A stretch of DNA of 64,000 bases from contig NZ_CP051151.1 of the NCBI RefSeq assembly GCF_013745115.1, forward strand, positions 310,001 through 374,000. The letters run 5' to 3'. A program made the position numbers and the translations under genes. Below are positions 1-64,000 of the stretch, one piece after another. This DNA is from Hujiaoplasma nucleasis. GTDB lineage: Bacteria; Bacillota_I; Bacilli_A; Izemoplasmatales; Hujiaoplasmataceae. Numbering within the stretch: the stretch's first letter is position 1; every line of letters starts with the position of its first letter. The notes below the pieces were generated by a model, which worked only from the letters and a program-made list of their open reading frames with translations, was not told the origin of the DNA and ran no database searches.

Positions 1-2
1 TG

Positions 3-284
3 TATATTAAATTAAAAAGATTATCAGATTTTAGTAAATTTGATATAATGAAATTAGTTGATCAACAAGAATGGGTAAGTGATACTTTAATTAAAATCTT
101 TTTAGAATTGGGCTTTGCCATTGAGAAGAATGGTCTATATAATATTCAAGAAAGTTCTAAAAAAGACTTAAGTGAAAGTCAAACGTACTTGGATGTATTA
201 GAAAAGAAAAAAACTATTGATTGGTTGTATCTTACAAGCCAAGATAAAATAAAGACTTATTTGGAGGATAAAAATGGATTATAG
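3..284 (+). CDS. recJ: Single-stranded-DNA exonuclease RecJ, C-terminal end (partial)
   Basis: The reading frame is open from the window edge, so only the last 93 residues are visible and no start is present. The tail has the look of the RecJ C-terminal region of Firmicutes: a predicted helix followed by a LSES-TY segment and a final amphipathic helix. No catalytic motif falls inside the window. The identification rests mainly on context: recJ sits directly before apt and rel in many low-GC Gram-positive relatives, and here the frame overlaps the apt start by 11 bases. RecJ degrades 5' single-stranded DNA in recombination and repair. The family call is likely but not proven from this fragment. 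Confidence 0.65.
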
Positions 285-786
285 TAAATATATTAAAAAT
301 GTACCTAATTTTCCTGTTGAAGGGATTCAATTTAAAGATATTACACCTTTAATTGGTGATGGACAAGCCTTTAAAGCTTGTATTGATGAATTTGTTGATT
401 TTGCTAAAGAAAAGCAAGCTAATAAAATTGTAGGTCCAGATGCAAGGGGCTTTATAGTTGGTGCTCCAGTGGCTTACGCCATGGCTATTCCTTTTGTTCC
501 TATTAGAAAGCCTGGTAAGTTACCAAGGGAAACCTATTCTTATGATTATGATTTAGAGTATGGCTCTAATTCTTTATCAATGCATAAAGATGCTATTGTA
601 AAAGGGGATAAGGTTGTTATTATGGATGATTTATTAGCAACTGGGGGTACTCTTGAAGCTACCATCAAGTTGGTAGAAGAAGCTGGTGGTCAGGTTGTTG
701 GTTTAGGATTCATCATTGAGTTAGTTGATTTAAATGCAAGAAATAAATTAGATAAGTATCCAATTAAAGTATTATTAAAATATTAG
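274..786 (+). CDS. apt: Adenine phosphoribosyltransferase
   Basis: Converts adenine and PRPP to AMP in purine salvage in the cytoplasm. The 170-residue length is typical of the family. The PRPP-binding loop [13 protein letters not shown] lies at about residues 114-126, and the N-terminal part carries the family pattern [14 protein letters not shown]. The ATG overlaps the end of recJ, and a GGAGG Shine-Dalgarno sequence precedes it inside the recJ frame. It is followed after 11 bases by rel, the usual apt-rel pairing, which couples purine nucleotide supply to (p)ppGpp metabolism. Confidence 0.96.
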
Positions 787-797
787 GAGGCTTTGCC

Positions 798-2981
798 TTG
801 ACACAAGTTGATTATTACAAACCATTGGCAGATGCTCTGTCAAAGTATCTATCTAAATCTAAGCATCTTAAGTTAATAAGAAGCGCTTTTGACTATGCCT
901 TACAAAAACATGGAGATCAGCGTCGCAAATCAGGAGAACCTTATATTATTCATCCTCGTGATGTGGCCATTACTTTGGCTGAGTATGAGGTTGATCCTAA
1001 CACAATTGTAGCTGGTTTATTGCATGATATATTAGAAGATACTGATACAACTTATGAAGAGATCAAAAATGAGTTTGGTGAAGAAATAGCTGATATTGTT
1101 GAGGGTTTAACTAAGTTAAAACAGTTACAATATCAAAATTCTAAAGTTCTTCAACAAGCTAAGAATCATCAAAAAATGATTTTAGCCATGGCTAAAGATA
1201 TTCGAGTTATCTTAGTTAAATTGGCTGATAGACTAAATAATATGCGTACGCTTGCTTTTTTGAATGATGAAAAACAGACAAGAATATCTAGGGAAACTTT
1301 GGATATTTTTGTGCCAATTGCCCATCGATTAGGTATGTATCGTTTAAAGGCTGAGTTAGAAGATTTAGCTTTTAAATATTTATATCCTTATGATTATCAA
1401 GAAATTGCTAAAAAATTGAGGGAGAAAAAAGGTTCTAGAGAAGCTGATGTCTTTAGGATGGAAGAATCACTTACCAATCTTTTGAAGGCTGAAGGTTTTA
1501 AGTTTGAGATTAAAGGTCGTATAAAGAATATTCATTCTGTCTATATAAAGATGAAAAATAAGAAAATTGATTTTGATGAAATTCATGATTTATTGGCTTT
1601 AAGAATTGTTGTTGAAACAGTTAGTGATTGTTATAGGGCTATTGGAATTGTTCATTCAAAATTTATGCCTGTACCTGGAAGATTTAAAGATTATATAGCC
1701 ATGCCTAAACCAAATATGTATCAATCTTTACATACCACTGTTGTCAGCAATGGTAAAATCTATGAGATTCAAATTAGGACTCAGGAAATGGATGATATTG
1801 CTGAAAAAGGGGTAGCTGCTCATTGGGCTTATAAAGAAACAACTGGTAGGAAATCTAACCGTAAAGATATTGAAACCATCATGTCATCTAAATTAAGATG
1901 GTATTCTGAGTTAATTAAATATACTGAAGAATCTGATTCTGAAGAGGAAATACTTGATATATTTACTGGTGATATTTTAAATGCCAATGTTTATGTTTTT
2001 ACGCCTAAGGGCGATATTATCGACTTAGCTGCTGGAGCAACACCTTTAGATTTTGCCTTTAGAATCCATACTAAAGTAGGTGAAAAAACTGTTGGCGCAA
2101 TTGTTAATGGTAAAATTAGACCTTTGGATTACCAATTAAAAACAGGTGATTTAGTTGAGATTAAAACATCAAAGAATGCAGTTGGACCTAATGAAAACTG
2201 GCTTAATTTGGCTAAAACATCAAACGCTCGTAGTAAAATCAAGAATTTCTTAAACAGACAAAAAAGAGATTTTCTTGTTGAAAAAGGTAAAAACGATTTT
2301 GAAAAAGAAGTAAAAAGTCGTCATATCGAATTAAGTATTGATGATAAAATAGTTTTAAAAAATTTCACTTCAAGACATATAGAAACAGAAGAAGACTTGT
2401 ATTATGAAATAGGTAAGGGTGTTTTATCTGCAATTAATGTCGTTAATGTCTTGGTTGGAAAACCTGAAGTTACTGAAGAAGAACTTCTTGAAAAATATAA
2501 TAAACTGGATGATCAAAAGAAAAAGCGTTATGTCCATTCAGATATTAATGTTATTGTTGAAGGTTTAGATAAACCTTCAATTAAATTGGCCAACTGTTGT
2601 AAACCTATTTATGGTGATAAGATTGTAGGTTATGTATCTAAGTCTTATGGAATTATGGTTCATAGGGATAATTGCCATAACTTGGATACCTATGATGAGA
2701 ATCGTTTTCTTGATGTATATTGGGGGGATGACTTATCTAAAAAGTATTTAACTAGTTTAAGAATATATGTTGAGAATAGAGACAATATTCTAGCTGAAAT
2801 CATCAACGCTTCAACATCTTCAAAAGGTAAAATCGTACAAGTATCAGCCCAGACCAATGATTTAAAACAAGGTATTATTACTACTAAGATTGAAATCGGT
2901 TCGGTGTCGGAACTTGAAAATTTAATTATCAATATGCAAAAAGTTAAAGGTGTTTACTCAATAGAGAGGGTTGGCGCATGA
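798..2981 (+). CDS. rel: Bifunctional (p)ppGpp synthetase/hydrolase Rel
   Basis: Makes and degrades the stringent-response alarmone (p)ppGpp. Domains in order are an N-terminal HD hydrolase (His52, His76-Asp77 in HDILEDT), a synthetase domain (about 230-350, with RFKDYI and the YQSLHT motif), a TGS domain (about 394-455) and a C-terminal ACT domain (about 655-725). Both enzymatic motifs look intact, so the protein is probably bifunctional, like Rel of Firmicutes. The start is a TTG seven bases after a full AGGAGG; no well-placed ATG is near. The last codons overlap the start of dtd by four bases. Confidence 0.96.
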   Translation: MTQVDYYKPLADALSKYLSKSKHLKLIRSAFDYALQKHGDQRRKSGEPYIIHPRDVAITLAEYEVDPNTIVAGLLHDILEDTDTTYEEIKNEFGEEIADIVEGLTKLKQLQYQNSKVLQQAKNHQKMILAMAKDIRVILVKLADRLNNMRTLAFLNDEKQTRISRETLDIFVPIAHRLGMYRLKAELEDLAFKYLYPYDYQEIAKKLREKKGSREADVFRMEESLTNLLKAEGFKFEIKGRIKNIHSVYIKMKNKKIDFDEIHDLLALRIVVETVSDCYRAIGIVHSKFMPVPGRFKDYIAMPKPNMYQSLHTTVVSNGKIYEIQIRTQEMDDIAEKGVAAHWAYKETTGRKSNRKDIETIMSSKLRWYSELIKYTEESDSEEEILDIFTGDILNANVYVFTPKGDIIDLAAGATPLDFAFRIHTKVGEKTVGAIVNGKIRPLDYQLKTGDLVEIKTSKNAVGPNENWLNLAKTSNARSKIKNFLNRQKRDFLVEKGKNDFEKEVKSRHIELSIDDKIVLKNFTSRHIETEEDLYYEIGKGVLSAINVVNVLVGKPEVTEEELLEKYNKLDDQKKKRYVHSDINVIVEGLDKPSIKLANCCKPIYGDKIVGYVSKSYGIMVHRDNCHNLDTYDENRFLDVYWGDDLSKKYLTSLRIYVENRDNILAEIINASTSSKGKIVQVSAQTNDLKQGIITTKIEIGSVSELENLIINMQKVKGVYSIERVGA

Positions 2982-3421
2982 GAGTTGTTGTACAGAGGGT
3001 TAAGCAGGCATCAGTTTCTGTGAATAATCATGTAGTCAGTCAAATTGAATATGGATTTTTGCTTTTGGTTGGTTTAAGAAATGGTGATGATGAAGATACG
3101 ATAAAAAATATGGCTTTAAAGATTAGTAAGCTAAGAATATTTTCTGATGACACGGGTTTGATGAATTTAAATATTCATCAGATCAAAGGTCAAATACTTT
3201 CTATTTCTCAGTTTACTTTATATGGGGATGTAAGAAAACAAAACAGGCCTGGTTTTACTCAAGCAATGAAATTTGAACATGCAAAGACTATGTATGCTTT
3301 ATTTAATGATTATTTGAGGTCCCATGATTTGCTTGTAAAAGAAGGTGTATTTGGTGAACATATGGAAGTTTCGTTGATTAATGATGGACCAGTGACATTA
3401 ATCATAGATACAAGTCAATAA
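2978..3421 (+). CDS. dtd: D-aminoacyl-tRNA deacylase
   Basis: Hydrolyses D-aminoacyl-tRNAs to recycle mischarged tRNA. At 147 residues it has the family length. It begins with MRVVVQRVKQASV, typical of DTD, and carries both active-site motifs: SQFTLYGD in the middle and NDGPVT near the C-terminus (family NxGPVT). The ATG overlaps the rel stop (ATGA), so the two are translationally coupled. The rel-dtd pair is widespread in Firmicutes. It ends 62 bases before acpP, which has its own strong promoter. Confidence 0.95.
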   Translation: MRVVVQRVKQASVSVNNHVVSQIEYGFLLLVGLRNGDDEDTIKNMALKISKLRIFSDDTGLMNLNIHQIKGQILSISQFTLYGDVRKQNRPGFTQAMKFEHAKTMYALFNDYLRSHDLLVKEGVFGEHMEVSLINDGPVTLIIDTSQ

Positions 3422-3425
3422 TCAT

Positions 3426-3454
3426 TTGACTGAATCACTTAAATTTAATATAAT
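3426..3454 (+). promoter_or_regulatory. Near-consensus sigma-70-type promoter of acpP
   Basis: TTGACT at 3426-3431 and TATAAT at 3449-3454 are separated by exactly 17 bases. This is one of the strongest-looking promoters in the window. The distance to the acpP ATG (3484) leaves a short leader with GGAGG at 3474-3478. Confidence 0.85.
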
Positions 3455-3483
3455 AATTTATATAACTATTATTGGAGGATATT

Positions 3484-3744
3484 ATGGAAAAAAGAGAAAT
3501 CGTGTTCAATAAAATCAAAGAAATGATTGTACAAGAATTAGGTGTTAAACCAGAAATCGTATCATTGGATGCTGGTCTTGCTGAAGATTTTGGTGTTGAT
3601 TCATTAGATGCACTAGAGTTATTTAATCAAATTGATAGTGAGTTTCTTATTACTATTGAAGATGAAGCAGCTCAAGATATGAGAACTGTTAAAGATTTAG
3701 TAGATTATGTGGTAAATACTGTCAGTGACGATTATTTTGAATAG
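3484..3744 (+). CDS. acpP: Acyl carrier protein
   Basis: Small acidic carrier of acyl chains for fatty acid and phospholipid synthesis. The phosphopantetheine attachment serine is in DFGVDSLDALELF, about residue 37. The frame is open upstream to a TTG at 3472, but that codon lies in front of GGAGG (3474-3478); the ATG at 3484, six bases after the SD, is the sensible start and gives 86 residues. No fatty-acid synthesis gene is adjacent. It is a monocistronic unit, flanked by its own promoter and a hairpin terminator. Confidence 0.95.
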   Translation: MEKREIVFNKIKEMIVQELGVKPEIVSLDAGLAEDFGVDSLDALELFNQIDSEFLITIEDEAAQDMRTVKDLVDYVVNTVSDDYFE

Positions 3745-3748
3745 AATG

Positions 3749-3775
3749 AATCGTCCTTTTTAGGACGATTTTTTT
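3749..3775 (+). terminator. Rho-independent terminator after acpP
   Basis: An eight-base stem AATCGTCC / GGACGATT (3749-3756 with 3763-3770) is followed by an uninterrupted run of T. It ends the acpP transcript 15 bases before hisS. Confidence 0.9.
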
Positions 3776-3789
3776 AGAAAGGAACAACA

Positions 3790-5103
3790 ATGATTAGAAG
3801 AATCAAAGGTACCTACGATATATTACCTGAAGAGAGTAGAAAATGGCACCAAATTGAAGATGTAATGCGAAAAGTCGCAAAAATCTTTAATTTTAAAGAA
3901 ATTAGGACACCTATTTTTGAAGCTTCTGAATTGTTTCACCGTTCTGTAGGTGAAAGTAGTGATATCGTAAGAAAAGAAACATATGATTTTCTTGATAGGG
4001 GAAAACGTTCTAACACTTTAAGACCAGAAGGCACTGCACCTGTTGTCCGTGCTTTAATTGAGAATAAAATGTATGCAGATCCCTCTCAACCCTTAAAGCT
4101 TTATTATTTTGGACCAATGTTTAGGTATGAACAACCTCAAAAAGGTCGTCAAAGACAATTTCATCAGTTTGGGGCAGAAATTATGGGTTCTTCATCACCC
4201 TTGGTTGATGTAGAAATTATTAATTTTGCCTTAACTTATCTTAAAGCTTTAGGTATAGAAGATACCATCGTTAAAATTAATTCATTGGGTGATAAAGCGT
4301 CTAAAGAAAAATATTTAGATGTTTTAAAGTCATATCTTGATCCACATGTTCATGAATTGTGTCATGATTGTCAAAGAAGACATGAAGAGAATCCTTTGCG
4401 TGTCCTTGATTGTAAAGTTGATCAAGACCATGAAATTATAAAAAACGCTCCTAAACCAATAGATTATCTTAGTGAAAAAGCCCAATATCATTTTGATTAT
4501 GTGCTCCAAGGTTTAAAAGCTTTGGACCTTGATTTTGAAGTTGATGGTAATCTTGTCAGGGGCTTAGATTATTACACCCATACTGTTTTTGAAATTCAGT
4601 CAACTTCAAGTCAACTTGGTTCTCAAGCAACCTTAGTTGGAGGTGGAAGATACAACCATTTAATTGAAGAATTAGGTGGTCCTGATACGCCTGCAGTTGG
4701 CTTTGCTTTTGGGGCTGAAAGACTTTTGTTAGCTTTAGAAAATTCACCTTTATTTAATGATCTTGAAGGCATACATGCTTATTTTATTTCTCTAGGTGAT
4801 ATTTTTGAAAATGGTGGTTTAAAGATTATCCAAGATTTAAGATTGGGTGGTTTATTGGTAGATTACGATTTTTTAAATCGTAGTTTAAAGGCTCAATTTA
4901 AACAAGCTGATAGATTAAATGCTGAATATTATATAATTTATGGGGATGAAGAAGCTAAAGAAGGTAAAATAAAGATTAAACATTCTAAGACTGGCGAACA
5001 AGTGAGTTTAGCAGTGGATGATTTGTATGATTATATTATTAAACAACTCAAAGGTGGCGGTTGTTCAGGCGGCTGTGGCTCATGTGATGGTTGTGATTCT
5101 TAA
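3790..5103 (+). CDS. hisS: Histidyl-tRNA synthetase with Cys-rich C-terminal tail
   Basis: Class II aminoacyl-tRNA synthetase that charges tRNA-His. Motif 2 (FRYEQPQKGRQRQFHQFGAE, about 115-134), the histidine-binding loop VRGLDYYTHTVFE (about 255-267) and motif 3 (GFAFGAERLLLAL) are all visible; an anticodon-binding domain follows. The odd part is the last 16 residues, GGGCSGGCGSCDGCDS, which place four cysteines at 425, 429, 432 and 435 (spacing CX3CX2CX2C) in a glycine linker. This looks like an added metal-binding or redox tail. The usual partner aspS does not follow. An AAAGGA SD precedes the ATG. Confidence 0.96.
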   Translation: MIRRIKGTYDILPEESRKWHQIEDVMRKVAKIFNFKEIRTPIFEASELFHRSVGESSDIVRKETYDFLDRGKRSNTLRPEGTAPVVRALIENKMYADPSQPLKLYYFGPMFRYEQPQKGRQRQFHQFGAEIMGSSSPLVDVEIINFALTYLKALGIEDTIVKINSLGDKASKEKYLDVLKSYLDPHVHELCHDCQRRHEENPLRVLDCKVDQDHEIIKNAPKPIDYLSEKAQYHFDYVLQGLKALDLDFEVDGNLVRGLDYYTHTVFEIQSTSSQLGSQATLVGGGRYNHLIEELGGPDTPAVGFAFGAERLLLALENSPLFNDLEGIHAYFISLGDIFENGGLKIIQDLRLGGLLVDYDFLNRSLKAQFKQADRLNAEYYIIYGDEEAKEGKIKIKHSKTGEQVSLAVDDLYDYIIKQLKGGGCSGGCGSCDGCDS

Positions 5104-5121
5104 AGAAATGTGGGTTGAATC

Positions 5122-6237
5122 ATGAAAAGAATCTCAGATGAAACATTAAATAGGCTTATAAAGTTTTTGGTTATCATTTTATTGAGTTTTGCAATTTTGT
5201 TTGTTGCTATTCAATTTAATGATTTTTGGCAATGGTTGTTTTCTGCTATTCGTTCAGTGATCATTCCAATTGGTCTAGCATATATTTTTGCCTTGATTTT
5301 GTTTCCTTTAATTCGCTTTTTGGAGAAGAAGGGTATTGGACCAAGAGGCTTCTCATTGGCACTGGTTATTATCTTTGCTTTTGGAGCGATATTTGCTGGT
5401 TTTTACTTTTTAATGCCTCTAGTTATTACTGAAATTCAAAGTTTCTTTAACAATGAGTTTCCTAATATTGTGACTTATATTACCACTGATTTAAGAGATG
5501 ATTTCATTTTTGGCCAGGATATCTATGATCGAATTGCAGATTATATCAATCAATCCAATGTTGTTTCAGACACATTAGAATCTTTTGTTCCTGGTTTGAT
5601 TTCGTCGCTTTCGAATTGGATTTTTCCTTTAATTACCAGTGTGGCCTTATTGCCAATCCTTTTATTATATTACTTATATGATTATGAGTTGATTGGCGAT
5701 TCTATACGAGGGATTATACCTAAAAAATACGAAAAAAATACTTCAAAATTAGCGACTAGACTTAATGAAACAGTTGGAGCTTACCTAAGAGGACAATTGA
5801 TGTTAATGATTGTCTTAGGTGCAGTAGCAACTATTGTCTATAAGTTGATTGGATTAAAGTATTATTTTGTTTTTGGTTTGCTGGCTGGTATCACTAATAT
5901 AATTCCTTATTTTGGTTTGATTATTGCAGCTTTACCTCCAATTATATATTCGATGTTGTCAACATCAGGGCCTGGACCTTTACTAGTCATTTTAGTAAAT
6001 TTTGTCCTTCAATTTATTGAAGGTAATATATTCCAACCTTTAATTATGTCACACCAATTATCAATACATCCAATTTTAATTATTATGTCTATTTTATTCT
6101 TCGGATCTTTATTTGGAGCTCTTGGAGTGATTTTCGCATCTCCTATGGCTGCTTCTATAAAGGTTTTCTATCAATTTTTTAGAGATTTACGAAAAGAGAA
6201 TGTAGAAGCTAATTTATCAAAAGCTAAGGGCTCATAA
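5122..6237 (+). CDS. AI-2E family transporter (PerM/YtvI-like)
   Basis: Integral membrane protein of 371 residues with about seven or eight hydrophobic segments: a pair near the N-terminus, a long charged loop (about 110-165), then a C-terminal cluster. The arrangement and the segment near 265-320 (GITNIIPYFGLIIAALPPII, then FIEGNIFQPLIM) fit the AI-2E/PerM family. Members have been linked to autoinducer-2 export and to Na+/H+ exchange, so the substrate is unknown. It starts 18 bases after hisS and its stop overlaps the next ATG (TAATG), which points to cotranslation with that membrane protein. Confidence 0.88.
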   Translation: MKRISDETLNRLIKFLVIILLSFAILFVAIQFNDFWQWLFSAIRSVIIPIGLAYIFALILFPLIRFLEKKGIGPRGFSLALVIIFAFGAIFAGFYFLMPLVITEIQSFFNNEFPNIVTYITTDLRDDFIFGQDIYDRIADYINQSNVVSDTLESFVPGLISSLSNWIFPLITSVALLPILLLYYLYDYELIGDSIRGIIPKKYEKNTSKLATRLNETVGAYLRGQLMLMIVLGAVATIVYKLIGLKYYFVFGLLAGITNIIPYFGLIIAALPPIIYSMLSTSGPGPLLVILVNFVLQFIEGNIFQPLIMSHQLSIHPILIIMSILFFGSLFGALGVIFASPMAASIKVFYQFFRDLRKENVEANLSKAKGS

Positions 6238-6671
6238 TGGCAAGTCATCAAAACAAAGTATACTCATATTACGTTATTTTTAATATTGTTTTTTATTGGC
6301 TGATGCTTATATTATTGCCTGTTCTCTTAGTATTCTCATACGCTATTGATTTACATTTACTTTACAAAGAAAATGACATAATTCTTGTAAGTATTGCATT
6401 GGTTGTTCTAGTCACAATGATTGGGACAATATATATGTTAATCAAAAGAGGAAAACTTAAAAAAATTGTTAAAACACATTATCAGAAAGAGTTTGTATTT
6501 TTATCTTTTATGAATGTTTTATCAATACTTGGTTTTGTAGTTCTTTATGATTACTTAGGTGGAAATAGAAATTATATTGCTAATATATTAGTAATTATAT
6601 CTGCTTTCTTATTTGTTCTTTTGATGTATACAGGCAAAAGATATTTTAAGATAGATTATATATCTAGATAA
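6237..6671 (+). CDS. Hypothetical four-helix membrane protein
   Basis: I do not recognise a family. The 144-residue protein has four hydrophobic segments (about 12-35, 50-68, 88-105 and 112-132) with short basic loops and no obvious extramembrane domain. It overlaps the stop of the AI-2E-type transporter by one base (TAATG), so it is probably made from the same mRNA. A hairpin follows directly. Confidence 0.75.
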   Translation: MASHQNKVYSYYVIFNIVFYWLMLILLPVLLVFSYAIDLHLLYKENDIILVSIALVVLVTMIGTIYMLIKRGKLKKIVKTHYQKEFVFLSFMNVLSILGFVVLYDYLGGNRNYIANILVIISAFLFVLLMYTGKRYFKIDYISR

Positions 6672-6674
6672 TTT

Positions 6675-6695
6675 GGCTGCTTAAGCAGCCTTTCT
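6675..6695 (+). terminator. Terminator hairpin before tcdA
   Basis: GGCTGCTTAAGCAGCC is a perfect 16-base inverted repeat (6675-6690) followed by TTTCTTT. It closes the hisS-transporter unit and ends about five bases before the tcdA SD. Confidence 0.75.
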
Positions 6696-6710
6696 TTATA
6701 GGTGAAAAAA

Positions 6711-7403
6711 ATGTTGTTTAATCGATTAGAAAATTTAATAGGACATGATAAAATAGAGATGTTAAAGCACAAGCATATTGTAGTTTTTGGTTTGGGTGGT
6801 GTTGGTTCATTTGCGGCTGAAGCCTTGGTTAGAAGCGGGATAGGAAAACTTACTCTAGTCGATTATGATATCGTTGATATTACGAATATTAATCGTCAGT
6901 TGATTGCTAAAACATCAACTATTGGGCTTAAGAAGGTAGAAGTTTTTTCTAGAAGAGCTAAAGATATCAATCCAGATATTCAAATCATTGCTATAGATGA
7001 AGCAGTGAATCAAGACAATGTATTGTCTATATTAAATCCTTTGCCTGATTTCGTGCTGGATTGTATTGATGATGTAGCTGGTAAGTTAGAACTTGTAAAG
7101 GCTTGTCAAACAAAGCAAATACCTTTAATTTTAGCTATGGGTTTTGCCAATAAATTTCATCCGGAAATGATTCGTTTAAGCACCTTAAAGAAAACTTCTG
7201 TTTGTCCTTTAGCAAGGTCTGTGAGGAAACTGGTTAGAGATCATGGTTTGTCTTTAGATGTAGCCTGTGTATATTCAGAAGAGAAACCGGCTCAAGTCAT
7301 TGATAAAACTATTTTAGGTTCTACAGCCTTTTGTCCTAGTTCTGCTGGCTTAATGATGGCTTCATATGTTATTAATCAAATATTAGAAGGAGATGCATTA
7401 TGA
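6711..7403 (+). CDS. tcdA: tRNA threonylcarbamoyladenosine dehydratase (ThiF/E1-like)
   Basis: ATP-dependent enzyme that cyclises t6A37 in tRNA to ct6A. The Rossmann-type nucleotide-binding start IVVFGLGGVGSFAAEAL, the LVDYDIVDITNINRQ segment and the absence of a ThiF sulfur-carrier partner nearby favour TcdA. Several cysteines (VCPLARS, FCPSSAG) are typical of this branch. A GTG at 6702 would also be in frame, but AGGTGA (6700-6705) is better read as the SD for ATG 6711. The stop overlaps the msrA start (TTATGA). Confidence 0.87.
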   Translation: MLFNRLENLIGHDKIEMLKHKHIVVFGLGGVGSFAAEALVRSGIGKLTLVDYDIVDITNINRQLIAKTSTIGLKKVEVFSRRAKDINPDIQIIAIDEAVNQDNVLSILNPLPDFVLDCIDDVAGKLELVKACQTKQIPLILAMGFANKFHPEMIRLSTLKKTSVCPLARSVRKLVRDHGLSLDVACVYSEEKPAQVIDKTILGSTAFCPSSAGLMMASYVINQILEGDAL

Positions 7404-7891
7404 AAAAAATTGTGTTAGCTGGTGGTTGTTTTTGGGGAGTTCAAGCTTACTTTGATCAAGTAAAAGGTGTCAAAAAAACTATCGTAGGATATATAGATGG
7501 AATGACAAAGAATCCTACTTATCAAGATGTGTTAAATGGTAGTGGGCATACAGAAGCCATATATATAGAGTATGATGAAGCTGTTTGTTCCTTAAAACTA
7601 CTTTTAGATCATTTTTTTAATATTATTGATCCAACCTTAATCAATCGTCAAGGCAATGATATTGGAATTAACTATAGAACTGGTATCTACGCTTATGATG
7701 TGAATGAAATCAAAGAAATCAATCAATATATTGATTCAATAAGAGACAAATATGCAAAACCAATTGTAACAACTGTAAAAATGGCTGAAGATTTTTCTTC
7801 TGGCGAAGAATACCACCAAAATTATTTACAAAAGAATCCAGGTGGTTATTGTCATATTAATTTAGCTAAGATTAGCAAGATTCAAAATTAA
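7400..7891 (+). CDS. msrA: Peptide methionine-S-sulfoxide reductase MsrA
   Basis: Repairs oxidised methionine (S epimer) in proteins. The catalytic cysteine is in the N-terminal GGCFWG motif (about residues 9-14), followed by the family pattern of the substrate pocket and, near the C-terminus, the EEYHQNYL segment. The 163-residue length fits a single-domain MsrA without an MsrB fusion. The ATG overlaps the tcdA stop, so the two genes are coupled. A resolving cysteine is present near the C-terminus (GGYCHINL). Confidence 0.95.
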   Translation: MKKIVLAGGCFWGVQAYFDQVKGVKKTIVGYIDGMTKNPTYQDVLNGSGHTEAIYIEYDEAVCSLKLLLDHFFNIIDPTLINRQGNDIGINYRTGIYAYDVNEIKEINQYIDSIRDKYAKPIVTTVKMAEDFSSGEEYHQNYLQKNPGGYCHINLAKISKIQN

Positions 7892-7909
7892 GAAACTGGA
7901 GTTGATACC

Positions 7910-8392
7910 ATGAAGAGACAAAACTATTTAAAATGGGATGACTATTTTATGGGTGTCGCTGATTTGTCTTCGAAAAGATCGAAAGATGATACATCTCAAG
8001 TTGGCGCTTGCATAGTTAATGAGAGAAACCATATCGTAGGTATTGGTTATAATGGTTTTCCTATTGGTTGTTCGGATGATGAATTGCCTTGGGAAAGAGA
8101 AGGAGAATTTTTAGATACTAAGTATGCTTATGTAGTTCATGCAGAAGCAAATGCTATTCTTAATTCAAGTACAGATTTATTAGATTCTAGAATTTATGTG
8201 ACCCTATTCCCATGTAATGAGTGTGCAAAACTTATTATTCAATCTGGGATTAAAGAAGTTGTTTACCTTGAAGATAAATATCCTGATTTAGACATGACTA
8301 AGGCCAGTAAGAAACTTTTCGATATGGCTAAAATTCAATATCGACCATTAAAAAATTATAAAGTTAAAATCAATCATGAAGAAACTAAGTAG
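7910..8392 (+). CDS. comEB: dCMP deaminase (ComE operon protein 2 type)
   Basis: Zinc-dependent deaminase that converts dCMP to dUMP for dTMP synthesis. The zinc site is clear: HAEANAI (His and catalytic Glu) and PCNECAK (two Cys). The N-terminal [16 protein letters not shown] and the GYNGFP segment are typical of deoxycytidylate deaminases. The call from family resemblance is firm; the gene symbol follows B. subtilis usage and does not imply competence. The C-terminus overlaps the start of the protease gene by 17 bases. Confidence 0.92.
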
Positions 8393-9434
8393 TTTTTTAT
8401 GGCCTAGTATTAGGCTATTAATTATACCTTATTTAATTTTTATTTTTTTAATGGTTTATCGCATAGACTATGAGATTCAAGCTCCAGGTGGTATATCCGA
8501 AGTTGATCAATTGATTCAAGTGGATTATCCTGTGGATGAAATTAAAGGTTCTTTATCTTCAACTTATATTGTATCTTTTACAAGACCTTCTATCTTTCAG
8601 TTCATCATTAGTGATTTTTCCAAATATAATCAAGTCAATATCATACCAGAAAGTTATAGACATTATACTGACAGCGAATTAAGAGATATATCCTATATGC
8701 AAAAAGTAACTAGTGTTGATGCGGCGGTTATCGTTGCTTACATTAAAGCTAGCCAGGTTAATGAAGATATTATATTTACTGAAAATTCTTATCGCTTGGT
8801 GACCTTGATTCGTGGTAAAGAAGCTTCTTTATCTAATTATAACGATATTGGCTTAGGTCATGAATTTATTTCCATGATTGGTGATGAAGATATCATCATT
8901 GAAGATTATACGAAACTTAGAAATGCTATGTCGGATGATCAATGGTATACTTTTAATTTCAAGGGAGAAGAAGTCTATCAAGTTCAATTAAGAAAAGTTG
9001 ATATTGAAGAAAATTATTTATTGTTTAGCAATTATTATTTGGTAGATCAAGCTGATATATATCCTAAATATATTGAAAAAGATTCAAATATTGGTGGTCC
9101 ATCAGGGGGATTACTACAAACCTTATCCATCTATAATATGTTGGTAAAAGAAGATATTACAAAGGGATATAAGATTGCTGGTACTGGGACCATTCGTTAT
9201 GATGGAACTGTTGGTTATGTAGGCGGTATTAAACAAAAAATAGCGACGGCTTATGTCAATAAAGTGGACATGTTTTTTATTCCTGCTATTGATGAAAGAT
9301 ATAGTTCACATAACTACTTAGAAGCTTTAGCTGCATGTGAAGAATACGGTATTGACCCAGAAGGTTGGTTAATTCCTGTAGCCTCTATTGATGAAGCCAT
9401 AGTCTATCTAGAAGGACTTGATAATCATGAATAA
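8376..9434 (+). CDS. Membrane-anchored Lon-like serine protease (SepM/YlbL family)
   Basis: A 352-residue protein with one N-terminal membrane segment (about 10-28) and a C-terminal Lon-type (S16) protease domain, expected to face outside the cell. The catalytic Ser lies in IGGPSGGLL (about 243-251) and the Lys in [11 protein letters not shown] (about 288-298), the S16 Ser-Lys dyad. The middle (about 125-215) is where relatives carry a PDZ domain, but I cannot see clear PDZ motifs. Homologues process secreted peptides or membrane proteins. The ATG lies inside the end of comEB, so translation is coupled. Confidence 0.85.
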
Positions 9435-9795
9435 ATATTTTACTTTATGGAAGTCACTAAAAGAAGAAGTTGGTAAAGAACTTATTTTTGAAGCTTTATT
9501 GGCTAGCATTTTTTACTCCTTATTGGTTTTCTTTCCAGCTGTATTAATGATGATTCAAGTTATTTCGATGTATTATCATCGACTTAATTTCTTGGTCATG
9601 GTTTTAGGTCTTGTGGTTATCCTTATATCTATGTTACAATTGTGGTTGTGGAAAAAGTCTTTGTTTTTAAATCACAATGGTATTACCACAGATGTCAGAA
9701 AATTGTTTAGAATTCAATTTGTGATTCACGCTGTACTTATATTGATTATCGCTTTATTGTTTGTTTTTGTTTTTATTCCAATAATGCAAATTTAG
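9427..9795 (+). CDS. Hypothetical three-helix membrane protein
   Basis: No family recognised. The 122-residue product has hydrophobic segments at about 22-48, 54-75 and 95-118 with a short charged N-terminus. Upstream in-frame TTG 9418 is possible, but GAAGGA (9411-9416) is better placed for ATG 9427. The ATG overlaps the end of the protease gene, which suggests joint expression and perhaps a joint role. The stop codon TAG is immediately followed by the inferred insertion point of the IS110-type element. Confidence 0.7.
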   Translation: MNKYFTLWKSLKEEVGKELIFEALLASIFYSLLVFFPAVLMMIQVISMYYHRLNFLVMVLGLVVILISMLQLWLWKKSLFLNHNGITTDVRKLFRIQFVIHAVLILIIALLFVFVFIPIMQI

Positions 9796-9903
9796 GAGCT
9801 AGCTATACAAAAATCAAGTAAAAATTATAAATAATTAAAATTATGATATTTGAACATACTTAAAAAAGGTTAAAGAACCCTAAGTTAAATAATGGGTGAT
9901 TAA

Positions 9904-11078
9904 TTATAAGAGATCGTTATAAAAAGTATCTGTTTTAAGAATTTTGTAAATAGAATGAACCATGTTTTTGGCTATAGCGAAAATGATTGTTGAGTGATGT
10001 TTATTGCCTTTAGTCATCATATGAATGTATTTGCGTTTAAACTTATTATCTCTAGTTTTAGGACTAACACAAGCGATCCTAGCGGCACTATAGATGGCAG
10101 TTCGCAAATATTTACTACCACGTTTAGAAATTCGAGTACGTTTACGTTTGTATTTTCCGGATTCATGAACAATAGGTTCAATACCGAAAAGAGATGTATA
10201 TTTGTGTTTGTCAGTGAACCTGCTAATATCGCCTGTTTCGCCTAGAATAGTCGCTCCATTAATAGGACCGATACCTGGGACTGATAATATTTTTGGATAA
10301 AGAGTCATATGTTGTGAAATAAGTTTCTTTAGTATTTCATTTTGAGAATTAAAATGAATGATATTAGAGACACAAATTTAATTAGATAAGCATTTAAGTT
10401 ATTTGGATTTCCTATTGAGTTTTTCGCGATATATTTAATGAGTTTAGCTTGTTCAACGTGATTTGATCGACTACAATTCTTTGAGCTAAAGATTCAATAT
10501 GAAGACCTTTATAATCGCTTGGTAAGGGAAAATCATAAAGTAGATCTAAAGTCCATTTAGAGAAGGGTTTAAAGTGTTTAAGAAACTCAGGGAAGAACAT
10601 TTGAAGTAATCTTTTAAGTTCACCCTTAGCTTTAGTAATGATTTGATTATTAGAATTATAATCTCTAGATAATTGTTTTAACTCAACTAAATGATATAAT
10701 GGTGGTGTATAGGGATGGAGCCTATTCAGGTTATACATAAGGTGCCTACACACTGCTATAGCGTCAATTTTGTCAGTCTTGGTCATGCGAGGACGCCGAC
10801 TTACGACTGAGAGAAACTAACATTGGGTTAGTACAATATACAGTGTAGCCTTTTGATATTAGATAATCGCGCAGATTATTATGATAAATACCTGTGGCTT
10901 CCATTCCTATACGAATATCGTTAACCGACTTCGTACAGGATTGAATGACTGTATGAAGTTTTTTAAATCCAAAATGATTATTTTGAATAATAAAGTGATC
11001 ATAAATAATTTCACCCAAATCATTTATGATGATGATATCGTGTTTATCCATTGCGATATCAATGCCAATGAAAATCAA
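9904..11078 (-). pseudogene. IS110-family transposase, frameshifted
   Basis: Three fragments in different frames together form a full IS110 recombinase. The N-terminal part (about 11078-10790) has the RuvC-like DEDD motifs FIGIDIAMDKH and GMEATGIY. The middle (10786-10412) continues with TKTDKIDA. The C-terminal part (about 10360-9904) has the PGIGPINGATILGETGDISR region that carries the catalytic serine domain, then TRISKRGSKYLR. Frame changes near 10790-10800, near 10420 and near 10360 break the gene, so no active enzyme is expected. AAGGAGG at about 11087-11093 points to TTG 11078 as the original start. Confidence 0.88.
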
Positions 11079-11104
11079 AATAAAAACCTCCTTGTTTGAA
11101 ATAT

Positions 11105-11262
11105 TCAAACGTTATGAAACCACAAACAAATATAAATGTAACCTTGTAAATACACACTCGAAGTGTAACTAGCTAATTCACATTTATCATATAAGTTGTG
11201 GTTGTACCCTCCTAAACACACTCGAAGTGTAAGGAACGTATGACACACTCCACAACGTTTGT
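11105..11262 (-). ncRNA. Candidate IS110 bridge RNA (relic)
   Basis: On the transposase strand the region upstream of the gene folds into two similar loops. The first is closed by GTTGTGG/CCACAAC (11250-11256 with 11195-11201) and the second by ATAAATGT/ACATTTAT (11180-11187 with 11132-11139). Each contains the same 17-base copy with the hairpin ACACTTCGAGTGT (plus-strand copies at 11152-11168 and 11216-11232). Terminal segments CAAACGTT and AACGTTTG could close the whole. This is the target-loop and donor-loop layout of IS110 bridge RNAs. The extent is inferred from the -10 box at 11269-11274. Confidence 0.65.
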
Positions 11263-11366
11263 AACTTCATTATAGGAGATTAAATAAATTATTTAAATAC
11301 ATTTTATGAACAAAAGAGAAAGGAGAAGTATAGTTAAATTATCTTAATTTAATTATACAAGGACTT

Positions 11367-11858
11367 ATGAAGAAATGGATTGCTTTAATGGGTGCTTTAT
11401 TAGCCCTTGACCAAATCAGTAAATACTTGGTGGCTACTTATGAAGTAAGTCAACCTATTATTCAAGATTTTTTGCATATTACTTATGTTAGAAATTTAGG
11501 TATGGTATTTGGTTTCTTTCAAGGTATTACTGCTACCTATACAGTTTTACTTGCTATATTTGCTTTGATTGCTTTTTCCATATTTGCATATTTGTTTAGT
11601 AAAATTGATTTTTCAGATAAAAGAACTATTCTTTTATCTTTAGCTTTATCGCTCTTAATTGCTGGTACTTTAGGTAATGCTATTGATAGATTATTTCAAC
11701 CAGATCATGGAGTCATTGATTTTATAGACTTTAGGGGTTTAGGTGATTTATGGACCTATGTATTTAATTTTGCGGATGTTTATTTAAATGTAGGTTTGGT
11801 CTTGTTTTTTATAGATATATTCTTTTTAGAAAAGAAAAGGGTTGAAAGTCATGTCTGA
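11367..11858 (+). CDS. lspA: Lipoprotein signal peptidase II
   Basis: Membrane aspartyl protease that cleaves prolipoprotein signal peptides. The 163-residue protein has four membrane segments and the family blocks ALDQISKYL near the N-terminus, GTLGNAIDRL with VIDFIDF (about 104-122), and FNFADVYLNVG (about 135-145); the two catalytic aspartates are in the latter two. AAGGA at 11359-11363 precedes the ATG. Its upstream region was altered by the IS110-type insertion, so its present promoter is unclear. The end overlaps rluD, the usual lspA-rluD pair. Confidence 0.95.
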   Translation: MKKWIALMGALLALDQISKYLVATYEVSQPIIQDFLHITYVRNLGMVFGFFQGITATYTVLLAIFALIAFSIFAYLFSKIDFSDKRTILLSLALSLLIAGTLGNAIDRLFQPDHGVIDFIDFRGLGDLWTYVFNFADVYLNVGLVLFFIDIFFLEKKRVESHV

Positions 11859-12756
11859 TCTTTTTAAAAGTATTATTGTTGATCAAGAACATCAAAAAGA
11901 ACGTTTAGATAAGTTTTTATCTAATCAATTTGATGATTTATCTAGAACGATAATTCAAAACCTAATAGAAGAAGATGATGTTTTAGTTAATCAAAAATCA
12001 GTCAAGTCTTCTTATAAATTAAAAGTCAATGATTTAATTGAAATATTTGAGTTTTCTTTACCTTCTAAAGATATTCTTCCATCAAATATTCCTTTAGATA
12101 TTGTCTATGAAGATGATGATGTTTTGGTAGTTAATAAGGTTTCAGGTATGGTAGTGCATCCTGCACCAGGACATTATAGTGATACATTAGTGAATGCCTT
12201 AATGTATCATATTGATTCTTTATCCGATGGTTCTCAAGCCTCTAGACCTGGTATTATTCATAGGATTGATAAAGATACCAGTGGTTTATTAATGGTTGCG
12301 AAAAATAACTATGCTCATGAAATACTAGCTAAAGAATTACAAGAAAAAAAGACTAAAAGGGAATATATCGCTTTAGTCTCTGGAGTTATAAAAAACAAAA
12401 AAGGTTTAATTAATGCGCCAGTGGGAAGAGATCCTTCTAATAGATTAAGGATGAATGTTGTAGCTTCTGGAAAAAACGCAGTGACTCATTTTGAAGTTTT
12501 AGAACAATTTAAAGATTGTACATTAATTGAGTGTCGATTAGAAACAGGTAGAACTCATCAAATTAGGGTTCATATGAAATATATTAATCACCCCTTAGTT
12601 AATGATGAATTATATGGGGAGAAAATTGATGATTTTGGCCAGTATCTCCATGCTAAAACGCTTGGATTCACTCATCCTAGGACCAAGGTTTGGATGGAAT
12701 TTGATTCTGAACTACCTATTGAATTTAAAAACTATATAGAAAAATTAAGGGATTAG
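11851..12756 (+). CDS. rluD: RluA/RluD-family 23S rRNA pseudouridine synthase
   Basis: Isomerises uridines in RNA, most likely in 23S rRNA. An S4-type RNA-binding domain occupies about residues 12-75, followed by the catalytic domain with the signature RPGIIHRIDKDTSGLLMVAK (catalytic Asp, about residue 140). The RTHQIRVH motif follows at about 235. ATG 11851 overlaps the lspA end; the in-frame TTG at 11842 is less likely. The precise paralogue (RluD versus another RluA-type enzyme) cannot be fixed from sequence alone; lspA linkage favours the YlyB branch of Firmicutes. Confidence 0.9.
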   Translation: MSDLFKSIIVDQEHQKERLDKFLSNQFDDLSRTIIQNLIEEDDVLVNQKSVKSSYKLKVNDLIEIFEFSLPSKDILPSNIPLDIVYEDDDVLVVNKVSGMVVHPAPGHYSDTLVNALMYHIDSLSDGSQASRPGIIHRIDKDTSGLLMVAKNNYAHEILAKELQEKKTKREYIALVSGVIKNKKGLINAPVGRDPSNRLRMNVVASGKNAVTHFEVLEQFKDCTLIECRLETGRTHQIRVHMKYINHPLVNDELYGEKIDDFGQYLHAKTLGFTHPRTKVWMEFDSELPIEFKNYIEKLRD

Positions 12757-12783
12757 TTATTGAACTAATCCCATATTTTTTTT
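12747..12783. terminator. Bidirectional terminator formed by the ends of rluD and rnhC
   Basis: GGGATTAGTT (12749-12758), loop ATTG and AACTAATCCC (12763-12772) form a perfect 10-bp stem. A run of T follows on the plus strand and an A-rich stretch precedes it, so it can work for both convergent genes. Each arm contains the final codons and stop of one gene. Confidence 0.85.
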
Positions 12784-13664
12784 GAATTTTTAAAGTTTAC
12801 TTTGGCTATTTGAGTAAAGATATCTTTACCATGCTTTAAGTAGATGACTTTGCCAATAGCATCAACTTGTGGGCCAGCACCCTTAGGCAATACTATATTA
12901 ATTTTATCTGAAAGTTTATCCATTTCTTTGAGAAAAGTATAGCGTGCAATAATTGCGGCTACGGCAATGGATTGATGTAAGGATTCTGCTTTTTCAACTA
13001 AGGTCGTATGACGAACCATGTCTTGTTCTTGTAAATATTGTATGTAGTTTTTTTCACTGCAAAATTGATCCACAATAATCATATCATATTGATTGTTCTT
13101 TTGTATAAGCTTTTTAATAGCGTGATTATGAAGATAGGCTTTGATTTTGTTTAAGTTGTAACCTTGTTTAGTCAACTCATTGAATTTTTGATTGTTTAAG
13201 ACCAAACAATGATGAGGAATAGTATTGATTAAATCAGGGCCAATATTCAAGATAACATCGTCAGAAATATTTTTGCTATCTTGAATGTTAAACTGACTCA
13301 AGAATGGATAGTTATGTGGTCCGACCAAAGCAGCTGCTACAACGACAGGTCCAAAATAATCACCAGTCCCTACTTCATCAGATCCAATAATTGTTTTTTT
13401 ATAATATTCATTCATATAAGATGTATGAGATATGGGTTTAGGTATTTCCAATGTTTTACCTGTAAGTTCAGCCCATTGATTATACTCTTTTTCAGCATCT
13501 TCACCCTGGAATAATACCTTGTTGGAATTATAAACACTGATTGTGAAATACTCTGTTTTAAAATAGTGTTTGATATGGTCACTAGGTGCTTTTCCTTCAT
13601 AAGGATGATAATAATCAACGAGTTTTTTTATATATTTATCATTTAATTCTAATACAGTTTTCAT
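12765..13664 (-). CDS. rnhC: Ribonuclease HIII
   Basis: Cleaves RNA in RNA-DNA hybrids. The 299-residue protein has an N-terminal TBP-like substrate-binding domain (about 1-85) and a C-terminal RNase H fold starting with IIGSDEVGTGDYFGPVVVAA (about 92-111), where the Asp-Glu pair of the active site lies. The YDMIIVDQF segment supplies a further acidic residue. The length and N-terminal domain mark HIII rather than HII. It is transcribed divergently from mutS2, as in B. subtilis, with a shared 62-base intergenic region, and converges on rluD. Confidence 0.94.
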   Translation of the reverse strand: MKTVLELNDKYIKKLVDYYHPYEGKAPSDHIKHYFKTEYFTISVYNSNKVLFQGEDAEKEYNQWAELTGKTLEIPKPISHTSYMNEYYKKTIIGSDEVGTGDYFGPVVVAAALVGPHNYPFLSQFNIQDSKNISDDVILNIGPDLINTIPHHCLVLNNQKFNELTKQGYNLNKIKAYLHNHAIKKLIQKNNQYDMIIVDQFCSEKNYIQYLQEQDMVRHTTLVEKAESLHQSIAVAAIIARYTFLKEMDKLSDKINIVLPKGAGPQVDAIGKVIYLKHGKDIFTQIAKVNFKNSKKIWD

Positions 13665-13684
13665 TTAAGTCAACTCCTCTTTTT

Positions 13685-13709
13685 ATTTTAACATAATTTA
13701 TGTTAAAAT
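13685..13709. promoter_or_regulatory. 25-base palindrome between rnhC and mutS2, overlapping divergent promoters
   Basis: ATTTTAACATAA and TTATGTTAAAAT flank a single central T with no mismatch. Each arm contains TGTTAAAAT, an extended -10 (TG, one base, TAAAAT), so the palindrome can supply a -10 in both directions. No convincing -35 is seen on either side. A role as an operator is possible but unproven. Confidence 0.6.
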
Positions 13710-13728
13710 AGAATAGTGGAGTGTGACA

Positions 13729-16044
13729 ATGATTGCGGATATACATAAACTAGAATTTGACAAAATAAAAGAAATCTTAGAGACTTATGCAAAGACTGAT
13801 TTAGGAAAATCAGTTGTTTTAGATTTAATGCCTATGAACAATCAAATAGCCATTGAAAAGGCATTGTTAGAAGTCGAACAAGCCAAAATTATGACTTTAA
13901 GATTAGATCAAACACCATTAACTGGTGTATTAAATATTGAGGGTCTTATTAGGAAAGCATCTATTCAATCTGTATTAAGTATTGAAGAATTTGTGAAAAT
14001 TATATCTCATCAAGAAGCGATAGCTAGAACCAATCAATATATTAAGAAAATCAATTTATTGGATATATATTATGAAGATTTAAAAGTATATTATGAAGGG
14101 TTAGAGAACTTATCTGAATTAAAAATCAAAATAGAAAAAGTGATTGATCCAAAAGGTGAAGTATATGATCATGCTTCTCAAAAACTTAGCAAAATTAGAA
14201 AGCAGATTAAGATTAGTGAAGATAAAATTAATAACTTAATGAATCATTTATTAAGGTCTGAAGCTAGTAAGTTATCGGATAGTATCATTACGATAAGAAA
14301 TAACCGACTTGTATTGCCTGTTAGGGCAGAATATAAGAATAGTTTTAAAGGTGTTATTCATGATCAGTCCGCTAGTAAAGAAACTGTTTTTATGGAACCT
14401 ATGGGTTGTTTTACGTTAAATAATGAATTGCAGTCTCTTATTTTAGATGAAGAGAACGAGATTGAAGCTATTTTAAGAGCCTTAACTCTAGAGGTCGCTG
14501 AAAAAGTTGATGCATTAAAAAGTAATTTAGAAATTTTTACTTATTTGGATTTGGTTTTTGCTAAAGCAAAATATGCTTGTGATTTTGAAATGACTCGTCC
14601 TAAAATTTCTGGAAAAATTAAATTATTAAATGCTAGGCATCCTTTAATTGACCCCAAGGAAGTTGTGGGTAATCATATTCAATTTAATGATTATAGACAC
14701 ATTATCATTACTGGACCAAACACAGGTGGGAAAACGGTAGCTTTAAAAACCCTAGGCTTATTATCACTTATGGTTCAAGCCGGCATGTTAATTCCTGTTA
14801 ATGATGGGTCTGAAACACTTATTTTTAAGCATATATTTGCGGATATTGGCGATGAACAGTCTATAGAGCAATCATTATCAACCTTTTCTTCACACATAGG
14901 TAATATTATTAGAATTTTTAATAAATTGGATGATAAGTCTTTAGTATTGCTTGATGAAATCGGTTCTGGTACTGACCCTAAAGAAGGAGCTTCATTAGCA
15001 ATTTCAATGATGAATTTTATAAGAAAGCATAATATTTATTCTATGGTAACCACCCATTACCCTGAGCTGAAAACTTATGCTTATCACTTGGATGATACCA
15101 TTAATGCTTCTGTTGAGTTTGATTTAAACAGTTTAAAACCAACTTATAAATTAAGAATCGGTACTCCTGGAGAATCTAATGCTATTAAAATTGCTAGAAG
15201 GCTAGGTTTACATGAGGAAATTTGCCAAGAAGCAGAGAGTGTATCAATTTCATTTGATAATGATGTATCTTCTTTGGTAAGAAAATTAGAGAAACAATCT
15301 TTAGATCTAGACCAACAAATCGATGATTATAAGGAAAAACAAGAGAATCTTGAAATTCAGATTATGGAACTTGATCAAGAAAAACAGAAGATGATTCAAA
15401 AACAAAATCAAGTATTACATAAATATGCTTTAGAAAATGAAGAGAAGCAAAAATTAGCTTTAGAAAAAGTTGACCAACTCATTAAAGAATTAGATGACTT
15501 AAGAAATAAAGCAGAATTTAAAGAACATAAATTGGCTGAAATAAAATATGAAAGAAGTCAGTTAAAACAGAAAGAACCTGTTTATGAAAAAACTACAAAC
15601 CGTAAAATTTCAGTTGGTGATAGGGTTCATGTTCTTCCTTACCAAAGGCAAGGGGTAGTCAACAAACATTTAAAAGATGATGAATTTGAGGTGCAGATGG
15701 GTGTCTTAACCATCAATGCTAAAGAAGAGGACCTCGAATATATAGGTAAAGCCAAGAAAGAGAAAACTGTAAGCAAACAAAAGCCTATGCCGACGAAATC
15801 AATTAAAGTAGAGTTAGACTTACATGGAAAAAGATATTTGGACGCCATGGATGAACTCGATAAATTTGTTGATGATTGCTTATTGAATAATTTGGAGTTT
15901 GCATATATTATCCATGGTATTGGTACCATGGCGCTTAAGAAAGGTGTTGAAAAATACGCCAAAAGAAATCCACAAATTAAGTCTTTTAGACCTGGTGGGG
16001 AAAATGAAGGTGGACAAGGTGTCACCATTATATATTTTAAATAG
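13729..16044 (+). CDS. mutS2: Endonuclease MutS2 / ribosome rescue factor
   Basis: A 771-residue MutS paralogue without the mismatch-recognition domain. Walker A is in ITGPNTGGKTVALKTLG (about 327-343) and Walker B in LVLLDEIGSGTDP (about 405-417); a long coiled coil spans about 510-625 and the C-terminal Smr nuclease domain begins with VELDLHGKRYLDAM (about 695) and contains HGIGT. MutS2 suppresses homologous recombination in some bacteria and senses collided ribosomes in B. subtilis. GGAG lies ahead of ATG 13729; the GTG six bases earlier is less well placed. Confidence 0.94.
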   Translation: MIADIHKLEFDKIKEILETYAKTDLGKSVVLDLMPMNNQIAIEKALLEVEQAKIMTLRLDQTPLTGVLNIEGLIRKASIQSVLSIEEFVKIISHQEAIARTNQYIKKINLLDIYYEDLKVYYEGLENLSELKIKIEKVIDPKGEVYDHASQKLSKIRKQIKISEDKINNLMNHLLRSEASKLSDSIITIRNNRLVLPVRAEYKNSFKGVIHDQSASKETVFMEPMGCFTLNNELQSLILDEENEIEAILRALTLEVAEKVDALKSNLEIFTYLDLVFAKAKYACDFEMTRPKISGKIKLLNARHPLIDPKEVVGNHIQFNDYRHIIITGPNTGGKTVALKTLGLLSLMVQAGMLIPVNDGSETLIFKHIFADIGDEQSIEQSLSTFSSHIGNIIRIFNKLDDKSLVLLDEIGSGTDPKEGASLAISMMNFIRKHNIYSMVTTHYPELKTYAYHLDDTINASVEFDLNSLKPTYKLRIGTPGESNAIKIARRLGLHEEICQEAESVSISFDNDVSSLVRKLEKQSLDLDQQIDDYKEKQENLEIQIMELDQEKQKMIQKQNQVLHKYALENEEKQKLALEKVDQLIKELDDLRNKAEFKEHKLAEIKYERSQLKQKEPVYEKTTNRKISVGDRVHVLPYQRQGVVNKHLKDDEFEVQMGVLTINAKEEDLEYIGKAKKEKTVSKQKPMPTKSIKVELDLHGKRYLDAMDELDKFVDDCLLNNLEFAYIIHGIGTMALKKGVEKYAKRNPQIKSFRPGGENEGGQGVTIIYFK

Positions 16045-16058
16045 ATTGGAGGCAAATG

Positions 16059-16943
16059 ATGAGCAACTTAGAACATGGCTTATTAATTATTGATAAAGAT
16101 AAAAATATTACATCACATGATGTAGTAGATATAGCTAGAAAATCCTTAAAAACTAGGCGTATTGGCCATATTGGAACCTTGGATCCTCACGCTACAGGAG
16201 TATTGGTTTTGTGTGTTAATAAAGCAACCAAACTTGTTAAGTTTTTTACAGAAAATAATAAGACTTATGAAGCTGAAATAATTATTGGTCAAGCTACTGA
16301 TTCTGATGATATCACTGGTAAAGTTATTGAAGAAAAAGACGCAAGTCACTTACAAGAAATAGTAGTTTTGGATAATCTAATGTCTTTTTTAGGAGAGTCC
16401 TTACAAACACCACCTAAATTTTCTGCTATTAAAATGAATGGTTTAAAATTATATGAACTCGCCAGACAAAACAAGGATATCCGTCATATAGAACCCAGAA
16501 AAATAAATATTTATGAAATCAAGGATTTTAAAGTGTTGGAAAAAGGAAAACTATTTAAGTTTCAAGTGACATTAAGGGTATCTAAGGGTACCTATATAAG
16601 GTCAATCGCTAGAGATTTAGGTGAAAAGTTAGGGCTATGTGGTACTTTAGGAAATTTAAGAAGAACTGCCATTGAGTCTTTTAATATTAAAGACGCATAT
16701 AGTATTGAACAATTAAAATTATCCGATGTGACTTTGATAGACCCTTTTAAATATCTAGATATGCAAAAACTGGTCGTCGATGAAAGAGCCAAATCTTATA
16801 TTGAAAACGGACGTTTTTTAGATTTAGATTTATTTAAAGAAAAAACGGAAACGATTATTTATTCTAATGAAGGCCAAGTACTGGCTATATACTACTATGA
16901 TAAGGAAAAAGACGTAATGAGAATGTCGGTGAAATGGTGCTAG
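16059..16943 (+). CDS. truB: tRNA pseudouridine-55 synthase
   Basis: Makes pseudouridine 55 in the T loop of tRNA. The catalytic signature IGHIGTLDPHATGVL, with its nucleophilic aspartate, is at about residues 33-47. The SKGTYIRSIARDLG block follows at about 170. Two start codons are adjacent: ATG 16056 is only three bases from GGAGG (16048-16052), so ATG 16059 is preferred. It is separated from mutS2 by 14 bases and overlaps ribF by 10, giving the common truB-ribF pair. Confidence 0.94.
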   Translation: MSNLEHGLLIIDKDKNITSHDVVDIARKSLKTRRIGHIGTLDPHATGVLVLCVNKATKLVKFFTENNKTYEAEIIIGQATDSDDITGKVIEEKDASHLQEIVVLDNLMSFLGESLQTPPKFSAIKMNGLKLYELARQNKDIRHIEPRKINIYEIKDFKVLEKGKLFKFQVTLRVSKGTYIRSIARDLGEKLGLCGTLGNLRRTAIESFNIKDAYSIEQLKLSDVTLIDPFKYLDMQKLVVDERAKSYIENGRFLDLDLFKEKTETIIYSNEGQVLAIYYYDKEKDVMRMSVKWC

Positions 16944-17851
16944 AAATTAAATATATTGATCATCATGATCAAATTGAAGATCTTGGACATATTGCTGTGT
17001 TGGGCTTTTTTGATGGATTACATATTGCCCACCAAGCGTTAATAAATAAAGGTTTAGAACTAAAGAAAAAAACTGGAAAGAAACTCTTTGTATTTACCTT
17101 TGATCAAAGTATTAGAAAGTATCTTTACAATGAACCCTTTTATTACTTAACATCAGTTGATGATAAAAAAGAAATATTGGAAACTTATCAAGTTGATAGG
17201 CTATATGTGTTTAAGGTTTCAAAAGAGTTTATTAGTTTATCTCCAGAAAATTTTATTAATCAATATTTAATTCAAATGTCATATTTGGTGGTTGGTTTTG
17301 ATTTTACTTATGGATTTAGGTCTGTAGGTAACGTCAGTCATTTAAAAGCATATAAAGAATTTGAAACCATTGTGATGCCTGAAATTACTTATCAAGATGA
17401 AAAAATAGGTTCTAGTAAAATTAGACAGTCTTTAGATGAAGGTGAAATGGATTTAGCCAACTACTTGTTAGGAAGAAATTATCAAATCACAGGTGAAGTC
17501 ATTCATGGAAGGGGTGTAGGAAAACTCTTAGGATTTCCTACAGCCAATATTGATTTTACCAACTATTATTTACCTAAACGAGGTGTGTATTTGACTAAAG
17601 TAATTATAAAAGATAAACAATACTATGGGGTCACTAATGTCGGAAAAAAACCTACCTTTAAAGATCAATCAATTAGTTTGGAAACCTATATTTTTGATTT
17701 AAGTAAAGACTTATATGGTCAAATCATCACGATAGAGTTTATAGAATTTATGAGAGATGAAATTAAATATTCTCATAAAGAAGATTTAATAAAACAAATT
17801 TATAAAGATGTTGAACGGTCACATGAAATCATAAAAAGGAGAAATTCATGA
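16934..17851 (+). CDS. ribF: Bifunctional riboflavin kinase / FAD synthetase
   Basis: Makes FMN and FAD from riboflavin. The N-terminal nucleotidyltransferase half has the GFFDGLHIAHQALI motif (about 24-37, HxGH-like) and GSSKIRQSL (about 157-165). The C-terminal kinase half has GRGVGKLLGFPTANI (about 195-209) and the GVTNVG segment. The 305-residue length matches two-domain RibF. The start lies inside truB and the stop overlaps the next ATG, so truB, ribF and the DUF697-like gene form one unit. No FMN riboswitch is present. Confidence 0.94.
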   Translation: MVLEIKYIDHHDQIEDLGHIAVLGFFDGLHIAHQALINKGLELKKKTGKKLFVFTFDQSIRKYLYNEPFYYLTSVDDKKEILETYQVDRLYVFKVSKEFISLSPENFINQYLIQMSYLVVGFDFTYGFRSVGNVSHLKAYKEFETIVMPEITYQDEKIGSSKIRQSLDEGEMDLANYLLGRNYQITGEVIHGRGVGKLLGFPTANIDFTNYYLPKRGVYLTKVIIKDKQYYGVTNVGKKPTFKDQSISLETYIFDLSKDLYGQIITIEFIEFMRDEIKYSHKEDLIKQIYKDVERSHEIIKRRNS

Positions 17852-18765
17852 AAAAATTAGGGAAACCCTTTTGGATATTTTTAGGTATTGCATCTTTGTT
17901 TTTTCTTGTATTAATTATTTTATCAGCAGTGATGGATTTAGGGGAAAAAGTTGGGAGAATTCATCTTTATCTAGAATATAGCCTTTATCTTGTCTCAGGT
18001 CTGCTTTTTTTGATATTATTTATAAGACCTTTATTTGCAGTCTTACTTTCTCCAAGTTTCTCAATTGATCATTTATTTACTGATGAAGAAAATGCAAAAA
18101 AGAATTTTCGTATGTACAAGAAAGTTGCTAAGAACTTATTGGATGAGGATTATTTATCTGAAAAGGAAAAAGAACAAATTCAAGAACACATAAATGAACC
18201 TTTGATGCTAAAAAATACTTTGTCTAATGTATTTGATACATCTATTAAAAAAGAATTAAATCGGATGATTGTTGAACACGCTGAAACTGTATATTTATCT
18301 ACTGCAATATCTCAAAATGGACGTTTAGACTCTATAGCTGTGATAACCATAAATTTAAGACTAATCAAAAACTTAGTGAAAAAGTGTGGGTTCAGACCAA
18401 GTTATATGTCTTTAGGAAAGTTATCTGTTAATGTGTTGGGAACAGCAATAATAGCTGAAAATTTAGAAGATATGGATTTTTCTACTATTTTCCCAACGTC
18501 AACTATGAATGCTTTATCAGAGATTCCTTTATTAAAAACTGTCACTGGGTCTTTTGCACAAGGCTTAGGTAATGCATTGTTATCCCTAAGGGTAGGAATC
18601 ATTTGCCGTAATTTCTTATTTATGGATTTAAAAGGTTTAAGTAAAAAAGATATAAGAAAATTGGCTTTTGCTGAAGCGGTTGTTTTACTTCCTAGGGTGA
18701 TTGGTGAATCTATGAAAAAGTTCCCAAGTCGTTTAAAAGGCGTTTTTAGTAAATTATTTGGTTGA
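17848..18765 (+). CDS. DUF697/YcjF-like membrane protein
   Basis: A 305-residue protein with two membrane segments near the N-terminus (about 8-28 and 42-65), a charged linker, and a C-terminal domain resembling DUF697 (YcjF C-terminus): NGRLDSIAVITINLRLIKNL at about 151-170, then alternating hydrophobic and glycine-rich segments. Function is unknown for the family; relatives sit beside GTPases or stress genes. It is translationally coupled to ribF (ATGA overlap) and is the last gene before the tig promoter. The family call is from memory of the pattern and is moderate. Confidence 0.6.
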   Translation: MKKLGKPFWIFLGIASLFFLVLIILSAVMDLGEKVGRIHLYLEYSLYLVSGLLFLILFIRPLFAVLLSPSFSIDHLFTDEENAKKNFRMYKKVAKNLLDEDYLSEKEKEQIQEHINEPLMLKNTLSNVFDTSIKKELNRMIVEHAETVYLSTAISQNGRLDSIAVITINLRLIKNLVKKCGFRPSYMSLGKLSVNVLGTAIIAENLEDMDFSTIFPTSTMNALSEIPLLKTVTGSFAQGLGNALLSLRVGIICRNFLFMDLKGLSKKDIRKLAFAEAVVLLPRVIGESMKKFPSRLKGVFSKLFG

Positions 18766-18770
18766 AATAT

Positions 18771-18799
18771 TTGCATAAATACTAGTTATTTGTTATAAT
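18771..18799 (+). promoter_or_regulatory. Promoter of tig (TTGCAT-17-TATAAT)
   Basis: TTGCAT at 18771-18776 and TATAAT at 18794-18799 are 17 bases apart; TG one base before the -10 makes it an extended -10 promoter. Confidence 0.85.
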
Positions 18800-18838
18800 T
18801 TGAAAAGTGAGAAAATAAGACGACACGGGGGTATAAAC

Positions 18839-20143
18839 ATGTCAATAAAAATTGAAAAATTAGAAGGATCTAAAGTGAAATTTGATGTTAATGTTTCATC
18901 AGAGAAATTTGAAGAAGGATTAGATCATGCATTTAAGGTCGAAAACGAAAAAGTAGAAATTAAAGGTTTTAGAAAAGGTAAAGCACCTAGAAAAGTTTTT
19001 GAAAACAAATTCGGTATCGAAGCTTTATATAACGAAGCTATCCAATATGTTTTACAAGAAACATATTACAATGCTGTTGTTGAACACAAAATTGATGTCG
19101 TGGCTCAACCTAGAATTGATTTAGATCCTAACATCATTAAACGTGGAGAAGACTTCACTTATGGTGTTACTGTTGCTGTAAAACCAGAAATAGAATTAGG
19201 TGAATATAAGAACTTAAAAATTTCTTTAGCACCAACTAAAGTTTCTGATTCAGAAGTAAATTCAGAGGTAGAAAAAAAATTAAATGAAAATGCTGAGATG
19301 ATTGTCAAAGAATCTGGAGAGATTGAAAAAGGTAATACAGCTGTATTTGATTTTAAAGGCTCTGTTGATGGTGTTGAATTCGAAGGTGGATCTGCAGAAA
19401 ACTATGAGTTAGAAATTGGTTCAGGCCAATTTATACCAGGATTTGAAGAACAAATGCTTGGAATGAAAGCTGAAGAAGCTAAAGATGTAGTTGTAACTTT
19501 CCCTGAAGATTACCAACAAGAATCATTGGCAGGAAAAGAAGCTGTTTTTGCTGTTAAAGTTCACGAAATTAAAGAAAGAAAAGTTCCTGAGTTATCAGAT
19601 GAATTTGTTAAAGATCTTGACATTGAAAACATTGAGACAGTTGATGCTTATAAAGAGCATATTCGTCAAAATCTTGAAGATCAAAAAGAAAAACAAAATC
19701 AAAATCATCTTCGTCAATCAGTCATTGAAAAAGCAACTGAAAATGCAAAATTTGATATTCCTGAAGAAATGATCGAAGATGAAACAAACCGTATGTTCAA
19801 ACAACAAGAAAGTCAAATTAAACAATATGGTTTAGATTTTAAAACATATTTACAATATATGAATAAAACTGAAGAAGAATTCAAAGATGAACTTAAAGTA
19901 CAAGCAAGAATTAACATTGCTCAACAATTAATTATCTCTGAAATCAGTTTAAAAGAAAAAATTGAAGCAAGTGAAGAAGAAGTTAATGCCAAATATGATG
20001 AATTGATGGAACAATATAAATCTCAAAATGTTTCAATGGAACAAATTAAACAAGCGATTCCTCAATCGTCTTTAGAGGCTGAAATTATTTTTGGAAAAAC
20101 TATTGATATGTTAGTTGATAGTGCAAACGTAGAAAAAGCTTAG
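18839..20143 (+). CDS. tig: Trigger factor (ribosome-associated chaperone and peptidyl-prolyl isomerase)
   Basis: Binds at the ribosome exit tunnel and folds nascent chains. The ribosome-binding signature GFRKGKAPRKVFE is at about residues 43-55, the FKBP-type isomerase domain at about 155-245 (KGNTAVFDFKGSVDGVEFEG), followed by the long helical C-terminal chaperone domain. The frame extends back to 18800, but GGGGG (18827-18831) sits eight bases from ATG 18839, giving 434 residues, the family norm. Its own promoter and terminator make it monocistronic, directly ahead of lon. Confidence 0.96.
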   Translation: MSIKIEKLEGSKVKFDVNVSSEKFEEGLDHAFKVENEKVEIKGFRKGKAPRKVFENKFGIEALYNEAIQYVLQETYYNAVVEHKIDVVAQPRIDLDPNIIKRGEDFTYGVTVAVKPEIELGEYKNLKISLAPTKVSDSEVNSEVEKKLNENAEMIVKESGEIEKGNTAVFDFKGSVDGVEFEGGSAENYELEIGSGQFIPGFEEQMLGMKAEEAKDVVVTFPEDYQQESLAGKEAVFAVKVHEIKERKVPELSDEFVKDLDIENIETVDAYKEHIRQNLEDQKEKQNQNHLRQSVIEKATENAKFDIPEEMIEDETNRMFKQQESQIKQYGLDFKTYLQYMNKTEEEFKDELKVQARINIAQQLIISEISLKEKIEASEEEVNAKYDELMEQYKSQNVSMEQIKQAIPQSSLEAEIIFGKTIDMLVDSANVEKA

Positions 20144-20166
20144 TAGTACTATAGAATATATGATTT

Positions 20167-20207
20167 AAAACCCTAGATTTTTAACGGTTAAAATATTAGG
20201 GTTTTTT
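20167..20207 (+). terminator. Terminator after tig
   Basis: AAAACCCTA (20167-20175) pairs with TAGGGTTTT (20197-20205), with a loop that can form a second small stem, followed by T residues. Confidence 0.75.
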
Positions 20208-20216
20208 ATTATATTA

Positions 20217-20225
20217 TGTTAAAAT
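20217..20225 (+). promoter_or_regulatory. Extended -10 element of lon
   Basis: TGTTAAAAT (TG, one base, TAAAAT at 20220-20225) lies just after the tig terminator and about 37 bases before the lon ATG. No good -35 is present at the right distance. Confidence 0.5.
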
Positions 20226-20261
20226 AAATAATGAACATTTTAAAAAAAAGAGGTGATATTT

Positions 20262-22583
20262 ATGTACAATCCCAATGAAGTCTTTCAAGACGCATTGCCA
20301 GTTATTGCGGTAAGAGGCATTATCTTTTTACCTGTATCAGATATAAGGGTTGAAATAGGAAGAGAATTCACCAAACAAGCCATTCATGAAGCAGAAGAAA
20401 AAAGAGATGGTCATGTATTATTGGTTTTTCAAGAAGATCCAAAAATAGAAAATCCTGACTTTAATGATTTTGTTGAAGTTGGTATTTTAGCTAAAATTGC
20501 TGTGAAAATTAAACTTCCTAATGGTAACTATAAAATTAAATTCACACCGATTACACGTGTGAAATTAGAAGATATAATTATGATTGATCCATACTATGAG
20601 ATTGAATTTAAATCTTTGGTTTCTGATCATGATGATTTTGATGAGCAACAAGTGTCAGTTAAAATTTTATCTAAAGAAATAGTTGAAAATTCTAAATTCT
20701 TATTTAGAGATCAAAAAAAAGTTCTTAATTCCTTAAAAGAAGGTATTACTGCTTCTAAATTTGCGGATTTAGTAGCTTCAGAACTTAGAATTCCTGAAAA
20801 TGATCGTATTAAGTATTTAACTGAGTTATCAACCAACGCTCGTATTCAAATGCTTTTAGAAGATATTGAAAAACAAAAGAAATTACAAGCTATTGAAAAT
20901 AGAATTAATGAAAATGTAAGAAAATCTTCTGATCAAAATCAAAAAGAATACTATTTAAGACAAAAAATGCGTGCTATTCAAGAAGAACTTGGTGATTCAA
21001 AACAAAGTGATTATGATAAGTTCTTAAAGGAAATTAACGATTCAAAGATGCCTGAGAAAGTTAAAGAGAAGGCATTAAAAGAGTTAAAAAGATACGAATA
21101 TCTTGCTCCTAATTCTAATGAGTCAAATGTTGCAAGAACATATTTAGAAACTTTAGTTTCAATTCCATGGTACAAGGAAACTGAAGATGAAAAAGATATT
21201 AATATCGCAATAAAAAAATTAGAAGAATCACATTATGGATTAAAGAAAGTAAAAGACAGAATTATTGAATACCTATCAGTAAAAATGTTAACGGGTAAAA
21301 ACCCTCAAACTATATTATGTTTGGCTGGACCTCCAGGGGTTGGAAAAACATCATTAGCAAAATCAATTGCCAATGCTTTAAATAGGAAATTTGTTAAAAC
21401 CTCTTTAGGTGGAGTTCATGATGAAGCTGAAATTAGAGGTCATAGAAGAACCTATGTGGGTGCCTTACCAGGTCGTGTTATTAATGGTATGATAAAAGCG
21501 GGGGTTACAAATCCTGTTTTCTTAATTGATGAGATTGATAAGTTAACTCAAAACCAAAAAGATGATCCATCATCTGCTTTGTTGGAGGTATTGGATCCAG
21601 AACAAAACAAATTCTTCTCTGATCACTATGTTGAAGAAGATTATGATTTATCTAAAGTAATGTTTATCACCACAGCCAATTACCTACAAAATATTCCTGC
21701 GCCTTTAAGAGATAGGATGGAAGTTATCGATGTAAGTTCTTATACTGAAATTGAAAAGTTCCATATAGCAAAGAATTTTTTAGTGACTAAACAAATAGAA
21801 GGTCACGGACTTAAAGAAGCTAAACTCAATATCACTGATAATGCTATGAAAACAATTATTAGAGAATATACAAGAGAAGCTGGAGTTAGACAGTTAGAAA
21901 GATTAATTGGTACGATTGTTAGAAAAGCTATTAAAGAGATTTTAATTAAAGAAAAAGATTCTGTGACAATTAATCAATCGAATTTAGAGAAATACTTAGG
22001 TAAGGCTTTATATAAAAATAATCGTATTCCATCAACGAATATGGTCGGAGTGGTTACTGGTTTAGCCTATACCATGGCTGGTGGAGATACTTTAGAGGTT
22101 GAAGCTACTTATTACCCTGGCAGAAATAATCTTGTATCTACAGGTAATTTAGGTGATGTAATGAAAGAGTCTGCAATGGCAGCTTTATCATATGTTAAGT
22201 CTAATCATAAAAAATTAAAAATTGACCCAGAAATATTAGAGAAAAACGATTTTCATATACATGTTCCTGAAGGGGCTATACCCAAAGATGGTCCATCTGC
22301 AGGTGTTACTATAGCAACTGCTCTTATTTCTATCTTAGCCAACAGAAAAGTTAATCGCTTTGTTGGTATGACTGGTGAAATCACTTTAAATGGTAGGGTT
22401 TTACCAATTGGTGGTTTAAAAGAAAAAGCAATAGCTGCTAGTCGTTCTGGTTTAAAGGAAATTGTGATACCTCAAGGTAATGAAAAGGATATAGAAGACA
22501 TTCCAAAAGAAGTTAGAGATAAACTAACCATTCATTATGCAAAAAAATTAGATGATGTTATTAAAATTGCTTTAATAGATTAA
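20262..22583 (+). CDS. lon: ATP-dependent protease Lon
   Basis: AAA+ serine protease for misfolded and regulatory proteins, 773 residues. The N-terminal substrate-binding domain spans about 1-200, a coiled-coil section about 200-300, the ATPase carries Walker A GPPGVGKTSLAKS (about 356-368) and Walker B FLIDEIDKL, and the proteolytic dyad is in PKDGPSAGVTIATAL (Ser about 678) and GGLKEKAIAA (Lys about 721). AGAGGTGA (20249-20256) precedes ATG 20262; the in-frame GTG inside that SD is rejected. No CtsR or HrcA operator was recognised upstream. Confidence 0.97.
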   Translation: MYNPNEVFQDALPVIAVRGIIFLPVSDIRVEIGREFTKQAIHEAEEKRDGHVLLVFQEDPKIENPDFNDFVEVGILAKIAVKIKLPNGNYKIKFTPITRVKLEDIIMIDPYYEIEFKSLVSDHDDFDEQQVSVKILSKEIVENSKFLFRDQKKVLNSLKEGITASKFADLVASELRIPENDRIKYLTELSTNARIQMLLEDIEKQKKLQAIENRINENVRKSSDQNQKEYYLRQKMRAIQEELGDSKQSDYDKFLKEINDSKMPEKVKEKALKELKRYEYLAPNSNESNVARTYLETLVSIPWYKETEDEKDINIAIKKLEESHYGLKKVKDRIIEYLSVKMLTGKNPQTILCLAGPPGVGKTSLAKSIANALNRKFVKTSLGGVHDEAEIRGHRRTYVGALPGRVINGMIKAGVTNPVFLIDEIDKLTQNQKDDPSSALLEVLDPEQNKFFSDHYVEEDYDLSKVMFITTANYLQNIPAPLRDRMEVIDVSSYTEIEKFHIAKNFLVTKQIEGHGLKEAKLNITDNAMKTIIREYTREAGVRQLERLIGTIVRKAIKEILIKEKDSVTINQSNLEKYLGKALYKNNRIPSTNMVGVVTGLAYTMAGGDTLEVEATYYPGRNNLVSTGNLGDVMKESAMAALSYVKSNHKKLKIDPEILEKNDFHIHVPEGAIPKDGPSAGVTIATALISILANRKVNRFVGMTGEITLNGRVLPIGGLKEKAIAASRSGLKEIVIPQGNEKDIEDIPKEVRDKLTIHYAKKLDDVIKIALID

Positions 22584-22587
22584 AAAA

Positions 22588-22620
22588 AAATGCTATCCTA
22601 TTTTGGATGGCATTTTATTT
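22588..22620 (+). terminator. Terminator after lon
   Basis: ATGCTATCC (22590-22598) and GGATGGCAT (22605-22613) pair with one G-T step, with a T-rich tail; an SD for the next gene follows at once. Confidence 0.8.
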
Positions 22621-22633
22621 GGAGGAAGTTAAA

Positions 22634-23272
22634 TTGAACAGATTAAAAAAATTACTGGTTTATTCTTTGGCTTTATTTATGTTAGGTATGAGTATCGCCT
22701 TTATTCAAAACACAAATTTAGGGATGGCACCTTGGGATGCACTTGCTAGAAATTTTTATGAAGGTGTACCGATTGATTATAAGTATCTTTCACCAATTTT
22801 ATCTGTTTTTTTAATATCCTTTGCATATTTAATAGCTTGGAAAAAACCCAACTACAAAATGATCATTCCAGTATTAATTTCAACTTTGATAGGCTTTTCA
22901 ATTGACCTAGCTTTGTTATTTATACCAAATGTGAGTGATTTAAGTATTTTCTTAAATTATTTATATTTATTTTTCGCGATGATTTTGATTTCTGTTGGAT
23001 TAAATGTTATTATTTATTGTGGGTATATACTCCCCGCTTTAGAACAATTAATTCAATCTCTATCATTAAGATTGAGTATTTCTTTTGGAAAAGCAAAATT
23101 AATTGGTGAAGCCTTAGCCTTTATATTAACCATTATTTTTGGTTTGGTATTTAAGCATCAAAATCAATGGTTTTTTATCGGTCAAACGACGATTATTATT
23201 TTATTTTTTATTGGCTTATCTGTTGATTTATTTAAGAAACCAGTATATTTTATGTTAGGAAGGATTTTATGA
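22634..23272 (+). CDS. YczE/YyaS-type membrane protein
   Basis: A 212-residue membrane protein with five or six hydrophobic segments. Its N-terminal block SLALFMLGMSIAFIQNTNLG followed by MAPWDALARNF is characteristic of the YczE/YyaS/YitT-like group, whose function is unknown. GGAGGAAG (22621-22628) selects TTG 22634 as the start; the earlier in-frame ATG at 22607 lies within the lon terminator loop. The stop overlaps the ATG of the following Nudix gene. Confidence 0.78.
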   Translation: MNRLKKLLVYSLALFMLGMSIAFIQNTNLGMAPWDALARNFYEGVPIDYKYLSPILSVFLISFAYLIAWKKPNYKMIIPVLISTLIGFSIDLALLFIPNVSDLSIFLNYLYLFFAMILISVGLNVIIYCGYILPALEQLIQSLSLRLSISFGKAKLIGEALAFILTIIFGLVFKHQNQWFFIGQTTIIILFFIGLSVDLFKKPVYFMLGRIL

Positions 23273-23742
23273 TTTTAGAAATATTTGCAGATGATTTAAA
23301 AAAGAAAGACATTAGCAAAAATTATTATCGTTCTTCAAGAGCGATTATCAAAAAAGATAATCAGGTCTTATTATTGTATTCTAGAAAATTAGATTATTAT
23401 ATGTTGCCTGGTGGTCGTATAGAAAAAAATGAATCAGCTGAAGCATGTGTTCATAGAGAAGTATTAGAAGAAACCGGCTTCCATGTTAGTCAAGCTAAGG
23501 AGACGATTGTTATAAAAGAATATTATCAAGATTCATCATGGGAAAGCCATTTCTTTATTTGTCAAATTGATAATCAGGTATCTGATAAAGCACTCACTGA
23601 AGAAGAGCATTACCTTGATATTGAGTTGGTATGGCTTCCTTTAGTCGATGCAATTTTCTTATTAGATAGTCACGATTCTCCTTTTGCTAAAGCCAATAAT
23701 ATTATGCAAAGAGAGTTTTTAGCATTAACAAATTCTTTATGA
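23269..23742 (+). CDS. Nudix hydrolase
   Basis: A 157-residue hydrolase of nucleoside-diphosphate-linked compounds. The Nudix box is complete: GGRIEKNESAEACVHREVLEETGF (described by its key residues G, E, REVLEE and G, about 49-72). The N-terminus RSSRAIIKKDNQVLLLYSRK is typical of the fold. The substrate cannot be deduced. It overlaps the end of the YczE-like gene by four bases and is followed 12 bases later by the DUF2779-like gene, so all three are probably cotranscribed. Confidence 0.88.
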   Translation: MILEIFADDLKKKDISKNYYRSSRAIIKKDNQVLLLYSRKLDYYMLPGGRIEKNESAEACVHREVLEETGFHVSQAKETIVIKEYYQDSSWESHFFICQIDNQVSDKALTEEEHYLDIELVWLPLVDAIFLLDSHDSPFAKANNIMQREFLALTNSL

Positions 23743-23754
23743 TAGGGTGAACTT

Positions 23755-25413
23755 ATGAAGGTCACAACAAATAAGTTATTTAATTACATAAGATGTAGAA
23801 GGTTTGCTGCTTTACATGATCCACAAAGTGAAACAAATCCACTGATCAATGACGATTACTATAACAAAAGTATCAATAAATTTAAAGATATCTTTTTAGG
23901 CTTAAATTATAGTGAATCAATGATGTATGAAAAGGATATTGAATTAACTTATGATTTTCATCATGATTTTACCTTGTCTGAAACATATGATTTTATTTTT
24001 GAAGATCATAATATTTATATTCTTTTAACTGAATCTTCTAAGCATTTTTTAAATGTTAAATTCAAAGATGCTGACCAAACTTTACAACTCTTTAAAAAGA
24101 ATCAAGAGGGTCACTATCAAGTGATTAAAGGCAAAAAAAATAATGAGAGTTACCATACCCGTTTTAAGAAAATGATGGAACTTCATGAAGAAACTGGTAG
24201 GGTTATTTTTAAATATGCTTTTATGAAGTACTTATATAAAAATATATATCCACACAAAAAATTTAAAATATATATGGTTATGTTAAATGAACAGTATGTC
24301 CATGATGGTTTGGTTTTTAATCATCGTCTTTATCACACATTTGATTTTTCTAACATTGAAGATTTAGACAATCGTATAGAGATTGCCTTGTTTAGAATGA
24401 TTAATCATATTGAGTTAAATGACTTTACTCCATGTGAACTAGTTAGAAATGCTTGTATGAAGGGTAAAGATACAGAATGTAAGTTTGTTAATTTTTGTTA
24501 TGGTCATTTACCTAAAAAGAATTCTATTTTAGATTACTTTGATGTAAATTTGGGCTTTAAGGAACCCTTAAAGCAAACCAAACTCCATCATGATACCTAT
24601 GAGCTTATTAATAATGGTTATTTAAAAATGGAAGATATTCCTTTGGATTGGTTAAATAATAAAAATCGATTAATGCAACGGTATTGTTTGGATAATCAAG
24701 TCAATTATATAAATAAAGAAAAGATTTCTATAATGCTAGATGCCATCACTTATCCATTAACCTATTTAGATTTAAGTCTTATGCCAACAATTATTCCTAA
24801 GTTTAAAGGGGAAAGACCTTTTGAAGTTTTAGGATTTCAATATTCAATATATTATCAAAATAAGCAAAATGATAAATTGCAAATACACGATCATCACTTT
24901 ATTAACTCTTTTAAAGAAACTCGTACTGATACTAGAACTGAATTTGCTCAAAGATTTGCCAATCACCTTTTGAAACACGATGGAACAATTTTGGTTTATA
25001 ACAAAGCTAAATTAATGTCTGTTTTTGATAGTATTAAAATCGTTTTTCCTGAAGTAAAAAATGATTTTGACAAAATCCAAGAAAGACTCATGGATGTTTT
25101 AGACATATTAATGATTGATCCTAAATTTTTAAAAGAGTTTAATGACGAAAATTTAGACTTAAGCACTTTTAATTTTTATGATAATAACTTATCAGGTCTT
25201 TATTCAAGGAAGAACTTAGCTGAAGTTTTTGGTTTAGAAGCAATGAATTCATTGGATATTCATGATGACGAGACAGAATATAAGACCTTTAGATTATACA
25301 ACGATTATCAAGATGAGACCAAGCAAAAGATGAAAAATGATATGATTGTATATAGTCAACATAAGGCTTATTTATTAACAAAAATCATAAGTGGTTTATA
25401 TAGGATGATTTAA
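23755..25413 (+). CDS. DUF2779-like protein with degenerate nuclease motifs
   Basis: A 552-residue protein that resembles DUF2779 proteins, which join a Cas4/RecB-like N-terminal nuclease to a DEDD-type exonuclease. The N-terminus TTNKLFNYIRCRRFAALHDP and the later C234, C242, C248 (with C14) match the iron-sulfur cysteines. The expected acidic pairs are altered: the family FDFET is YLDLSL here (D339, then Ser where Glu is expected) and the C-terminal YC-x2-DT region reads YSQHKA. The RecB-like ExK also looks lost (LLTESSK). It is likely catalytically inactive or reworked. The family call rests on pattern memory. Confidence 0.65.
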   Translation: MKVTTNKLFNYIRCRRFAALHDPQSETNPLINDDYYNKSINKFKDIFLGLNYSESMMYEKDIELTYDFHHDFTLSETYDFIFEDHNIYILLTESSKHFLNVKFKDADQTLQLFKKNQEGHYQVIKGKKNNESYHTRFKKMMELHEETGRVIFKYAFMKYLYKNIYPHKKFKIYMVMLNEQYVHDGLVFNHRLYHTFDFSNIEDLDNRIEIALFRMINHIELNDFTPCELVRNACMKGKDTECKFVNFCYGHLPKKNSILDYFDVNLGFKEPLKQTKLHHDTYELINNGYLKMEDIPLDWLNNKNRLMQRYCLDNQVNYINKEKISIMLDAITYPLTYLDLSLMPTIIPKFKGERPFEVLGFQYSIYYQNKQNDKLQIHDHHFINSFKETRTDTRTEFAQRFANHLLKHDGTILVYNKAKLMSVFDSIKIVFPEVKNDFDKIQERLMDVLDILMIDPKFLKEFNDENLDLSTFNFYDNNLSGLYSRKNLAEVFGLEAMNSLDIHDDETEYKTFRLYNDYQDETKQKMKNDMIVYSQHKAYLLTKIISGLYRMI

Positions 25414-25423
25414 TAGAATATTC

Positions 25424-25452
25424 TTGCATTTATTTGAAGACTATGTTATAAT
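25424..25452 (+). promoter_or_regulatory. Promoter of rpsO (TTGCAT-17-TATAAT)
   Basis: TTGCAT at 25424-25429 and TATAAT at 25447-25452 are 17 bases apart, with the extended TG at 25444-25445. Confidence 0.85.
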
Positions 25453-25460
25453 TCTTATCG

Positions 25461-25510
25461 CGCCTATATCTAGAAACTTGGAATCTCCAACTTTGTTTTT
25501 GGATTTAGGT
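25461..25510 (+). promoter_or_regulatory. Structured 5' leader of rpsO, possible S15 autoregulatory element
   Basis: Inner hairpin TTGGA-ATC-TCCAA (25478-25490) is enclosed by AAAC/GTTT and CCTA/TAGG pairings (25463-25477 with 25495-25509). rpsO leaders in several bacterial groups bind S15 through such structures. The function here is inferred. Confidence 0.5.
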
Positions 25511-25537
25511 AAGTTAAAATAAAAGGAGGAAATACAG

Positions 25538-25807
25538 ATGGCTTTAAACAAAGAACAAATCAAAAAAATCGTGGATGAGTATCAAATTAAAGAAGGAGAT
25601 ACTGGTTCAGTTGAAGTACAAGTTGCTTTATTAACTGAAGAAATCAATATCTTAATCGAACATTTGAAATTTCACAAACACGATCATCATTCAAGAAGAG
25701 GTCTTTTAATGAAGGTTGGTAAACGTCGTAGTTTATTAAATTATTTAAAAGGTAAATCTCTTGATCGTTATGCTGATTTGATTAAAAGATTGAATTTAAG
25801 AAGATAG
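25538..25807 (+). CDS. rpsO: Ribosomal protein S15
   Basis: Binds 16S rRNA in the central domain of the 30S subunit. The 89 residues carry the full family pattern: [31 protein letters not shown], and [17 protein letters not shown] precedes the ATG. It has its own promoter, a structured leader and a terminator. The rpsO-pnp order is conserved widely and is kept here, though a terminator and a new promoter separate the two. Confidence 0.97.
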
Positions 25808-25812
25808 CATGA

Positions 25813-25840
25813 AAGCACCCAATCTATTGGGTGCTTATTG
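25813..25840 (+). terminator. Terminator after rpsO
   Basis: AAGCACCCAAT (25813-25823) pairs perfectly with ATTGGGTGCTT (25826-25836), followed by a moderately T-rich tail; read-through into pnp is possible. Confidence 0.82.
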
Positions 25841-25872
25841 TTTATTATTCTGTTTTAAAAACGCTGAAATTA

Positions 25873-25881
25873 TGGTATAAT
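25873..25881 (+). promoter_or_regulatory. Extended -10 promoter of pnp
   Basis: TGGTATAAT places TG one base before TATAAT (25876-25881). The -35 region is poor, so activity would depend on the TG extension. Confidence 0.65.
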
Positions 25882-25924
25882 ATACAAAATAAATGTATTT
25901 TATTGAAGTGAGGTAAATAAATTA

Positions 25925-28042
25925 ATGAAAAAAGTATTTAAGAAAGATTTTTATGGAACTGAACTGGTTGTAGAAACTGGTAAGTTTGCTAAACAAGCTA
26001 CTGGAGCTTGTATGGTTCGTTATGGTGATACTGCTGTATTATCTGCATCTGTCATCGGTAGAGAACCAAGTCGAATGGATTTTTTCCCATTGATGGTCAT
26101 ATATCAAGAAAAACTATATTCTGCAGGTAAAATCCCTGGAGGTTTTTTAAGAAGAGAGGGTCGACCAACAGAACATGAAACATTAATTTCACGTGCGATC
26201 GATAGACCTCTAAGACCTTTATTTAGTGAAGGTTTTAGATATGAAGTTCAAGTTATTAATACTGTTATGTCCGCTGATCCTAATAAGACACCTGAGATGA
26301 CTGCTTTATTTGGTGCTTCTTTATCATTAAAACTTGGTGGTGTTCCTTTTGAAGGTCCAGTTGCTGGAGTTATGGTTGGATATAAGGATGGAGAATTTAT
26401 TTTAAATCCGACACCTGAAGAATTATTAGATTCAGAAATTGATTTAATTGTTGCTGGGACTAAAGATGCTATCAATATGGTTGAAGCCGGTGCTAAAGAA
26501 GTTGATGAAGATATCATGTTGGATGCTATCATGTTTGGTCATGATAAAATTAAGGAATTGGTTGCTTTCCAAGAAGAAATTATTGCAGAGGTTGGAAAAG
26601 AAACTATTGAAGTTGAATTATTATTGCCTGAAGATTCTTTGATTAAAGAAGTTCATGACTTAGAGGCTGGTAGAATAACTAAGGCTGTTTCTATCAAAGA
26701 AAAGCTTGAAAGACAAAACACGATTGAAGATATTGAAAAAGAAATTCAAGAAACACTTGAAGCTAAATACTTAGCTGAAGGTATGGATAAGTATGATGTT
26801 TCTTCACTTTTAAAAGATGTTAGAGCGATTTTAGAAGAAATTCAAGTCAAAGAAGTAAGACGTTTAATTACTGAAGATAAGATCAGACCAGATGGAAGAA
26901 AAACTGATGAAATTAGAGATTTAGAATCTGAAATTGATATATTAAAACGAGCTCACGGTTCATCTTTATTTACTAGAGGACAAACTCAAGCTTTGGCAAC
27001 AGTTACTTTAGGAGCCTTAAGAGAATCTCAAATTATTGATGATATTTCAGTTGATGAAAATAAACGTTTTATGTTACATTATAACTTTCCTCAATTTTCA
27101 GTTGGATCAACTGGACGTTATGGCGGACCGGGCCGTCGAGAAATCGGACATGGTGCTTTGGGTGAAAGAGCTTTATATCAAGTACTGCCAGATGAAAATG
27201 AATTCCCATATGCTATTCGAGTTGTATCTGAAATCTTAGAATCAAATGGATCTTCTTCACAAGCTACTATTTGTGCTGGATCTATGGCTTTAATGGCCGC
27301 AGGGGTTCCTATCAAAGCTCCAGTTGCTGGAATAGCGATGGGACTTGTTATGGATGGAGATAATTATACAGTATTAACGGATATTCAAGGTTTAGAAGAC
27401 CATTTTGGTGATATGGACTTTAAAGTTGCTGGAACAGAAAAAGGAATTTGTTCTTTACAAATGGATATTAAAATTTCTGGTATTACAAAAGCAATTTTTA
27501 AAGAATCTCTTGCACAAGCTAAAAAAGCGAGAATGGAAATTCTTGAAAACATGAATGGTGCTATAAAAGAACCTAGAAAAGAATTGTCTGAATTTGCACC
27601 TAAAGTCAAGTTAATGCAAGTATCACCTGATAAGATTAGAGATATTATCGGTGCAGGTGGAAAGAATATTACAGCCATTATTGAACAATGTAATAATGTC
27701 AAAATTGACATAGAACAAGATGGTCGTATTATTTTAATGCATGAAGAAACATTCTTTATTAATAAGGCAATGAAGTTAATAGAAGATATTATTCGTGAAG
27801 TTGAAGTTGGTGAAAAATATCTAGGTAAAGTCACAAGAATTGAGAAATTTGGTGCTTTTGTTGAATTATGGCCAGGACAAGAAGGTCTAGTCCATATTTC
27901 AAAATTAGATAATAAACATATCAAAAATGTTGAAGATGTTGTTAAGTTGGGCGATACGATTGAAGTTAAAGTCATCAAAGTTGATGAAAAAGGTCGCGTT
28001 GATTTATCAAGAAAAGATGTTTTAAACGATATTAAAGAATGA
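25925..28042 (+). CDS. pnp: Polynucleotide phosphorylase
   Basis: Phosphorolytic 3'-5' exoribonuclease of the degradosome-like machinery. The 705 residues contain two RNase PH-like domains (about 1-220 and 310-540), a linking helical domain, then KH ([20 protein letters not shown], about 561-580) and S1 (about 620-695, [15 protein letters not shown]). The second PH domain carries the [20 protein letters not shown]-type active-site block. GAGG lies 10 bases or so ahead of the ATG. Its TGA stop doubles as part of the rnpB promoter. Confidence 0.97.
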
Positions 28043-28048
28043 TATAAT
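28040..28048 (+). promoter_or_regulatory. Extended -10 promoter of rnpB overlapping the pnp stop
   Basis: TGATATAAT: the TGA is the pnp stop codon (28040-28042) and TATAAT follows at 28043-28048. The RNA would begin near 28055, just before the P1 stem. No clear -35 is present. Confidence 0.7.
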
Positions 28049-28054
28049 AAACTT

Positions 28055-28390
28055 AGTTAAGTCATTAGGTAATCGAGCGTGAAAACGTTAGGAAAGTCCA
28101 TGCTAGCACAAACTGAGATGTTTGTAGTGATTGTGCTAAACGAACAAATAAGTTTAGGCACCATTTGGTGACGGCGAAGAAAAGGATTAACGGCCTGAGT
28201 ATTCTTAAAGTGCCACAGTGACGAATCATAGAGAATATCTATGGGTGAAACGGGTAAACCCCTCAAGCTAGAAACCCAAATTTTGGTAGGGGCATGACTG
28301 TGCAAGAAATGAATTGACACAGTTGGCGGGAAACCGGAGATAAATGATTACCACGCTTTTTAGCGACAGAACATGGCTTATAAATGACTT
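28055..28390 (+). ncRNA. rnpB: RNase P RNA, bacterial B-type
   Basis: Catalytic RNA that removes tRNA 5' leaders. P1 is formed by AAGTCATT (28059-28066) and AATGACTT (28383-28390). Hallmarks are AGGAAAGTCCATGCT near the 5' end (P4 and CR-I), GGCGAAGAAAAGG in the middle, and ACAGAACATGGCTTAT at the 3' end, which pairs to form P4. The size of about 335 nt and the internal layout fit the Bacillus (B) class. It is followed by a strong terminator. Confidence 0.96.
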
Positions 28391-28395
28391 GACAT

Positions 28396-28431
28396 AAAAA
28401 GCATATAATTTAACGGTTATATGCTTTTTTT
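28396..28431 (+). terminator. Terminator of rnpB
   Basis: AAAAAGCATATAA (28396-28408) pairs with TTATATGCTTTTT (28418-28430), followed by T residues. Confidence 0.88.
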
Positions 28432-28448
28432 AAAAGAAGAGGGATAAG

Positions 28449-30269
28449 ATGAGTATAGAAAATAGAAATCAAAATAGAATAAGAAATTTCTCAATCATCG
28501 CTCATATTGATCATGGAAAATCAACTTTAGCAGATCGTATACTCGAGTCTACTCATTCAGTTGATAAAAGAGATATGAAGGAACAAATGCTTGATTCAAT
28601 GGACTTAGAGCGTGAGCGAGGTATTACCATAAAACTGAATTCTGTTAAGTTAAAATACCAAGCCCAAGATGGCTTAGAATATATGTTTAATTTGATTGAT
28701 ACACCAGGGCATGTTGATTTTACTTATGAAGTAAGTAGATCTTTAGCTGCTTGTGATGGCGCTATACTGGTTGTTGATGCGACTCAGGGTATTGAAGCTC
28801 AAACATTAGCCAATGTATATCTTGCTTTAGACAATGATTTAGAAATTATTCCTGTAATCAATAAAATTGATCTTGATAGTGCTGATGTTGAAGGTGTAAA
28901 AAAGTCTTTAGAAGAGGCTTTGGGTATATCTCCTGATGAATGTATCGCAGTTTCAGCAAAGACTGGGATGGGTATTGAAGATGTTTTAGAAGCAATCGTT
29001 AATAAAGTCCCTGCACCTCAAGGTGATATTGAGGAGCCATTACAAGCCTTGATTTTTGACTCATTTTATGATTCATATCGTGGTGTTATTCCCTTAGTTA
29101 TGGTTAAAAATGGAATCATAAGAAAAGGCGATAAAATAAAAATGATGGCATCCAATGCTGTTTATGAAGTGACTGAGTTAGGTATTTATACGCCAAAGGA
29201 ATTACCTATAGAATATTTAGCTGCTGGAGACGTTGGTTGGGTTTCTGCGGCCATCAAAGACATAGATAAAATTCATGTTGGGGACACAATAACCCATGAT
29301 AAAAGACCTGCATTAAAACCGCTTCCTGGTTATAGAGAATTAACACCTATGGTTTATTCAGGTGTTTATCCAGTTGAAGCAGATGATTATATTTCTTTAA
29401 AGGATTCTATTGAAAAAATTAAATTAAGTGATGCTTCTTTAAGATTTACGCCGGAAACATCTTCAGCTTTAGGTTTTGGTTTTAGGGTAGGATTTCTTGG
29501 AATGCTACACATGGAAATTTTTCAAGAGCGATTGGAAAGAGAATTTAATCAAAATCTGATTACAACAGCACCATCTGTAAACTATATGGTTCATTTAACC
29601 AATGGTGACCTTGTAGAAATCGATAATCCTGCCAAAATGCCTGAAAGGCAAATGATTAAAAAAATAGAAGAACCTTATGTGATGGCGACCATCATTACCC
29701 CTAATGATTATGTTGGGAATGTCATGGAAATTTGTCAATACAAAAGGGGGATATTTAAAGATATGAAATATCAGTCTGATGTAAGGGTTGAAATTATCTA
29801 TGAAATGCCTTTGTCAGAAATTATTTATGATTTCTTTAATCGTTTAAAGTCTAGTACTAAAGGATATGCGTCTTTTGACTATGAACTTTCTGACCTAAAA
29901 GAATCTGATTTAGAAAAAATTGATATTCTCTTAAACTCGGAACCTGTAGATGCTTTAGCCTTTTTGGTTCATAAGGACTTTGCTAGAGAAAGAGGCTTGA
30001 AGATTTGTCAAAAACTTAAGGATATCATACCTAGACAAATGTTTGAAATACCAATTCAAGCTGCTATTGGTTCTAAAGTTATCGCTAGAACCAATATAAA
30101 AGCTTTGCGTAAGGATGTTTTATCTAAATGTTATGGTGGAGATATTACCCGCAAGAAAAAACTTTTAGAAAAGCAAAAAAAGGGTAAAAAACGCATGAAG
30201 TCTGTCGGGTCTGTAGAAATACCTCAAGAGGCATTTATGTCTGTTCTATCTTTAGAAAAAGATGATTAA
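28449..30269 (+). CDS. lepA: Elongation factor 4 (LepA)
   Basis: Ribosome-bound translational GTPase that back-translocates or aids ribosome assembly. The 606 residues show G1 AHIDHGKST (about 18-26), G2 in the ERGITI segment, G3 DTPGH, G4 NKID and the LepA-specific C-terminal domain ([20 protein letters not shown], then [20 protein letters not shown], given by its start). GAGGGATAAG precedes the ATG. lepA-hemW is a conserved neighbourhood in Firmicutes and is kept here. Confidence 0.97.
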
Positions 30270-30271
30270 TT

Positions 30272-30298
30272 AAAAACGCCTTCCTTGAAGGCGTTTTT
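30272..30298 (+). terminator. Terminator after lepA
   Basis: AAAAACGCCTTC (30272-30283), loop CTT and GAAGGCGTTTTT (30287-30298) make a perfect 12-bp stem ending in T residues. Confidence 0.92.
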
Positions 30299-30333
30299 AT
30301 GATATTTAAGATGATTTTCTTTTAAAAATTGTC

Positions 30334-30353
30334 TTATTATGTTAACATAATAA
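30334..30353. repeat. 20-base perfect palindrome before hemW
   Basis: TTATTATGTTAACATAATAA is fully self-complementary. It contains the TTATGTTAA half also present in the rnhC-mutS2 palindrome and before lon. It lies 10 bases before the hemW ATG, so it could be an operator or part of a promoter. Confidence 0.6.
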
Positions 30354-30363
30354 TGGTGATAGT

Positions 30364-31473
30364 ATGATAAAAGGACTGTATATTCATATACCTTTTTGTG
30401 ATCAAATTTGTACTTATTGTGATTTTTGCAAAATGGTGACTTCAACACATAATAAAAAAGAGTATATGAAAGCTTTAGTAAAAGAAATGGAATATTATAG
30501 TGATTTATTAGAGCATATTGAAACCATTTATATTGGTGGTGGAACACCATCATCCATAGATGATGATTTAATGGATGCTTTTTTGGACGAACTTGATATA
30601 TTGGTTGATATGACTCATATAAAAGAGTTTACTATTGAGGCTAATCCAAATGATATTACACCTAATTTTTTAGAAATTCTAAGAAAACATCATGTTACTA
30701 GAGTATCTATGGGTGTTCAAAGTATGAGTGAAGATTTATTAAGATTTTTAGGTAGGACCCATACAGATGAAATCGTTGAGCATGCCATTGACCTAATTAA
30801 AACATCAGGTTTAAATTTTAATTTAGATTTTCTCTATGCCATACCTGGTCAAAGTCTAGAAGACTTAAAAAAAGACTTAGATTATATTAAGAAATTTAAA
30901 GCCCATCATATATCATATTATTCTTTAATTTTAGAAGATAGGACAGTCTTAAATTACTTAATTAATAAACATAAAGTTGAGGACTTTCCAGACGATTTAG
31001 CTAGAGAATATGGCGAACTTATTGACATAGAACTTGAAAAATTAGGCTATCATAAGTATGAGTTTTCTAATTATGCTAAAGCTGGGTATGAGTCTAAACA
31101 TAATTTAATATATTGGAATTTAGAAGAATATTTAGGTATTGGTCTAAATGCAAGCTCACAGTTTAATAATACAAGAATGATTAATCCGACGAAATTGTCG
31201 GTCTATTTAAAGGGTATTCAAGATAAGAGTTTGACCATGCACAATATTGAGGATTTTAATCCTAAATTAGAAACCTTATTGGTTGGTCTAAGAAAAACTG
31301 AAGGCATTTCTATGTCGGCATATAAAGAACGTTTTAAAAAAGGTGTTTTTGATATTTATCCTCAATTGAAAAAGTTCCTTGATTCAAATTTATTGGAAAT
31401 ACAAGGAGATTACTTAAGATTTACTTCAGAGGGTATATACTTATCTAATCAGGTTTACGTGGATATTATATGA
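30364..31473 (+). CDS. hemW: Heme chaperone HemW (radical SAM, coproporphyrinogen oxidase-like)
   Basis: A 369-residue radical-SAM protein. The cluster motif is CDQICTYCDFC (about 12-22, CX3CX2CXC), preceded by GLYIHIPF. The YIGGGTPSS and EANPND motifs follow, and the C-terminal EYLGIGLNASSQFN region is typical of HemW rather than true HemN. No heme biosynthesis gene is in the window. GGTGAT precedes the ATG. Its stop overlaps the start of xerD. Confidence 0.9.
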   Translation: MIKGLYIHIPFCDQICTYCDFCKMVTSTHNKKEYMKALVKEMEYYSDLLEHIETIYIGGGTPSSIDDDLMDAFLDELDILVDMTHIKEFTIEANPNDITPNFLEILRKHHVTRVSMGVQSMSEDLLRFLGRTHTDEIVEHAIDLIKTSGLNFNLDFLYAIPGQSLEDLKKDLDYIKKFKAHHISYYSLILEDRTVLNYLINKHKVEDFPDDLAREYGELIDIELEKLGYHKYEFSNYAKAGYESKHNLIYWNLEEYLGIGLNASSQFNNTRMINPTKLSVYLKGIQDKSLTMHNIEDFNPKLETLLVGLRKTEGISMSAYKERFKKGVFDIYPQLKKFLDSNLLEIQGDYLRFTSEGIYLSNQVYVDII

Positions 31474-32393
31474 TTTTAGATACCTATTTAAAAGAATATT
31501 TATATTATCTTAAGATTACAAAGAACTTATCTAAGAATACCATCATTTCTTATGAACGTGATTTAAAATCCTATTTAGACTTTATTAAAACCAATTATAA
31601 AATTAGAGATTTAAATGATATTCATAAGGATCATATTCAAAATTTTTCTAGAAGTTTATCTAGGAAAAATAACTCAAATTCAACCATCACCCGAAAACTG
31701 TCTTCGATAAGATCATTTCATCGTTATTTAATGAGCGAGAATATTGTTGATAAAGACATTTCAAGAAAAGTAAAAAAACCGAAAACTCATAAGTTCTTAC
31801 CAACGGTTTTGAATATGAGAGAAGTAGAAGATATGATTAACTTAACCTACGAAAATAGTGACCCTTTATCTTTAAGAAACCAAGCCTTAATAGAAATTGC
31901 TTATGGTTCAGGTCTTAGGGTTTCTGAATTGCTTAATTTGAGAATTAGTGATTTACATCTGAATAAGGGATTAGTGAATATCCTTGGAAAAGGAAATAAA
32001 GAAAGAATCATTCCTTTAAATGAAAACGCTGTGCTTGCTATACAAAAATATATTATTGAAGCTAGACCCTTATTAAAAGCTAAAAAAGCTGATTTATTAT
32101 TTGTTAATAAATTCGGTCAGCCCCTAAGTCGAGTTGGTTTCTTTAAATTAATTAAAAAGCTTGCCAATGATGTTCATATTCAAAAACAAGTTTCACCTCA
32201 TACTTTAAGGCATTCATATGCGACACACTTGTTAGAAAACGGAGCGGATTTAAGAACTGTTCAAGAACTTTTAGGTCATGAAGATATTTTAACAACAGAG
32301 AATTATACACACGTTTCTAAAAAACGTATTAATAAAATTTATAATGATGCTCATCCAAGAGCATCAAAGAAAGAAGGAGAAAATGAAATATAA
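31470..32393 (+). CDS. xerD: Site-specific tyrosine recombinase XerD
   Basis: Resolves chromosome dimers at dif with XerC. The 307-residue protein has a SAM-like N-terminal domain and a catalytic domain with GSGLRVSELLNL (first Arg, about 146-157), HTLRHSYATHLLENGADLRT (HxxR, about 246-265), LGHED and the nucleophile in ENYTHVS (Tyr about 281). The ending YNDAHPRA matches XerD. The xerD-deoB order is that of B. subtilis and supports XerD over XerC. Confidence 0.9.
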   Translation: MILDTYLKEYLYYLKITKNLSKNTIISYERDLKSYLDFIKTNYKIRDLNDIHKDHIQNFSRSLSRKNNSNSTITRKLSSIRSFHRYLMSENIVDKDISRKVKKPKTHKFLPTVLNMREVEDMINLTYENSDPLSLRNQALIEIAYGSGLRVSELLNLRISDLHLNKGLVNILGKGNKERIIPLNENAVLAIQKYIIEARPLLKAKKADLLFVNKFGQPLSRVGFFKLIKKLANDVHIQKQVSPHTLRHSYATHLLENGADLRTVQELLGHEDILTTENYTHVSKKRINKIYNDAHPRASKKEGENEI

Positions 32394-33561
32394 AAGAATA
32401 TTTTTAATTGTCATTGATTCTGTTGGTGTCGGTGAATTACCAGACGCTGATAAATTTAATGACTTAGGAGCCAATACAATTGCTAATTTAGCTAAAGAAA
32501 CTGGAGGGATTCACCTACCAGTTCTTGAATCTTTTGGTTATGGAAATTTAACAGAAATTCAAGGTGTAAAGCCAGTTCAGCAACCAAGAGCTAATACGAC
32601 TAAAATGATGGAAATATCAAATGGTAAAGATACCATGACTGGCCATTGGGAAATTATGGGTATTAAGACAGTTAAACCATTCAAAACTTTTACTGACTCT
32701 GGATTTCCTCAAGATTTAATTGAAAAGATAGAAGAATTATCATCAAGAAAAGTAATTGGTAATAAATCAGCTTCCGGTACAGAAATATTAAAAGAATTAG
32801 GTCCTGAACAAGAAAAAACTGGTGCTTTAATTGTCTATACTTCAGCTGATTCAGTCCTTCAAATAGCTGCACATGAAGAAGTTATTCCTCTAAAAGAACT
32901 CTATGATATTTGTGAAAAAGTAAGAGAATTAACCTTAGATGAAAAATGGCGTGTAGGTAGAATTATTGCGAGGCCATATCTTGGATCAGAAACAGATGGA
33001 TACAAAAGAACGACCAATAGACATGATTATGCCTTATCTCCTACTTCAAAAACTGTCTTAGATATACTGGCTGAAAATAATTATGATGTTATTTCAGTTG
33101 GGAAAATCAAGGACATCTTTAATGGTTCAGGCATCACTGACCATTATGGCATTAAATCTAATCATGATGGTATGAACAAAGTTATGATGCTAACTGAAAA
33201 AGAATTTACTGGGCTTAATTTTACAAATTTAGTTGACTTTGATGCCCTATATGGACATAGAAGAGATTCTCAAGGATATAAAGAGGCTATGGAAGAGTTT
33301 GATCGTGATTTAGGACAATTAATTACGAAACTAAGAGATGATGACTTATTAATGGTGACTGCTGATCATGGTAATGATCCAACCCATCATGGGACAGACC
33401 ATACTAGAGAATATGTTCCTCTATTTATTTACAATCATAAATTAAAAGGATCATTTTTAGATATTAGTAAAACTTTTGCGGATATTGGACAAACAATAGC
33501 TGACAACTTTGGTTTATCGGGCACTGAAATTGGTACTAGTTTACTAAATGACTTAAAATAA
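32383..33561 (+). CDS. deoB: Phosphopentomutase
   Basis: Interconverts (deoxy)ribose 1- and 5-phosphate, linking DeoD and DeoC activities. The metal and substrate residues are in FLIVIDSVGVGELPDA (start), GKDTMTGHWEIMG (about 84-96), GNKSASGTEI and the C-terminal VTADHGNDPTHHGTDHTRE, typical of the alkaline phosphatase superfamily. AAGGAG before ATG 32383 fixes the start; a frame reaching back to 32344 is inside xerD. The 11-base overlap with xerD suggests coupling. deoC and deoD lie 20 kb away. Confidence 0.95.
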   Translation: MKYKRIFLIVIDSVGVGELPDADKFNDLGANTIANLAKETGGIHLPVLESFGYGNLTEIQGVKPVQQPRANTTKMMEISNGKDTMTGHWEIMGIKTVKPFKTFTDSGFPQDLIEKIEELSSRKVIGNKSASGTEILKELGPEQEKTGALIVYTSADSVLQIAAHEEVIPLKELYDICEKVRELTLDEKWRVGRIIARPYLGSETDGYKRTTNRHDYALSPTSKTVLDILAENNYDVISVGKIKDIFNGSGITDHYGIKSNHDGMNKVMMLTEKEFTGLNFTNLVDFDALYGHRRDSQGYKEAMEEFDRDLGQLITKLRDDDLLMVTADHGNDPTHHGTDHTREYVPLFIYNHKLKGSFLDISKTFADIGQTIADNFGLSGTEIGTSLLNDLK

Positions 33562-33571
33562 AATTTTACAT

Positions 33572-33610
33572 ATTAAAAGGCAAAATTTATAATAAATTTT
33601 GCCTTTTAAT
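33572..33610. terminator. Bidirectional terminator between deoB and the coiled-coil operon
   Basis: ATTAAAAGGCAAAATTTAT and its exact complement flank a single base (33591), giving 19-bp arms with A-rich and T-rich edges that suit both strands. It ends one base before the stop of the minus-strand gene. Confidence 0.88.
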
Positions 33611-36379
33611 TTATATTAGACTAATTTTCTTAGTACTTGCTTTAAGTGCTTTTATGGAAGCTTTCTTTTCTTTTTCATGATTTTTTAAAGTTTGTTTAAT
33701 TAACTTACGAATATTCTTAGATTTTTTTGAGTAGCTAATGTATTCATCAAAGGACTTAATTAAGCTCTTGTAATCATTGTCTAATTCTTGGTTTAATTCA
33801 TTATTATGATCAAGATTATCTAAATAATCTTCTATTAACATGACTAAATCAAATTGATGCTTTTTATTTGCCTTATCTATAAATTCACTAAAGTGAAGGT
33901 CTCTTTGATTAATTTCAGATGTTTTTTCTTTAATAAAAGCGTTCTTTTCTTTGATGGTTTCATCGATTAATAACTGATAACGAGATTGAATACCTCTAAT
34001 CGTATGATTATAAGATTCAGTAACATAGACATAATCTTGATTAATCTTATCTAAAGTATTGTGATATTCATCTTCAAGTCCTTGTACATCGTCTTGGTAA
34101 GTATCTAGTAATTTAAGGATATTCTTTGAATCAAACTTAAGCTGAGACTTAAAATATAAGTCTTTGTAAGCTTCAATTTTATCTTTAACTTTTTCATCTA
34201 GAGTAATTTCAGCATAGAGCATCTTTTCATTAAGACGATTTTTGCTTTCTTGAAGTGATTCATATAATAAATCATCTAAAGGATAAGCATCTTCATCAAC
34301 ATTATCGACAAATTCATTATACTTGATTTCAGCATATCGATAGATTTCATCCATTTCTTCAATGGTAGCATCATAGAGTTTGCTGGCAGAATAATAAGCG
34401 TCTTCTAGATACATATCTAGTTCATCTAATCGTTTTTGATAAAGCATGATTTTTTCATTATTTCGATATTTTCTAAGAATTTCATCAACATGAGCTCTAT
34501 ATTCTTTTTTGACTTCTATTAATGTGTCTTCTAAAAGTTTTTTTAATCCTTTATCATCTGTTTTTTCAATTTCAGATACGATGTCATAAACTTGTTTTTG
34601 ATACTTAGAAAACTCAGACATTGAAGCTTCCTCTTTTAAATTAACTTCATGATTAATCATTTCATAGTAATGAATTCTCTCGCTATCCACATTATGCATG
34701 AGGGCAGTAAGTCTTAATTTTAAATCCTCTTCAGCTAGTTTAATTTGCTCCTTAGCGAATCGCATTTGATTAAGATAAGTAGAAGCAATTAAATCATGAT
34801 TAATTTGGGTTTCAGAGAGTATTCTATTTTGCTGAATTAAAAGCATTCTTTTTTCATTTTGGTACATATGTTTAAAATGTATGGTGTCGATTTCACTTTC
34901 TTTTAAGGCTAAGAGAATATCAGAAGTGCTATTTAAGAGATTAATGTCCATAGAGACTAAATCATGGACATCATGATTAATTAATTGTGTAAATTCAGAT
35001 AAGAATGTTCTTGATAAGTTCTCTTTTTTCATTTGATAATCTATATGAGCGTTCATGAGATCATTTAGGAAAAGAATATACTTTTTATCTCTTTTTAAGG
35101 CTATTTGAGTAGCGTCAATGCTTGATTGATTATCTAGTAAAAAAGTCTTGATATCTTTAACTATATTGATAATATCAATGATTTGAGTGACGAATTTATT
35201 TTCTATAAAATGTACAAACTGGTGTTCATTCATTTTTATTTCATGATTAAGCTGAGCTAGTTTATAAGTAAAATATATATGGTATTTTAAGGCTTTATTC
35301 ATTTTATATAATCTAGTAAAATCAACTTCCTTAGTAACAATACGACTACCATTATCATAAAATAATTGAGCTAAAAATGGATCTGTTTTATAGAAGTTCA
35401 TATATAAATCTAAACTTTTTTTCATCTCCATAATTGATAATTCATTGTTTATTTTAAAATCTTTAATAATGGATTTCTTATCTTTAATTAGAGTTTTTAC
35501 TTTTCTTTTACCAAATTTTTCTGCTTGGCTTTGATCGTTTGTTTTTTTGTATTTAATATGATAATAGTGATTATATGCCTCTTCAACTTCAGAAGTGTAA
35601 TTATCTATTAATCTTTTTTCTTGTTTATGTAGGAAACTTTGATATCGAGTGAATTGCTTTTGTTTTTCTTCAGTAAGTTGTTTAATATTTTCAGAATAAG
35701 GGTCTTCATTGATAGAAAAATTAATTTGACTTTCAGTTAAGTTTTTAATTTCAATATCAAAAAACTCATCTAAAATTTCCTCTTTAAATGTTTTCGTTGT
35801 AATTAATTTTTTGATATCTTCATCAATTGAAGCAATCTTTTGGTCTAAAGCTGAAAATTCTTCAATAATTTCAGTAAAATGTTTCTCTATTGTATAATTA
35901 ATAGTTTCACTCTTTTGCCTTAAGTAATCATGGTTACTTTGAACATTTTCAATAGTACCTGACAAAAAGTGTTTATAGGAAGTGAAATACTCCATATTAG
36001 ATTCAACCAATTGATTATGTAAGTATTCTATAGAAAAAACTCTTTCTTCTAAATCATCTATTTCAAATTGAAAGACTTCGTAATGGTTATTGTGAATTTT
36101 CCTTAGGCCATCAGAGATAATCTTTTGTTTTTCTACAATCATATGTTCATCATGATTAATGATAGATTCTGTCAATTCTTGTGCTCGTTTACGAATATCA
36201 GTTAATGATTCACTAATATCCTTTAAATTATTAATGGTAATTTGTCGATTGCTATTGATTTTATGTTCTATATTCTTATGAAGATCGTCGAAAAATGATA
36301 ATTCATCTTTTGATGATTTATCAAATTTGTCTTGATATTGCTTGGCGTTATAAATATCTTTATCGATCTTTTGAGACAA
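33611..36379 (-). CDS. Very large coiled-coil protein B, function unknown
   Basis: About 923 residues, almost wholly charged helix (Asp, Glu, Lys, Asn, Gln) with long heptad-like stretches; no signal peptide, membrane segment, Walker motif, Trp-rich or Cys-rich part. The tail is basic (ASIKALKASTKKISLI). The frame is open back to 36451, but AGGAGG with TTG 36379 six bases on is a strong start. That SD overlaps the stop of the upstream gene (TAGGAGG). The second gene of a two-gene operon. I do not recognise it; it could be a cytoskeletal or nucleoid-associated filament protein, which is inference only. Confidence 0.75.
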   Translation of the reverse strand: MSQKIDKDIYNAKQYQDKFDKSSKDELSFFDDLHKNIEHKINSNRQITINNLKDISESLTDIRKRAQELTESIINHDEHMIVEKQKIISDGLRKIHNNHYEVFQFEIDDLEERVFSIEYLHNQLVESNMEYFTSYKHFLSGTIENVQSNHDYLRQKSETINYTIEKHFTEIIEEFSALDQKIASIDEDIKKLITTKTFKEEILDEFFDIEIKNLTESQINFSINEDPYSENIKQLTEEKQKQFTRYQSFLHKQEKRLIDNYTSEVEEAYNHYYHIKYKKTNDQSQAEKFGKRKVKTLIKDKKSIIKDFKINNELSIMEMKKSLDLYMNFYKTDPFLAQLFYDNGSRIVTKEVDFTRLYKMNKALKYHIYFTYKLAQLNHEIKMNEHQFVHFIENKFVTQIIDIINIVKDIKTFLLDNQSSIDATQIALKRDKKYILFLNDLMNAHIDYQMKKENLSRTFLSEFTQLINHDVHDLVSMDINLLNSTSDILLALKESEIDTIHFKHMYQNEKRMLLIQQNRILSETQINHDLIASTYLNQMRFAKEQIKLAEEDLKLRLTALMHNVDSERIHYYEMINHEVNLKEEASMSEFSKYQKQVYDIVSEIEKTDDKGLKKLLEDTLIEVKKEYRAHVDEILRKYRNNEKIMLYQKRLDELDMYLEDAYYSASKLYDATIEEMDEIYRYAEIKYNEFVDNVDEDAYPLDDLLYESLQESKNRLNEKMLYAEITLDEKVKDKIEAYKDLYFKSQLKFDSKNILKLLDTYQDDVQGLEDEYHNTLDKINQDYVYVTESYNHTIRGIQSRYQLLIDETIKEKNAFIKEKTSEINQRDLHFSEFIDKANKKHQFDLVMLIEDYLDNLDHNNELNQELDNDYKSLIKSFDEYISYSKKSKNIRKLIKQTLKNHEKEKKASIKALKASTKKISLI

Positions 36380-36389
36380 AATATTCCTC

Positions 36390-39300
36390 CTATGAATTAA
36401 TAATTCTATCTTGCTTGTTTTGAGATGTTCGATTACTTTCTTTGATGTCATCCATTTTAGATTTCGTTCTTTGGATGACTTCTTGGTGAATTATATTGGT
36501 TTTATCAATAATTGATTCTTCAACGCAAATTAAATCTTTTAATGGTTGATCTAATTCTTTATCATAACCAAGTGTTGATTTAATTGAATCATTTTTATAA
36601 TCTCTATGTAATGATATAAACAAATCATTGGTTTGAATGTATTCATTTAAATATTCTTTTTCAAGTGTTTGATGTTTTAAATAAAGTTTTCTAAAGTCTT
36701 CAAAGAGTTTTTCTTCAACATCTTTAATTTTTTCTTCAAGTAAAGGTACTTTTACAAATTTATCACGTTCTACCTTGCTAAGTTTGATATTTAAAGAATC
36801 TTGATAATCCTGGAAGACATTCTGGTAATTAAGTTTTAGGTTAAGAAGTCTTGTTTGTCTTTCAGCTGGAATAATATTTGCTTGTGAAACTAATTGTGCT
36901 TTGGTAGTATTAATATTTTCAATCTCTTGTTCAGTAATATAATCTATGTATTGATTTTCAACTTCAGCATCAAAAATAATTTTATGTTTGCTTTTATTAA
37001 TAAATACTTTTTCTTGTTCGTAGTCATCCATCATTAATTGATACTGATATAAAACTTCTTGATTAATTTTCTTAATAAGTTGTTTTAGGGACTTATCATT
37101 TTCTTTAACTGCTTTTAAAACGTAAGTTTTGAGTGCCTCAATCGAAGCCTCTTTATCATTAGCGTATTTTTTAAATTGTTCTTGCTGATCATTAAGGTTT
37201 TTACTTAGCCAATGATTTAAGTCTTCTGACATATGAGACAACAGTTCTTGTTGTTTTTTTATTTTGTCTTGTAAATTTAAAGTTTTTTCTTCTAAATGAT
37301 CAAATTCACGATCAATAATTTCTTTTTGTTCATCTGAATGAACTTTAACCATAGCTATTTTTTCAATGAAATAATCTTTCATTTGACCATGTATATTTTC
37401 AACCACTTGTGTAAAGAAGGTAAGAGAAGAATTAAGGGTATCAATGACGTATATGATGTAATCACTGAGATTTTGAAAGGCTTTATCTTTGTTTTTCATG
37501 TAGGTTAATCTATCAATAGTAGCAATAGAGTTTTCAGTAAAAACATAGAGTTGGTCGTCATAATAATTATTAATTCTATCAATTAAAGAAGAAGCATGAT
37601 GATCATATGCATATTTTAAAACATCATAATAGATGTTTGTAAGTGTAATTAAAACATCCTTAAAATCAGCTTGTTTAATCAGCATATCATTGATTTGCAC
37701 TTGGTTATTGTGTAGGTCTAGTAATTGCTTTTTTTTAAGTAAATCTAATTTCATTATTTGTGATTTAAAATTTAATATTTTTTCATGTTTTTCTTGATAT
37801 GAATCAATTAAATTTTGACTCATGAGTGAAGTTTTTTTAGAATAATTGTTATCTAGTTGTTGGTGCAATGTAAGTCTATTTTTTTCAAAGTAGGTAAGGC
37901 TTGAATAAGTCTTAGCTTTTTCAGATAAGTAATCTATAAATTCTTTGCTTTCATTAGAGTTTAGCTCAATATTTCTATTCGTTTTTTGAATGAGATTGTT
38001 TAAGAATTGTTCTTTCCTTTTTATTTTAGACATATTGATGCTTTCATAATCAAAAAAGCCTTTAACTAGGTAATAATTTCTAGCTTTTAAAGACTGCGTA
38101 ATTCTTTCTTTCATTATTTTCATGAAAGCTTCTAACATATTGGTTTGACTCGAGTAAAAAAGATCTAATTTTGATTGATAAAATTCATAAAAATCCCTAT
38201 GAACTCTTGTTTCTAGGTTATTGATTGCATGATTAAAGTCTTTCTGCATATCTAAACTGGCTTTGTCTTCTTCTAAGCGGATGGCTGATTGATATATTTC
38301 ATGTGTTTTATCAACATATAATTTATGAATGTTAATTGATTTTAATCTAGTCTTCATTTGTTTTTGTGCAAGCTTATAATCTGTGTTAAGGGTTTCTAAA
38401 AACTTAATGTAATCACCCTTAATGTCAACATTAAGGATTTCTTTTTTTATCTCAGCAATCTCTAAACGGTTTTTTGATTCTAAAGTGATGATTTCATTGG
38501 CTATTTCATCAATATGGTATAAAAGTTGTGATAATTTATCAGTTGTCTTTTTTATTAAACCAACAAAGTTACTTTGGTAATCAGCCAAGTCTTTCTTAAT
38601 TTTCAAGACTTCGTCATCTCTAATCTCATTAAATTCTTGAGAGAATCCGATAAGTTCAGATAATAATTTATCTAAGTCATTAAAACCTTGATTAAAATAG
38701 AAATTATAGTTTGAGTAAATATTGATGGCATTTTCAATATACTTAATAGGAACAGCATATGAAAACTTAATTTCTTCATTTCTTGTAAATGCTTCAACTT
38801 TAATTTCTTTAATACGACTTTGATAAGTAGATATATTGTAATTTGTTATTTTTTCAATTTTATCAATAAGGTAATTGGCTTTGTTTTCAAGAGTTTCAAC
38901 TTGTAAGATGTATTTTTCAAGATCATCAGAACGATGTTCTTCATAAGCTTTCAAAATAAAAGGATATAGTTTATTTTGAGATTTTAAAAGGTCTTCTTTA
39001 ATAATTCTTTGATATTTTATTTTATTATTATTGGCTATTCTTATTTGTTTGATTAATTTTTGAATAAGTTTTTGATTAATTTCACTGTATGGTTTTTGTT
39101 TAATATCACTAATACTATAAATGTCTTCTTTATAGGCATTTAGTTTTTGTGAACTTTGTTTGAATGCTGCATTAATATCATTTCTAGTACCTCTTAAACT
39201 TGTCAATGATTGAAGTATTTTTTGGTTTAAAGAAATTAAGTCATCTTTATCAATTTTAGATAAATCATTTTTTAATTGAGTAATAGCATTTTTTGATTTT

Positions 39301-39836
39301 TCTATAGTCCATATCATTTTGTTGCTAACTTGGGCTGATAATTCATCATAGGAATTTTTAAAAGAAAGAAGTTTTTTCTGTTCTTTTTCTATAAAAATAT
39401 GATGTACTTTCATATCTTCATCAATTGATAAGTTATTCTTTTTGGTAAGATTTAAATAGATATCTAGTGCATCTTGTTTGCGACTTTCGAATTGTTCAAT
39501 AATATTTTCAAATAGCTTATTTTCTTCATTTACTTTATTGTCTAGTTGAGTCATTTGATCATGGATGTCTTGGTTAAATTCATATCTAATTTCTTTAAAC
39601 TTTGCTTCTATAATAGTTTGATTCTGAGTAAAATCAGTGAATTCTTTATCCATTTGATCTAAGTAATCGTTTTGATTTTGTAGGAGTTGATTTTCCAATG
39701 CTTTGATGTTATTGTCATAATTTGTTTTTTCATTAAGAAAAGACCGTTTAAGATCTTGTAAACGGTTAAGTGATTGAGATTCAAATTCGGGATATGCTTT
39801 TTTATATTTTATTAAGATATCGCCTTTACTTGCCAT
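36390..39836 (-). CDS. Very large coiled-coil protein A, function unknown
   Basis: A 1148-residue protein with the same make-up as its neighbour: continuous charged helix broken by short aromatic-rich stretches (for example NIYSNYNFYFNQGFNDLDKL and YAYDHHASSLIDRINNYYDD). One Cys, no ATP-binding motif, no membrane segment. It is not an SMC protein, since both ATPase ends are missing. AAGGAG lies six bases before the ATG and a consensus promoter lies upstream. It may be distantly related to protein B by duplication; I could not align them convincingly by eye. Function unknown. Confidence 0.8.
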   Translation of the reverse strand: MASKGDILIKYKKAYPEFESQSLNRLQDLKRSFLNEKTNYDNNIKALENQLLQNQNDYLDQMDKEFTDFTQNQTIIEAKFKEIRYEFNQDIHDQMTQLDNKVNEENKLFENIIEQFESRKQDALDIYLNLTKKNNLSIDEDMKVHHIFIEKEQKKLLSFKNSYDELSAQVSNKMIWTIEKSKNAITQLKNDLSKIDKDDLISLNQKILQSLTSLRGTRNDINAAFKQSSQKLNAYKEDIYSISDIKQKPYSEINQKLIQKLIKQIRIANNNKIKYQRIIKEDLLKSQNKLYPFILKAYEEHRSDDLEKYILQVETLENKANYLIDKIEKITNYNISTYQSRIKEIKVEAFTRNEEIKFSYAVPIKYIENAINIYSNYNFYFNQGFNDLDKLLSELIGFSQEFNEIRDDEVLKIKKDLADYQSNFVGLIKKTTDKLSQLLYHIDEIANEIITLESKNRLEIAEIKKEILNVDIKGDYIKFLETLNTDYKLAQKQMKTRLKSINIHKLYVDKTHEIYQSAIRLEEDKASLDMQKDFNHAINNLETRVHRDFYEFYQSKLDLFYSSQTNMLEAFMKIMKERITQSLKARNYYLVKGFFDYESINMSKIKRKEQFLNNLIQKTNRNIELNSNESKEFIDYLSEKAKTYSSLTYFEKNRLTLHQQLDNNYSKKTSLMSQNLIDSYQEKHEKILNFKSQIMKLDLLKKKQLLDLHNNQVQINDMLIKQADFKDVLITLTNIYYDVLKYAYDHHASSLIDRINNYYDDQLYVFTENSIATIDRLTYMKNKDKAFQNLSDYIIYVIDTLNSSLTFFTQVVENIHGQMKDYFIEKIAMVKVHSDEQKEIIDREFDHLEEKTLNLQDKIKKQQELLSHMSEDLNHWLSKNLNDQQEQFKKYANDKEASIEALKTYVLKAVKENDKSLKQLIKKINQEVLYQYQLMMDDYEQEKVFINKSKHKIIFDAEVENQYIDYITEQEIENINTTKAQLVSQANIIPAERQTRLLNLKLNYQNVFQDYQDSLNIKLSKVERDKFVKVPLLEEKIKDVEEKLFEDFRKLYLKHQTLEKEYLNEYIQTNDLFISLHRDYKNDSIKSTLGYDKELDQPLKDLICVEESIIDKTNIIHQEVIQRTKSKMDDIKESNRTSQNKQDRIINS

Positions 39837-39866
39837 TTGACTCTCCTTATATATCTTTATAGGTTC

Positions 39867-39895
39867 ATTATAATATAATCATAGTTATTTATCAA
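39867..39895 (-). promoter_or_regulatory. Promoter of the coiled-coil operon (TTGATA-17-TATAAT)
   Basis: On the minus strand TTGATA (39895-39890) and TATAAT (39872-39867) are exactly 17 bases apart. The leader to the ATG is short and contains AAGGAG. This points to a well-expressed operon. Confidence 0.8.
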
Positions 39896-39934
39896 TAATT
39901 TAGGTGAATTTGGGATGTAATTTTTGTCTTAAAT

Positions 39935-39943
39935 TGTTATAAT
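39935..39943 (+). promoter_or_regulatory. Extended -10 promoter of ruvB
   Basis: TGTTATAAT with TATAAT at 39938-39943, 15 bases before the ruvB ATG; the -35 region is weak. The leader is very short. Confidence 0.6.
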
Positions 39944-39958
39944 AGTATTGAGGTGTAT

Positions 39959-40963
39959 ATGGACAAGAGAATAATTACAAGTGACCTACTGATTGATGAA
40001 GAAGTAGAAGGAACACTTAGACCCCAATATTTTAATGAGTATATAGGGCAAAAAGATGTTAAAGAAATGATTGAAATAGCAGTTAAAGCGGCAAAAAAAA
40101 GACATGAATCTTTGGATCATGTTCTTTTATATGGCCCTCCAGGGTTAGGTAAAACGACTTTGGCTCAAGTTATTGCTAATGAATTAGATGTAAATATGAA
40201 ATTTGTGAGTGGACCTACCGTTGAAAGAACAGGAGATTTAGCTGCTATTTTAACCTCTTTGGAAGCTGGTGATGTTTTATTTATTGATGAGATTCATCGT
40301 TTACCTAAGATAGTTGAAGAAATTTTATATTCTTCTATGGAAGATTATGTCATTGATATTGTTGTTGGAAAAGATGCTGGTGCTAAATCAATAAGGGTAG
40401 ATTTATCGCCATTTACACTGATTGGTGCAACGACTAGATTCGGTGATTTAACAGGTCCACTAAGAGATAGGTTTGGTATTATACATAAACTTGAGTTTTA
40501 TTCTGATAAAGATTTAGAAACTATATGTAAAAGAACGGCAGGCATTTATCAGTGTGATACAGAAGATTTGGCTGTTATTGAACTTGCTAAAAGAAGCCGC
40601 GGTACTCCTCGGATAGTCAATCGTTTATTTAGAAGGGTTAGAGATTTTGCTGATATTTTAGGTGATGGTTATATAAGTTTAGATATTACAAAAAAGGCTT
40701 TAGATAAGCTTAGAATAGATGATATGGGCTTAGATAATAAGGACAGAGAGTACTTGATTGGAATTATTGAAAAATATCATGGTGGTCCTGTGGGTTTGGA
40801 TACGATTGCAACATCTATTTCTGAAGATCCTACAACTTTAGAAGATGTTTATGAACCTTATTTAATTCAGCAAGGTTTTATAAGTCGTACTCCAAGAGGT
40901 CGGGTTGTGACTGAGAAGGCCTATAAACATCTAAAAAAATCATATCAAGGAGCTTTATTTTAA
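39959..40963 (+). CDS. ruvB: Holliday junction helicase motor RuvB
   Basis: AAA+ motor that drives branch migration. The 334-residue protein starts [17 protein letters not shown], has Walker [16 protein letters not shown] (about 58-72), Walker [12 protein letters not shown], sensor IGATTR and the winged-helix C-terminus with [12 protein letters not shown] 39959 follows GAGGTG; the in-frame GTG 39953 lies in that SD. ruvA is not adjacent. The stop overlaps queA (TAATG), giving the conserved ruvB-queA-tgt grouping with interruptions. Confidence 0.97.
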
Positions 40964-41991
40964 TGAAAACATCAGATTTTGATTATCATTTACCTGAAGA
41001 ATTAATTGCACAAACACCCTTAGAAAAGCGCAGTGAATCAAGACTTTTGCTGGTTAATCGTCATGATAAATCATTGATTCATGATCATTTTTCAAACATC
41101 ATCGATTATTTGAAAGAAGATGATGTTTTAGTTTTGAATGATACTAGAGTCTTACCAGCAAGACTTCATGGAATAAAAACATCTACACAAGCTCATATTG
41201 AAGTCTTATTATTAAATCAATATGGGGAACATATGTGGGAAGCTTTAGTTAAGCCTGCTAGAAGAGTTAAACTTGGAACGAAAATTCAGTTTGGAAATGG
41301 AGAACTAAGACTTGAATGTATTGAAGTTCTTGATGAGGGTATTCGTCATTTTAAATTAATTTACGATGGTGATTTAGAAGTCATACTAGGTCAATTGGGC
41401 GAGATGCCATTGCCACCATATATACACGAAAAGTTAAATGATAAGGAAAGATATCAAACTGTATATTCAAAAGTTGTTGGCTCAGCTGCTGCACCAACTG
41501 CTGGCTTACATTTCACCAAAGACTTACTTGAAAAAATTAAAAATAAAGGAGTTCAAATTGAATACCTTACCTTGCATGTTGGTTTAGGAACCTTTAGACC
41601 TGTAAATGTCGAAGATGTTCTAAAACATAAGATGCATAGGGAATATTATCAGATTTCTAATAAAACGGCTCAAGTTTTAAATAAAGCTAAAAGTGAGTCT
41701 AGAAGAATTGTAGCTGTTGGTACGACTTCAGTGAGAACTTTAGAAACTGTATTCCATAAATATAATTCTTTTAAAGAAGATATAGGGTATACTGAAATTT
41801 TTATTTATCCTGGTTTTGAATACAAAGCCGTAGATGCTTTAATCACTAATTTTCATTTGCCTAAATCAACTTTATTAATGTTGGTATCTGCCTTTGCTAG
41901 TAAAGAAATTATTATGAATGCTTATGAACAAGCTATTCAACATAAGTATCGATTTTTCTCTTTTGGAGATTCAATGTTTATAAGCAATTAA
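40963..41991 (+). CDS. queA: S-adenosylmethionine:tRNA ribosyltransferase-isomerase QueA
   Basis: Transfers the ribosyl part of SAM to preQ1-tRNA to form epoxyqueuosine. At 342 residues it has family length, begins SDFDYHLPEELIAQTPLEKR, and contains NDTRVLPARL, AAPTAGLHFT and LHVGLGTFRPV. The start overlaps the ruvB stop. Together with tgt 1.4 kb downstream and queT on the other strand it makes a queuosine salvage locus. Confidence 0.96.
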   Translation: MKTSDFDYHLPEELIAQTPLEKRSESRLLLVNRHDKSLIHDHFSNIIDYLKEDDVLVLNDTRVLPARLHGIKTSTQAHIEVLLLNQYGEHMWEALVKPARRVKLGTKIQFGNGELRLECIEVLDEGIRHFKLIYDGDLEVILGQLGEMPLPPYIHEKLNDKERYQTVYSKVVGSAAAPTAGLHFTKDLLEKIKNKGVQIEYLTLHVGLGTFRPVNVEDVLKHKMHREYYQISNKTAQVLNKAKSESRRIVAVGTTSVRTLETVFHKYNSFKEDIGYTEIFIYPGFEYKAVDALITNFHLPKSTLLMLVSAFASKEIIMNAYEQAIQHKYRFFSFGDSMFISN

Positions 41992-41992
41992 A

Positions 41993-42014
41993 AAAACCAC
42001 CTTTGGGTGGTTTT
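41993..42014. terminator. Terminator between convergent queA and queT
   Basis: AAAACCACC, loop and GGTGGTTTT form a compact hairpin with A and T tracts on either side, suited to both directions. Confidence 0.85.
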
Positions 42015-42690
42015 AGTTTTCAATAGGTTTAATCTTTTTAGCCAAATATATGACTGGTGTATCTAAAATTGCGACAATTAACTTGATAAAGTAAGTGGTG
42101 AAAATAAGAATTAAAATACTATTAAAGTCTTTATAATAAAAAGCGATTGGTACAAATATCACAGTATCAAGAAATTGGGATAAGATTGTTGATCCGTTGT
42201 TTCTTATCCATAGGTACTTGTTATCTGGAAGTTTATCTTTAATTTTTGAAAAGATATATACATCTACAAGTTGAGAGACAATAAAAGCTAACATACTTGC
42301 AATGAATACTATGGGAAGAAAACCAAAAATTTCTTTTAAGTATGGCATGGCCCAATCATTTTCATTTGCTTTAAATTGAATCGCAATTTGCATGATAATC
42401 ACGGTTACAAACATAACTGAAAAGCCAATGAATACAGCTTTTTTTGCTTCCCTTTTACTGTATATTTCATTGAGTACATCAGTGGCTAAAAAGATAGTTC
42501 CATATAAGATGTTACCAAGACTCGCTTCAACTCCAAATAGATCAACAACAGTAAGAACTTGAATGTTAGCTAAAATGGTAGATAAGACGATCCATAGGAA
42601 GATTCCTAATCTTCCAAAAAATTTATAACTTAATAAGAAAAACCCAAAGTTAGTTAATGCAAAAAATATCCAAATAATTTCGTTTGGCAT
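42013..42690 (-). CDS. queT: Queuosine precursor transporter (YhhQ/DUF165 family)
   Basis: A 225-residue integral membrane protein with six hydrophobic segments. The motifs LATDVLNEIYSKREAKKAVF (about 68-87), SQLVDVYIFSKIKD and FLDTVIFVPIAF are those of the YhhQ/VUT family, which imports preQ1 or related bases. The function is supported by the preQ1 riboswitch directly upstream and by queA and tgt next to it. The symbol is a functional label; YhhQ is the family name. SD AGGAGGA belongs to the riboswitch expression platform. Confidence 0.9.
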   Translation of the reverse strand: MPNEIIWIFFALTNFGFFLLSYKFFGRLGIFLWIVLSTILANIQVLTVVDLFGVEASLGNILYGTIFLATDVLNEIYSKREAKKAVFIGFSVMFVTVIIMQIAIQFKANENDWAMPYLKEIFGFLPIVFIASMLAFIVSQLVDVYIFSKIKDKLPDNKYLWIRNNGSTILSQFLDTVIFVPIAFYYKDFNSILILIFTTYFIKLIVAILDTPVIYLAKKIKPIEN

Positions 42691-42695
42691 AATAT

Positions 42696-42734
42696 CCTCC
42701 TAGTTTTTTTTCGCAGGATGGTTTCGAACTGCGT
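42696..42734 (-). promoter_or_regulatory. preQ1-I riboswitch of queT
   Basis: Minus strand CGCAG-TTCGAAACCATC-CTGCG followed by an A-rich tail and ACTAGGAGG. The stem (42729-42733 with 42712-42716), the loop with TTC and CC, and the AAAAAACTA tail match the preQ1 class I aptamer. The AGGAGG SD lies at the pseudoknot end, so control is probably at translation initiation: ligand would hide the SD and lower uptake. Confidence 0.88.
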
Positions 42735-42747
42735 TATACGATATTTA

Positions 42748-42775
42748 ATTATAACAAAACTTATTAAAATAGCAA
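42748..42775 (-). promoter_or_regulatory. Promoter of queT
   Basis: Minus-strand TGTTATAAT with TATAAT at 42753-42748 and TTGCTA at 42775-42770, spacer 16. Transcription would start just upstream of the riboswitch stem. Confidence 0.75.
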
Positions 42776-42782
42776 GAATTGT

Positions 42783-42811
42783 TTGCTTAAAACCATAAAA
42801 TTTAGTACAAT
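42783..42811 (+). promoter_or_regulatory. Promoter of pduL
   Basis: TTGCTT at 42783-42788 and TACAAT at 42806-42811, spacer 17. Confidence 0.7.
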
Positions 42812-42837
42812 ATATTTGAATGAATGGAGGATATATT

Positions 42838-44528
<1,691 letters not shown>

Positions 44529-44543
44529 TTTTATTGAATAACT

Positions 44544-44572
44544 TGTTTATTTACTTATTAAATTGTGATAAT
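44544..44572 (+). promoter_or_regulatory. Promoter of ftsZ
   Basis: TTGTTT at 44544-44549 and GATAAT at 44567-44572, spacer 17, with an extended TG at 44564-44565. Confidence 0.72.
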
Positions 44573-44600
44573 ATGTAATTGAGATTTTTTGGAGGTAGCC

Positions 44601-45758
44601 ATGTTTAATATGGATGATAAGTTTAATCAAAAACCTAAAATTAAAGTTATTGGCGTTGGTGGTGGTGGCGGTTCTGCCGTTAATCGAATGATAGAAAATG
44701 AAGTCTTAGGTGTCGAATTTGTGGCAATGAATACAGATGCTCAAGTATTGAAGTTATCTAAAGCTGACGTTAGATTGCAGTTAGGTAAGAATTTAACTCG
44801 TGGATTAGGCGCTGGCGCAAATCCTGATGTTGGTCGACAAGCTGCAGAAGAATCTGAAGATGAAATTCGTGAGTTATTAGCTGAAACCGATATGGTCTTT
44901 ATTACTGCTGGTATGGGTGGTGGTACTGGAACTGGGGCAGCACCAATCGTTGCTAGATTAGCAAGAGAAATGGGATGTTTAACTATAGGTATCGTGACTA
45001 AACCATTTGGTTTTGAAGGGAAAAGACGGATGTCTGTTGCCTTAGAAGGTTTAGAAGCCTTAAAACCTTATGTTGATACTTTGATTGTGATTCCTAATGA
45101 CAAATTATTCTATGTTGTTGATAGAAATACTTCATATTTAGATGCCTTTAGAGAAGCTGATAAAGTCTTAAGACAAGGTGTTCAAGGTATTACAGAAATT
45201 ATAGCTATACCTGGTGTTGTAAATGTTGACTTTGCTGACGTTAAAACTGTCATGAAAGATAAAGGTACTGCATTAATGGGTATTGGTGTGGCTGAAGGGC
45301 CTAATCGTGCCATTGAAGCAGCTAGAGAAGCTATTAGATCACCGCTTTTAGAGACATCAATTAATGGAGCGACAGATGCCATCGTTAATATTACATCAAA
45401 TTTCCATGCATCTTTATATGAGATAGATGAAGTCATTGAAGAAATTCATAAGAGTTCAACGACAGATATTAATGTCATTTATGGTACGGCTATTAATTCT
45501 GATTTAGGTGATGAACTTGTCGTGACTGTCATAGCTACTGGTTTTAACGATGATCCTATATTTAATAAAGATAATAAAATTGATAAAAGAGAAAATAAGG
45601 TCGAAGAAGTTCAAGAAGATAGAGCTATAGTTTCTAAGAAAAAGCATAAGAAACATAAAAAGTCTAAAAAGGAAATCGAGAAAACCTTAAGTAAAGATGA
45701 TGATGTTGAAGATGAAATCAATGTACCAAATTGGTTGAAAAACTCATTTAAGGATTAA
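44601..45758 (+). CDS. ftsZ: Cell division protein FtsZ
   Basis: Tubulin-like GTPase that forms the division ring. The 385-residue protein has [14 protein letters not shown] near the start, the tubulin signature [12 protein letters not shown] (about 105-116), the NTD and GFGFDG-like loops and a long charged linker (about 320-370, Lys-rich) ending in the C-terminal peptide [14 protein letters not shown] that binds membrane anchors such as SepF. GGAGGTAGCC precedes ATG 44601. No ftsA is adjacent; sepF is 5 kb downstream. Confidence 0.97.
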
Positions 45759-45792
45759 ATGAAATAAATAAATGTTTTTTAGATAAATTTTT

Positions 45793-45825
45793 AAAGATGT
45801 AAGCCATTCATGACTTACATCTTTT
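45793..45825 (+). terminator. Terminator after ftsZ
   Basis: AAAGATGTAAG (45793-45803) pairs with CTTACATCTTT (45814-45824), followed by T residues. Confidence 0.9.
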
Positions 45826-45837
45826 TACTTATTTAAA

Positions 45838-45866
45838 TTGTATTTAAGGGCGTTTAATGTTAAAAT
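45838..45866 (+). promoter_or_regulatory. Promoter of the mgtE pair
   Basis: TTGTAT at 45838-45843 and TAAAAT at 45861-45866 with a 17-base spacer and TG at 45858-45859. No magnesium riboswitch is seen in the short leader. Confidence 0.75.
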
Positions 45867-45890
45867 TGAATAGATAAAGGAGGGGCTAAA

Positions 45891-47285
45891 ATGGATGAAA
45901 TTAAAGACAAATTATCTCAAGAAATTACTAAAATATTAGAAGATAACCATGATTTCAACCAAATCAGAGACTTACTTGAAGACTACCATCATTATGAAAT
46001 TGCTAAAGTCATCATCGATTTAAATGATGACCTATTAAACAAAGTCTATGAATCCTTATCAATGATTTCTTTAACAGAGGTTTTTGAAGAATTATCTCCT
46101 GAAAATGCCTTTACCTTACTTGAAAAAATGAGTGTTACGAAAATTATCAATATCTTTGAGTTGATTGAAACAGATGATTTAGTCGATATTATTCAATCTA
46201 TTGAAGATATTGATAAACAAGTCCTATATCTTTCTATGATTTCTACAGAAAAAAGAAAAATTATTAAATCATTATTGCATTTTGATGATGATATGGTGGG
46301 TTCTATCATGAACAATAATTTTGTTAGCTTGGAAGCCAACATGACTGTAAAAAAAGCCATAAAATCGGTTGTTGATCAAGCTCCCGATGTTGAATATATT
46401 CATAATATTTACATTGTTGATGAATATAAGCACTTAATGGGGACATTATCATTAAAAGAGTTGATTAATCAAGGACACGAAAAGAATACTTTGATTAAAG
46501 ATATCATGTTAGAAAACTTAATAGTATTGTATCCGACCACTTCAATTGAAGAGGCTATTGAAATAATGAAAAACTATGACTTTCAATTATTACCAGTCGT
46601 TAATAGTGAGCGTTTGTTGATCGGTATTATCTCTTTCGATGATACTCTTGAGGCGATGAGTGAAGAATCATCTCAAGATTATGCTTCTTTGGCTGGTTTA
46701 ACGGATGTAGAAATCGAAGAAGATGAAAAAGTTTTTTCATCCATTAAGAAGAGACTACCTTGGTTAATGATTTTATTATTTGTTAACTTAATTACTTCAT
46801 CAATCATCACCGAATATGAAAAAGAATTACAAACTTTGACAACTTTAGCTATTTTTATGCCTTTGATTTTAAACATGGCAGGAAATTCATCAACCCAAGG
46901 TTTGGGAGTTATTATTAGACTTTTCGCAACCAATCAATTAAAACAAAAAGGGATGGTTTTAAGACATTTACTTAAGGAATTATTGACAGGGATAATCAAT
47001 GGCCTTATTGTGGGTATTGGTTTATTTATCATGGTAATCTTATTTAACCTAATTCGGGGAATTCCCATGGATCAAGGTTTAAATTTCGCTTTAGTTATAG
47101 CCTTATCAATTCAACTAGCTTTGATTGTAGCCACTTTGGCTGGTTCATTGGTGCCTTTACTTATGAATTCAATAAAGATTGACCCAGCGACCGCTTCAGG
47201 CCCATTTATTACCACTATTAATGATATATTATCATTATTAATTTATTTTGGTTTAGCAACCGCATTAATATCAGGATTAAGTTGA
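45891..47285 (+). CDS. mgtE: Magnesium transporter MgtE, copy 1
   Basis: A 464-residue Mg2+ channel. The N-terminal superhelical MgtE_N domain (about 1-130) and two CBS domains (about 140-265) sense cytosolic Mg2+; five membrane segments follow (about 290-460). The pore region has PLILNMAGNSSTQGLGVIIR (about 324-343) and the last helix KIDPATASGPFITT. The selectivity block reads GNSSTQG where the family usually has GNTGTQ. Starts after GGAGGGG. Followed after seven bases by a second copy. Confidence 0.94.
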   Translation: MDEIKDKLSQEITKILEDNHDFNQIRDLLEDYHHYEIAKVIIDLNDDLLNKVYESLSMISLTEVFEELSPENAFTLLEKMSVTKIINIFELIETDDLVDIIQSIEDIDKQVLYLSMISTEKRKIIKSLLHFDDDMVGSIMNNNFVSLEANMTVKKAIKSVVDQAPDVEYIHNIYIVDEYKHLMGTLSLKELINQGHEKNTLIKDIMLENLIVLYPTTSIEEAIEIMKNYDFQLLPVVNSERLLIGIISFDDTLEAMSEESSQDYASLAGLTDVEIEEDEKVFSSIKKRLPWLMILLFVNLITSSIITEYEKELQTLTTLAIFMPLILNMAGNSSTQGLGVIIRLFATNQLKQKGMVLRHLLKELLTGIINGLIVGIGLFIMVILFNLIRGIPMDQGLNFALVIALSIQLALIVATLAGSLVPLLMNSIKIDPATASGPFITTINDILSLLIYFGLATALISGLS

Positions 47286-47295
47286 GGAGGGCATG

Positions 47296-48702
47296 ATGGA
47301 AGCAAAAATTGTTGATTATAAAATAGAAATTTTATCTATTATTGAAAACAATATTGATTATCCCAACATTATCGATTTATTAAATGAATATCATCCTTAT
47401 GACATATCTAGAGCTTTTATAGAATTAGAAGATGATATTTTATTACAATTAATTAAATCTGTATCCGAGGAATTTTTAGCTGATATTTTTGAGTATTTAA
47501 ATATTAATGAATTAAAAGATATTATAGATTTTTTTACTAGTCAACAATTGGCCATGATTTTTGGGGCTATGGATTTAGATCTAGCTGTTGACTTCATTCG
47601 TGATTTAGGTAAAAAGGGTATTGAAATCATCAATCATACTGAAGTTTCTAGACGTAAAAAAATGCTTGAAATGTTATCATATGATCCTGATGAAATTGGG
47701 TCATATTTGAATGAAAGTTTTTTATTGATTGATGTTACCTTGTCAATTAAACAAGCCATGAAGTATGTAACTGAATTTGCACATGACACAGACTATATCT
47801 CAATTGTATATATAGCTGATAAGGATGAATTGGTTGGTTATATAAAATTAAAAGATTTAATTTCAGCTAGGGCCAATGATAGTCTTGAGGAAGTTATGGA
47901 AACAAGATTTCCTAAGGTTTATCTTGATGATGATGTTGAATACGTCGCCAAAATCATGCAAGAAACTAGAGAATCATCTATCCCTATCATTGATGAAGAT
48001 AATCATTTGTTAGGGGTTGTGACTCATGATGATTTATTGGATATTATAGCTGAAGCTGAAGAAGAAGATTATACTCGATTTGCTGGTTTATCAGATTATG
48101 ACCCTGATTTAGACACTATATCTGTTATTAAGTCTGTGAAATCAAGATTGCCTTGGCTAAGCATATTATTGATATTATCTATGGTAACTTCTATGATTTT
48201 ATCATTCTTTGATGCGAGATTATCTACAAGTGGATCTGGTATTATATTAGCCGCAAGAATGGCTGTGTTTTTACCTTTAATTCTTGATATGGCTGGTAAT
48301 ACTGGGACTCAAAGTTTGGCTGTTACCATTAGGTATTTATCAAAAAATGAAGATACAAACAACGATATTTTAAGAAGAATGATATTTAGGGAATTTAAAA
48401 CAGGTATTATACAAGGACTTATTATTGGAATCATCGTCTTTGGTATGATATTATTTACTGCATACACACAAAATCAGAGTCTAGAACAAATGGATTATCT
48501 TTATGGTTTAGTGACTTCAGGTGCAATTTTTATTGCTTTATTGATTTCAACATCATTAGGTGGTATTATCCCTATGCTTATGTATCGTTTAAAGATTGAT
48601 CCAGCTGTGGCTAGTGGGCCATTTATCACAACTGTATCAGATATCATCACCTTAAGTATTTATTACACAATTGGCATGAGTATTCTATTGCCCATGCTTT
48701 AA
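47296..48702 (+). CDS. mgtE: Magnesium transporter MgtE, copy 2
   Basis: A 468-residue paralogue of the preceding gene with the same order: MgtE_N, two CBS domains, five membrane segments. Its pore block AGNTGTQSLAVTIRYL is the canonical form, and KIDPAVASGPFITTVSD ends the pore. The two copies have clearly diverged, so the duplication is not recent. GAGGAGG (47284-47290) lies five bases from ATG 47296; ATG 47293 is too close. The gene is cotranscribed with copy 1 and probably with yhbY. Confidence 0.94.
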   Translation: MEAKIVDYKIEILSIIENNIDYPNIIDLLNEYHPYDISRAFIELEDDILLQLIKSVSEEFLADIFEYLNINELKDIIDFFTSQQLAMIFGAMDLDLAVDFIRDLGKKGIEIINHTEVSRRKKMLEMLSYDPDEIGSYLNESFLLIDVTLSIKQAMKYVTEFAHDTDYISIVYIADKDELVGYIKLKDLISARANDSLEEVMETRFPKVYLDDDVEYVAKIMQETRESSIPIIDEDNHLLGVVTHDDLLDIIAEAEEEDYTRFAGLSDYDPDLDTISVIKSVKSRLPWLSILLILSMVTSMILSFFDARLSTSGSGIILAARMAVFLPLILDMAGNTGTQSLAVTIRYLSKNEDTNNDILRRMIFREFKTGIIQGLIIGIIVFGMILFTAYTQNQSLEQMDYLYGLVTSGAIFIALLISTSLGGIIPMLMYRLKIDPAVASGPFITTVSDIITLSIYYTIGMSILLPML

Positions 48703-48715
48703 ATAGGAGGAAACA

Positions 48716-49006
48716 ATGGAACTAAAAGGAAAACAAAAAGCTGCTTTAAGACGTTTAGCAAATGAAAAAGATATCATGTTTCAAATTGGTCAAGCTGGTA
48801 TTAGTGACCAAGTTGTTCAAAATGTGTTAACTAATTTAGAAAAACATGAAATAGGTAGAATTTCAGTGTTAAAAAACTGTCCAGATTCTATAGATGCCAT
48901 CATTAAGAAATTAGAGGATCATCAGATTATGGTTGTCTATAAAATTGGTAGAGTCTTATTGCTTTATAAAGAAAATAAGAAGTTAAAGAATAGGATTAGA
49001 CTTTAA
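48716..49006 (+). CDS. yhbY: YhbY/CRS1 RNA-binding protein
   Basis: A 96-residue single-domain CRM protein associated with pre-50S ribosomes. It starts LKGKQKAALRRLANEKD and contains the GQAGIS segment (family GKxGxT-like) at about 25-30 and the VVYKIGRVLLLYK end that fits the CRM fold. AGGAGGAAAC precedes the ATG. The stop overlaps the surE start (TAATG). Confidence 0.92.
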   Translation: MELKGKQKAALRRLANEKDIMFQIGQAGISDQVVQNVLTNLEKHEIGRISVLKNCPDSIDAIIKKLEDHQIMVVYKIGRVLLLYKENKKLKNRIRL

Positions 49007-49731
49007 TGAAAATAGTATTAACCAACGATGATGGCTATAATGCAGAAGGTATTCAATATTTATATCATTTGCTTCAAAAATATGGTGATGTTTATTTGGT
49101 AGCTCCTCACCATCATATGTCTGGGGCTTCAGTATCAAGAGTTTTTTGGACAAAAGTGAAAGTCCATCAACATGAAGAAAAAATATTCTCTGTAGAAGGA
49201 ACACCAGCAGATAGTGTTTCACTAGCCTTTCATGGATTGAATATTCGTCCTGATGTGGTGATATCAGGAGTAAACTCAGGCTTTAACCTTGGTGCAGATA
49301 CTGTATACTCAGGAACTGTGGGAGCTTGTATGGAATCTTTAAAGTTTAAAATTCCAGCCATTGCTTTATCTGCAGACTATGATCATTTAGAACAAGCAAA
49401 AAAAGATATAGAATCTGTTTTAGATTTTATTTTTAAACATAATTTATTATCTAAAGATTATCTATTAAATGTTAATTTTGTTTCTAAAAAGTTTAAAAAA
49501 TCTAAGGGTATTCAGTTAACAGATTTAGGTTTTAGAGATACTAGACATTATTATGTGGCTGAAGACGATCATTATGTAACAAAAAGATATTTTTTAAATG
49601 AAGTGTTTACAGAAGGAACTGATTTACATGCTGTAAATCATGGTTACATATCTATTACACCTTTAAAGTTTGCAAATCAAACACAAGAAGGTTTAAATGA
49701 ATTGAGAAAAAAGGTGAGTCAACTTGATTAA
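49006..49731 (+). CDS. surE: 5'-nucleotidase SurE
   Basis: Metal-dependent nucleotidase acting on nucleoside monophosphates. The metal site motif MKIVLTNDDGYNAEG is at the N-terminus, followed by APHHHMSGASVS, VEGTPADSVSLA and SGVNSGFNLGADTVYSGTVG (about 84-103). 241 residues fit the family. Start overlaps yhbY; the end overlaps a small membrane-protein gene. Confidence 0.95.
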   Translation: MKIVLTNDDGYNAEGIQYLYHLLQKYGDVYLVAPHHHMSGASVSRVFWTKVKVHQHEEKIFSVEGTPADSVSLAFHGLNIRPDVVISGVNSGFNLGADTVYSGTVGACMESLKFKIPAIALSADYDHLEQAKKDIESVLDFIFKHNLLSKDYLLNVNFVSKKFKKSKGIQLTDLGFRDTRHYYVAEDDHYVTKRYFLNEVFTEGTDLHAVNHGYISITPLKFANQTQEGLNELRKKVSQLD

Positions 49732-49900
49732 AAACAAAGTGTTTGCACTGCTTTTATCATTAATCAATTTAATTCTTGTACTGATATTAATAACCTATGT
49801 TATAGATAATCCTTTGATAGAAATTATACTTGGAGTCTATGCTATTATTTTTGCTTCTATCGTGTCTTTTATGATTAGAAATAGAAGGAAGGGGTCCTAA
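49724..49900 (+). CDS. Small two-helix membrane protein (58 residues)
   Basis: A short frame fills the 170-base space between surE and ylmE. TTG 49724 is five bases after AAGGTGAG, overlaps the surE stop, and reads IKNKVFALLLSLINLILVLI then a second hydrophobic stretch and a basic end RNRRKGS. Two membrane helices of 20 or so residues with the basic tail predicted inside. Close packing, good SD and low stop density support a real gene. Function unknown. Confidence 0.65.
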   Translation: MIKNKVFALLLSLINLILVLILITYVIDNPLIEIILGVYAIIFASIVSFMIRNRRKGS

Positions 49901-49901
49901 G

Positions 49902-50537
49902 ATGTTGAATTTAAATAAACTAAATTTGCTACTTTCACAGATGAGGGACCAAAAGTTAATTGCAGTAACTAAATACGTTGGTGATGATGAAATATTAGCC
50001 TTATTAGATGCTGGCGTTAATGATTTTGGAGAAAACAGGGTTAATGTTTTTTTAGAGAAATATTTGAGACACCAAGATAAGCATATTCATTGGCACTTCA
50101 TCGGTCATTTACAATCAAAAAAAGTAAAGAAAGTCATTAATCAAATTGATTATTTACATTCATTAGATCGTTTGTCTTTAGCTGACGAAATCAATAAGCA
50201 TCGTTTAGAGTCATTGAATTGTTTTATCGAGGTGAATATTTCAGGTGAAGAAAATAAATACGGATTAGATTTTAAAAATGTCCTTGATTTTTTCCAAAAA
50301 ATGAAAGAATATGATAAAATTAATGTCATAGGACTCATGGGTATGGCAACACACACATCGGATGAAGTATTGATTAGACGTCAGTTTGATCAATTGGTCC
50401 AATTAAAAGCACAAATTAAGGAACAGTTTAATGAAACAATTGCCTTATCTATGGGGATGTCTAATGATTATTTAATCGCTATTGATATGGGTGCGGACTA
50501 TTTGCGAATAGGTTCTTTATTGTATGAGGAGGATTAA
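49902..50537 (+). CDS. ylmE: PLP homeostasis protein YlmE/YggS
   Basis: A 211-residue pyridoxal-phosphate-binding protein of the alanine racemase fold without racemase activity. The PLP lysine is in LIAVTKYV (about 18-25); DFGENRV, HWHFIGHLQ and the C-terminal SMGMSNDYLIAIDMG with LRIGSLLY are family blocks. It is slightly short at the N-terminus compared with typical members. It leads into sepF three bases later, as in the Gram-positive ylm division cluster. Confidence 0.92.
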   Translation: MLNLNKLNLLLSQMRDQKLIAVTKYVGDDEILALLDAGVNDFGENRVNVFLEKYLRHQDKHIHWHFIGHLQSKKVKKVINQIDYLHSLDRLSLADEINKHRLESLNCFIEVNISGEENKYGLDFKNVLDFFQKMKEYDKINVIGLMGMATHTSDEVLIRRQFDQLVQLKAQIKEQFNETIALSMGMSNDYLIAIDMGADYLRIGSLLYEED

Positions 50538-50539
50538 TA

Positions 50540-50860
50540 ATGGGTTTATTTAGTAAGAAGAAGAAAATTATACCAACAGATGTTGAATTTGATGATATTA
50601 CCTTTTTAAAGGTTAATGATAGTAAACAAATCTATCAGTATGCAGAGTTGATTATGCATAGAGAACCAATTGTCCTAAATTTTGATAACACTTTGATTTC
50701 AGAAGCTAATGAGGTTTTAATCTTCTTATCAGGGGTTTTGTATGCTTGTGATGGTGAAGTAGTAAAAATTAAAGATAAAATCTATCTTATGGCTCAAAAG
50801 AGCGATATATTAGGTCCAACATTGAAGAAGTTTATTGATAACTATAGAGAAGAAATCTAA
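50540..50860 (+). CDS. sepF: SepF-like FtsZ membrane anchor
   Basis: A 106-residue protein with an N-terminal segment MGLFSKKKKIIP and a C-terminal SepF core (about 25-100: LKVNDSKQIYQYAELIMHRE, VLNFDN, FLSGVLYACDG). The usual amphipathic membrane-targeting helix is shortened and basic, so membrane binding may be weaker or different. Position between ylmE and ylmG confirms the call. It is the likely partner of the FtsZ C-terminal peptide, in the absence of FtsA here. Confidence 0.88.
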   Translation: MGLFSKKKKIIPTDVEFDDITFLKVNDSKQIYQYAELIMHREPIVLNFDNTLISEANEVLIFLSGVLYACDGEVVKIKDKIYLMAQKSDILGPTLKKFIDNYREEI

Positions 50861-51111
50861 TGTATGATTTTTTAGTTATTGCTTACTATTTATTGACAAT
50901 CTATTTTTATTTAATGTTGGCTTATATTATTTTATCTTGGACACCATTGGTTAATTCAAAATTTTATGAAATGCTTACTAGAATTGTTCATCCTTATTTG
51001 GGGATGTTTAGAGGTTGGTTAATACTAGGACAAATAGATTTTACTCCTATGTTTGGTTTAATTTTATTTCAATTTTTATTAAGATTTATTGCGCAGGCAT
51101 TGACAGGTTAA
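50860..51111 (+). CDS. ylmG: YggT/YlmG family membrane protein
   Basis: An 83-residue protein with two YggT hydrophobic segments (about 5-28 and 60-80) joined by a loop with SWTPLVNSKFYEMLTRIVHP, then YLGMFRG. The family is linked to division and osmotic tolerance; the exact role is unknown. Start overlaps the sepF stop. ylmH and divIVA, which normally follow before ileS, are absent here. Confidence 0.92.
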   Translation: MYDFLVIAYYLLTIYFYLMLAYIILSWTPLVNSKFYEMLTRIVHPYLGMFRGWLILGQIDFTPMFGLILFQFLLRFIAQALTG

Positions 51112-51119
51112 TCTTTTAC

Positions 51120-51147
51120 TTGCAAATATCTTAAAATTTGTTATAAT
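51120..51147 (+). promoter_or_regulatory. Promoter of the ileS T-box leader
   Basis: TTGCAA at 51120-51125 and TATAAT at 51142-51147, spacer 16, with TG at 51139-51140. Confidence 0.8.
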
Positions 51148-51154
51148 TTAGTAG

Positions 51155-51368
51155 ATATATACGATGATTAGGACAAGGAAGGTTTTGCCTTTAGAGAGCT
51201 TGTGGTTGGTGAAATCAAGCATTAAGACCTTTTATCACCTATGAGTATGATTAATGAATTTAGTAGTTAATCACGTGACCAGCGTTAATGGATTTGAGTG
51301 CTAGTGTAAACTAGAATTAAGGTGGTACCGCGTGAAAACGTCCTTTGTTTAAGGATGTTTTTTTTGTT
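51155..51368 (+). promoter_or_regulatory. T-box riboswitch of ileS (Ile specifier AUC)
   Basis: Leader with the AGAGAGC and GGTTGGTGAAATCAAGC elements of stem I, the specifier triplet ATC at 51234-51236 (followed by ACC and ATGAGTA), the T-box AAGGTGGTACCGCG (51319-51332), and a terminator AACGTCCTT/AAGGATGTT with a long T run (to 51366). Uncharged tRNA-Ile is expected to pair with the specifier and the T-box and to prevent termination. Confidence 0.93.
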
Positions 51369-51386
51369 TTATTAGGAGGAGAAAAA

Positions 51387-54125
51387 ATGGAAAAAAAAGA
51401 TTTTAAGGATTCGTTATTAATACCAAAAACGGACTTCCCTATGAGAGGGAATTTAGGTAAAAAAGAACCTGTTATTCAAAGTGAATGGGAGAAGAAAGAT
51501 TTATATAATCTTGTTTTAAATAAAAATAAAGATTATCCACAATTCTTTTTGCATGATGGACCTCCCTATGCAAATGGATCAATTCATGCAGGACATGCTT
51601 TAAATAAAATTTTAAAGGATTTCATTGTTCGTTATAAAAACATGAATGGTTTTAAAGCGCCTTATTTACCAGGTTGGGATACTCATGGTTTACCTATCGA
51701 GAATGCTTTAACCAAAAATAAAAAAGTCAATCGTAAAAAAATGAATCTTGCAGATTTTAGAAATTTATGTAAGGATTATGCTTTAGAGCAAATAGATATT
51801 CAAAGACAACAATTTAAAAGATTAGGTGTCCTAGGTGAATGGGAAAAACCATATGTTACTTTAGATAAAGATTATGAGGCTGCTCAATATAGGGTCTTTA
51901 ATCAAATGGTTAAAAAAGGACTTATATATAAGGGTTTGAAACCAGTATACTGGTCACCATCTAGTGAAACAGCCTTAGCTGAAGCTGAAATTGAATATAA
52001 GGATGTTGTATCACCTTCAATCTATGTTTCAATGGAAGCTAAAGATACTAAAGATAAGCTTCCTAAACATACTCATTTTGTAGTTTGGACAACAACTCCT
52101 TGGACCATTCCTGCTAATTTAGCCATAGCTGTCGGGCCTGAAATTGAATATACTTTAATTAAGACTGATGGCAAACATTATTTAGTTGCCCGTGAAAGAT
52201 TAGAAGCTTTACAAGATATATTGGACTGGCGTCAAGTCACCAAAGTACAAAATATTTTCGGTTGGGAATTAGAGCATATGACATATAAACATCCTTTATA
52301 TGATCGTATCTCACCAGTTATTTTAGGTGATCATGTAACCACTGAAGATGGGACTGGTTTAGTCCATACTGCTCCAGGTCATGGTGAAGAAGACTTTATT
52401 GTTGGCCAAAAATATGACTTAGAAGTCTATTGTCCAGTTGATGAACAAGGATTAATGACTAAAGAAGCTGGCAAGAGATTTGCAGGTATGTATGTTGAAG
52501 ATGCTAATGAAGAGATTATTAAAGCTTTGTTTGAAGAAAAATCATTACTAGGTAAATTTGATATTACCCATTCATATCCTCATGATTGGCGTACAAAACA
52601 ACCTGTTATTTTCAGGGCTACGCCACAGTGGTTTGCTTCTATAGAAATTATTAAAGATGAAATTCTTAAAGAAATTCAAACTATTGAATGGTATCCTAGT
52701 TGGGGTAATGTTAGATTATCAAATATGATTAAAGATAGGGGATCTTGGTGCATATCAAGACAAAGAACCTGGGGGGTACCAATTCCTGCTTTCTATACTG
52801 AAAAAGGTACAGCAATTTTAGATCCTAAGGTTATTGATCACTTTGCTGATATCGTTGAAAAAGAAGGCTCAAATGCCTGGTATACAAAAGAAGTCAAAGA
52901 CTTATTACCTCCAGGATACACACATCCTGATTCTCCAAACAACATATTTAGAAAAGAAACAGACATTATGGATGTTTGGTTTGATTCTGGGTCGTCTCAT
53001 CATGGTGGTATGTTAGATAGGGGTTATGGATACCCTGCTGATATTTATATTGAAGGATCTGATCAATATCGAGGTTGGTTTAATTCTTCATTGATTACTG
53101 GGGTGGCGACAACTGGGAAAGCACCTTACAAAACTTTAGTTTCTCATGGTTTTGTCTTAGATGGTGAAGGAAAGAAGATGTCTAAATCTATGGGCAATGT
53201 TGTTGATCCTAATAAAATCGCTGATACTTTAGGATCTGATATCTTGAGATTATGGGTGTCTAGTGTTGATTATCAAGCTGATGTTAGACTATCAAATGAT
53301 TTAATCAAACAAGTATCAGAATCTTATCGAAAGATAAGAAACACCATGAAATTCTTATTAGGAAATTTATTTGATTATAATGACTTAAAAGATCGTAGAG
53401 ACTTTAAAGAATTAAATGATGTAGATCAATATGTTCTTTATCGAAATAATGAATTAATTAAAGAAGTTAAGGATGCCTATGATACTTATAGGTTTGACTT
53501 GGTATATAGAAAAATTACTAATTACGTGACTTTCTTATCTTCATTCTATTTGGATCCAGCTAAGGATGTTCTTTACATTGAAAAAGCTGATTCTATTGAG
53601 AGAAGAAATATTCAAACTGTTATTTTTAAAGTCTTGGATACGATGGTCCGTTTACTAACGCCAATTATTCCTCATACTTGTTCAGAAGTGTATGAGTATA
53701 TTCCAAATATTGAACATTTAGAAGATGCTTACTTATTAGATATGCCTAAGGTAGAAGAACTAGATTTTGAACATATAGAATTAATGGAAGATTTCACTTA
53801 TTTAAGAGAAGACGTTTTAAAGGCTTTAGAAAATGCTAGAAATGAAAAGATTATTGGTAAGAGTTTAAATGCACATTTGGTTCTTTATCCTAAATCTAGA
53901 ACTAAGACATTACTTGAAAAACTTAATATTAATCTTGCTCAAGCTTTTATTGTATCTAAACTAGACATTCGTCATACTGGATTTGGAAAGCATAAAGGTA
54001 AAGATATATCTATGGACGTATTACCAGCTGAAGGTCATACATGTGATCGTTGTTGGCAAGTTGTTGATCAAGTCAATAAAGATGGTATTTGTCCGCGTTG
54101 TGAAAGTGTTGTAGAATCATTATAA
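51387..54125 (+). CDS. ileS: Isoleucyl-tRNA synthetase
   Basis: Class I synthetase of 912 residues. The HIGH motif appears as HAGH in GSIHAGHALNK (about 57-67), KKMSKSMGN is at about 592-600, and an editing CP1 domain lies between with the TTTPWT block. The C-terminal zinc site has CDRCWQ and CPRC. GGAGGAG precedes ATG 51387; the in-frame ATG at 51345 lies within the T-box terminator. The gene is controlled by the Ile T-box and ended by a terminator. Confidence 0.97.
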   Translation: MEKKDFKDSLLIPKTDFPMRGNLGKKEPVIQSEWEKKDLYNLVLNKNKDYPQFFLHDGPPYANGSIHAGHALNKILKDFIVRYKNMNGFKAPYLPGWDTHGLPIENALTKNKKVNRKKMNLADFRNLCKDYALEQIDIQRQQFKRLGVLGEWEKPYVTLDKDYEAAQYRVFNQMVKKGLIYKGLKPVYWSPSSETALAEAEIEYKDVVSPSIYVSMEAKDTKDKLPKHTHFVVWTTTPWTIPANLAIAVGPEIEYTLIKTDGKHYLVARERLEALQDILDWRQVTKVQNIFGWELEHMTYKHPLYDRISPVILGDHVTTEDGTGLVHTAPGHGEEDFIVGQKYDLEVYCPVDEQGLMTKEAGKRFAGMYVEDANEEIIKALFEEKSLLGKFDITHSYPHDWRTKQPVIFRATPQWFASIEIIKDEILKEIQTIEWYPSWGNVRLSNMIKDRGSWCISRQRTWGVPIPAFYTEKGTAILDPKVIDHFADIVEKEGSNAWYTKEVKDLLPPGYTHPDSPNNIFRKETDIMDVWFDSGSSHHGGMLDRGYGYPADIYIEGSDQYRGWFNSSLITGVATTGKAPYKTLVSHGFVLDGEGKKMSKSMGNVVDPNKIADTLGSDILRLWVSSVDYQADVRLSNDLIKQVSESYRKIRNTMKFLLGNLFDYNDLKDRRDFKELNDVDQYVLYRNNELIKEVKDAYDTYRFDLVYRKITNYVTFLSSFYLDPAKDVLYIEKADSIERRNIQTVIFKVLDTMVRLLTPIIPHTCSEVYEYIPNIEHLEDAYLLDMPKVEELDFEHIELMEDFTYLREDVLKALENARNEKIIGKSLNAHLVLYPKSRTKTLLEKLNINLAQAFIVSKLDIRHTGFGKHKGKDISMDVLPAEGHTCDRCWQVVDQVNKDGICPRCESVVESL

Positions 54126-54128
54126 GAC

Positions 54129-54155
54129 TATGCCGAAGATTTTCTTCGGCATATT
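54129..54155 (+). terminator. Terminator after ileS
   Basis: ATGCCGAAGA / TCTTCGGCAT with a three-base loop; the T tail is short (ATATTG), so termination may be partial. Confidence 0.75.
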
Positions 54156-54166
54156 GCCTTGTTAAA

Positions 54167-54195
54167 TTGACACTTACATTATATAATTGTATAAT
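54167..54195 (+). promoter_or_regulatory. Consensus promoter of deoC
   Basis: TTGACA at 54167-54172 and TATAAT at 54190-54195, spacer 17: perfect consensus. A second TATAAT at 54182-54187 is too close to the -35. Confidence 0.85.
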
Positions 54196-54222
54196 TTAAT
54201 TAACTATTTAGGAGGAATTAAA

Positions 54223-54879
54223 ATGGAAGTAAACAAATATATTGACCACACATATTTAAAAGCGTTTGGTACAAAGAATGAAATTAAAAATTTAATTGAA
54301 GAAGCAAAAGAATACCATTTCAAATCAGTTTGCATTAATCCTGTTCATGTGGCTTATGCTCATGAGCAATTAAGTGATTCTGATGTTTTAGTGTGTACAG
54401 TTATTGGCTTTCCTTTAGGAGCTAACACAATTGAAACGAAAATCTTTGAAACTTTAAATGCAGTTAAGAATGGCGCTGATGAAATTGATATGGTTATTAA
54501 TATTGGTAAATTAAAAGAAAAAGATTATGACTATATTGAAAATGAAATTAATGAAGTTTGTCGTGCTGCAGGTGATAAACTTGTTAAGGTCATTGTTGAG
54601 ATTTGTTATTTAGATAATGAAGAAATTAAGAAAGTAAGTGAAGTTGTTGGGAGAACACAAGCTGAATTTATAAAGACTTCTACAGGTTTTGGTACAGGTG
54701 GAGCAACACCTGAAGCAGTAAAAATCATGAAAGACCATGTCAACGGAAAAGAAGTTAAGGCAGCTGGAGGCGTTCGTTCTAAGGAAGATTTAGATGCTAT
54801 GGTTGCTGCAGGAGCGACTAGAATTGGTGCTTCAAGCGGTGTTCAAATCATGAAAGGCTTACAGGGTTCCGATTACTAA
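54223..54879 (+). CDS. deoC: Deoxyribose-phosphate aldolase
   Basis: Splits deoxyribose 5-phosphate to acetaldehyde and glyceraldehyde 3-phosphate. The 218-residue protein has the family start [34 protein letters not shown], and the Schiff-base lysine in [14 protein letters not shown] (about 147-160), plus [15 protein letters not shown] precedes ATG 54223. It works downstream of DeoD and DeoB to feed nucleoside deoxyribose into glycolysis. Its stop overlaps the next ATG. Confidence 0.96.
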
Positions 54880-55454
54880 TGAATAAAATACAAGAAGAAA
54901 TCTTTTTTCTAACTAAAAAATTAACAGGAACCATTAATTTAATAAGGATTTTTTTCTATACGATTATTTCCGCTGGTATTTTAATGATAGTCTTATCTAT
55001 TTTTAACATGTTGTCATGGGAGATGGCATTAATTACTTTTGGTATTTCTTTACTCTATAGTTTATTAAGAGATGTCTCAATCACAAAGATTTCAAATAAA
55101 CAAATGGTTAAATATTACCAACATGCTAGATCTAATCACGAAAATATGTCTTTATATATACCTTTACTAGAAAAAACCTATCAAGGTTATTTTCTAAAAA
55201 GAGCTGCATTAATCATTGATGATGGTCAATTATATCTTGAAGCCTTTAGGCAAAGAAAAAACGATAAACAAGGTCAAATATCTATACCTGTTAAATATGG
55301 TGATAGGTTTGTTATGGATCGTCAGACTATTGATAAGAATCATCAATCGATGACTATTGATTCAACGTTTTCAGGTCAGTATTACCGTTTTTCTATAGTT
55401 AATCATAAGAAAGCAATTGAGAATATGAATATTGCTAAAAAGGGAGGAAAATAA
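54879..55454 (+). CDS. Hypothetical membrane protein between deoC and deoD
   Basis: A 191-residue protein with two hydrophobic segments (about 22-43 and 48-62) and a C-terminal soluble part of about 120 residues with alternating short hydrophobic strands. I do not recognise a family. Its start overlaps the deoC stop and it ends two bases before deoD, so it is firmly in the nucleoside-catabolism operon, but no sequence feature links it to nucleoside uptake. Confidence 0.75.
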   Translation: MNKIQEEIFFLTKKLTGTINLIRIFFYTIISAGILMIVLSIFNMLSWEMALITFGISLLYSLLRDVSITKISNKQMVKYYQHARSNHENMSLYIPLLEKTYQGYFLKRAALIIDDGQLYLEAFRQRKNDKQGQISIPVKYGDRFVMDRQTIDKNHQSMTIDSTFSGQYYRFSIVNHKKAIENMNIAKKGGK

Positions 55455-55456
55455 TA

Positions 55457-56164
55457 ATGTCAACACCACATATAAAAGCTGATAAGAATCAAATTGCAAA
55501 AACTGTTTTAATGCCTGGGGATCCTTTAAGGGCACAATATATAGCTGAAACTTTTTTAGAAAATGTAGAAAAGTTTAATGATGTACGGAACATGTATGGC
55601 TTTACTGGCTATTATAATGGCAAAAGAATTTCTGTGATGGGCTCTGGAATGGGGCAACCATCTATAGGTATCTATTCTTACGAATTATTCAAATTTTTTG
55701 ATGTTGAAAATATTATTAGAATTGGATCTTGTGGAGCATATACTAAGGATTTGAATTTATACGATACCATACTTGCAAAAGATGCTTATTCTGAATCTTC
55801 ATATGCCTTTGTTCAAGGTGGAGAAAAAAGAGATACTTTAGAGGCTTCTAAAGTTCTTAATGAAAAATTGAGCAAAATTGCTGAAAAATTAAGCATACCT
55901 TTACATGTTGGAACCATTCATTCTTCAGATGTTTTTTATAGAGAAAATGGAGAAGTTGCTTTAGAATTAGCTCAAAAGAGAAATTTACTTGGTGTTGAAA
56001 TGGAATCATTTGCTTTGTTCCATAACGCCAATGTTACTGGTAAAAACGCTGCTTGTTTATTAACCGTCTCTGATTCTTTGGTTACCCATGAAGCAACAAC
56101 CCCAGAAGAAAGACAATCTGCTTTTACAAATATGATGAAAATCGCTCTAGAAATGGCTGAATAA
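55457..56164 (+). CDS. deoD: Purine nucleoside phosphorylase, DeoD type
   Basis: Phosphorolyses purine (deoxy)nucleosides to free base and (deoxy)ribose 1-phosphate. The 235 residues start STPHIKADKNQIAKTVLMPG, contain the phosphate-binding PGDPLRAQYIA, GSGMGQPSIGIYSYEL, RIGSCGAY and the substrate motif GVEMESFALF (about 179-188), the trademark of hexameric DeoD. A GGGAGGA SD lies just before the ATG. Last gene of the deoC operon. Confidence 0.96.
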   Translation: MSTPHIKADKNQIAKTVLMPGDPLRAQYIAETFLENVEKFNDVRNMYGFTGYYNGKRISVMGSGMGQPSIGIYSYELFKFFDVENIIRIGSCGAYTKDLNLYDTILAKDAYSESSYAFVQGGEKRDTLEASKVLNEKLSKIAEKLSIPLHVGTIHSSDVFYRENGEVALELAQKRNLLGVEMESFALFHNANVTGKNAACLLTVSDSLVTHEATTPEERQSAFTNMMKIALEMAE

Positions 56165-56165
56165 G

Positions 56166-56187
56166 AAGGATGGAAACATCCTTTTTT
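56166..56187 (+). terminator. Terminator after deoD
   Basis: AAGGATG and CATCCTT enclose a GAAA tetraloop and a T run follows. Confidence 0.9.
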
Positions 56188-56198
56188 CCTAGGAGAAT

Positions 56199-57476
56199 AT
56201 GAAAATAAGTAAAAAGAATATTCAGGGCATTGATGTTGTATACATTCATGCCAGTAAATATAAGCATATGCTTATCGGCATATGTCTTAATTCAAAAATA
56301 AATCAAAATAACTATAATCAATTGAATATGTTGCCGAGTTTACTTGAAGAAAATAACCGAATTTATAAAACAACTGATCAATTAAATGTTGCGTTAGATT
56401 ATTTATATGGCGCGACTTTTTTCACGTCTGTATTCCAAAGAGGTCATTTATTCTCTAATCAATTTTTCTTAAAACTTATTAATGAAAAATATGTAGAAAA
56501 TGAAGAGGGCTTAATAGAATCAGCCTTTTCTTTAATGAAAAATATTATCTTCGATCCTAAGAAATATAAACATAAACTAACAAAAAAAGCTGTTGATGAT
56601 AAGATTAAAGAGACTTATGAGGCTATGAATACCATCAAACAAGATAAAGCGACATTGGCTTATGTTAATTTTGTTAAGAAAATATCAGGTGACCTACCCC
56701 TTATTTTTCCGTTAGAAAGCCAATTGGGTCTGGTTGATCAAGATTCAATGACACAAGTCTATCAACAATTAATTCTTCAAGATCAGCTTAAAATTTATGT
56801 GATTGGTGATTTTCATGAATCAGTCTTTGATCAAGTGATTGGTCATGTCTTTAATGAATATGTACCGAGTCAAAAAAGAAATGATATTCAATTATCACTA
56901 CCCTTTAATCATGATGGTTCTCTTATTGAATGGGTTGACTATGATGATGTTAGTATTTCAAGGGTCTATTTAGGTTATCATATTGAGGTTGAGAGGAACA
57001 CCAAAGAAGCTGATACCATTGAGTTGTTATCAAGGATTATTGGTGGTGATTCACAATCTAAATTGTTTATGACTATTCGTGAGGAAATGCAATTGGTTTA
57101 CATGATTTATTCATCTTATCTATATGAGATTAATACCTTGATGATTCATTTTGAAAGTGAAGCAAGGGATGAAAATGTGGCTATTGATAGGATTAAAGAA
57201 ATCATTCTTAATGTATCTAATGGAGATATCTCAGAGGATGAAATTCAAAGGGCAAAACGTTCACAAATCAAATCATATCGATCAGTTTCAGATAGTTTGT
57301 ATGGACTCTTAAAATTAAATATTAATGAAGATATTATGAAAAATTCAAGTTTTAATTTAGATGATAGAATTAAGGCTGTTGAATCGGTCACAAAAGAAGA
57401 TATGATTAAACTTGCTCAAAAATTAAGTTTAAGTCATCTTTACAAATTTGTGAAGGAGGAACCAGCAAATGAATAA
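56199..57476 (+). CDS. M16-family peptidase-like protein, inactive subunit (YfmF type)
   Basis: A 425-residue protein with the two-domain M16 layout but without the HxxEH zinc motif in its N-terminal domain; the region around residue 50 (SLLEENNRIYKTTDQLNVAL) has no His pair. The C-terminal half contains IIGGDSQSKLFMTIREEMQL, the Arg-Tyr-like strand region of M16 proteins. It is followed, with an eight-base overlap, by an active-looking M16 protein, so the two likely form a heterodimer, as YfmF/YfmH (also YmfF/YmfH) pairs are thought to do. Confidence 0.85.
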   Translation: MKISKKNIQGIDVVYIHASKYKHMLIGICLNSKINQNNYNQLNMLPSLLEENNRIYKTTDQLNVALDYLYGATFFTSVFQRGHLFSNQFFLKLINEKYVENEEGLIESAFSLMKNIIFDPKKYKHKLTKKAVDDKIKETYEAMNTIKQDKATLAYVNFVKKISGDLPLIFPLESQLGLVDQDSMTQVYQQLILQDQLKIYVIGDFHESVFDQVIGHVFNEYVPSQKRNDIQLSLPFNHDGSLIEWVDYDDVSISRVYLGYHIEVERNTKEADTIELLSRIIGGDSQSKLFMTIREEMQLVYMIYSSYLYEINTLMIHFESEARDENVAIDRIKEIILNVSNGDISEDEIQRAKRSQIKSYRSVSDSLYGLLKLNINEDIMKNSSFNLDDRIKAVESVTKEDMIKLAQKLSLSHLYKFVKEEPANE

Positions 57477-58731
57477 AAAGCGTCTATTAGTTGATGAGAC
57501 TATGTATGTGGAGACTTTAGATAATGGTCTTAAAATTTATATGCATCCAAAACCTGATTTTGTTGATTACCATGTAAGTTTACAAGTCAATATGGGTGGT
57601 GAATCCATTGACTATGAATTTGGTTCAGATAAATTTGTGATTCCTTCTGGTATGGCTCATTTTTTAGAACATGTTATGTTTGAAAATCACGAATCGAATT
57701 TAAGTGATGTTTTTTCTGCTTACAATGCTGATGTAAATGCATCAACGTCTAGAGATTTAACTCGTTATTATTTCTCTGCTCAAGAAAACTTTGAACAAGT
57801 GTTAAGAATCTTTCTTGATCATTTTTCTTCATTTGATATATCTGAAAGAGTGATTGCTAAAGAAAGAGCCATCATATTAAAAGAAATTAAAATGTATGAG
57901 GATAACTTGTTTTATCAAGTTCATGATGATTTGATGAAACATATGTACCGTGACCCTAAAGTATGGGAAGACATTGCTGGAAGTAGTCAGTCAGTCAAAA
58001 AGATAAACAAAGAACTAATTGATCGTACAATTTCACATTTTTATCAAGCAAGAAACATGTATTTAGTTATTACTGGCCCCTTTGAACCCGAAGAAGTTAA
58101 AAAAATTATTCATCAGTCAAAAATTACTGAATTAGCCGATCAAGAATACTTGCCAGTATTAAATTATGATTTAAAAGGCTCTAAAAAAAGAAGTATATAC
58201 AAAACCAATCAAAAACAAAGTGTAGAGTATCTTGCTTTAGGTTTGAAAATCGATTTGTCCCTATTTAATCATTTGGAAACCAGTCAAAAAAGATTAGCGA
58301 TTATCATGTTTTTTGAACATTTCTTTAATGAAAGTTCTAAGAATTATCAAATACTGAAGAAAGAAAAATTAATTAATTATTCTTACTATCAAACCACATC
58401 TATTATGGATCAATATGCTTACTTTTTTGTTTCTTCAGAATCTAAATATCCTAGTAAGTTAAAAGATAGACTTATAGAGATGTTGATGAAACTTGAGATG
58501 ATTGACGAAAGATTATTTACTGCTTCAAAGCGAGCAAGAATAGGGCATTATATTGGGTACTTTGACTCAGCTAAATCTATAATGTCAGCTATTATTGACT
58601 TTACCAAAAAATCAATTGATTTTGAGAACTATATTAATAATGTCAGCCATATTTCTGTAAAAGATTTAGAAATAAATAAATCGTATATTAAAAAAGAAAA
58701 TATATATACTGTTATTTACGCAAAAAAATAG
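57469..58731 (+). CDS. M16-family zinc peptidase, active subunit (YfmH type)
   Basis: A 420-residue protein with the inverted zinc motif HFLEH in GMAHFLEHVMFEN (about 62-74) and the third ligand Glu about 75 residues later in ERAIILKEIKMYED. The ATG overlaps the preceding inactive partner. The substrate is unknown; in Firmicutes this pair has been annotated in connection with EF-P modification genes, none of which is seen here. Confidence 0.88.
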   Translation: MNKKRLLVDETMYVETLDNGLKIYMHPKPDFVDYHVSLQVNMGGESIDYEFGSDKFVIPSGMAHFLEHVMFENHESNLSDVFSAYNADVNASTSRDLTRYYFSAQENFEQVLRIFLDHFSSFDISERVIAKERAIILKEIKMYEDNLFYQVHDDLMKHMYRDPKVWEDIAGSSQSVKKINKELIDRTISHFYQARNMYLVITGPFEPEEVKKIIHQSKITELADQEYLPVLNYDLKGSKKRSIYKTNQKQSVEYLALGLKIDLSLFNHLETSQKRLAIIMFFEHFFNESSKNYQILKKEKLINYSYYQTTSIMDQYAYFFVSSESKYPSKLKDRLIEMLMKLEMIDERLFTASKRARIGHYIGYFDSAKSIMSAIIDFTKKSIDFENYINNVSHISVKDLEINKSYIKKENIYTVIYAKK

Positions 58732-58741
58732 ACTGATTTTA

Positions 58742-58750
58742 TGATATAAT
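58742..58750 (+). promoter_or_regulatory. Extended -10 promoter of engB
   Basis: TGATATAAT with TATAAT at 58745-58750, 17 bases before the ATG; no good -35. Confidence 0.6.
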
Positions 58751-58767
58751 AGTTTTGGAGTGATGAT

Positions 58768-59373
58768 ATGAAAATTACATCGAGTGAATTTATAATTTCA
58801 GCTGTTGACAAAGATCAATATCCTAAAGACAATTTGCCTCAAATTGTTTTTTCGGGTCGTTCCAATGTTGGAAAATCTTCTTTTATCAACTCTTTATTAA
58901 ATATTAAGAATTTTGCTAGAGTATCACAAACACCAGGTAAAACAAGATTAATTAATTTTTTCTTGATTAATAAGTCTTTTTATTTAGTGGATATACCTGG
59001 CTATGGGTATGCTAAAGTCTCTCAAGCTCAAATGGTACATTTTGCGACCATGATTGATGAGTATTTAAAGTCTAAGCAAGCCTCTTTAGCAGTTTTATTA
59101 CTAGATATTAGAAGAATGCCAAATGAAGATGATTTATTAATGTATAATTTCTTTAAGTCTTTTGGTTATGATGTCTTAATGATTTTAACAAAAGCTGATA
59201 AGTTATCTAACAATCAAATCAATAAACAAAAGAAAATCATTAGGGATACTATCCAGCCTAGAGATAATGACCAAATGATTGAATATTCAATACAAAGTAA
59301 AGTTAACCATGATCTTATTTGGGATATTATAGAGTCTTATATAGGTGATTTAAATGTTAGTCAATTACGATGA
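58768..59373 (+). CDS. engB: Ribosome biogenesis GTPase EngB/YsxC
   Basis: A 201-residue GTPase needed for 50S assembly. G1 FSGRSNVGKSSFINSLL (about 28-44), G2 around TPGKTRLINFF, G3 DIPGYGYA (about 75-82) and G4 LTKADKL (about 140-146) are all present. GGAGTGATGAT precedes the ATG. The final 20 bases overlap the following methyltransferase gene. In B. subtilis it follows lon; here lon is far upstream. Confidence 0.95.
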   Translation: MKITSSEFIISAVDKDQYPKDNLPQIVFSGRSNVGKSSFINSLLNIKNFARVSQTPGKTRLINFFLINKSFYLVDIPGYGYAKVSQAQMVHFATMIDEYLKSKQASLAVLLLDIRRMPNEDDLLMYNFFKSFGYDVLMILTKADKLSNNQINKQKKIIRDTIQPRDNDQMIEYSIQSKVNHDLIWDIIESYIGDLNVSQLR

Positions 59374-60073
59374 TATTGCATGTAAATATGATGATTTAAT
59401 TGAACAAGATATCAAAAAAGCTAGTTTTCCATATGCTGGATATCACCATATACAAGATTTAATTTCAGATGATTTATTGAGTCAAAAGAAGAAATCAAAA
59501 GTGTTGGATATTGGGTGTGGAACTGGTAAATTGTATGAAAAAATAAATCCTAACTCATTTCACTTAACAGGCATAGATGCTTCAATAAAGATGTTGAATG
59601 AAGCTAAATGTAAATATCCTAAAGCTTCTTTTATTCATTATGATATCTTGAGAGGATTACCTAAGAGTCTCTATGGTCATAAATATGACTATATTATAGT
59701 TAATTATGTTTTTATGCACTATCCTTTTGCCACAACCATTGATTTAATTCATGTCTTATTGAATTATTTAGATAAGGGTGGGAAAATTATTATTGCTGGA
59801 TTACAATTTATTAACCCTTCTAGCAAACAAGAGTTTTTTATTAATCATCAAGATTATAAGGATTTAAACTTATATTTTCATATATACAGTCGTTATGTAA
59901 ATCAGGTTAGCCAACAATTGGCTTTAAGTTTTTTTGAAATTAATGATTACACAGGAATGATGATTATTGAAAATATCAATGATTTTACTTTACATTTAGA
60001 AGATCCTTTGGTAAAATACAAATCAAATACAGTGAAGTGGAGGAGTACTCACCCACAAAGATGTAGAGAGTAA
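59354..60073 (+). CDS. Class I SAM-dependent methyltransferase
   Basis: A 239-residue protein with a Rossmann methyltransferase core: motif I VLDIGCGTGKLYE (about 52-64), motif II GIDASIKMLNEA (about 73-84), then DYIIVNYVFMHY (motif IV, about 113-124) and GGKIIIAGL. The substrate is unknown; the group includes many small-molecule methyltransferases. AGGTGA precedes the ATG inside engB. The last codons overlap the start of a Val T-box leader (AGAGAG), and the T-box promoter lies within the reading frame. Confidence 0.82.
   Translation: MLVNYDDIACKYDDLIEQDIKKASFPYAGYHHIQDLISDDLLSQKKKSKVLDIGCGTGKLYEKINPNSFHLTGIDASIKMLNEAKCKYPKASFIHYDILRGLPKSLYGHKYDYIIVNYVFMHYPFATTIDLIHVLLNYLDKGGKIIIAGLQFINPSSKQEFFINHQDYKDLNLYFHIYSRYVNQVSQQLALSFFEINDYTGMMIIENINDFTLHLEDPLVKYKSNTVKWRSTHPQRCRE
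59989..60017 (+). promoter_or_regulatory. Promoter of the valS T-box leader, inside the methyltransferase gene
   Basis: TTTACA at 59989-59994 and TAAAAT at 60012-60017, spacer 17, with an extended TG at 60009-60010. Confidence 0.65.
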
Positions 60074-60240
60074 ACGGTTGGTGAAAGTTTATGTTTGTTG
60101 TGAGGAAGGTAGCCATGGAGTATTTCAGATGAAATAAGTAGTCTGAAACGTATATCTGCGTTAAAGATTTGAGTGCTAGTTTTCTAGAACTAAGGTGGTA
60201 CCACGGTGATTAATCGTCCTTTATTTAGGACGATTTTTTT
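60040..60240 (+). promoter_or_regulatory. T-box riboswitch of a Nudix-valS operon (Val specifier GUA)
   Basis: Contains AGAGAG and GGTTGGTGAAAG elements of stem I, specifier GTA at 60109-60111 followed by GCC and ATGGAGTA, the T-box AAGGTGGTACCACGG and a terminator AATCGTCC / GGACGATT followed by T residues. The specifier fits tRNA-Val and the downstream valS. The leader starts within the end of the methyltransferase gene. Confidence 0.92.
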
Positions 60241-60253
60241 TTGGAGGTCAAGA

Positions 60254-60730
60254 ATGTCATATATTAAAGATATTAGAGATAAAGTTTCTGATGATTGGTT
60301 GATTCTAAATGCTTCAGCTGTAGTTATTGTTAATGATAAAAATCAAATATTACTACAAAAAAGAGCCGATAATGGCTTATGGGGGTTACCTGGCGGTCTA
60401 CTGGAATTAGAAGATAGTATCTCTCAGTGTGCCATAAGGGAAGTGAAGGAAGAAACTAATTTAGATATAGAACTCAGTCGATTTATTGGGGTTTTTAATA
60501 ATCCATTTATGAGATGGAGACAAAGAGACTGTGCTAGAGTCATATCCTATGCTTTTTTAGGGAAAGTAATAGGTTCAAGTTTAAAGGTAAATGACCATGA
60601 GTCATTGGAATTAAGGTACTTTAATTATTATGATTTACCAATAATTCATTCAATAGATACATTAGAGATTATTCAAGCTTATTATCACAATCAATTTGGT
60701 TATATAGAAGGAGAATTATATCATGGATAA
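60254..60730 (+). CDS. Nudix hydrolase in the valS operon
   Basis: A 158-residue Nudix protein. The N-terminal WLILNASAVVIVNDKNQILL leads to a complete Nudix box starting LPGGLLELED and containing AIREVKEETNLD. GGAGG at 60243-60247 fixes ATG 60254. It lies between the Val T-box terminator and valS and overlaps the valS start by eight bases, so it should be induced when tRNA-Val is uncharged. The substrate is unknown; clearing a noncognate or oxidised nucleotide is possible. Confidence 0.86.
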   Translation: MSYIKDIRDKVSDDWLILNASAVVIVNDKNQILLQKRADNGLWGLPGGLLELEDSISQCAIREVKEETNLDIELSRFIGVFNNPFMRWRQRDCARVISYAFLGKVIGSSLKVNDHESLELRYFNYYDLPIIHSIDTLEIIQAYYHNQFGYIEGELYHG

Positions 60731-63290
60731 ACTATACAATCCGAAACAAGTAGAAAAAGGTAAATATGATTTTTGGCTTAAAAATAAGCTTTTTTCTTCA
60801 GGAGATTTATCAAAGAAGCCATTTACAATTGTTATTCCACCACCAAATGTTACAGGTAAACTACATATTGGTCATACTTGGGACAATACCTTACAAGACT
60901 TAATCATTCGATTAAAAAGAATGCAAGGTTATGATGCTTTATATTTGCCTGGTATGGATCATGCTGGAATTGCAACCCAAGCTAAAGTCGATCAAAAATT
61001 AAGAGAACAGGGTATTAATCGCTATGAACTTGGAAGAGAAAAATATTTGGAGCATGCTTGGAAATGGAAAGAAGAATATTCTGAATATATTCGTGAACAA
61101 TGGAAGACGATGGGCCTATCTTTAGATTATTCTAAAGAGCGTTTTACTTTGGATGAAGGCTTATCTAAAGCAGTCAATAAGGTTTTTATTGACTTATACA
61201 ATAAAGGTTTAATTTACCAAGGTGAAAGAATCATTCATTGGGACGTTGAAGCAAAAACAGCTTTATCAAATATAGAAATCGATCATAAAGAAGTTGAGGG
61301 GGCCTTATATTATATTAAATATAAGCTTGTAGATAGTGATGACCATCTTGTTATCGCGACCACAAGACCTGAGACTATGTTTGGAGATAGCGCTTTGATG
61401 GTGCATCCTGAAGATGAAAGATTTTTAAATTTACATGGTAAAGAAGTCTTTATACCAACAACCCAAAGAAAAATTAAGATAATTACAGATGATTATGTTG
61501 ATAAAGATTTTGGTACAGGGATCGTTAAGGTTACACCTGCTCACGATCCTAATGACTTTGAGGTTGGTAGAAGACATGATTTAGAGATGCCTTTATGTAT
61601 GAATGAGGATGGTACAATGAACCATTTAGCTCATAAATATGAAGGGATGCATCGTTTTGAATGTCGAAAAGTATTAGTTAGTGATATGCAAGAAGCTAAT
61701 TTAATCGATAAAATAGAGAAAATCATCCATAATGTTGGACATTCAGAACGAACAAATGTCATAGTTGAGCCTAGATTATCAAAACAATGGTTTGTAAAAA
61801 TGGATGTATTAGCTAAACAAGCCTTAGATAAGTCAATTGTTGAATTTATACCTGAACGCTTTAAAAAAATCTTTGTTAATTGGATGGAAGGCATTGAAGA
61901 TTGGTGTATTTCTAGACAATTATGGTGGGGACATAGAATACCTGTTTGGTATAAAAATGATGAAATATATGTAGGTGAACAAGGACCTAAAGAAGCTGGT
62001 TGGAAACAAGATGAAGATGTTTTAGATACTTGGTTTTCATCAGCTTTATGGCCTTTTTCAACCTTAGGTTGGCCAAATGAAACAGATGACCTTAAAAGAT
62101 ATTATCCAAATGATTTAATGGTTACTGGACACGATATTATCTTTTTCTGGGTATCAAGAATGATTTTCCAGGCCATTGAATTTACTGGTGAAAGTCCATT
62201 TAAACAATGCTTAATGCATGGATTAATACGTGATGACCAAGGTAGAAAGATGTCTAAATCATTAGATAATGGGGTTGATCCTATTGATGTTGTTAATCAA
62301 TATGGAATCGATGCTTTAAGATATTTTATTACAACAAACTCGGCTCCAGGACTTGATTTAAGATATGAAGAAGAAAAAGTAGAGTCATCATGGAATTTCA
62401 TTAATAAATTATGGAATATTAGCCGTTATGTAATCATGAATACACAGGATTTGGAAGATGAAAGCTTAGAGATTAATGCCTTTGAGTTAAACTTTGCAGA
62501 CCAATGGATTTTAACTAAATTAAATACTATGATTCAGTCTACACAAGGCTTTTTCGATCGCTATGAATTTAATGAAGCTGCTCGTTTAATTTATAATTTC
62601 ACTTGGAACGATTTTGCTTCATGGTATATAGAAATGGCAAAAATATCGGATGATTTATCAACTAAAAAAGTACTCATCTATGTCTTAGATAAGATTATTA
62701 AATTGTTACATCCATTTATGCCATTTGTTACAGAAGAGATTTACCAACAATTACCTCAACATGGTTTATCAATTATGATTGCTAAGTGGCCAGAACCAAC
62801 AGATTTACATTATGAAGATACAATGTCAAAAGAATGGTTCTTTGAGTTAATTAAAAGAGTTAGAAATGTTCGTAATGAATACCATGTATCATGGTCAAAA
62901 CCTATTGATTTAATGATTAAAACTTCAAAAGAGAATGAAAAATTCATTTCAGAAAATCGTCATTATATTAATAAGTTCTTAAATCCTAGTTCTATCTTAA
63001 TTAATCAAGAAAATAATGAACTTGATCAAAGTGTAGCAATCATATTAGCGGATATACAAGTTCATATACCACTTGGTTCCTTAGTTAATATCGAAGAAGA
63101 GATCACTAGAATAGAAAATGAAATTAAGGCTTTAGCTGGAGAAATTAAACGTTGTCAAGGCATGTTGAATAATAGTAATTTTATGAATAAAGCACCTCAA
63201 TCAAAAATTGATGAGGAAAAAGAGAAATTATCATCTTATCAAGAACAATATTCTGAAGCTAAAAAAAGATTAGCGGAGTTAAGTGATTAA
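60723..63290 (+). CDS. valS: Valyl-tRNA synthetase
   Basis: Class I synthetase of 855 residues. HIGH is in GKLHIGHTWDN (about 44-54), KMSKS in GRKMSKSLDNG (about 513-523), with the CP1 editing domain between. The C-terminal coiled coil (about 790-855) is typical of ValRS. AAGGAG lies about 10 bases ahead of the ATG. Controlled by the Val T-box; followed after one base by folC, as in Firmicutes. Confidence 0.97.
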   Translation: MDKLYNPKQVEKGKYDFWLKNKLFSSGDLSKKPFTIVIPPPNVTGKLHIGHTWDNTLQDLIIRLKRMQGYDALYLPGMDHAGIATQAKVDQKLREQGINRYELGREKYLEHAWKWKEEYSEYIREQWKTMGLSLDYSKERFTLDEGLSKAVNKVFIDLYNKGLIYQGERIIHWDVEAKTALSNIEIDHKEVEGALYYIKYKLVDSDDHLVIATTRPETMFGDSALMVHPEDERFLNLHGKEVFIPTTQRKIKIITDDYVDKDFGTGIVKVTPAHDPNDFEVGRRHDLEMPLCMNEDGTMNHLAHKYEGMHRFECRKVLVSDMQEANLIDKIEKIIHNVGHSERTNVIVEPRLSKQWFVKMDVLAKQALDKSIVEFIPERFKKIFVNWMEGIEDWCISRQLWWGHRIPVWYKNDEIYVGEQGPKEAGWKQDEDVLDTWFSSALWPFSTLGWPNETDDLKRYYPNDLMVTGHDIIFFWVSRMIFQAIEFTGESPFKQCLMHGLIRDDQGRKMSKSLDNGVDPIDVVNQYGIDALRYFITTNSAPGLDLRYEEEKVESSWNFINKLWNISRYVIMNTQDLEDESLEINAFELNFADQWILTKLNTMIQSTQGFFDRYEFNEAARLIYNFTWNDFASWYIEMAKISDDLSTKKVLIYVLDKIIKLLHPFMPFVTEEIYQQLPQHGLSIMIAKWPEPTDLHYEDTMSKEWFFELIKRVRNVRNEYHVSWSKPIDLMIKTSKENEKFISENRHYINKFLNPSSILINQENNELDQSVAIILADIQVHIPLGSLVNIEEEITRIENEIKALAGEIKRCQGMLNNSNFMNKAPQSKIDEEKEKLSSYQEQYSEAKKRLAELSD

Positions 63291-63291
63291 A

Positions 63292-64000
63292 ATGTTTACT
63301 AGCAAAGAGCAAGCTCAAAATTGGATAGAAAACATTAAAAGATTTGGGTCTCGTCTTGACTTATCAAGAATTAGTAAAGCCTTAGAAATCTTAGGCAATC
63401 CTCACAAAGAGTTTAAATCAATTCACGTTGCAGGAACTAATGGTAAAGGATCAACGACTAATTATATTAAGAATATATTAGTAGAATCTGGATTTAAAGT
63501 GGGTTTGTACACTTCTCCTTATGTGGTTGATTTTAATGAACGCATTAAAATCAATCATCATAACATATCTGATGAGTCTTTAGTCTATTACACAAATATA
63601 TTACATGACGTTTCTAATAAGCTTATTGAAGAAGACGAAGAAAATATTATTACTTTTTTTGAAGTATTAACGGTAATTTCTTTTCTATATTTTCGGGATG
63701 AGAAAGTTGATTTTGCAGTCATAGAAGTTGGTTTAGGCGGTCTATTAGATGCGACAAATGTAATCATTCCTGAAGTTTCAGTGATTACTAATGTTAGCTA
63801 TGATCACATGAAACAACTAGGGAATTCTTTGGAGTCAATAGCTTTAAATAAACTTGGCATTGTTAAGGAAAATGTACCTTTAATCACTGCCATTGAAGAT
63901 ATGCATTTGTTTCCTTTAATCTATGAAGTCGCTGCAAGTAAGAATGCTAGAGTCAAGATTATTAACCATGATTTAGTGACTGATAAAGTCATCGGTGAAG
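63292..64000 (+). CDS. folC: Folylpolyglutamate synthase (partial, runs off the window)
   Basis: The N-terminal 236 residues are visible and no stop is reached. They contain the ATP-binding loop HVAGTNGKGSTTNYI (about 43-57), YTSPYVVDFNERI (about 72-84) and the FFEVLTVISFLYF and VIEVGLGGLLDATN blocks, all typical of FolC. It adds glutamates to folates (and may act as dihydrofolate synthase). Start ATG 63292 follows the valS stop by one base; the SD is likely GGAG in the valS end. The valS-folC order is conserved. Confidence 0.94.
   Translation, partial: MFTSKEQAQNWIENIKRFGSRLDLSRISKALEILGNPHKEFKSIHVAGTNGKGSTTNYIKNILVESGFKVGLYTSPYVVDFNERIKINHHNISDESLVYYTNILHDVSNKLIEEDEENIITFFEVLTVISFLYFRDEKVDFAVIEVGLGGLLDATNVIIPEVSVITNVSYDHMKQLGNSLESIALNKLGIVKENVPLITAIEDMHLFPLIYEVAASKNARVKIINHDLVTDKVIGE

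What the first reader, a model, noticed from the sequence alone, without database searches (positions are those of the whole stretch)
11105..11262. Bridge-RNA-like two-loop structure upstream of the IS110 transposase relic
On the transposase strand two stem-loops follow each other, GTTGTGG/CCACAAC and ATAAATGT/ACATTTAT. Each has at its tip an identical 17-base copy with hairpin ACACTTCGAGTGT (plus-strand 11152-11168 and 11216-11232), 64 bases apart. IS110-group elements are known to encode a bridge RNA with a target loop and a donor loop in exactly this position. The shared tip hairpin would be an unusual internal symmetry. The structure seems better preserved than the transposase.
Basis: partly seen in the sequence, partly recalled or inferred. 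Interest (0 to 1): 0.8.

Follow-up and report, generated by a model that had tools for sequence, protein, structure and literature searches.

The report
Jumping gene guided to ribosome-binding sites
The two hairpin loops are the guide RNA ("bridge RNA") of an IS110-type jumping gene; its target guide reads the ribosome-binding site just upstream of genes, and nearly all related elements checked sit at exactly such sites, which may let them spread without breaking genes.

Summary
Window 11106-11264 (-) is the bridge RNA of an IS110-group element at 9797-11361, with three near-identical copies in this 1.81-Mb genome. The window copy's transposase is frameshifted but the copy at 1.263 Mb is intact: a young defective copy, not an old relic. 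Eight related RNAs support the fold (10 pairs changed on both sides; shuffles 2.7), and a covariance model finds the RNA at 17 further IS110 loci (E<0.01). The guides fit. Donor guide UAGCUAGUU matches donor TAGCTAG|CT, with compensatory guide/donor changes in relatives; target guide UUUAGGAG pairs 8/8 with the insertion site, fixed by uninterrupted sites in sister species. Joined ends form a TTGATT-17-TATAAT promoter. The matching tip hairpins are not unusual: tips resemble each other in most relatives. The recombination core is the AG inside AGGAGG, and 30 of 32 insertion sites lie 5-14 nt before a start codon of an ORF of at least 60 codons (controls 12%), antisense to the gene. IS900 is a precedent for such targets; I found no bridge-RNA explanation of it in the library searched.

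The parts
9797..11361 (-). IS110-group element including both CT cores (copy A, defective transposase)
   Evidence: Three copies share it; boundaries fixed by uninterrupted lspA sites in sister species
9797..9798 (-). CT core at the right end (AG on the + strand)
   Evidence: Joining flanks here gives AAATTTAGGAGGACTTATG, the native sequence of L133
11360..11361 (-). CT core at the left end; on the + strand the AG of the lspA Shine-Dalgarno, 6 nt before ATG at 11367
9799..9805 (-). Left donor half TAGCTAG
   Evidence: Matches the left donor guide; co-varies with it in relatives
11355..11359 (-). Right donor half TGTAT
   Evidence: Complementary to the right donor guide; sequence
9812..9817 (-). 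-35 box TTGATT of the promoter formed on circularisation
   Evidence: 17-bp spacing across the junction in 13 of 13 elements
11352..11357 (-). -10 box TATAAT of the junction promoter
11269..11297 (-). Possible internal promoter TTTAAA-17-TATAAT just before the RNA
   Evidence: Best consensus hit in the region, but hits are no more frequent than in shuffles; TATAAT conserved in relatives
11106..11264 (-). Bridge RNA, modelled extent
   Evidence: Covariance model hit, 190 bits (the model includes this sequence); covariation
11250..11256 (-). Target-loop stem, 5' strand GTTGTGG (pairs with 11195-11201)
   Evidence: Conserved pairing in 8 RNAs, mostly invariant
11232..11240 (-). Left target guide TACGTTCCT
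   Evidence: Left guide/target matches 113/168 against 79.5 permuted over 24 sites; weak for copy A itself
11218..11230 (-). Target-loop tip hairpin ACACTTCGAGTGT
   Evidence: Compensatory changes at 2 pairs
11209..11216 (-). Right target guide TTTAGGAG
   Evidence: 8/8 complementary to target CTCCTAAA of this copy
11195..11201 (-). Target-loop stem, 3' strand CCACAAC
11167..11175 (-). Left donor guide TAGCTAGTT
   Evidence: Pairs d1-d9 with one wobble; compensatory in L057, L020, L111, L108
11154..11166 (-). Donor-loop tip hairpin ACACTTCGAGTGT
   Evidence: Compensatory changes at 2 pairs
11143..11151 (-). Right donor guide ATTTACAAG
   Evidence: Complementary to CTTGTAT in the discontiguous manner described for IS621 (sequence; PMC11208158)
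10773..11108 (-). Transposase N-terminal fragment (DEDD domain)
   Evidence: PF01548
10412..10786 (-). Transposase middle fragment, frameshifted
   Evidence: PF01548
9904..10308 (-). Transposase C-terminal fragment
   Evidence: PF02371
11367..11858 (+). lspA, the gene whose ribosome-binding site was the target
   Evidence: ORF; homologues in sister species

Best explanation
The structure is the bridge RNA of an IS110-group insertion sequence. Mechanism by analogy with IS621: the element excises as a circle, which builds a promoter across its joined ends; the RNA is made from that promoter or an internal one; a recombinase dimer binds each loop. The donor loop pairs with the circle junction (TAGCTAG|CT|TGTAT). 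The target loop pairs with a chromosomal ribosome-binding site (UUUAGGAG on the right side, ..UUCCU on the left). Strands are exchanged at the CT core, which is the AG inside the gene's AGGAGG. The element lands immediately upstream of the gene's GGA-spacer-ATG, antisense to it, so neither neighbouring reading frame is broken. The mirrored tips are probably the part of each loop that the same recombinase surface recognises twice. Shown: fold, guide/donor and guide/target complementarity, insertion point, junction promoter sequence, preference for ribosome-binding sites. Inferred: transcription, recombinase binding, strand exchange, role of the tips. The window copy has no intact transposase and would need the intact copy at 1.263 Mb in trans.
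For: Three copies define the element; uninterrupted site in sister species reproduces the joined flanks letter for letter. Covariation: 10 pairs changed on both sides against 2.7 shuffled, 0/500. Model built from this clade hits 17 other IS110 loci at E<0.01, upstream of the gene on its strand. Right target guide 77/108 non-core matches against 45.9 permuted; left donor guide 93/117 against 80.7; left target guide 113/168 against 79.5. Junction promoter with 17-bp spacer in 13/13 elements. Profile match to the solved IS621 and ISCro4 recombinases. Ribosome-binding-site insertion 30/32 against 12% control, 10/11 in three further families.
Against: No expression data. The target-loop base stem is nearly invariant, so hardly tested by covariation, and is not in the single-sequence minimum-energy fold. 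Copy A's left target guide matches its site poorly (2 of 7 non-core positions). Within the window clade alone the guide/target permutation tests are only marginal (p 0.02-0.11). Related sequences are not independent, so permutation p values are optimistic.
Confidence: 0.92

Rival explanations
1. The ribosome-binding-site pattern is survivorship, not programming: insertions elsewhere are lost because they break genes and only those before a start codon persist.
For: Insertions inside genes would be selected against; only surviving sites are seen.
Against: Guides match their own sites better than others' sites. The core is always the AG of a Shine-Dalgarno-like sequence in one orientation, whereas survivorship would allow any intergenic site and both orientations.
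Confidence: 0.1
2. The locus is a dead remnant: the RNA is neither made nor used, and its intact fold only reflects recent copying.
For: Transposase of copies A and B frameshifted; RNA identical but for one base among copies.
Against: An intact copy C exists in the same genome, so the RNA of any copy could be used in trans; the fold is kept by compensatory change across species. The frameshifts could be assembly errors in repeats.
Confidence: 0.25
3. The identical tips are a recent internal duplication or gene conversion rather than a functional symmetry.
For: Exact identity over 17 nt here; own tips slightly more alike than tips of other elements (0.89 against 0.84, p 0.046; sister groups 0.65 against 0.55, p 1e-4).
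Against: The resemblance is old and shared: L057 has identical 15-nt tips, L025 and L114 near-identical ones with a different motif, and tips keep pairing by compensatory change. A common protein contact is simpler, though conversion may add to it.
Confidence: 0.25
4. The hairpins are a leader or attenuator controlling transposase expression, not a guide RNA.
For: They lie directly upstream of the gene on the same strand; IS110-family ISPpu9 is regulated by small RNAs (PMC8450116).
Against: No terminator-like site; guide/donor and guide/target complementarity has no place in this reading.
Confidence: 0.03

Closest known systems
IS621 bridge RNA and recombinase (IS110 group; PMC11208160, PMC11208158)
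   Same: RNA in the left end, target loop then donor loop, left guides pair the bottom strand and right guides the top strand, CT core, junction promoter, donor right half CTTGTAT, pseudo-symmetric loops.
   Different: Right target guide matches over up to 8 nt (IS621: 4); both tips equal (in IS621 the target tip is shorter and does not touch RuvC); an outer stem encloses both loops, and the separate 5' stem-loop was not identified here; targets are ribosome-binding sites, not REP elements.
IS900 of Mycobacterium avium paratuberculosis (IS110 family; PMC8141618)
   Same: Published target motif CATGNNNNNNTCTCCTT is a Shine-Dalgarno plus start codon on the opposite strand, as here.
   Different: Actinobacterial element; its bridge RNA and guides were not examined here; no antisense ORF like hed noted in this element.
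seekRNA of IS1111/IS110 elements (PMC11187229)
   Same: Non-coding-region RNA, upstream of the gene in the IS110 type, that selects the target by short top- and bottom-strand matches; natural reprogramming among relatives.
   Different: IS1111 elements carry the RNA downstream of the transposase gene; not so here.

Membership tests
IS110-group bridge RNA | DEDD RuvC-like plus Transposase_20 recombinase | tested here: met
   PF01548 and PF02371; profile match to IS621 and ISCro4 structures
IS110-group bridge RNA | Structured RNA in the long left end, upstream of the gene | tested here: met
   11106-11264 (-); left end longer than right end (sequence)
IS110-group bridge RNA | Two stem-loops with internal loops, kept by covariation | tested here: met
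   target-loop base stem itself nearly invariant
IS110-group bridge RNA | Second loop complementary to both strands of the circular junction | tested here: met
   Left guide 9 nt with compensatory changes; right guide AUUUACAAG against CTTGTAT (sequence)
IS110-group bridge RNA | First loop complementary to both strands of the target | tested here: met
   Right guide 8/8 in copy A; left guide significant over 24 sites, weak for copy A
IS110-group bridge RNA | CT core shared by target and donor, no other duplication | tested here: met
   Uninterrupted site in sister species
IS110-group bridge RNA | Promoter reconstituted across the joined ends | tested here: met
   TTGATT-17-TATAAT, sequence only
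IS110-group bridge RNA | Separate 5' stem-loop before the target loop | tested here: inconclusive
   A left-end palindrome at 11328-11358 overlaps the junction -10 box; 5' end of the RNA unknown
IS110-group bridge RNA | RNA is transcribed, binds the recombinase and directs recombination | not testable with these tools
   Needs RNA-seq and assays
IS1111 group | RNA in a long right end, long subterminal inverted repeats | tested here: not met
   RNA is in the left end; right end about 100 nt
IS900-like targeting | Insertion at Shine-Dalgarno/start codon in one orientation | tested here: met
   30/32 and 10/11 sites; membership of the IS900 lineage itself not tested

The most novel reading that the evidence does not exclude
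A lineage of IS110 elements in Bacilli carries bridge RNAs whose target guides imitate the ribosome's own reading of the Shine-Dalgarno sequence (left guide like the 16S tail ..UCACCU or ..CUCCU, right guide like AGGAG). Such an element has very many target sites per genome, all next to genes and not inside them. Guide letters drift between elements while staying on translation-start sites, so a specific guide RNA becomes a generalist. The same logic would explain the older IS900 observation.
Probability: 0.72. Interest if true: 0.65.

Novelty: new member of a known kind. Interest (0 to 1): 0.52.

Why it matters
Bridge RNAs are being developed as programmable recombinases. This clade is a natural series of guide, donor and target triplets with compensatory changes, useful for deducing pairing rules and as compact orthologues (RNA of about 160 nt, protein of about 400 aa). 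Ribosome-binding-site targeting would explain why some IS110 elements sit just before start codons, and is a simple model of how a guide-RNA element can use an abundant, gene-sparing site. The mirrored tips pose a testable structural question: in IS621 the short target-loop tip is proposed to prevent target-target recombination, and here both tips are the same.

Tried and rejected
First boundary guess (core in the last TCCT shared by both ends) was rejected: it gave a target 3 bases short, a shifted donor guide and a 20-bp junction spacer; the uninterrupted site in sister species showed that the right-end core lies 3 bases earlier, after which the guides fell into the IS621 register. The single-sequence minimum-energy fold was set aside for the comparative one. 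Rfam has no matching family. IMG/VR contigs gave only distant transposases, not used. The first left-guide registration was off by one in six elements and was corrected. The test for concerted evolution of the tips gave a small effect only. G112 copies could not be bounded by the automatic method. L038 starts at a contig end and was left out of the site count. IS900's own bridge RNA and IS621's full sequence were not fetched.

Full report
What was checked. The two 17-base copies are exact, at 11152-11168 and 11216-11232, 64 apart. The region folds far better than shuffled sequence (z -5.39).

The element. The transposase frames between 9904 and 11108 (-) are fragments with PF01548 and PF02371. 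The window is part of a single-contig 1.81-Mb genome in which the same element occurs three times: here (A), at 672 kb (B) and at 1263 kb (C), differing by one base in the RNA and a few short indels in the gene. C has a complete transposase frame; A and B are frameshifted, by decay or by long-read errors left in repeats. Close relatives are in MAGs named Izimaplasma, Bacillota and Bacillales. A profile of the clade's proteins matches the solved IS621 and ISCro4 recombinases.

The RNA. Eight RNAs (two from this genome, six relatives) were aligned. The structure tested has an outer stem, a target-loop stem with a bulged A, a two-part donor-loop stem and the two tips. It is 93.7% paired, with 10 pairs changed on both sides (2.7 in shuffles, 0 of 500 as high), and it collapses when partners are slid. 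Donor stem and tips carry most of the covariation; the target-loop base stem is nearly invariant and so only weakly tested. A covariance model from these sequences hit the window once, at 11106-11264 (-), and 21 of 35 other loci, 17 of them at E<0.01, on the transposase strand upstream of the gene; four of the 17 are copies in one genome. No Rfam family matches.

Donor pairing. With the core at CT, the joined ends read TAGCTAG|CT|TGTAT. The left donor guide UAGCUAGUU pairs d1-d9 with one wobble, close to the d1-d8 register given for IS621 (PMC11208158). Relatives change donor and guide together: L057 AGATGG/AGAUGG, L020 and L111 AGCTGG/AGCUGG, L108 AGTTAG/AGUUAG, a sister group AGTTGG/AGUUGG. 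Exact matches are 93/117 against 80.7 when guides are dealt to other elements. The right donor guide AUUUACAAG fits the discontiguous pairing described for IS621. The junction forms TTGATT-17-TATAAT in this element and a promoter with a 17-bp spacer in all 13 elements examined. This supports the boundary, since the wrong boundary tried first gave a spacer of 20.

Target pairing. Sister species have the lspA site uninterrupted: L133 reads CAAATTTAGGAGGACTT-ATG; L134 and L135 are alike. The element sits at AAATTTAGG-AG-GACTT-ATG. The right target guide UUUAGGAG pairs with CTCCTAAA 8/8 in copy A and 7/8 in B and C; L057's UUAAGGAG pairs 8/8 with CTCCTTAA. Over 18 sites the six non-core positions match 77/108 against 45.9 permuted. 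The left target guide matches 113/168 non-core positions over 24 sites against 79.5. Copy A's own left-guide match is poor.

What it targets. The gene lies on the other strand and begins a few bases beyond the core. Of 32 usable sites, 30 have ATG, GTG or TTG 5-14 nt from the core followed by at least 60 open codons; control AGG positions on the same loci give 12% and AG positions 8% (binomial p 2e-25). By my reading of the translations the genes hit include lspA, atpC, and likely rpiB, plsX, asnS and yidD. In three further multi-copy families, whose left ends were found by comparing copies rather than by motif, 10 of 11 sites agree; in G241 the Shine-Dalgarno-like sequence is on the right-end side, so the core lies between it and the start codon. 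The genome's presumed 16S tail reads GGATCACCTCCTTTC; several left guides (..UAUCACCU..CUCCU) read like it. IS900's published motif CATGNNNNNNTCTCCTT (PMC8141618) is the same kind of site, so the target preference has a precedent; an earlier report on IS900 and translation initiation signals is recalled from memory and is cited by that paper. I found no paper in the held library that ties this to a bridge-RNA guide; subscription journals and preprints were not searched.

The tips. In this element and in L057 the two tips are identical. Across 20 elements own tips score 0.73, against 0.34 for shuffled letters and 0.49 for other elements' tips. The motif differs between groups (ACACUUCGAGUGU here, ACAGC..GACUGGU in sisters) but is mirrored within most. 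This fits the pseudo-symmetric loops and doubly recognised A and G bases described for IS621 (PMC11208158). It differs in that IS621's target tip is reported shorter than its donor tip and does not reach RuvC.

Verdict. As a bridge RNA this is a new member of a known kind. The added value is the evidence that its guide is written for ribosome-binding sites and that this holds across a lineage.

Noticed in passing
window 11328-11358: Left-end palindrome (GTATAATTAAATTA AGA TAATTTAACTATAC on the minus strand) next to the junction; kept as a palindrome with changed letters in L058, L020, L057 and others. Read from the + strand it would be a hairpin directly before the lspA Shine-Dalgarno.
   Followed up: no
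window 9904-10786; L002, L003: The copies differ mostly by short indels (CCCC to CC, a lost C, A/T-run lengths) that break the transposase in A and B but not in C: decay, or long-read errors in repeats.
   Followed up: partly
L108, L115, L118, L120 (G138) and L109, L116, L119 (G217): Copies of one element in a genome differ in the target guide (L120 against L108; L116 against L109), possible natural reprogramming events.
   Followed up: partly
L166-L169 (G241): An IS110 family whose core lies between the Shine-Dalgarno-like sequence and the start codon rather than inside the Shine-Dalgarno.
   Followed up: partly
L009 (G009), L010, L012, L015 (G006): Short matches to the left end without a full element, some at contig ends: remnants or assembly breaks.
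   Followed up: no
window 28061-28385, 51155-51348, 60023-60224, 42694-42738: Rfam matches: RNase P class B, two T-box leaders, a preQ1 riboswitch.
   Followed up: no

Follow-up and report, generated by a model that had tools for sequence, protein, structure and literature searches.

A giant straight-helix protein pair beside ruvB in Izemoplasmatales and its possible structural role

What do two giant genes, set between deoB and ruvB, do for Hujiaoplasma nucleasis? The window that we analysed is a stretch of 64,000 nucleotides (NZ_CP051151.1:310001-374000, positions counted from its first letter). It comes from a genome of 1.81 Mb in a single contig, which belongs to the order Izemoplasmatales and whose nearest named relatives are 'Mycoplasmatota bacterium zrk2' and Candidatus Izemoplasmatales MAGs. 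The question is of some importance, as this core, vertically kept pair occupies 6.2 kb of the 1.8 Mb genome and is unmatched in the libraries that we searched. It also provides a concrete handle on the cell organisation of free-living wall-less bacteria, in an order that has cultured members.

A coupled gene pair and its distribution

Gene A (36390..39836, minus strand) begins with ATG and encodes a giant straight-helix protein of 1148 aa. Gene B (33611..36379, minus strand) begins with TTG at 36379 and encodes a giant helical protein of 922 aa. Together they form a two-gene unit between deoB (32344..33561, plus strand), the convergent neighbour in most Izemoplasmatales, and ruvB (39953..40963, plus strand), the divergent neighbour and the positional anchor in all families. 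The two genes meet at a coupling site (36377..36392, minus strand). Here the junction reads TTCATAGGAGGAATATTTTG on the minus strand, with the TAG stop of A passing straight into GGAGG, the Shine–Dalgarno (SD) sequence of B, and then the TTG start of B. Because this SD directly follows the stop of A, we prefer the 922-aa reading of B. A 946-aa frame from 36451 was rejected; it overlaps A and its start does not lie at the SD.

An 18-pair hairpin between B and deoB (33572..33610, assigned to neither strand) is probably a terminator shared by the two genes. On the other side, a promoter-like TTGATA-17-TATAAT (39867..39895, minus strand) is located some 30 nt upstream of A and matches the consensus at 11 of 12 positions. 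The region holds 39 promoter-like matches, compared with 49 ± 6 in shuffled sequence. There is no excess over chance, therefore it is by its position that the promoter of A is plausible. A preliminary description of this DNA had reported the giant pair between convergent deoB and divergent ruvB, the TAGGAGG that joins the stop of A to the SD of B, and a strong signal towards deoB, and all of these are where it placed them. The consensus promoter that it also reported is present as a sequence, but loses its statistical distinction.

The pair sits at one fixed place in nearly all Izemoplasmatales, in all three families by synteny. The profile searches for synteny and co-occurrence that had been proposed for it bear this out in two of the families. 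In the family of the window genome (f1), which covers 11 genera, A is found in 32 of 34 genomes and B in 33 of 34, with all 11 genera represented, and the two are adjacent in every genome whose contigs permit checking. In a second family (f2) profiles detect B in most genomes, with A adjoining. Profiles miss the pair in the third (f3), where the ruvB neighbourhood of three genomes shows a pair of 1113–1129 and 931–971 aa; a full-length hhalign comparison of B from f3 and f1 gives a probability of 97%, against 0.4% for a reversed control. In 34 of 36 other loci, A and B are spaced by −26 to +45 nt. The site is a fixed part of the core genome and the pattern is vertical.

Comparisons of close pairs give dN/dS values of 0.04–0.14, which indicate that selection on both A and B is purifying. 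Given these values and conservation in 11 genera, A and B are not chance reading frames. Among 17 A proteins of f1, with identities down to ~20%, we find nine distinct internal gaps, each of at most 4 aa; the neighbouring ruvB and deoB products are 69–90% identical across the same loci. B in the genus of the window genome is without 51 residues that are found in other genera. This corresponds to 14 turns at the period of B described below, so in this single event the hydrophobic stripe would stay in phase; internal indels are too few for statistics on phase preservation. That said, the pair appears to be dispensable in some lineages, as judged from two f2 genomes. In one there is an apparent clean deletion of A and B, which leaves deoB 11 bp from ruvB (G063; L147:4239-6454), and in the other a single 702-aa helical ORF with a period of 3.63 stands in place of the pair (G065; L150:10680-12788). 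We also note helical ORFs of 609–614 aa, low in Gly and Pro, directly upstream of ruvB and in the same direction (L062:7563-9407 and L152:4965-6794).

Acholeplasmatales carry a possible counterpart. This is a single gene, C, of 1075–1255 aa and divergent from ruvAB, at 28 loci in families f12, f16 and f22 (a few of these overlap, and a few lie on contigs that stop short of ruvB or of the neighbour on the other side). The C proteins contain 0.9–2.6% Gly, Pro, Trp and Cys together. The neighbour of C is obgE in f12 and f16. In f22, C is convergent with or adjoins an ftsZ-like gene (L044, L059, L172, L173, L175, L176, L178, L182 and L190). C lies at the same genomic position as A and B and is oriented like them, and it resembles them in size, hydrophobic period and layout; on these grounds it is probably a relative. 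HMM-HMM scores look significant at first, but we do not claim homology, because reversed-sequence controls score near the real comparisons with C: the scores are 144 for A–C against 127–137 for the controls, and 79 for B–C against 62. The A–B score is 127, against 70–74 for reversed controls, and a scan in 90-column windows detected no conserved-core match between A and B. A shared motif suspected by eye (A ~337, B ~536) is unsupported by the same scan.

The hydrophobic period and layout of the proteins

Both proteins are highly charged, with 31–33% DEKR, 0.8% Gly and 0.3–0.6% Pro. A hydropathy scan detected no hydrophobic segment, membrane anchor or signal peptide in either (the maximum Kyte–Doolittle values over 19 residues are 1.25 for A and 1.19 for B), and the N-termini are charged. 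No recognisable domain was found in Pfam, NCBIfam, PHROGs or PADLOC, and nothing convincing came from profiles of the PDB. Neither the single proteins nor 22-member alignments of them match Pfam. An ABC-type ATPase head (Walker A, signature and Walker B) has no match in Pfam, NCBIfam or PADLOC, and the domain-library searches found no DNA-binding domain. These scans agree with the preliminary description, which saw almost pure helix free of ATPase, membrane or secretion features; they also gave no profile match to SbcC, SMC or M protein, the kinds of known family that it had named as matches that would speak against its reading.

In spectral analysis, the hydrophobic residues recur with a period of 3.615–3.635 in 39 of 39 A proteins and 3.605–3.63 in 25 of 25 C proteins. 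For B, the median is 3.615–3.62 in each subfamily, with a weaker and more scattered signal in f2 (3.55–3.74). In 300 shuffles that keep the composition, the value of A or B from the window is never reached. The autocorrelation has peaks at lags 7, 11, 18, 22, 29 and 58 but none at 28, with lags 11, 18 and 29 strong and 14 and 21 weak, as an even stripe of period 29/8 would give. Power at the two-stranded heptad period of 3.5 (7/2) is near background, with the peak at 3.61–3.63. Controls from the same genomes behave differently, with 3.53 for the coil of JetC, an SMC-like protein, and ~3.49 for RecN-like coils. The pair had been described as coiled coils. The proteins are indeed giant and almost entirely helical, but they are not ordinary heptad coils, their period being ~3.62 and not 3.5. 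The period of a straight stripe also provides a simple sequence test for giant helical proteins that homology searches miss.

An alpha-helix free of distortion makes one turn every 3.63 residues (PMC9858780), so a stripe with a period of ~3.62 runs straight along its helix. Straight-stripe packing needs either small (Ala) cores or higher oligomers (PMC9858780). In A and B the centre of the hydrophobic face is poor in Ala (~0.03–0.07), has ILVM at ~0.34–0.42 and is rich in FYW. With a straight stripe, such cores favour straight bundles of at least three helices over dimers like those of FilP and Scy.

In A, B and C alike, the N- and C-terminal arms carry a strong periodic signal that disappears in the centre. 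In A the arms cover about 1–440 and 800–1120, leaving an aperiodic centre of about 440–800. The most conserved blocks (A ~320–480, B ~481–560) lie at or beside the aperiodic centres, as expected of specific docking sites. AlphaFold2 models of A and B consist of helices only, with single helices of up to 330 aa. Local confidence is fair (mean pLDDT 74–79) and global confidence is poor (pTM 0.34–0.38), thus helix packing is not predicted. Foldseek searches with both models returned generic long-arm matches only, to SMC and MukB arms.

Possible roles of the pair

We lean towards the view that A and B make up a structural assembly in the cytoplasm, with two kinds of subunit and no enzymatic role, either a straight-rod scaffold or a filament. 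A scaffold is the best reading of a coupled pair of fixed length that has the straight-rod signature and lacks catalytic, membrane or secretion features. In such an assembly, each protein would have two long straight arms that flank a central hub. The stripes may pack as straight, non-supercoiled bundles, probably of at least three helices contributed by A and B together, and these bundles would form rigid rods. That lengths are held while sequence drifts is our clue that the rods would be of fixed length. As a scaffold or filament, they could then help to organise the cell, e.g. in shape, division or nucleoid placing. The preliminary description had proposed a structural role in a possibly wall-less cell. 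This is plausible for a conserved pair under selection in a wall-less lineage, but the filament is conjectural, and the observations that follow weaken the link with wall-lessness.

Could the pair be a replacement cytoskeleton, gained for mechanical stability after the loss of peptidoglycan? Its lineage would suit this: mraY is found in 0 of 90 Izemoplasmatales genomes, a convincing MreB is missing from the window genome and nearly all of f1, and cultured relatives are wall-less cocci (PMC8397711). However, at least 10 f22 genomes (Acholeplasmatales) have both C and mraY, and several f2 genomes have three mreB-like genes alongside A and B. If C is homologous, presence does not track the loss of either wall or MreB, and we regard this explanation as unlikely. 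The mreB-like triplets are arranged in tandem (G079, G080, G082, G045, G046, G051 and G061, all f2), in an order without mraY. A rod that organises the nucleoid, taking over part of the role of SMC as a non-ATPase chromosome scaffold, strikes us as slightly less probable still. SMC (TIGR02168) is missing from all 8 fully scored genomes with A, B or C. Across the class, where scoring was limited to two candidates per genome, it is present in 180 of 395 genomes; these include a single f2 genome (G076, possibly contamination) and none from f1, f12, f16 or f22. The place beside ruvAB is also kept in two orders. Yet gene neighbourhood alone is weak evidence for a nucleoid role, and A and B have no ATPase or DNA-binding domain. 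Families f5, f7 and f9 also lack SMC, and no giant gene is seen beside ruvB in f5 and f9 (the f7 stretch is too short to tell). Moreover, the window genome encodes JetC, the SMC-like subunit of Wadjet type I (PADLOC PDLC00519, 993 bits), outside the window at L192:832-4074 (G000:C1 about 282000-284000). A JetC-like ORF is also found in G015 (L193).

The stripe itself could be read in another way, as that of a membrane-surface protein that would rest on the inner leaflet, like an apolipoprotein, and coat the membrane or bend it. A period of 3.62 suits a straight surface helix, and A finds its best PDB sequence-profile matches in apolipoprotein A-I and apolipophorin III (E 0.002–0.004), although these matches are weak and expected of any amphipathic helix. 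Basic residues at the polar/non-polar interface, the mark of class-A helices, were not found in A or B: Lys and Arg are not enriched beside the hydrophobic face and rise smoothly towards the polar pole. The lack of such clustering along the edges favours bundles over class-A membrane helices. The face is also rich in aromatic residues, and neither protein has a hydrophobic anchor. A membrane coat is accordingly given a low probability, on a par with the nucleoid rod. Least probable by far is that A and B are divergent relatives of a known coiled-coil ATPase, an M-like surface protein, or a phage or mobile gene. Foldseek does select the long arms of SMC and MukB, but TM-scores by query length are at most 0.18 among the SMC-type matches, there is no ATPase head or signal peptide, the genes keep their core-genome position and vertical pattern, and Pfam, NCBIfam, PHROGs and PADLOC hold no match.

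Taking the structural assembly as our preferred reading, a broader proposal can be made. The A and B pair, or the single C, may represent an undescribed bacterial structural system, a giant straight-stripe rod ancestral to Izemoplasmatales and Acholeplasmatales that would serve as an internal fixed-length scaffold and help to organise the cell or nucleoid in lineages from which SMC has been lost. In this full form we offer it as a speculation with the odds against it. The lack of SMC in the lineages of A, B and C raises a second question, beside that of the role of the pair. We found no description of A or B in the titles, abstracts and selected passages of the literature searched, including papers on Izemoplasma and Acholeplasma coiled coils.

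Comparison with known systems

The giant, non-enzymatic helical HMW cytadherence proteins of Mycoplasma are coiled coils of another wall-less cell. They belong to a different order, A and B match no Pfam or NCBIfam profile, and any likeness would be one of general description. The SMC, MukB, JetC and RecN proteins share long helical arms with A and B and are the top Foldseek matches, but carry an ATPase head that A and B lack, and JetC and RecN-like coils from the same genomes have periods of 3.49–3.53, compared with 3.62. Apolipoprotein A-I and apolipophorin III are similarly amphipathic, with a nearly straight stripe. They are, however, much smaller secreted lipid carriers whose faces differ in charge pattern. 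M proteins and surface adhesins have a signal peptide or a membrane anchor, neither of which is present in A or B.

Closer comparisons are found among structural rods. FilP and Scy are hendecad-rich coiled-coil cytoskeletal proteins of Streptomyces, with Scy exceeding 1000 residues (PMC9858780). Like A and B, they are very long bacterial helical rods with no enzymatic domain and a period near that of the undistorted helix (PMC9858780). The differences are several. FilP and Scy have a DivIVA-type N-terminal motif, for which A and B have no match among Pfam profiles; their dimers are Ala-rich, whereas the alanine-rich hendecad core is not found in the Ala-poor A and B; their period is 11/3 and not 29/8; and A and B, unlike them, are encoded as a neighbouring pair. 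SF-assemblin, from the striated fibres of algae, is a structural rod that shares the 29-residue spacing (29/8 = 3.625) with A and B (PMC8435291). Its unit is four heptads and a skip residue, where A and B have an even straight stripe, and at 34 kDa it is about a third of their size. No Pfam match to SF-assemblin was found in A or B.

A and B thus lack the defining features that we tested of heptad coiled coils, FilP and Scy, SMC, M-like proteins and class-A helices. They are a new family among structural helical rods, one that none of the searched libraries names. In how they work they may resemble, at most, other giant non-enzymatic helical scaffolds.
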